Virus record (IMG/VR): IMGVR_UViG_3300025806_000292
Span: 1 to 20,493 of that record
Strand: one strand, 5' to 3'
Length of the DNA stretch: 20,493 nucleotides
DNA from: a virus
Within the stretch, counting starts at the first letter, position 1. Each line of letters begins with the position of its first letter. The notes under the pieces are model-generated. The model did no database searches, had not been told where the DNA came from, and worked only from the letters and a program-made list of their open reading frames with translations. Below are positions 1-20,493 of this stretch, one piece after another. The position numbers were made by a program, and so were the translations under genes.

Positions 1-916
1 TTCCATCTGTTGTGTAAAACTGCAAACGGCCTGTTTCATCTCCAGCAACCCATGACCCGCCAGTGTTGTTAATTCTCATAATAGGCGGTGCTACTAACGT
101 ACCATCAACAACAAGACCATCCATCGTAGCTGTGCCAGTGACGTCTATGCCTGTGGAGTTCAAAAGCAACTTCTGAGTTCCGTTTACTGTCCACCCTAAA
201 GTTCCAGCAGTCGGGGCGTATATGCCTGTATTTACATCGCCTATACCAATAGCAGGAACGGAGTTTGTTCCTCCAAGCGTTAAAATAGTCCCGTTTACTC
301 GTAATTTTTCAGTGCCTGCAACAGCTCCCACGCCAATAGTTACACTGTCTGACTCTACATTACCAGTAACGTCTATGCCTGTGGCTGTGGTGGCTAGTTT
401 GGCTACTGAGTAAGTAGCTTTATCGTAAAAAAGACTAACAGCACCTTCACTATCAGCCCTAATCATATCGGCGTTATTCCCATAAGACTGTAGGCGTAAA
501 CTATCAGCGGCTCTTATATAAAGGTCACCAGTACCCACATCTTCTATAAAACTATTATTGGCGTTATGATAAATCTGTAGGTCATCACCAGCACCAAACG
601 TAGCCTTGTCATTGTCGCCCAAGGCTATGCCGCCGTTGGCTGTGATTTCGCCAGAGGCAGTCAGCGTAGTAAACTCGCCAGTAGAGGCTGAGGATGCGCC
701 GATAGTAGTGCCATCAATAGTGCCGCCATTTATGTCAACTGTGGATGCAACAAAGTTAGAACCGTCAGCCCTTGCAAGCTCAAAGCCGCCAACTGTAGCG
801 CCATCATGGACTACCAATGTTTCTTTTGTAGTGTTGACCGAAATCTCACCTTCCAAACCTGTAAAGGATGCGTGTTCAGTGGTCGTGCCTCTGCGTCTTT
901 GTACTGCTGTAGTCAT
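1..916 (-). CDS. Tail fibre protein, N-terminal part (truncated by the window edge)
   Basis: An open frame of 305 codons runs from ATG at 916 to the left edge without a stop, so the C-terminus lies outside. The start has a GGAGTGA ribosome binding site and lies 4 nt after the upstream gene. The N-terminus (MTTAVQRRRGTTTEHASFTG, then TLVVHDGATVGGFELA) matches, from memory, the attachment domain at the start of many fibres and of the Bordetella phage tropism determinant (Mtd_N type). It is followed by a GDNDKATFGAGDDLQIYHN segment common in aquatic phage fibres and by two GIDVTG-containing repeats. The likely role is a virion-attached receptor-binding fibre whose distal tip would recognise the host surface. 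The family call is recognition, and the receptor specificity is unknown because the tip is missing. Confidence 0.88.
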   Translation of the reverse strand, partial: MTTAVQRRRGTTTEHASFTGLEGEISVNTTKETLVVHDGATVGGFELARADGSNFVASTVDINGGTIDGTTIGASSASTGEFTTLTASGEITANGGIALGDNDKATFGAGDDLQIYHNANNSFIEDVGTGDLYIRAADSLRLQSYGNNADMIRADSEGAVSLFYDKATYSVAKLATTATGIDVTGNVESDSVTIGVGAVAGTEKLRVNGTILTLGGTNSVPAIGIGDVNTGIYAPTAGTLGWTVNGTQKLLLNSTGIDVTGTATMDGLVVDGTLVAPPIMRINNTGGSWVAGDETGRLQFYTTDG

Positions 917-920
917 TTTA

Positions 921-1319
921 TCACTCCGGCTTAGTTGGCCAAATTATATCATCTATTGAAATTGCGTCAGCATAAACATACGGGATGTCTCTTAACGCTT
1001 GCCTGTATGTTGCCCACTCTGCTTTCTTTCTGTCGGATAATGGGCTATCTGAAAATTGCGTCCAGTCTGACTTTATCAGCTTTTCGTTTCTTCTTGCTCT
1101 GATTTCTGGCTGCATTATCAAAATAAGCTCTTCATTAGTAAGCTCTTCAAGCTCCGGCTTTTCACATACAACACCATCAATAATCATTTGCGTAGAGTCG
1201 TTGGCTACGCCTTCTATGACTAGCTCATCATCATTCGCTTGAAATTTAAAATCTTGCTCGGCGCATATTCCAGTTCTAAGTATTAACCCGCTAGAATCAT
1301 AAACTATATAGTGCTTCAT
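921..1319 (-). CDS. Phage tail assembly chaperone-like protein (Phage_tail_APC type)
   Basis: A 132-residue protein. The C-terminal half carries SDWTQFSDSPLSDRKKAEWA followed by YRQALRDIP, the hallmark of the small chaperone-like proteins (Phage_tail_APC and DUF4376 relatives) encoded beside tail fibres. The N-terminal half (MKHYIVYDSSGLILRTGICA) resembles the beta-rich start often fused to this motif. The ATG overlaps the stop of the J-like gene (ATGA) and uses AGAGG inside that gene as ribosome binding site, so translation is probably coupled. It lies between the J-like gene and the fibre gene; many phages place it after the fibre. The inferred role is helping fold or attach the fibre. The name 'assembly chaperone' is by family and is not proven for most members. 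Confidence 0.8.
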   Translation of the reverse strand: MKHYIVYDSSGLILRTGICAEQDFKFQANDDELVIEGVANDSTQMIIDGVVCEKPELEELTNEELILIMQPEIRARRNEKLIKSDWTQFSDSPLSDRKKAEWATYRQALRDIPYVYADAISIDDIIWPTKPE

Positions 1320-4300
1320 TTTTTAACCTCTAATGCTGATACAGAGAAGTTTCTATTTGCCGCAATTAAATCAGAAAAGTTAGCTTCTTGGACAATAGGT
1401 CTAACTCTTAACGACCAAGTATGAGCGCCTGAAGTAGTATTGTCTAAAGCGGATATGCTAATTGAATTTCCAAAACTATCTATCATTTGATTCAAAGCAA
1501 GTGTGGTTAAGCTTGCAATATAAGTTGTAACATAATTGCCTTTAACAAAACCCTCCTGTATTACCGTTGCATCTCTCAAAATTTGAAATTGTATATTTGT
1601 TCTGCCATTAGGCTCCTCTGGATCGTCTTCTTGTATTCCAGCCGCCATTTCTCCACTAAAACTTAAAAATACATTTCCTCCAGCAGACGTAAAGGTTATA
1701 GCAGATATTTCTCGCCATTGAGGAACTGAACTTATTACTGGAACCCTATAGTTGCTTCCGTTGATATTTTCAATGCCTCCGGTTGCCCATTCAGTATATG
1801 CAGGAGCTGTTGTTGTTGATCCGCTTGGTATGGTTACTGCATTTCCTGCAATCTGAAAAGTATCAACAGCAAGGCTTGCAATTTTGCCTGAAGTGACTGC
1901 AAGGTTAGATATTTTTGCGGACGTAACGGCAAGATTTGAAATATTAGCCGCAGTAATTACAGCATCGCTAATCTGCGCTGTGTCAGTAATAACCCCAGCA
2001 GCAGCAATTAAGCCACCAGTAATAGAGTTAGCCGCAATCTTATCCGTGGTAATCGCGTCAGCAGCAATAGCAACAGCAGTAATCGCATTAGCGGCAATGG
2101 CATCAGCGCCAATAGCGCCAGCTTGAATAGCGCCAGCGGTAACAGCATCAGCGGCAATCTTAGTTGATGTTATAGAGTCAGCAGCAATACTATCGGCAGT
2201 TACCGCATCAGCCGCGATCAAGCTAGCAGTAATAGCATCAGCAGCAATGGCGGCAGTAGTAATTGATCCCGCGCTAATAGAATCAGCAGTAACCGCGCCA
2301 GTCGCTATCTCGTTAGCTGTTATAGCATCAGCGGCAATCTTAGCGGTGGTAATAGATCCGGCTTCTATTTTATCAGCAGTAATAGCATCAGCAGCAATGG
2401 CATCAGCAGTAATCGCGCTAGCGGCTATCTCAGAAGCCGTTAAAGTATTCGCAGCAATGTTATCGGCAGTAATCGTATTGGCCGCTATCTCAGCAGCTGT
2501 AATGGCGCCAGCAGCGATCTTTGCAGTAGTTATAGCATCAGCAGCTATAGTGTCAGCAACAACGGCTCCCGCTTGTATCTTGGCGCTAGTAATAGCATTG
2601 GCGGCAATGGTATCTGACGTAATAGCTCCAGCGGCTATCTTTTCTGATGTTATGGCGGCAGCGTCTAGCTTTGCCGTAGTGACAGAGCCTGCGGATAATT
2701 CAGTTGCAGTAATAGCATCGGCGGCAATGTCGGCAGCGACAATAGTGTTTGCGGCTATCTTTCCAGAGGTGATCGCGTTGGCTGATATCTCATCAGCAGT
2801 AACAGCTCCCGCTGCTATCTTTCCAGTTGTAATTGCGGCTGCGGCTATCTCGTCTGCTGTAATCGCACCGGCTGCAATTTTGGCAGTTGTAATCGATCCA
2901 GCTGCCAATGATTCAGTAACTACCGCTCCGGCTGCAATGTTATCTGCCGTAACAGCATCAGCAGCAAGCTCAGAGGTAGTAATGGCATTAGCTGCAATTT
3001 CTGCTGCCGTAATTGTATTGGCTGCTATCTTGGCAGACGTAATCGCATTAGCTGCTATTTCATCTGCAGTAATGGCTCCAGTGGCTATTTCGGATGCTGT
3101 AATAGTGTTAGCGGCTATCGAATCAGCAGTTACCGCATCGGCAGCAATTTGGTCAGCAGTTATAGCATTAGCAGCTATTTTAGCGGTCGTAATAGCATCA
3201 GCTGCAATTGTGGCAGTTGTGATCGCTCCAGCGGAAATTTCTGCCGCAGTAATTGTATTGGCGGCAATACTATCTGCAGTAACAGAATCAGCTGCAAGTT
3301 GAGACGCGGTAATGGCATTGGCGGCAATCTTTGCAGTAGTAATTGCATCAGTCGCGATCTTAGTTGTAGTTATCGCGCTGGCGGCAATAATGTCTTCAGT
3401 AACAGCATCGTTAGCTATCTTGGCTGTCGTTACAGCATCAATACCAATTTTGGTTTCAGTGATGGCACCTGCTGCAATTACATCTCCCTGAATAGCGTCA
3501 ATAGCTATTTTAGCGTTAGTTACAGCATCACTAGCAATCTTTGTTTCAGTGATTGCGCCTGCAGCTATTACGCTTGCAGTAATTGCGTCAGTGGCTATTT
3601 TTGCTGTAGTAACTGCATTTGATGCAATCTTTAAATTGCTTACAGCGCCATCAAGCAACTTATCAGAGGTTATTGCATTAGCGGCAATTACATCACCTTG
3701 AATAGCGTCAACGGCAATCTTCGCAGTAGTTACAGCATCATCGGCAAGTTTTAGTGAGGTTATAGCGCCAGCGGTAATAGCTTCGCTTGTAATCGCACCA
3801 GCTGCAATGACATCAGCAGTAATTGCATCGGCTGCTATCTTGGCATTAGTAACAGCATCATTAGCCAATTTAAGCTCATCGATTGCTCCATCAAGTATTT
3901 TGGCTGCGGTAATCGCACCAGCTGCTATGACGTCACCTTGAATAGCATCAACAGCTATCTTGGCATTGGTTACAGCATTATTGGCTATCTGCAGGCTAGA
4001 TACAGTTCCTTCCAGGTCAACAGTTGCAATCTTAGCGGTCCAAACAGTTCCAGTATAACGATACGTTTTATTATCAGTTGTGAGGAATACCTGGCGTCCC
4101 TGAAAGTTACCAGTAGTCGGCAATAATGCGACAATTTCAATTGGTCGCAAATTGGCTGGAAAGTTTGCAGAAGCTAAGGCCCCGTCAAGATCCGCTGCAG
4201 CTATCTCAGAAGTCCAAGCGCTGCCAGTGTAACGATAAATCTTATTATCAGTGGTCAAGAATACAAGCTTAGGCCCTGTGTAACCGCTGGGGTTAGGCAA

Positions 4301-6631
4301 AGTAGCGACAATGCTAATTGGCTCAATGCCAGATGCAAATGATGCAGCGTCCACCGTTCCAGCTTCAATGGAAAAGATATCATCCGTCCATTCCTCAGCG
4401 GTAGCATCCCATCGATAAAGCTTATTTAAAGTAGTTTCGTATTTTATTTGGCCGTCAAAATCACCCACTGCTGGCAAAGTTGCTACAGGCTCAATACCAT
4501 AAGCACCCGCCTCACTAAATAAGTTATTTACTTCCTGACTAAACGAGTCAGTATCAACAAACAAAGTAGTGGCAGAAGATACTGCAGATTCTTCAGATAT
4601 ATTCCCGCTGTAGTCAACCGCTTTTAGCCAGTAATACCTTAATACGTCATAACCCAATCCGGTCCGGCTAAAATAATCACCTCCCGCTATAGCAATTTTG
4701 CTTGACGTGGCAAAGTTATTGACAGAGTTTTCCCATATTTCGACGTGGCTATAATCTGGATCAGTTGGCGGAACCCAGCTAATAGTTATTTCTCTCAAGC
4801 TGCCAGTTGCGACGATTGAATCAGGAATAGCAGGGGCATCTGTATCGCCTTCGGCAAGTCCCGAAATAGTAATAAAGTTACTCTTAACGCCAAAATCATT
4901 AACCGCCCGAATGCGAATATTATAATTTGCGCTCGGCGTAATCCCTTTAAGAATGTATTGCGTAGTAGTAACAAAAGTCGAATTGTAATCAGGCTCGTCG
5001 GTTTCAACCGGTTCATCAATGGAGCCATAATCTAGCAAAACAGATGCGGCAGCAGTTATCAGCCCATAATTCTCAGATTCTGTATATTCATCAGCTATAC
5101 TGCCCAGATCAATGATTGCTGATCCGCGCTGGTATTGCACCTCATACTGACTAACAAAAGAATCTGCGCTGCGAGTCCAGTTCAACCTTAACGATGGCAG
5201 CAAGGTTCCGTCATCTGCCACTACAGTCGTAGAAACAACAGCTAAGTTTGTTGGTGGTGCGACACTAAATGGATTTGGCAAGTTAGTATCAGGGTATACC
5301 TTTTGCTCTGCAGCCAAATCATAAGTATAAATAGTTGAGTCGTATTCAAGTAATGACACGTCACAAGTGCCATCATAGTTCAACAGTATAGCTTCAACTT
5401 GAAACGGCTTGTCGTCCCATCCTGGCGTTTCGTGGGTAACTGTTACTACGTCACCAACTGATAGCTGCAAAGCCTCGCTAGTGGCTTTAAATGACGTTCT
5501 AAGGGCATTTCTCGAACGCTTGAGTATAACCCTAGCCAAATCCCTAGCAGCGTAATAATTGGTAATTGTTTCAAGCGCTATCTCTTCAACCAATAAAGTG
5601 CCATTGTCTTCCGCAAGAAAATTAGATTCTTCAGTTGATCCAGGCTCAGGCCATACAGCTTGATCAGGTTGATAATCAACTACTGGATTAGCAAACTTTA
5701 CAAGTACGCGATTAAATTTGTTTTCCTTGGTTTCTCCCTGAATGGATATACCGCCAACAATGGTTTCATGATCAAAGGCAAAAACACTTGATCGGCTTTT
5801 ATCAATGATTAAGCTGTAGAAACCTTGGTTATAAGGTAAGAAACCACGGCAACCCATTAGCATCTTTTCTATATTAGAAAATAGCGTTTCGTCTGTTTGC
5901 AATACTGTGTTGCATTCAAATATTTTGCCGTTTTCGCCATCAGGGTAAAAAGTGACTGATTCATCACAATCATTGGCGGCATTGCTAAACGCTGTGTCAT
6001 CTATAGCAGATAAAGGAACCCCTTTACCATACCTGTTGTTGGTCAAGTAATCTCTGATACATAGCGCTGGATTATTGCTGTAAACAGTATTGGCACTACG
6101 AGGATCGTAAACCTTGCGCCCTTTAACTACTGCCGTAATGTCTGGCACGCCGCTAAATACATTACTATTCCATTTTAAGCGAATAGCAATATATGCAACT
6201 CCGCTCAATTTGTGATCAGACGTCCAACCCGCATTTGCCTCGGTTAGCAATGGATCATAAACTTGATCATCCGCACCGGTATGCACGTTGTAAGTATATA
6301 AACCCGAATACTTTGAGTCTGTAATCGGCACGTCGTCAATATACAAATCATATATTGATTCGACCTCTCCCTCAGCCATTGCTAAGGCAATATATAAAAA
6401 CTCGTTTGGATCTCCACCAGGAGCGTTTTTAGTTGATACAAAAACCCGAACTCCACCAACTCTACGCTCGCCATATATAACCGGAATAGGCTCAATGTTA
6501 GATTCTTTGTTAACAAGAACGCCGGCCATTGCATCAGCGGCTTTCTGGGCTTTTTTCATTGCCTGCCGTTGCATTACATATGAAGCTGCAGTAGTTGCAA
6601 CAAATAAAGCAATAAATAAACCAATGCCCAT
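1316..6631 (-). CDS. J-like central tail fibre / tail tip attachment protein with long decapeptide array
   Basis: A 1771-residue protein, the largest here. Residues 1-35 are hydrophobic then basic. Residues about 45-450 contain the conserved tip region typical of lambda gpJ and related tip attachment proteins (IPVIYGERRVGG, LYIALAMAEGEVESIYDLYI, NNPALCIRDYLTN). Two fibronectin-III-like domains start near residues 453 (PPTNLAVV) and 598 (APAIPDSI). Three tandem repeats of about 55 residues follow at 713-874. A 66-copy ten-residue array fills 885-1544, trailing into about four degenerate copies. A unique C-terminal domain of about 180 residues (GGIENINGSNYRVP onwards) may fold like a virion tip or collar domain. 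The ATG overlaps the preceding stop (TAATG) with a GGGGA site. The protein would close the tail tip and reach the host receptor. Family assignment is firm; the array's fold is inferred. Confidence 0.9.
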   Translation of the reverse strand: MGIGLFIALFVATTAASYVMQRQAMKKAQKAADAMAGVLVNKESNIEPIPVIYGERRVGGVRVFVSTKNAPGGDPNEFLYIALAMAEGEVESIYDLYIDDVPITDSKYSGLYTYNVHTGADDQVYDPLLTEANAGWTSDHKLSGVAYIAIRLKWNSNVFSGVPDITAVVKGRKVYDPRSANTVYSNNPALCIRDYLTNNRYGKGVPLSAIDDTAFSNAANDCDESVTFYPDGENGKIFECNTVLQTDETLFSNIEKMLMGCRGFLPYNQGFYSLIIDKSRSSVFAFDHETIVGGISIQGETKENKFNRVLVKFANPVVDYQPDQAVWPEPGSTEESNFLAEDNGTLLVEEIALETITNYYAARDLARVILKRSRNALRTSFKATSEALQLSVGDVVTVTHETPGWDDKPFQVEAILLNYDGTCDVSLLEYDSTIYTYDLAAEQKVYPDTNLPNPFSVAPPTNLAVVSTTVVADDGTLLPSLRLNWTRSADSFVSQYEVQYQRGSAIIDLGSIADEYTESENYGLITAAASVLLDYGSIDEPVETDEPDYNSTFVTTTQYILKGITPSANYNIRIRAVNDFGVKSNFITISGLAEGDTDAPAIPDSIVATGSLREITISWVPPTDPDYSHVEIWENSVNNFATSSKIAIAGGDYFSRTGLGYDVLRYYWLKAVDYSGNISEESAVSSATTLFVDTDSFSQEVNNLFSEAGAYGIEPVATLPAVGDFDGQIKYETTLNKLYRWDATAEEWTDDIFSIEAGTVDAASFASGIEPISIVATLPNPSGYTGPKLVFLTTDNKIYRYTGSAWTSEIAAADLDGALASANFPANLRPIEIVALLPTTGNFQGRQVFLTTDNKTYRYTGTVWTAKIATVDLEGTVSSLQIANNAVTNAKIAVDAIQGDVIAAGAITAAKILDGAIDELKLANDAVTNAKIAADAITADVIAAGAITSEAITAGAITSLKLADDAVTTAKIAVDAIQGDVIAANAITSDKLLDGAVSNLKIASNAVTTAKIATDAITASVIAAGAITETKIASDAVTNAKIAIDAIQGDVIAAGAITETKIGIDAVTTAKIANDAVTEDIIAASAITTTKIATDAITTAKIAANAITASQLAADSVTADSIAANTITAAEISAGAITTATIAADAITTAKIAANAITADQIAADAVTADSIAANTITASEIATGAITADEIAANAITSAKIAANTITAAEIAANAITTSELAADAVTADNIAAGAVVTESLAAGSITTAKIAAGAITADEIAAAAITTGKIAAGAVTADEISANAITSGKIAANTIVAADIAADAITATELSAGSVTTAKLDAAAITSEKIAAGAITSDTIAANAITSAKIQAGAVVADTIAADAITTAKIAAGAITAAEIAANTITADNIAANTLTASEIAASAITADAIAADAITADKIEAGSITTAKIAADAITANEIATGAVTADSISAGSITTAAIAADAITASLIAADAVTADSIAADSITSTKIAADAVTAGAIQAGAIGADAIAANAITAVAIAADAITTDKIAANSITGGLIAAAGVITDTAQISDAVITAANISNLAVTSAKISNLAVTSGKIASLAVDTFQIAGNAVTIPSGSTTTAPAYTEWATGGIENINGSNYRVPVISSVPQWREISAITFTSAGGNVFLSFSGEMAAGIQEDDPEEPNGRTNIQFQILRDATVIQEGFVKGNYVTTYIASLTTLALNQMIDSFGNSISISALDNTTSGAHTWSLRVRPIVQEANFSDLIAANRNFSVSALEVKK
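2000..3979 (-). repeat. 66-copy, 30-bp coding repeat (decapeptide array) in the J-like gene
   Basis: Read on the minus strand, 66 consecutive ten-codon units fit the consensus [D/N/G]-A-[I/V]-T-x-x-x-I-A-A with no insertions or deletions. Further degenerate units continue in shifted register to about 1845. Codons vary freely between copies (for example GCA/GCT for Ala, ATT/ATA/ATC for Ile). The protein repeat is therefore conserved more than the DNA, and the array is not a recent slippage product. Conserved Ile/Val and Ala at fixed spacing suggest a regular, probably trimeric, beta-helical or fibrous shaft. Confidence 0.95.
4010..4495 (-). repeat. Three tandem ~55-residue domain repeats in the J-like gene
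   Basis: Residues about 713-874 of the J-like protein hold three related segments with the pattern IEP-x-x-ATLP ... G-x-F-x-G ... K-x-YRW/YRYTG-x-x-WT. Copies two and three share VFLTTDNK-x-YRYTG almost exactly; copy one is more divergent (IKYETTLNKLYRW). They link the fibronectin-like domains to the decapeptide array and look like small beta domains duplicated in tandem. Function is unknown. Confidence 0.85.
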
Positions 6632-7185
6632 TATTTACGTCCCCATTTCAAATCTTTAATTGTTTTGGCGGCAAATTCAAAGCCGTCATCGTTTGGAAAG
6701 TGTATTTTTTGCGAGTTGTCATTGGTCTTTCGGCCATTTTCTTTCTCGAAGTCTTTCCAGTGAGATGCACAATTGATAGTTATTTCGCTTGTTTGCTCAG
6801 TGTCATCTATTGAGTAGCCAGTCATAAGGCCATCAAATACAAGAATCGGCGCACCAATTATAGAATCAGTATCATCTAATACGGCCCTATAAAACTGAAT
6901 AGGCTTGTCCATATAATCTTGCGAAAGGAATATACTGATATAAGATTGCTCAACGCCAGATAAAGTCAGATCTACAGAATTAACCCTAAGATCAGAGGTT
7001 TCGGTAACATCGCCAGCGCTAATAAAATGCGGACTACTAACCCAAGTAGCAGACAATACCGATAAAGATCTATCCCAATCGGTAATATATAAAGGGGTAT
7101 CAAAATCTAACTTGATTAATGTCGCAAGGTTGAAATCATCCTTTGCAAGCTCTGCAATGGTTGCCGCGTCTATTGCTCTGGTCAT
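6631..7185 (-). CDS. Distal tail (tail tip) protein
   Basis: A 184-residue protein. I recognise the pattern of a family found just before J-like proteins: an N-terminal segment about loading or defining a surface (LATLIKLDFDTPLYITDW), then VTETSDLRVNSVDLTLSGV near residue 60, then a segment around DKPIQFYRAVLDD and a C-terminal ITINCASHWKDFEKENGRKT. The family is annotated only as tail protein. It resembles the DUF2163 group in layout, but I cannot confirm that. Both junctions are TAATG overlaps: its own ATG with the upstream stop (GAGG site), and its stop with the J-like start. Position between tape measure and J-like protein suggests a tail-tip hub or distal tail component. Confidence 0.72.
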   Translation of the reverse strand: MTRAIDAATIAELAKDDFNLATLIKLDFDTPLYITDWDRSLSVLSATWVSSPHFISAGDVTETSDLRVNSVDLTLSGVEQSYISIFLSQDYMDKPIQFYRAVLDDTDSIIGAPILVFDGLMTGYSIDDTEQTSEITINCASHWKDFEKENGRKTNDNSQKIHFPNDDGFEFAAKTIKDLKWGRK

Positions 7186-7763
7186 TATACCGCCTCAATG
7201 AAATCTACTTCGTAGTCTACCAGAGAAGCTGAACCAAGTGCATATTCCTGAACGTCATTATTTAAACGTACGGTAAAAGGTACGGAATCATAAACCAAAG
7301 CGGTATTATTAGGGACGGCTACTCGCAATGCCGGTTGAATGCTCAAATCACCTGGACCAGTAAGATCAGCGATAATCATGTAAACCTTACTGTGATTGTC
7401 AAATTTAATCATATCCCCTGCTTTAAGGGTGCCGGTCAAGCCATCAATTGATATTACTGTCTGACCAATAGCCTCGACAGCTGAAGTCAATACAGCGCCA
7501 GTTGCGTTGCCAGTCTTTGAGCTAATTTCTGGCAATACAATACTAAATGTTTCAGCCATACCGCGCTGCGACATAATAAAGGCATGGACCGGCGCAAACT
7601 CAGACCGTTTCAAGCTGGAATATGACGCTGCAAATTCAAACCTTTGACCGCCAATATTGCGAACCTGAGTCCGCCCAGATACGCTTTCGCTTGATAAATT
7701 ATAATGCTGACTACGAAATCCAATTGACTGGAAAATCGGGGTGCTGGGGTATGTTCCACTCAT
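7185..7763 (-). CDS. Distal/minor tail protein with embedded beta module
   Basis: A 192-residue protein starting in an ATGA overlap with the tape measure stop. The N-terminal 75 residues (FRSQHYNLSSESVSGRTQVR, then FEFAASYSS) and the C-terminus (FTVRLNNDVQEYALG) look like one beta-rich domain. It is interrupted at about residues 99-158 by a module with the pattern TVIS-x9-GTLKAGDMIKF ... SKVYMI ... LSIQPALRVAV. A closely similar module occurs in the major capsid protein of this window. Proteins of this layout sit after the tape measure in many siphophages and are called minor tail proteins; a distal tail role is likely from position. No catalytic motif is visible. Confidence 0.72.
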   Translation of the reverse strand: MSGTYPSTPIFQSIGFRSQHYNLSSESVSGRTQVRNIGGQRFEFAASYSSLKRSEFAPVHAFIMSQRGMAETFSIVLPEISSKTGNATGAVLTSAVEAIGQTVISIDGLTGTLKAGDMIKFDNHSKVYMIIADLTGPGDLSIQPALRVAVPNNTALVYDSVPFTVRLNNDVQEYALGSASLVDYEVDFIEAV

Positions 7764-9379
7764 GCTATTGAAGCCCTTCCGCGATCATTTACGGCTTGAT
7801 TAATCATTGAAACAATCTGACCACGCCTAGAATTTAACAGCTGATCAAAACCTTTGGTATCATTTGCCTGAATATTAAAGCTTACATTAATGTTTCTATC
7901 GCCAGATACACTTTCACCACCAACGGCACGCTTTAAGTTTTCGTTAGTAGCAATTCTTCCCGATGTTCCCATCGTCAGCAGCTCAGGTCCACGTTCACCC
8001 ACAAGATAAGATTCGCCGCCTCTAACCTGGCCGCCTAATGCCCTACCGCCAGCAATAGCCGTTCCAGCTACAATGCCAGCAGAAGCATAGCCCATTGCTC
8101 TAATGCCTTGAACTGAGGCAAGCCAAGCTAACGGTCCAGCACCGGCAACATAAGCAGACGCCAATGCAGCGGCTTGTTCCGTTGATACAATAATCTGAGC
8201 AATCGCAATGGCTTTTTGGATGGCAAACAATGCTTTCTGTGCATTACTGCCCTCTTCTGCTATCGCTCCTAATTGGCCAACCATATTACTAGCACTAGCC
8301 AAGGCATAATTTTGTATCTGATCTTTTGCATCTTGAACGCGTTGTTCTTCGGCAATCTTTCTATCATTAATTTTTGCGATAGCTCCAAACAAATCTTCTT
8401 CGCGCTTTATATCGTTTTGTTTAGCCGTTTCATCTGCTTTAGCTTTTTGCTCATTAAGCCTAAGAAATAAAGACTGTAACCGTTCTTCATTGGCAACCAT
8501 TTCTTTATTTAAGTTAGCAGTGTCTTTAATGGCCTGCTGCTCTGCCTCGTGAGCTTCTATTTTGTCGTATAAGGTATTAATGGCAGCTCTATTAGCAGCC
8601 TGGGATTCATCAGTTCCAACCTTATACAATGCAATTTCACGCTTAGTCATGCCAAGCGTTTCTGCTTCTTCTTTCAGTTTGTTAATTAATGATTCAGTGG
8701 CATCGGTAGTGGCATCAATGCTTTTGATAGCTTCTTCGCGCAAAAAGGTAAGACGCTCAATCTCTGTCGCGTTTATTTGCATTCTTTCGGCAAAATCTTC
8801 CTGGCTTTCTGTTTCCTTTGCTTGAGCCAAAAAACCATCATAAGTTACTTTTATGCCAGAGCGCTTTTCCTCGTTTAACTCAGCAAGTGCTTTGTCATAT
8901 TCTGCAACTCTAGCCGTAACAAGTGATCTAACGTAAGTCTTTGCAGCTTCACCCAGATTATCGAAATTGCTCTCAAGATCCTTCATGTCTTCTTGCAAAG
9001 CTTTCATGGCTTCGCCAGTGCCGGTCAAGCTATTATATAAAGCTCCAGCTAATATCGCACCAAATGCAATGACAGCACCAGCTACCGCGCCACCAGGGCC
9101 GAACACCGATGCAAGCTGTGGTCCCTGTTGTGCAAGAATAGTAAATGCGCTTGTTCCCATTTGCGCTTGAACCGCGACATCCTGAAGCTGATACGATACT
9201 TGAGTCGCGCCTCCCTTCATCATTTTGAAAGGGGTGACGTTATTTTTTGCAGCAGTACCAAGGTTTTTAGTTTGCGTTTCGGTTTTCTTGCCTTGTTTTT
9301 CTAGGTTATCGAGCTCTTGAGTGGCAGACATTACGCCATCAGTAGTGATCTTAATTCCTAATTCTGCGACATCAGCCAT
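7760..9379 (-). CDS. Tail length tape measure protein
   Basis: A 539-residue protein. The N-terminal part (ELGIKITTDGVMSATQELDN; YQLQDVAVQAQMG near residue 60; ILAQQGPQLASVFGPGGAV) is typical of the TMP_2-type tape measure. Hydrophobic segments lie near 96-115 and 385-445. The middle, about 120-350, is long, charged and helical, and the C-terminal GG-x-V-x-GGESYLVGERGPEL motif around residues 450-468 is a tape measure hallmark. It sets tail length and is ejected with DNA. At roughly 1.5 angstrom per residue, a known rule of thumb, the tail would be about 80 nm, which is short for the class. The start overlaps the end of the frameshifted chaperone by 8 nt. Confidence 0.95.
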   Translation of the reverse strand: MADVAELGIKITTDGVMSATQELDNLEKQGKKTETQTKNLGTAAKNNVTPFKMMKGGATQVSYQLQDVAVQAQMGTSAFTILAQQGPQLASVFGPGGAVAGAVIAFGAILAGALYNSLTGTGEAMKALQEDMKDLESNFDNLGEAAKTYVRSLVTARVAEYDKALAELNEEKRSGIKVTYDGFLAQAKETESQEDFAERMQINATEIERLTFLREEAIKSIDATTDATESLINKLKEEAETLGMTKREIALYKVGTDESQAANRAAINTLYDKIEAHEAEQQAIKDTANLNKEMVANEERLQSLFLRLNEQKAKADETAKQNDIKREEDLFGAIAKINDRKIAEEQRVQDAKDQIQNYALASASNMVGQLGAIAEEGSNAQKALFAIQKAIAIAQIIVSTEQAAALASAYVAGAGPLAWLASVQGIRAMGYASAGIVAGTAIAGGRALGGQVRGGESYLVGERGPELLTMGTSGRIATNENLKRAVGGESVSGDRNINVSFNIQANDTKGFDQLLNSRRGQIVSMINQAVNDRGRASIA

Positions 9380-10054
9380 TTTTGTTTGTCTCTTGATAAT
9401 GTAAGGTATCTAGCCAGCGTATTATGTCCACTTCAAAAGGTGACAAATCGCCATATATGTTTCCGTATGCTTGTATCTCATCATATCCAATTGAACCCTT
9501 ACTGGCATTCTTTAAAGATACAAACATAGACCACAAATATAGCAATTCAGGCTTTAGCTTTGGCACATTTTCAAGCTCTTTGGGCTTTCTGCCTAAACTT
9601 TTCTCAACTTGCTGCAAATTCTGCAAACGGCTAACTTTTGAACCTTCATCATACCCAGCGGCCCAAAACTGCCACTTTGCATAATCTACAATATCTTCAG
9701 TTAGCCCATCGTAAAATTTTTGCGATCAACCACGAACCGGTCAATCTGAGCAGCAATAGCGGGCGAATTGCTATATAAATCTTTTGCCTTGTCTTCACTA
9801 AATTCTACTTCTAGCTTTCCATCCTCAAGGCCGCGCCATCCTTTTGTAATGGCTACCAACAAATAAACCTCGGCATCTTCATCCTTGTTTAACATCTTTC
9901 GATGAAACTCTTTTACAGCGTTTCTGTACTGCTTTGAATCAATACCCCGTACCGAGACATAGAAATCTGTCTCTTTGCCGTCTAATGGGCTTACAATGCG
10001 TATTTCAGCCCCTTCCTCATGCGCTTTAACAGTGTATAGCTCTTTTATATCCAT
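9372..10054 (-). CDS. Tail assembly chaperone GT, -1 ribosomal frameshift product
   Basis: The frame in -1 relative to the chaperone G gene is open from the slippery site at 9713-9719 to a stop at 9372, and it has no convincing start of its own (the first candidate is a TTG at 9626 with no good ribosome site). Slippage at A AAT TTT joins residues 1-114 of G to 113 residues of extension beginning YDGLTEDIVDYAKWQFW, giving a 227-residue GT protein. In lambda and many siphophages, G and GT coat the tape measure and recruit tube subunits. The position, directly between tube and tape measure genes, is exactly as expected. The extension ends within the first codons of the tape measure gene. The frameshift is inferred from sequence only. 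Confidence 0.82.
9701..10054 (-). CDS. Tail assembly chaperone G
   Basis: A 117-residue protein (MDIKELYTVKAHEEGAEIRI ...). An in-frame ATG two codons earlier lies next to the AGGGGA ribosome site, so the ATG at 10054, with about 7 nt spacing, is the better start. The content fits the phage_TAC family: a beta-rich N-terminus followed by helices (SKQYRNAVKEFHRKML, AAIAAQIDRFV-like) and a stretch near residues 65-80 about growth of acidic loops (VAITKGWRGLEDGKLEVEFS). That GW-containing region is typical for siphophage G proteins. The gene starts just after an intrinsic terminator and ends shortly after the slippery site. The short form acts with GT on the tape measure during tail assembly and is absent from virions. 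Confidence 0.85.
   Translation of the reverse strand: MDIKELYTVKAHEEGAEIRIVSPLDGKETDFYVSVRGIDSKQYRNAVKEFHRKMLNKDEDAEVYLLVAITKGWRGLEDGKLEVEFSEDKAKDLYSNSPAIAAQIDRFVVDRKNFTMG
9713..9719 (-). other. Probable -1 programmed frameshift site (A AAT TTT)
   Basis: On the minus strand the zero-frame codons are AAA AAT TTT ACG ATG GGC TAA. The heptamer AAATTTT follows the X XXY YYZ rule in the right phase, three codons before the G stop, and the -1 frame continues for 113 codons. I see no obvious strong downstream stem by eye. Confidence 0.8.
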
Positions 10055-10070
10055 TATCATCCCCTATGAT

Positions 10071-10094
10071 AAAAAAGGGGCCGTTAAGCCCCTT
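10071..10094 (-). terminator. Intrinsic terminator after the tail tube gene
   Basis: The minus-strand RNA forms AAGGGGC-UUAACG-GCCCCUU, a 7-bp stem counting the AA/UU closing pairs, and ends in six U. It lies between the tube gene stop (10101) and the chaperone G start (10054). Confidence 0.85.
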
Positions 10095-10100
10095 GTAGCT

Positions 10101-11012
10101 TTAGGCATCTGCCCGAGTAACTTTAATTTGAGTAGCTTCGCCGCTATCGTACAATGCCACGAAATCAAGTGATATTGTAATTGCACCAGGGCCGCCTACC
10201 TCAGGATTGCCAGAATTATATTTCACTTTTGGCAGATCTACAGTGTAGCTATTTCCAGCAAGGTCGGTAAGCACAAACTGAATGCTCGATTCAGTCTCAG
10301 CGATAAACTTGTCAATTAAAGTGGAATCTTCAAAGTAAGCAGTAATTGAACCAGTCACCATTGACTTGCCAATGGATGGCTCAAGGCTTTCGTCACTGCC
10401 AACTACATAAAGTGCCTCCATTCCGTTATCAATGCTTAACTCTAAAGCAGTAACAACAGCAATGCCAGATCCGCCTTCAGTGATTGAACCGGTAAAGGAA
10501 TCAAACGGAGCTGTAGTTGTTTCAGCGTTATAAGTGGCACCGGTAACGGCAGTCGATGCAACAGCAAAGCCCTTGCCAACAATACCAAACGATCCAGTAA
10601 CCATTGAGTTAGGGGCAATGGACAAAGACAAAGTATTCATACTGCAGCCAGTGGACCTGAGGTACTTTCCAATATCTTCGTGATGGCGCTCTACAGTAAA
10701 GCTTCTGCGAGTAGTGCCAGCTTTTAATACATCAGTCGCCCAAGTACCTGCAAGCGCAGCTTCAAGCAAATCATCATAAGAGCCATAAGACATCTCAAAA
10801 TTGATATCACCTGCAACGCTTTTGTTGCCATGCCGAAAGTGAGCTACTTGGCGATCTTCGCGCAATTCCTCAGATTCGATAGCATCTTTTGACAGACCTA
10901 ATGTAGTACCGTTGTGGCGTACAGGAGTGAATACAGGAGTAGTTGGCGTAGTCCCGAAAGTTGATTCGGCGACATAGGCTAAATCGTGTCTGGAGCCGGT
11001 TGCGATTGTCAT
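10101..11012 (-). CDS. Major tail tube protein
   Basis: A 303-residue protein. The N-terminus (RHDLAYVAESTFGTTPTTPV), the block ESEELREDRQVAHFRHGNKS, and GDINFEMSYGSYDDLLEAAL near residue 75 are characteristic of the phage_tail_tube_2 family of siphophage tube subunits. The rest is beta-rich with Gly/Ser/Thr surface loops (FDSFTGSITEGGSGIAVVTA). The tube polymerises around the tape measure and conducts DNA. The start has GAGGT with 8-nt spacing. It sits between the tail terminator gene and the G/GT chaperone, as usual, and is followed directly by an intrinsic terminator, consistent with the high copy number of the product. Confidence 0.9.
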   Translation of the reverse strand: MTIATGSRHDLAYVAESTFGTTPTTPVFTPVRHNGTTLGLSKDAIESEELREDRQVAHFRHGNKSVAGDINFEMSYGSYDDLLEAALAGTWATDVLKAGTTRRSFTVERHHEDIGKYLRSTGCSMNTLSLSIAPNSMVTGSFGIVGKGFAVASTAVTGATYNAETTTAPFDSFTGSITEGGSGIAVVTALELSIDNGMEALYVVGSDESLEPSIGKSMVTGSITAYFEDSTLIDKFIAETESSIQFVLTDLAGNSYTVDLPKVKYNSGNPEVGGPGAITISLDFVALYDSGEATQIKVTRADA

Positions 11013-11017
11013 AATTT

Positions 11018-11434
11018 TTACCTCGGGGCTACGTGAGCCATATAATTAATTGATACTGAAATAACGAATCTATCTTCGTCGATAAGTCCTGCATTGCGCG
11101 ATACATTACCAAGCCGAACATATACTCCATTATACAATAGATCAGTTCCACGTTTAAAATGATCAGCAATTGCATCCGCTTTAGTTTCTGCCGCGCCTTT
11201 CCCTTTACCAGCAGGAGCAAAGATATCTATCTGGTATATTCCAATATATTGATCAATACCATTATTGCCCAGCGCTGCTTGCTCTGTCGGTGCGGGCAAA
11301 TGTGTCGGCCTTAAATATAAAGCCGTTTTTGTGGGCTTGAAAGCAATATTCTCCCAGGCCACTGGCGATGAACCAGACAAAGTATTTAACCTGGAATCAA
11401 GCGCGCCGCTAATATCTTTAAATACTGTAGTCAC
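11018..11434 (-). CDS. Tail terminator-like protein (DUF4128 / gpU type)
   Basis: A 138-residue protein starting at a GTG that overlaps the upstream stop (GTGA) with AAGG about 8 nt ahead. The pattern fits DUF4128-type tail terminators: a helical N-terminus with ALDSRLNTL, an AWENIAF strand, LYLRPTHLPAPTEQA, then QYIGIYQIDIFAPAGKGKGA, a helix ETKADAIADHF, and a C-terminal FVISVSINYMAHV strand. Such proteins cap the finished tail tube and bind the head connector. Position immediately before the tube gene supports this. I recognise the family from memory rather than by search. Confidence 0.83.
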   Translation of the reverse strand: MTTVFKDISGALDSRLNTLSGSSPVAWENIAFKPTKTALYLRPTHLPAPTEQAALGNNGIDQYIGIYQIDIFAPAGKGKGAAETKADAIADHFKRGTDLLYNGVYVRLGNVSRNAGLIDEDRFVISVSINYMAHVAPR

Positions 11435-11871
11435 TTTTCAACCTTCTGTATGGCTCTTGCTATAGCCGATTCAAATGCCGCAATAGTCGTTCTCACCATC
11501 CCTGAGGGAGCTTGAGTAGACCAGCCATATTCAACGCGGTAAGCATAAGGCAAATTATTTGATAACCATAAAACGCCATCGCCCTTCTGGCTTTCAATTA
11601 CCGCTGTCATTTTACCAATAGTAGCATTTCCGTTTTTATCTTTTGCATCTAAAACGCCAGTTGCAGGAGTGTTAACGGAAGCTTGCCAGTTACCTCGTAA
11701 TCTACCGCCGGTATAACCTTTTGGCGGCTTGCTTTTCCATATTGACGGATTTCCGACAGGTGTCGCTTTAATTACTTTTCCAAACAAGTCTAAAGCTACC
11801 GCTTGCTTAACGTCATCAACATTGCGCTCGGTCTTTTCGGCAAACTCTTTAAGATCTAAGCTGAAGCTCAT
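11431..11871 (-). CDS. Tail completion / head-tail joining protein (HK97 gp10-like)
   Basis: A 146-residue protein if translation starts at MSFSLDLKEFAEKT (ATG at 11871). The open frame extends 14 codons further upstream, but deep inside the previous gene. The pattern is that of the HK97 gp10 family: N-terminal helix LKEFAEKTERNVDDVKQAVA, then KVIKATPVGNPSIWKSKPPK, GYTGGRLRGNWQASVN, and a central YAYRVEYGWSTQAPSGMVR ending in a C-terminal helix. The TPVGNP...TGGRLRGNW stretch is diagnostic. It joins tails to heads. The ribosome site is weak, and the gene overlaps the previous one by 23 nt, so coupling is likely. Confidence 0.85.
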   Translation of the reverse strand: MSFSLDLKEFAEKTERNVDDVKQAVALDLFGKVIKATPVGNPSIWKSKPPKGYTGGRLRGNWQASVNTPATGVLDAKDKNGNATIGKMTAVIESQKGDGVLWLSNNLPYAYRVEYGWSTQAPSGMVRTTIAAFESAIARAIQKVEK

Positions 11872-12205
11872 AATATACATCCACGCCAGACGGGGAAACT
11901 TCTTTAACAGCAATTACCTTATAATCAGTCGAATCAAACAAAACATTATCATCAATCAACGGAATGCCTTTACCGGCCTCAACCAAAAGCTTAATATCAC
12001 TTTCTTGCACTGCCTGTGACGCCTTCTCAGACTGCGAAAATTGCGCTCTAACAGACTTTGCATTTATTGTAGTCGTACTACCACCAGAATAAGAACCTGT
12101 AGCAGGGTTAAACGTAGAGCCACTGGCGCGAGTTATAACCGCAACAGCTCCAAAGTTATCAATTAACCTAGAGGCAGTTTGTTGCAAAGTCGCATAATCA
12201 AACAC
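11849..12205 (-). CDS. Head-tail connector / stopper-type protein
   Basis: A 118-residue protein starting at GTG (12205) over the stop of the upstream gene with GAGGG 6 nt ahead. An N-terminal helix (DYATLQQTASRLIDNFG) is followed by strands: VAVITRASGSTFNPATGSY, SVRAQFSQSEK, DIKLLVEAGKGIPLIDDNVL, and DYKVIAVKEVSPSGVDVYYE. This small barrel layout matches head-closure (stopper) proteins of siphophages, which close the portal after packaging. Position between the DnaT-like connector and the gp10-like protein agrees. The family is inferred from layout and order rather than by a diagnostic motif. Confidence 0.75.
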   Translation of the reverse strand: MFDYATLQQTASRLIDNFGAVAVITRASGSTFNPATGSYSGGSTTTINAKSVRAQFSQSEKASQAVQESDIKLLVEAGKGIPLIDDNVLFDSTDYKVIAVKEVSPSGVDVYYELQLRS

Positions 12206-12668
12206 GCGTTACCCTCATAGTATTGATTACTAATTTCTTTAGCTTTGTTTCAGCTGCAGTCAAATAGGTGTCAGGGCGCGAAGATGCTTTGTATGCAACC
12301 TCCAAGCCATCAACCTTTTCGCGAATAGTTTCACGACCTTGGTTAGCTAGAGGATTAACTCCACCATCAATAGCAATGCACAATTCCATTTCAGCTTCTT
12401 TCAGCAACTTTGGAATAACATCAGAGTCCACGTAATAATTATCAATCTCAGCGCCATATCTAGGCCATTGCAAAGCTTGATCAATATCTGACTTAGTGCC
12501 AATAAACGTTTTTGACTCTAGGTAATCCATAGCCTGGATAATTAATACAGCAGCAGTCCCGGTCAGAGTTACACCGCGATCAGCTGCATAAGTTGCAAGA
12601 TCAGCTTCGCTAACATAAGAATTAGACGTCTCTGAGCCTGTTCCTGTTTCTACTACAATAGTCGCCAT
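12198..12668 (-). CDS. Head-tail connector, 'DnaT-like' adaptor family
   Basis: A 156-residue protein. The start ETGTGSETSNSYVSEADLA, then AIQAMDYLES-like (LIIQAMDYLESKTFIGTK) and QALQWPRYGAEIDNY with a helical C-terminus match the family widely labelled 'putative DnaT-like ssDNA binding protein' (DnaT_2). These sit in the position of HK97 gp6-type adaptors, below the portal. A connector role is more likely than DNA replication. The ATG overlaps the upstream stop (TAATG) with a GAGGA site. The family call is confident; the adaptor role follows from gene order. Confidence 0.82.
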   Translation of the reverse strand: MATIVVETGTGSETSNSYVSEADLATYAADRGVTLTGTAAVLIIQAMDYLESKTFIGTKSDIDQALQWPRYGAEIDNYYVDSDVIPKLLKEAEMELCIAIDGGVNPLANQGRETIREKVDGLEVAYKASSRPDTYLTAAETKLKKLVINTMRVTRV

Positions 12669-13489
12669 TATGCGTCCTCAAACCATCCGTAAATCGAACC
12701 GCCTACCCTGCAAGATTTATCTACCGATGCAGTCAGGCCAAAAACAATACCTTCGCCAAATGACGGCGGTACAGGGAAAGAAAAAGTGACACTTCCATCC
12801 TGTAAATCTACACTGCCTAAAGGCAACAGCAAAAAAGGATTAACAAATATATTTCCATTGTAACTGCTTGATACAAGTCTAATTGTAACCCTTGAATCGG
12901 CATTAGCACTTGAACTGCCAGCAACAGCGCCAGCAATAAACCCGCGTTTTCCTTTTGGGACCATTCTTGCCGATGATGTCATTAACAATTTATTCGTCAA
13001 TATCTCAGCGTATGTAATGCCGCTATTTGAAATTATGATATCACCAGCAGCTTTTAAATTGCTGCCTACAGTCATAACATGCATCTCATTAATAAAATAA
13101 ATATCAGTGGCGGCAGTTAAAACAGGAGTTAGCCCGTTAAGCGTTATTGTTACAACATGCTCAATCAAGTTTACGTCAAGGTAATGCAACTCAATTGTTC
13201 TAATTCCAGTACCAGCAGCAGAGTCATTTGCGCTAGTACTTACAATGCTCATCTGTGCCCCGCCAATAGCAGGACCAGTAAAATTACCATTCGACCAAAT
13301 TACAGCGTTTTCTTGACTGCCTGCAAACGTCCTTTCGCCAAAAGCTGCAAACCCATAAGCATTAGGAACCTTACCGCGAGCAATATCGTTTTCAATATTA
13401 TCAATAGGTAAGCGATCTAATCGGGTGACTAATTCGTGAGAAGTATCGGCCTTTGCTGAAGTCGATAGTCTAATGCCTTGAGCTGCCAT
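12668..13489 (-). CDS. Unknown beta-rich virion-associated protein
   Basis: A 273-residue protein between the capsid-side genes and the connectors. It has no signal peptide, catalytic motif or membrane segment. The central part (STSANDSAAGTGIRTIELHY, LDVNLIEHVVTITLNG, LTPVLTAATDIYFINEMHVM) is beta-rich and recalls, from memory, a protein common in aquatic phage genomes near the capsid gene with no settled function. The C-terminal half (KGKRGFIAGAVAGSSSANAD onwards) also looks like beta strands. A virion surface, decoration or spike role is possible, but I do not assign it. TAATG overlaps link it to both neighbours, so it is translated with the connector block. Confidence 0.75.
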   Translation of the reverse strand: MAAQGIRLSTSAKADTSHELVTRLDRLPIDNIENDIARGKVPNAYGFAAFGERTFAGSQENAVIWSNGNFTGPAIGGAQMSIVSTSANDSAAGTGIRTIELHYLDVNLIEHVVTITLNGLTPVLTAATDIYFINEMHVMTVGSNLKAAGDIIISNSGITYAEILTNKLLMTSSARMVPKGKRGFIAGAVAGSSSANADSRVTIRLVSSSYNGNIFVNPFLLLPLGSVDLQDGSVTFSFPVPPSFGEGIVFGLTASVDKSCRVGGSIYGWFEDA

Positions 13490-13632
13490 TATTTGCCCTT
13501 TTTGGCTTTGGCTTTTGTTTCTTTAACTTGCGGCTTATCAGACCATAAAACGTCTAATCTGTTCATATCAGACTTATTGATTACAGCGTAACCATAAGCA
13601 CTATCTTTTCTAACTACTTTTACCGTTTCCAT
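13489..13632 (-). CDS. Small Lys-rich protein after capsid (47 aa)
   Basis: An ATG at 13632 follows AGGAG by 7 nt and opens 47 codons: METVKVVRKDSAYGYAVINK, then a short SDMNRLDVLWSDKPQ and a Lys/Ala tail ending AKAKKGK. The stop overlaps the next start (TAATG). The strong ribosome site lies inside the U-run of the capsid terminator, so only transcripts that read through carry it. No family is recognised. Small proteins of about this size with an N-terminal strand and basic tail occur at this locus in other siphophages; function is unknown. Confidence 0.78.
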   Translation of the reverse strand: METVKVVRKDSAYGYAVINKSDMNRLDVLWSDKPQVKETKAKAKKGK

Positions 13633-13644
13633 TTTGTAACTCCT

Positions 13645-13672
13645 AAAAAGCCACCCCCCGAAAGAGGTGGCT
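13645..13672 (-). terminator. Intrinsic terminator after the major capsid gene
   Basis: The minus-strand RNA forms a 9-bp stem AGCCACCUC/GGGGUGGCU (one U-G pair) with loop UUUCGG and is followed by a run of five U. It begins 11 nt after the capsid stop codon. Confidence 0.88.
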
Positions 13673-13682
13673 AGTTTCAGAC

Positions 13683-14837
13683 TTAACCCAACAGTAGCGC
13701 AGTGTGCTCTGGCTTGATGTTTTTAACACCCCAAGCCAAACCAACTTCGTAACGTACTTTTCTGTAGCCTTTGTACATTGCAAATTCCATAGTCAGACCT
13801 GAGCGCGGATCAGTGATCAAGATCACATCTTCAGCCATATCACCTTCTTCAGGACGGGCAGGAGCGCGAGCAGCTAGGACTAGGGCAGAGCGGTTAAACG
13901 CCATGTTACGAGCAGCAGCAGCAACTACAGTAATAGCAGTAGCAGAAGCAGCAATAGCCTTGCGTAAACCAGGAGCAGACAAAGTAATAGTGCCGCCACC
14001 AGATACATCAGCATCACCAGAAATTACTACATACTTCTCTGAATCGCCTGCAAAGCTGATAACGTCGCCAGAAACGATAGTACCAGTACCAGCAGAAGCC
14101 AGAGTGATAACAGTCGCGCCAGCAGCATAACCAGAATCGTCAGTAGTAGCAGAGGCAGCAGTACCGGCAACGCTATTTTGGATCTGAGCTGATTCACGCA
14201 AAGGCATACCAGCAAGATCAAGCAGAACACCCTGGCGAAGCATAGACTCAGTACCAGCAGCATTTACAGCAGATTGCTTACCGATAAAGTTTGCACCAGC
14301 AGCAGTGTTCAGAACCAGTTGGTTCTCGCTTACTGGGCTACCATTGTCCTTGAGGATCTTGAGGACGTTTGAAGCATCGGTGTAATCGTTAGCAGTGCCG
14401 AAAGGAGTTGAGCCAGCAGTACCGTATGCGCGGCTGAAAGTGCTTTGCAGGTTAGCAAGGTCAAGTTCAACTTCGTTTGCAACAGCGCGGATAGCCTGTG
14501 CAATCTTGTTTGCGCGAGTACCCATGTAGCCTGGTCCAGTGTTCAACTTCTTCTGGTCATCACCAATGAAACCAAACTCAGCAGCGCGAGACTTGGTGAT
14601 CTGGATGATGCTAGAACCAGAGGTTTGACCAGTAGGGTCGGGTATAGTCATAGAAGGAGTAATGTCTGCAACGTTACCAGCAGGCTCTACATCTACAACA
14701 ATGTTTTGGTTGATACCGGCGCGCTCTGCGCTGGCGTTCATAGTTACAGCGGGGATAAGCCCGGTTAGTTCGCGTGATACTACGTCAAGTGCTTCGTAGA
14801 TATCGGGAACGATTGAGGAAATAGTATTCTCAGCCAT
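13683..14837 (-). CDS. Major capsid protein, P22 coat family
   Basis: A 384-residue protein. The N-terminus NTISSIVPDIYEALDVVSRE, followed by LTGLIPAV, is typical of the P22 coat protein family (P22_CoatProtein), as is the C-terminal DPRSGLTMEFAMYKGYRKV. The product should adopt the HK97 fold. Residues about 239-306 hold an inserted beta module (TVITLASAGTGTIVSGDVIS ... EKYVVI) resembling one in the tail protein at 7185-7763. The start follows AGGT with 8-nt spacing. It lies directly after the scaffold gene and is followed by an intrinsic terminator. No protease gene is seen, which fits P22-like assembly where the scaffold is released rather than cut. Confidence 0.92.
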   Translation of the reverse strand: MAENTISSIVPDIYEALDVVSRELTGLIPAVTMNASAERAGINQNIVVDVEPAGNVADITPSMTIPDPTGQTSGSSIIQITKSRAAEFGFIGDDQKKLNTGPGYMGTRANKIAQAIRAVANEVELDLANLQSTFSRAYGTAGSTPFGTANDYTDASNVLKILKDNGSPVSENQLVLNTAAGANFIGKQSAVNAAGTESMLRQGVLLDLAGMPLRESAQIQNSVAGTAASATTDDSGYAAGATVITLASAGTGTIVSGDVISFAGDSEKYVVISGDADVSGGGTITLSAPGLRKAIAASATAITVVAAAARNMAFNRSALVLAARAPARPEEGDMAEDVILITDPRSGLTMEFAMYKGYRKVRYEVGLAWGVKNIKPEHTALLLG

Positions 14838-14850
14838 TTTAATTTACCTA

Positions 14851-15504
14851 TCAATTATCAGTTATAATTCCGCCGGATTTCACAAAGTCCATCCTTTTTG
14901 CGGGGTTAAGTGCCTCAAATTCGGCACGACTTCTTACCTTTGTGGCACCGCCACTATTTGAGCCACCAGAAGCACCGCCGCCTGATGATTGATTGCCCTT
15001 CAATAACGCCGAATATCTAGCGTCATTTTTAAACTCTGTTTTCAAGTCGTCAAATGTAGAAACGGTCAAGTTACCAGAATTATCGGTTACTTTAACACCG
15101 TCCTCGTGAAACTTCAATCTGCGCCCAATAAACTCAGATAGCAGCTCGGCATTGGTTCCGTCTGCCAATTCTGCAGCAATTTTCATTGCAGTATTGACCT
15201 GCTTTTCTTTCGCAATATTACCGCGTAAATCATTCAATTCCGCAATAGTTGCTTGGTATCTTTCTTCGGATGACTTATGCAGTTGCTCATAGTCGCCTTT
15301 TTCTTTTGCAATTCGTTCACGCTCTGCCTGTGATTCTTCTTCGATTGCGCGCTTTGCTGTTTTGGCTTTTTTAGCCTCAGTCAGCAGCTCATCCATCTTG
15401 GCTTTCATAGCTGCATTCTCTGCCATTAATTGAGATAGATCTACCGTTGATTCTTGCGCTTGCTCCTGCGTTGCTTCTTGCGTTACTGTTTCTTCTTCAC
15501 TCAT
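14851..15504 (-). CDS. Capsid scaffolding protein
   Basis: A 217-residue protein from ATG at 15504 (AAGGTG 6 nt ahead); a frame opening three codons earlier at GTG would consume the ribosome site. It is acidic and Gln/Glu-rich at the N-terminus, with a coiled coil (MAENAAMKAKMDELLTEAKK onwards) from about residue 25 to 105. A Gly/Ser-rich linker (SSGGGASGGSNSGG) follows near residue 175, then the C-terminal motif RSRAEFEALNPAKRMDFVKS seen in many phage scaffolds, including those linked to P22-type coats. Position immediately before the capsid gene agrees. It guides procapsid assembly. No protease domain is visible. Confidence 0.88.
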   Translation of the reverse strand: MSEEETVTQEATQEQAQESTVDLSQLMAENAAMKAKMDELLTEAKKAKTAKRAIEEESQAERERIAKEKGDYEQLHKSSEERYQATIAELNDLRGNIAKEKQVNTAMKIAAELADGTNAELLSEFIGRRLKFHEDGVKVTDNSGNLTVSTFDDLKTEFKNDARYSALLKGNQSSGGGASGGSNSGGATKVRSRAEFEALNPAKRMDFVKSGGIITDN

Positions 15505-15534
15505 TTTTATCACCTTTGGTCACAAACCAGACGA

Positions 15535-16578
15535 TCACTGACCGCCTATAAGATCAGAGAACACGATGGGATTCATGCTCTCCAGTTGAGACAGAGTGTA
15601 AACCCTGCCAGTTGGATCGACAAACTTATCTAATGATAACTTGCCAGATCGAAATAATCGCGAGCGCTCTACGCCCAAAGCCTCATCTATAAATTCTTTG
15701 TTTTGCTTCTTTAACCAACCGCCATAAGTCACTTTAGCCGATACCTGTTCAACTCCACTATCGCCAACAGCAGGCCTTTTAGTATCTACATCAAGCCCCA
15801 GGTCAAATTCTTTCTTAACCTTTGGGATAGTTGTTGATCTACACCCAAAATGGGCTGGCGGCATAGGCCCGGAACCAACTCGATAAAGCTTGCCATCCCT
15901 GCTCATACAAATAAAAGTAGTTCTGCCATCAAGCGTTGCTACCCACTCATATTTATCTACTAATCGGCTATTTTTCTTGTACAGCTCTGATCTAGTGGTT
16001 GAACTAATATGATTTATAATTGTGCTAATTAATGAGGTCACTTGACGTTTCATTAAGTTGCGTACTAAACCATCCACCTCTTTTGTTATAGCCCTCATGC
16101 CACTACCCAATGAAACGCCATCAGCAATAGCCTGCAATATTTGCGCTCCCTTCTTAACCCCAAAGCTTGTCAGCGCATCAGCAACAGTAAAGCCTACTCC
16201 AGTAGTAACCGCCATTGGCGTTGCCATAACAGCAGCAACCAAAACACCTTCTGTTGGTGAGATAAAGTCAACGCTTGAAACATTGTTTAGCATTACAGTG
16301 TTGAAACTTGCCTCGCTTGGTATCAGCCTCATGCTTTCCAATTCAACCAAAGCTTTTACGTTCTCAAATTCCTCTTTATTCAGCAAATCAATATCGCGCA
16401 ATAAATCTTGCAACTTTTGAGCGTTAAAATCATCAGGCTCTTGGCTTAAGCGAGCATTGAGGCTTCTGCGCAATCTATTCAGCAGCTTTATTGCATCTTT
16501 AGATCGACCGTTGCCGTATCGCTGCAAAAAAACCTGGTGCCTAGTAGCAGCATCAATTAAATAGTTATCACTTGCCAT
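15535..16578 (-). CDS. Minor head protein, phage Mu F-like
   Basis: A 347-residue protein if it starts at MASDNYLIDAATRHQ (ATG at 16578). It overlaps the previous small gene by 11 nt and its ribosome site is weak. The N-terminal half is helical (LLNRLRRSLNARLSQ). The C-terminal third carries the Mu F-like head morphogenesis hallmark: TLDGRTTFICMSRDG at about 215-229 followed by PPAHFGCRSTTIP at about 240-252, with the conserved Cys and His residues. Such proteins are few per virion and help portal-capsid assembly or DNA ejection. Two hydrophobic stretches near 110-135 (VLVAAVMATPMAVTTGVG) might mark a membrane-active segment, by inference only. Confidence 0.87.
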   Translation of the reverse strand: MASDNYLIDAATRHQVFLQRYGNGRSKDAIKLLNRLRRSLNARLSQEPDDFNAQKLQDLLRDIDLLNKEEFENVKALVELESMRLIPSEASFNTVMLNNVSSVDFISPTEGVLVAAVMATPMAVTTGVGFTVADALTSFGVKKGAQILQAIADGVSLGSGMRAITKEVDGLVRNLMKRQVTSLISTIINHISSTTRSELYKKNSRLVDKYEWVATLDGRTTFICMSRDGKLYRVGSGPMPPAHFGCRSTTIPKVKKEFDLGLDVDTKRPAVGDSGVEQVSAKVTYGGWLKKQNKEFIDEALGVERSRLFRSGKLSLDKFVDPTGRVYTLSQLESMNPIVFSDLIGGQ

Positions 16579-16723
16579 TTTTATACTTGCGATCAAATTG
16601 CGCCCGACATACTGCAGCGCGCTGATCCCTTTCTTTGTATTCCTTATTCATCACCGAATCGCCCATGCAACGATTAATAAACTCTCGCAATGGCTCTTTT
16701 TCTTTTGGCGTAGGCAAAGGCAT
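16568..16723 (-). CDS. Small conserved phage protein between portal and minor head genes (51 aa)
   Basis: An ATG at 16723 follows AGGAAG by 7 nt and opens 51 codons, starting MPLPTPKEKEPLREFINRCM and containing MNKEYKERDQRAAVC. The pattern MP-x-P-x-x-x-E-x-x-x-x-FI-x-RCM ... QRxAVC is one I know from small unnamed proteins beside portal or prohead protease genes in many phages; some larger proteins carry it as a terminal extension. Two conserved Cys residues could bind metal or pair. Start is 3 nt beyond the portal stop and its end overlaps the minor head gene. The role is unknown. Confidence 0.85.
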   Translation of the reverse strand: MPLPTPKEKEPLREFINRCMGDSVMNKEYKERDQRAAVCRAQFDRKYKNGK

Positions 16724-16725
16724 AA

Positions 16726-18216
16726 TTAAGCTTCCTGTGGCATTTCATCAAACAGCATGTTATCCGAATCGGCCTCATCGTCAATCATCTCGTCTGTGCG
16801 CTCAGAATCAATAAGATTAGCTTTGCGCATTAAGTGTCGTATGTCAGATTGAGCAATCACGCCGCGATCCATTAATTGAATTTGAGCCATAAGCAATTGC
16901 GGATCGACACTAGCATCGTAAAATTCACGGTTGACGTAAATTGAAGGCTCAGCAGTGCCGCCCATAAACTCCATTGCCCACATAAAGCATTTATTAAATG
17001 CGGATTCAACGTTAGTTATAATTGATCCCAGCTTACTGTTTTGACCAGAGAATCTAATCTTTGCAGCTTCAGCAGTTTCAGTGCCGGTTTGATCTTGAAT
17101 GATTCGAGTGCCAATCTTAACCATCTGCACTTCTTTCATCTCCATGCCTTTTAATGGCATTTGGTTTTCGCCAGCCTGGAGCAAAGTAGCATTGCCGCCC
17201 TCAGGTAACAATATAGCGGACCTTGAACCAAACGAAATACCGCCAGACATATTTTGATCAACCCAAGATTGAGTCAACCCGGCAAGCGCTGGAGTAGGTT
17301 GACCAACTAAAAAGCTGGATTCCTCATAATCAGCAGAATTGCGGTAATGCGATATATTAACTTCTGCAATGTCATAAAGTGGAGCTTTATCCACAGTCTC
17401 ATCGTTATTGATTGAGCCAATAAAAACGAAAGGAATATTATCCCAGTATGATCCATCAAACTTGCGCGGGTATATATTAGGGTCAATGATTTGATCACCA
17501 TTATCATCTGCGCCATATGATTGATACATCAGCTCGTTGTTTTCGTCGTATAGGTTCTGCACATAAATGCCATCTACCAAGAGCAATACGCGGTGATACA
17601 TGCATTCTTCGTATTCAAATCCATCATCAGACGGCTTTAATGCAGGCTCCTGTAGCACGACCATAGATAGCTTTTTAACGCCGCCAATAACCTCAGTTCG
17701 CCAATTAATAATAGACTCAGCCGGGTACGGCATAATGTTAGCGCGCAAGTTCTGATCTCTCACCTGGGCATCTGTTAAGCCCTTAGGTGATTCAGGGTAA
17801 TCTACTAGCAGGCCATATCGGCCAACCATCAAAGCCTCACCGGCTGCGTCTTTGATCATCTGATCAGCTGACAGCCCATCACCGTTGGCATTCTCAAGCA
17901 AATAATCAATACTAGGATCAACCTCAATAGTGCAAGGCTTGCGGAACACCATGCCGAGCATGCCCTCTTTAGTATGGCCTGTGAAGTTTACGAAATTGGC
18001 TCGTTCTACGTATGCGCGATATCTAAGCTTATTATTCGTTGATCCATCAGTTGGGTTAGGTGGCGGCAAGTAAGCGGTTCCAGCAAGGCCGCCCAATGCA
18101 CCCTCAGCACCTTTGGCGCGCGACTTAATAGCTGCCGCGCCTTCGTCACAGTCTCGGACCATCTTCCATTTGGTAATGGCTTTATCGTATTGGGGATTAG
18201 TACTATCTACAGGCAT
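16726..18216 (-). CDS. Portal protein (DUF4055 family)
   Basis: A 496-residue protein. YLPPPNPTDGS near residue 50, then AYVERANFVNFTGHTKEGML near 68, followed by GMVFRKP, and the helical core with IIQDQTGTETAEAAKIRFSG near 365 are diagnostic of DUF4055 portals. The portal ring sits at one capsid vertex, binds the terminase and is the channel for DNA entry and exit. The order TerL-portal-minor head-scaffold-capsid is standard. The start has only a weak ribosome site (TGAGA) and lies 3 nt after the terminase stop, so coupling is likely. The C-terminus is acidic, with Asp/Glu clusters around DEMIDDEADSDN. Confidence 0.93.
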   Translation of the reverse strand: MPVDSTNPQYDKAITKWKMVRDCDEGAAAIKSRAKGAEGALGGLAGTAYLPPPNPTDGSTNNKLRYRAYVERANFVNFTGHTKEGMLGMVFRKPCTIEVDPSIDYLLENANGDGLSADQMIKDAAGEALMVGRYGLLVDYPESPKGLTDAQVRDQNLRANIMPYPAESIINWRTEVIGGVKKLSMVVLQEPALKPSDDGFEYEECMYHRVLLLVDGIYVQNLYDENNELMYQSYGADDNGDQIIDPNIYPRKFDGSYWDNIPFVFIGSINNDETVDKAPLYDIAEVNISHYRNSADYEESSFLVGQPTPALAGLTQSWVDQNMSGGISFGSRSAILLPEGGNATLLQAGENQMPLKGMEMKEVQMVKIGTRIIQDQTGTETAEAAKIRFSGQNSKLGSIITNVESAFNKCFMWAMEFMGGTAEPSIYVNREFYDASVDPQLLMAQIQLMDRGVIAQSDIRHLMRKANLIDSERTDEMIDDEADSDNMLFDEMPQEA

Positions 18217-18219
18217 AAT

Positions 18220-19458
18220 TTATCTCACAAAGCGTACGCGTAAATCAGCCACCGGCTTTATTACTGGCAGTTCAAAAGCAATCGGATAGGTTCCGGCATC
18301 TGGCAAGTGATCAAGGTTTGACTTTTTGTCTGGCGTTCCGTTTGCGTCATAAGCTAATTGCTCAAGGCATCTAGCGTATTCAGGGCACGCAACATCATTT
18401 ACAAATAATCGACCTTTCTCAAATGCGTTATTAGTCGCCATTATCCGGTCTTTTACAAAAGGATTCGTTTTATTTGCGTATATACGAAACCCAGCATCTT
18501 CTAGCAACGATATATCAGAAATAGACGCGTCTACAGATTTCCTACTGCGACCACTGGCGTCTGGATATATTCTAATAGAATGATTTGGATACTTATCCTT
18601 AATCACTCTAATCATTGCGGGCGTATCATAAATGCCCTTAAATTCGTCTACAGCGTGCCATTCTGCGCCTTTAACTATATAGACTACCGCTGACATATTG
18701 GTGACGTTAAAGTCCATCCCAATGCATAACAGTTCGTTCTGTGGCACTTTCTCATCAGACCTACATCTGATTCTATCATAAGCATTATACACGGTGCCAG
18801 ATTGCAGATTGACAAACTGGCCTTCTAAGTATGCCGATAACAAATTATCTGGATAAATATCCTTTAGCGACTGGATATAATCACTTGGCAGATGCGGATT
18901 GCTTGAGGTAGGCGCTTGTATTATCTCATACCCTTCCTTTGGGTCTTTCTTCCAGGTTTCATATACAAACTTAAATCCCTCTGGAGTAGTAGTAACTCCG
19001 ATAGTGTTTGATTCGCCATTAATCTTTGTCTGTCGATTCCTTGCAACTATCTGCCTCCAGGCATAAGCAGCATCATCCTTTTTCATTGTATCTAATTCGT
19101 CTACGTCAGCGTCTGCGTGCTCATAGCCGATAATTCTATGCGGAGCATCCATGGACCGGAAATAGATCCGGCCATAGCCTTCAATTTGAATGTAATTAAG
19201 TGGCGACTTGTATAGCCTATAAGAAACCCCTAATTCTTCAAGTGCTGCCTCAAATCTAGGAAAAGCAATCATTCTTATAAGATCATAAGTCGGCGCGTAA
19301 AATCCTCGATCTGTTCCAGGATTAGCCAGCTTACCAAATATAGCGCGCTTTATAGCAGCCTCGGTCTTACCCGAACCAAACCCAGCCACTAAAGCAGGGT
19401 ATCTTGCCTTAGTGGTAATATAGTTAAATTGCGGGATAGTTGGGTAAACTTCACTCAT
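18220..19458 (-). CDS. terL: Terminase large subunit (ATPase-nuclease)
   Basis: A 412-residue protein from ATG at 19458, overlapping the small subunit stop by 8 nt. The N-terminal ATPase has Walker A GFGSGKT at residues 26-32 and a Walker B-like DVDELD with the catalytic Asp-Glu pair near 120-121; a TTTPEG coupling motif is at 157-161. The RNase H-like nuclease begins near 245: GMDF gives Asp249, IYPDASGR gives Asp300, and DHLPDAGTYPIAFELP supplies Asp387, a plausible metal-binding set. This is the motor that cuts concatemers and pumps DNA through the portal. Length and motifs fit the Terminase_6 family with intact active sites. Packaging strategy (cos or pac) cannot be decided here. Confidence 0.95.
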   Translation of the reverse strand: MSEVYPTIPQFNYITTKARYPALVAGFGSGKTEAAIKRAIFGKLANPGTDRGFYAPTYDLIRMIAFPRFEAALEELGVSYRLYKSPLNYIQIEGYGRIYFRSMDAPHRIIGYEHADADVDELDTMKKDDAAYAWRQIVARNRQTKINGESNTIGVTTTPEGFKFVYETWKKDPKEGYEIIQAPTSSNPHLPSDYIQSLKDIYPDNLLSAYLEGQFVNLQSGTVYNAYDRIRCRSDEKVPQNELLCIGMDFNVTNMSAVVYIVKGAEWHAVDEFKGIYDTPAMIRVIKDKYPNHSIRIYPDASGRSRKSVDASISDISLLEDAGFRIYANKTNPFVKDRIMATNNAFEKGRLFVNDVACPEYARCLEQLAYDANGTPDKKSNLDHLPDAGTYPIAFELPVIKPVADLRVRFVR

Positions 19459-19807
19459 TCGGATTGACAATGCTAATTGTAATCGGCTGAGCAGCTTCTT
19501 TTTCCCCTTCAGGCCTATCATGCCATTTAAACCTATTGGCAAAATATAGCTTAACTAAAGGCACGTTTACTTCTTTGCTATACATCATTTCTTCAAGCTT
19601 ATCTTCCCAGTGAGCCTGGGACCAATCTTGCGCAAGGTCTAATGCGTCCGAAAATTCATCAAATTCTTGAGCCCATTTATAAACGGTTGATTTGCTAACC
19701 TTAATATCTCTTGCAAATTGAGTAACAGATTTTCCCTGTTCACCGACAACCTTGCAGATCAAGCTGCAGAATTTATCATCGTATTTTGTGGGCCTTCCAA
19801 CGTTCAA
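19451..19807 (-). CDS. terS: Terminase small subunit
   Basis: A 118-residue protein. An N-terminal helix-turn-helix (GKSVTQFARDIKVSKSTVYK, about residues 25-45) sits after a basic GRPTKY start, a layout common in phage small terminases that recognise the packaging site. The rest is helical (DEFSDALDLAQDWSQAHWED ... VPLVKLYFANRF) and probably forms the oligomer. It lies directly before the large subunit. The best start is a TTG (19807) overlapping the previous stop as TTGA, with GGAAC about 8 nt ahead; no ATG or GTG occurs nearby. A chromosomal HTH regulator is an alternative, made unlikely by the context. Confidence 0.88.
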   Translation of the reverse strand: MNVGRPTKYDDKFCSLICKVVGEQGKSVTQFARDIKVSKSTVYKWAQEFDEFSDALDLAQDWSQAHWEDKLEEMMYSKEVNVPLVKLYFANRFKWHDRPEGEKEAAQPITISIVNPNE

Positions 19808-20058
19808 ATTTCTGTTCCAAATGATTGGCTAATATTCATTGATGGATTATGCAATATAATTTCATCCTCGTATGGCGGTAAAGCGTTTATTCTCATATCT
19901 ACCGAATCACACCAAAGGATTAACGCCGCTTTAATCTGAAAGGTCGCAGATGGGCATTCAATTATGTTTTGAGTAATGCTGTCAATATTAGATAATAGGT
20001 CATACCAGCCATGCTCTTCGCATTCTAGTATACGTTGGGTAATCTGTAACTGCTTCAT
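19804..20058 (-). CDS. Unknown first gene of the late operon (84 aa)
   Basis: An ATG at 20058 follows GGGAGG by about 6 nt; an in-frame ATG five codons earlier overlaps that site and is less likely. The protein (MKQLQITQRILECEEHGWYD ...) is acidic, mostly helical in the first 55 residues, with no membrane segment and two Cys residues (CEEHGWYD, LWCDSVDMRI). No family is recognised. It follows a promoter-like sequence and its stop overlaps the small terminase start, so it is probably co-expressed with packaging genes. It could be a regulator, DNA-packaging accessory or early-late switch protein, but nothing in the sequence decides. Confidence 0.78.
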   Translation of the reverse strand: MKQLQITQRILECEEHGWYDLLSNIDSITQNIIECPSATFQIKAALILWCDSVDMRINALPPYEDEIILHNPSMNISQSFGTEI

Positions 20059-20094
20059 GTTTGCCTCCCGCATTTCTGCTGTATTGGCGCTAAC

Positions 20095-20122
20095 ATAATA
20101 TCAGTTTTCTTGACTCAGTAAA
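20095..20122 (-). promoter_or_regulatory. Probable promoter of the terminase/late operon
   Basis: On the minus strand TTTACT (20122-20117), a 16-nt spacer and TATTAT (20100-20095) with the extended TG element one base upstream (TGATATTAT) resemble a sigma-70 promoter. It lies 37 nt upstream of the first operon start and just downstream of an intrinsic terminator, so initiation here is needed if readthrough is low. The -35 is only a 4/6 match. Confidence 0.55.
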
Positions 20123-20140
20123 GGTAAAGCATTCTACCAC

Positions 20141-20163
20141 AAAAAAAGACCCCGTTAGGAGTC
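20141..20163 (-). terminator. Intrinsic terminator upstream of the late operon
   Basis: The minus-strand RNA forms GACUCC-UAAC-GGGGUC, 6 bp including one U-G pair, followed by seven U. It ends transcription of the tRNA-side region before the late operon promoter. Confidence 0.85.
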
Positions 20164-20232
20164 TCTCTTAAATTCATCTTTGGCTATAGCCGTCAAACCA
20201 ATTACTACGCAAATTATCCCATACAGTACCAC
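20155..20232 (-). CDS. Possible 25-residue single-membrane peptide
   Basis: GTG at 20232 follows AGAGG by 6 nt and opens 25 codons ending inside the stem of the terminator (stop 20157-20155). The peptide has an uninterrupted hydrophobic stretch VLYGIICVVIGLTAIA (residues 2-17) and a charged end KDEFKRDS, a typical layout for a small membrane peptide. An in-frame stop lies close upstream. A perfect TATAAT lies about 30 nt ahead. The 78-nt length makes chance quite possible, so this is tentative. An alternative is a short untranslated RNA from the same unit. Confidence 0.4.
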   Translation of the reverse strand: MVLYGIICVVIGLTAIAKDEFKRDS

Positions 20233-20243
20233 GATACACCTCT

Positions 20244-20280
20244 TGATTGATTAAGGCGGCATTATAGGCCTTATCAATCA
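20244..20280 (-). promoter_or_regulatory. Perfect -10 box inside a long inverted repeat (possible operator)
   Basis: Arms TGATTGATTAAGGC (20244-20257) and GCCTTATCAATCA (20268-20280) pair over 13 bp with one bulged T (20252), around a 10-nt loop that holds TATAAT on the minus strand (20266-20261). No convincing -35 is visible at 16-18 nt (TTTCGA at best). No T-run follows either arm, so it is not a terminator. A repressor binding there would block the short unit; an RNA hairpin before the AGAGG site is another option. Confidence 0.6.
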
Positions 20281-20397
20281 TGATCGAAAATGACGGTTTA
20301 TCATGCAAGTTATATCATAAATGGTATTAACTTAAATAAAGCTGGACTTGAATGTGCGTAAAAGTGTTCAGTCATGCAGTTTTAAAGGTGTATAAAG

Positions 20398-20473
20398 TGT
20401 TCCGTAGAGGAATCGAACCTCTATCTCCACGGTTTTTTAGGCCACGACAGTCCTACCATTAGACGAACGGAAC
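20398..20473 (-). tRNA. tRNA-like gene, anticodon unresolved
   Basis: The minus strand has a perfect 7-bp acceptor stem (GTTCCGT/ACGGAAC), D arm GTCT-AATGGTA-GGAC and T arm AGAGG-TTCGATT-CCTCT with discriminator A. CCA is not encoded. The stretch between D and T arms is 27 nt instead of 22-23. The best anticodon stem, CGTGG/CCGTG, contains two wobble pairs and would leave a 9-nt loop CCTAAAAAA with three nucleotides before it. A 7-nt loop CTAAAAA would give anticodon AAA but needs a C-A mismatch. The amino acid therefore cannot be assigned. It may be functional, degenerate, or affected by an error in the A6 run. The region 20164-20397 beside it holds the short unit described separately and otherwise nothing I can support. 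Confidence 0.75.
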
Positions 20474-20493
20474 ATATTGCTAATCTTCTTTAT

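Follow-up and report, generated by a model that had tools for sequence, protein, structure and literature searches.

In the central fiber protein gpJ of phage lambda, a hub is followed by two fibronectin type III domains, an alpha-helical shaft, a beta-sheet prism, and a receptor-binding domain (PMC11101478). Arrays of ten-residue repeats are also known in phage fibers, though little described; a literature search for decapeptide or 10-residue tail fiber repeats gave no paper that described them. The decapeptide AIT-x-x-K-I-A, also the repeat of the protein analyzed here, is present in fibers of the phrog_892 family, in the cyanophages P-SSP2 and S-TIP37, in the J proteins of DSS3_VP1 and Paracoccus phage Pkon1, and in Arthrobacter phage Mimi. 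In DSS3_VP1 and Pkon1, the arrays are likewise part of a J-annotated protein and are followed by the gene for a tail assembly chaperone. The arrays of the other phages are broken (24 and 8 units; 16 and 18 units), whereas the protein described below contains one uninterrupted run of 66 units. The minor tail protein of Mimi (L214) had the largest total among the arrays examined, at least 124 units in many interrupted runs, the longest being 31 units. Decapeptide arrays as such also occur in bacterial genomes. Serial duplication and transfer of repeat arrays, as found here, was reported for the BACON-domain tandem repeats in the tails of crAss-like phages (PMC6949934), but these repeats are whole carbohydrate-binding-type domains and not units of ten residues. 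What is unusual in the present case is the single 66-unit run, constant in some lineages and subject to modular change in others.

The window, which is the complete stretch of viral DNA analyzed (IMG/VR record IMGVR_UViG_3300025806_000292, 20,493 nucleotides), encodes on its minus strand a J-like tail hub or central fiber protein of 1,771 residues in a single open reading frame (positions 1316 to 6631). The assignment as J-like in the initial annotation, made from the letters alone, was borne out by sequence searches with phrog_31 (E 5.7e-72), pb3 of phage T5 (7zhj, E 1.1e-30, closest to the hub by sequence among the PDB entries), and lambda J (E 2e-4). Judged by these matches, the protein is a member of the lambda J/T5 pb3 tail hub family, and the genes for tape measure, distal tail, hub-N, J, and chaperone/fiber follow each other in the order of that family (TMP_2, phrog_1302, phrog_2048, Phage_tail_APC). 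The J/pb3 hub domains comprise residues 1 to 505 (positions 5117 to 6631; phrog_31 and phrog_37728). A fibronectin type III region follows (residues 506 to 700, positions 4532 to 5116), with a Pfam fn3 match at residues 480 to 582 (E 5.2e-6) and weak matches in the remainder. Three modules of the type LP..G..(V)FLTTDNKxYRYTG (residues 701 to 874, positions 4010 to 4531), kept in about 77 viral loci, precede the array. The array is entered by unit 0 (GTVSSLQIAN, residues 875 to 884, positions 3980 to 4009), which was recognized by its unit score and is kept in relatives. The C-terminal head (positions 1319 to 1831) ends the protein. Downstream on the same strand are the gene for a tail assembly chaperone of the Phage_tail_APC type (positions 921 to 1319; PF16778, E 5e-18) and a second fiber or spike gene with an Mtd_N domain that runs off the end of the window (positions 2 to 916; PF18454, E 4e-13).

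This layout agrees with that of lambda gpJ (8xcj, 8iyk) in its sequence of hub, fibronectin domains, fiber, and C-terminal head, with the hub matching by sequence and the head by fold. It differs in that the alpha-helical shaft and the short mixed beta-sheet prism (PMC11101478) are replaced by about 72 decapeptides preceded by three YRYTG modules, so that, given the lambda domain order, the array occupies the place of both. T5 pb3, unlike the protein analyzed here, has only 949 residues and gave no match to a decapeptide array. A search of one genome each from 84,980 bacterial and archaeal species returned neither the YRYTG module nor prophage relatives of it, which suggests, without proving it, a virulent life style.

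Residues 885 to 1544 (positions 3979 to 2000, minus strand) consisted of exactly 66 in-phase decapeptides with zero indels, so that the count given in the initial annotation was exact to the base. The consensus by column was [DGN]-A-[IV]-T-x-x-x-[IL]-A-A. Position 1 is a G/D/N cap, Ala was found at position 2 in 53 and Thr at position 4 in 57 of the 66 units, positions 3 and 8 are near-invariant Ile, Val, or Leu (position 8 being Ile in 58 units and Leu in 8), and positions 5 to 7 are free to vary. Thirteen stretches of the array matched phrog_892, a decapeptide tail fiber repeat with tandem A-[IV]-T-x-x-x-[IL]-A units (E 5e-106). Downstream of unit 66, a one-residue slip at AGVIT is followed by about five degenerate units in a shifted register, which reach to about residue 1600 and form the fixed exit of the array (AGVITDTAQIS ... 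NLAVTSAKIS ... LAVDTFQIAGNAVT; positions 1832 to 1999). Because degenerate units flank the 66, the true array has about 72 units. On the plus strand, an open reading frame of 351 codons runs antisense over the array (positions 2247 to 3302); it results from the composition of the repeats and is no gene candidate.

It is quite probable that the array is the stalk in the central fiber of a lambda-like marine siphophage, a fiber composed of a hub, a decapeptide rod, and a swappable head, with a length that changes by whole units. As in its homologues, the hub would sit at the tail tip as a trimer and close the tail tube. Three chains of decapeptide units would most likely combine into a rigid rod of beta structure, as suggested by the neighbors on both sides, the hub and the head, whose classes are trimeric in known relatives. 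This rod would hold the head, with its predicted TNF/C1q-like fold and presumed receptor-binding function, off the tail tip, and it may relay the signal of binding to the hub in analogy to the shorter beta-prism of lambda gpJ. In the alignments, array length changes as whole units are gained or lost in the middle, between fixed entry and exit phrases, and the head tends, by correlation, to move together with the downstream chaperone, independently of hub and shaft.

The relatives available for comparison comprised about 50 complete ones, the close ones being all metagenomic contigs; the number of loci exceeds that of contigs, with several loci representing overlapping stretches of one contig under different identifiers. 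The longest run per complete relative, unit 0 included, was 3, 4, 7, 9 to 11, 13, 15, 18, 24 to 26, 31, 51, 66, or 67 units, as expected from the earlier proposal that shaft length may differ between relatives. Compared to the array of the window, L032 was without units 16 to 31 (16 units), L011 without units 7 to 42 (36 units), L049 without units 1 to 54 (54 units), and L044 without one unit; L003, a partial contig compared by position, had seven extra units. In L004, L007, L009, and L040, the 66 units were intact with zero gain or loss. Shaft length is thus variable, yet 66 units are stable across several diverged lineages. The entry phrase AVTNAKIAV-DAIQGDVIAA-GAI and the exit phrase NSITGGLIAA-GVIT... 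were retained in most relatives in the alignment; the most distant arrays (L069 to L082) aligned less cleanly and had different end units. No relation of shaft length to the length of the tape measure was seen (Spearman 0.22, p 0.32, n 22).

The modules of the protein differed in their relationship to the window. In L040, the hub was only about 31% identical, while the fibronectin region, YRYTG modules, and array were 77 to 80% identical (array 80%). In L036, identity was about 30% for the hub, 98% for the head, and 77% for the chaperone; in L102, it was about 71% for the hub, 96% for the head, and 80% for the chaperone, with the array almost absent. L051 and L085 possessed hubs of 100% identity and heads of 30%, and in general heads only 18 to 39% identical were found on hubs 85 to 100% identical. 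The C-terminal domain was previously thought to be unique, but the same head (95 to 98% identity) occurs on a 31-unit shaft behind a hub that is about 30% identical and also on a nearly arrayless hub. In these comparisons, hub, shaft, and head, the last with the downstream chaperone, assort independently. The chaperone was 77 to 81% identical where the head was common (hubs about 30% or 71%) but 48 to 60% identical where the hub (86 to 93%) and not the head was common. Its partial rank correlation with the head given the hub was 0.36, versus 0.14 for the hub, and the Mantel p value for head and chaperone was 0.002. Chaperone identity follows the head more than the hub; plain adjacency of the genes could account for the correlation.

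Crossovers within the gene were visible. L009 was L004-like up to about residue 1350, inside the array, and L007-like beyond, and L007 and L010 differed by about 20 to 30% over most of the hub but by 1 to 4% from residue 701 onward. In the J protein of L003, window-like and L004-like tracts alternate between residues 450 and 1250, together with a diverged insertion of seven units. This sequence is probably an intragenic recombinant and less likely a chimeric contig.

Such crossovers inside the array raise the question of whether the array is chiefly a recombination platform for the exchange of heads, with its length being incidental. Array and YRYTG tracts common to hubs that differ by 20 to 30% in nucleotides, and the many heads on near-identical hubs, would agree with this. 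However, 66 units are held in several diverged lineages, which would be unexpected were length incidental, and the hub and the fibronectin region hold crossovers too, as in L003. A platform role as the main function is therefore unlikely.

The first part of the array carries a higher order. Units with V/I-I-A-A were found at units 2, 6, 10, 14, 17, and 20 (within units 1 to 20, positions 3380 to 3979) and nowhere else in the 66 units, which is the 4-4-4-3-3 register of the initial annotation, and exact copies of DAIQGDVIAA were units 2 (positions 3920 to 3949), 10 (positions 3680 to 3709), and 17 (positions 3470 to 3499), also as noted there. In exact counting done post hoc, the probability that six marks in 21 units are separated only by gaps of 3 or 4 was 0.002, and that all six are inside the first 20 of 66 units was 0.0004. 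Shuffling of the unit order gave a periodicity of units 1 to 21 at lag 4 (z = 3.0) and lag 8 (z = 2.3). The later units, described before as more uniform, are so only in part: units 22 to 66 repeat with a period of five units, though less strongly (lag 5, z = 2.4). The comparative evidence for the register is stronger than these tests. All six positions were identical in L004, L009, L034, L040, and L044, and L040 kept them although the dS value of its array versus the window was about 1.9. In L149, a fiber of another phage and without J hub, the gaps between the marks were 40-40-40-30-30 residues, again 4-4-4-3-3.

L149 (open reading frame of 1,197 residues) has one YRYTG-type module and a 59-unit array with this entry, and L153 and L154 are shorter fibers without J hub that resemble it. 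Fibers of the L149 type point to a shaft cassette common to different fiber types.

A DAIQGDVIAA-type unit was present in 48 of 51 distinct arrays, and its first occurrence was within the first six units in all 48, compared to 23% expected for a random place. Because the loci were picked by phrases containing part of it, its presence is biased; its position in the array is free of this bias. DAIQGDVIAA is read here as the array-entry unit, with the copies at units 10 and 17 derived from an old block duplication; a copy of unit 17 also ends the seven-unit extension of L003. The register would then be an old record of entry-block duplication that is now under constraint at the protein level. Alternatively, register and entry phrase may be functional marks, such as kinks, chaperone stops, or docking sites, and not just a fossil of duplication. 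If so, this would explain why the spacing is kept despite synonymous saturation and in L149, and why length changes mostly between fixed ends, but such a function is rather doubtful.

The array is old, because its longest exact direct DNA repeat was 27 bp and the units are saturated at synonymous sites: paralogous blocks, the three DAIQGDVIAA units included, differed at about 40 to 80% of the four-fold sites. This saturation rules out a recent duplication. Selection for synonymous diversification that stabilizes the array is also unsupported, since shuffling of codons gave slightly more DNA repeats and not fewer. Omega of the array was about 0.06 versus L004 and L007 and 0.07 versus L040, at dS values of 1.1 to 1.9. 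By segment, omega versus L004 and L007 was 0.018 to 0.037 for units 1 to 22 and 0.08 to 0.09 for units 23 to 66. Low omega at near-saturated dS means that the units are kept one by one and without homogenization, and the array is under purifying selection along its length.

Purifying selection of this strength, in units 1 to 22 especially, exceeds what a mere spacer might require, and the entry units are conserved across unrelated fibers. Both would fit an array that is itself adhesive, its exposed polar positions attaching all along the rod to a glycan of the surface, while the head would be secondary or a cap. Near-identical phages vary in the head and not in the array, however, which is the usual sign of the receptor-specific part; the same head classes are kept in relatives with 3 to 11 units; and positions 5 to 7 differ freely among the units. 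An adhesive array is improbable for these reasons, and the head is the better candidate for the receptor-binding part of the fiber.

The head was modeled with AF2 from 21 sequences, with a mean pLDDT of 71 and blocks at 86 to 93. By sequence, it matched no phage record. Foldseek against the PDB gave the central fiber of lambda gpJ (8xcj_F, E 2.1e-6, with a query-normalized TM-score of 0.29) and, as further matches, the Pgp3 C-terminal domain, BC2L-C, C1QL1, and C1q/TNF-like domains. The head is predicted to be a jelly-roll-like domain of the lambda gpJ fiber kind and presumed to bind the receptor. It would resemble the trimeric TNF/C1q-like heads of Pgp3, BC2L-C, C1QL1, and the cell-binding domain of the A-1(L) fiber, which in their sequences are only 9 to 16% identical to it in those alignments.

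The AF2 model of the array, a monomer, was all-beta with a ten-residue period at a pLDDT of 62. Shafts of the triple beta-helix or beta-spiral type, as in T4 gp5 and the adenovirus fiber, are beta rods made of three intertwined chains. A fold search with it returned nothing below E 0.001, and the leucine-rich-repeat proteins at E 3 to 10 carry no meaning. Searches of the PDB found no solved structure of a long decapeptide array: phmmer gave chance matches only, and the best profile match, 9eg4 'orf16' (269 residues), covered only four units (E 1.1e-7). The fiber of P-SCSP1u gave a weak profile match (E 0.07); its paper reports clearly resolved N-termini of the fibers. The low pLDDT, together with the Ala-rich low-complexity composition, could also indicate a tether, flexible or disordered in part, instead of a rigid rod. 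The strict ten-residue spacing over 66 units and the exact register in diverged lineages suit an ordered repeat, as do the almost constant Ile, Val, or Leu at positions 3 and 8 and the G/D/N cap at position 1, and the model itself is all-beta with the period of the units. A flexible tether is thus quite improbable.

Tandem repeats often misassemble and the close sequences are all metagenomic contigs, but that copy number or register is an assembly artefact, an objection raised with the first description of the array, is hardly credible at a longest exact repeat of 27 bp, with a second contig (L002) identical to the window over 4,122 nt through unit 49 and 66 units recurring in independent, diverged contigs.

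Phage fibers need a certain reach, and the evolution of this reach is poorly tested. Within the family, related hubs carry longest runs of between 3 and 67 units, one head is found with 3, 31, or 66 units of shaft, and hubs that are nearly identical bear many different heads. Because rod length, head, and hub vary separately across the family, they can be compared as separate variables. The family also raises the question of how the signal of binding would travel along a rod that is far longer than that of lambda.

Elsewhere in the window, the minus strand contains a tRNA gene (positions 20397 to 20473) with an A-rich anticodon loop, whose anticodon was read as AAA (Phe), which is odd for bacteria. 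Serratia phage Tsm2, Salmonella phage Shemara, and similar phages have a large terminase subunit about 48 to 50% identical to the one encoded here (positions 18220 to 19542, minus strand), which suggests that the packaging genes have gammaproteobacterial relatives. A slippery heptamer, A_AAT_TTT, is located at position 9719 of the minus strand, a few codons before the stop codon of an open reading frame of 119 codons (positions 9701 to 10060). From the heptamer, the −1 frame is open into a reading frame of 84 codons (positions 9372 to 9626) directly before the tape measure gene, and both together are a candidate for a programmed frameshift of the lambda G/GT type.
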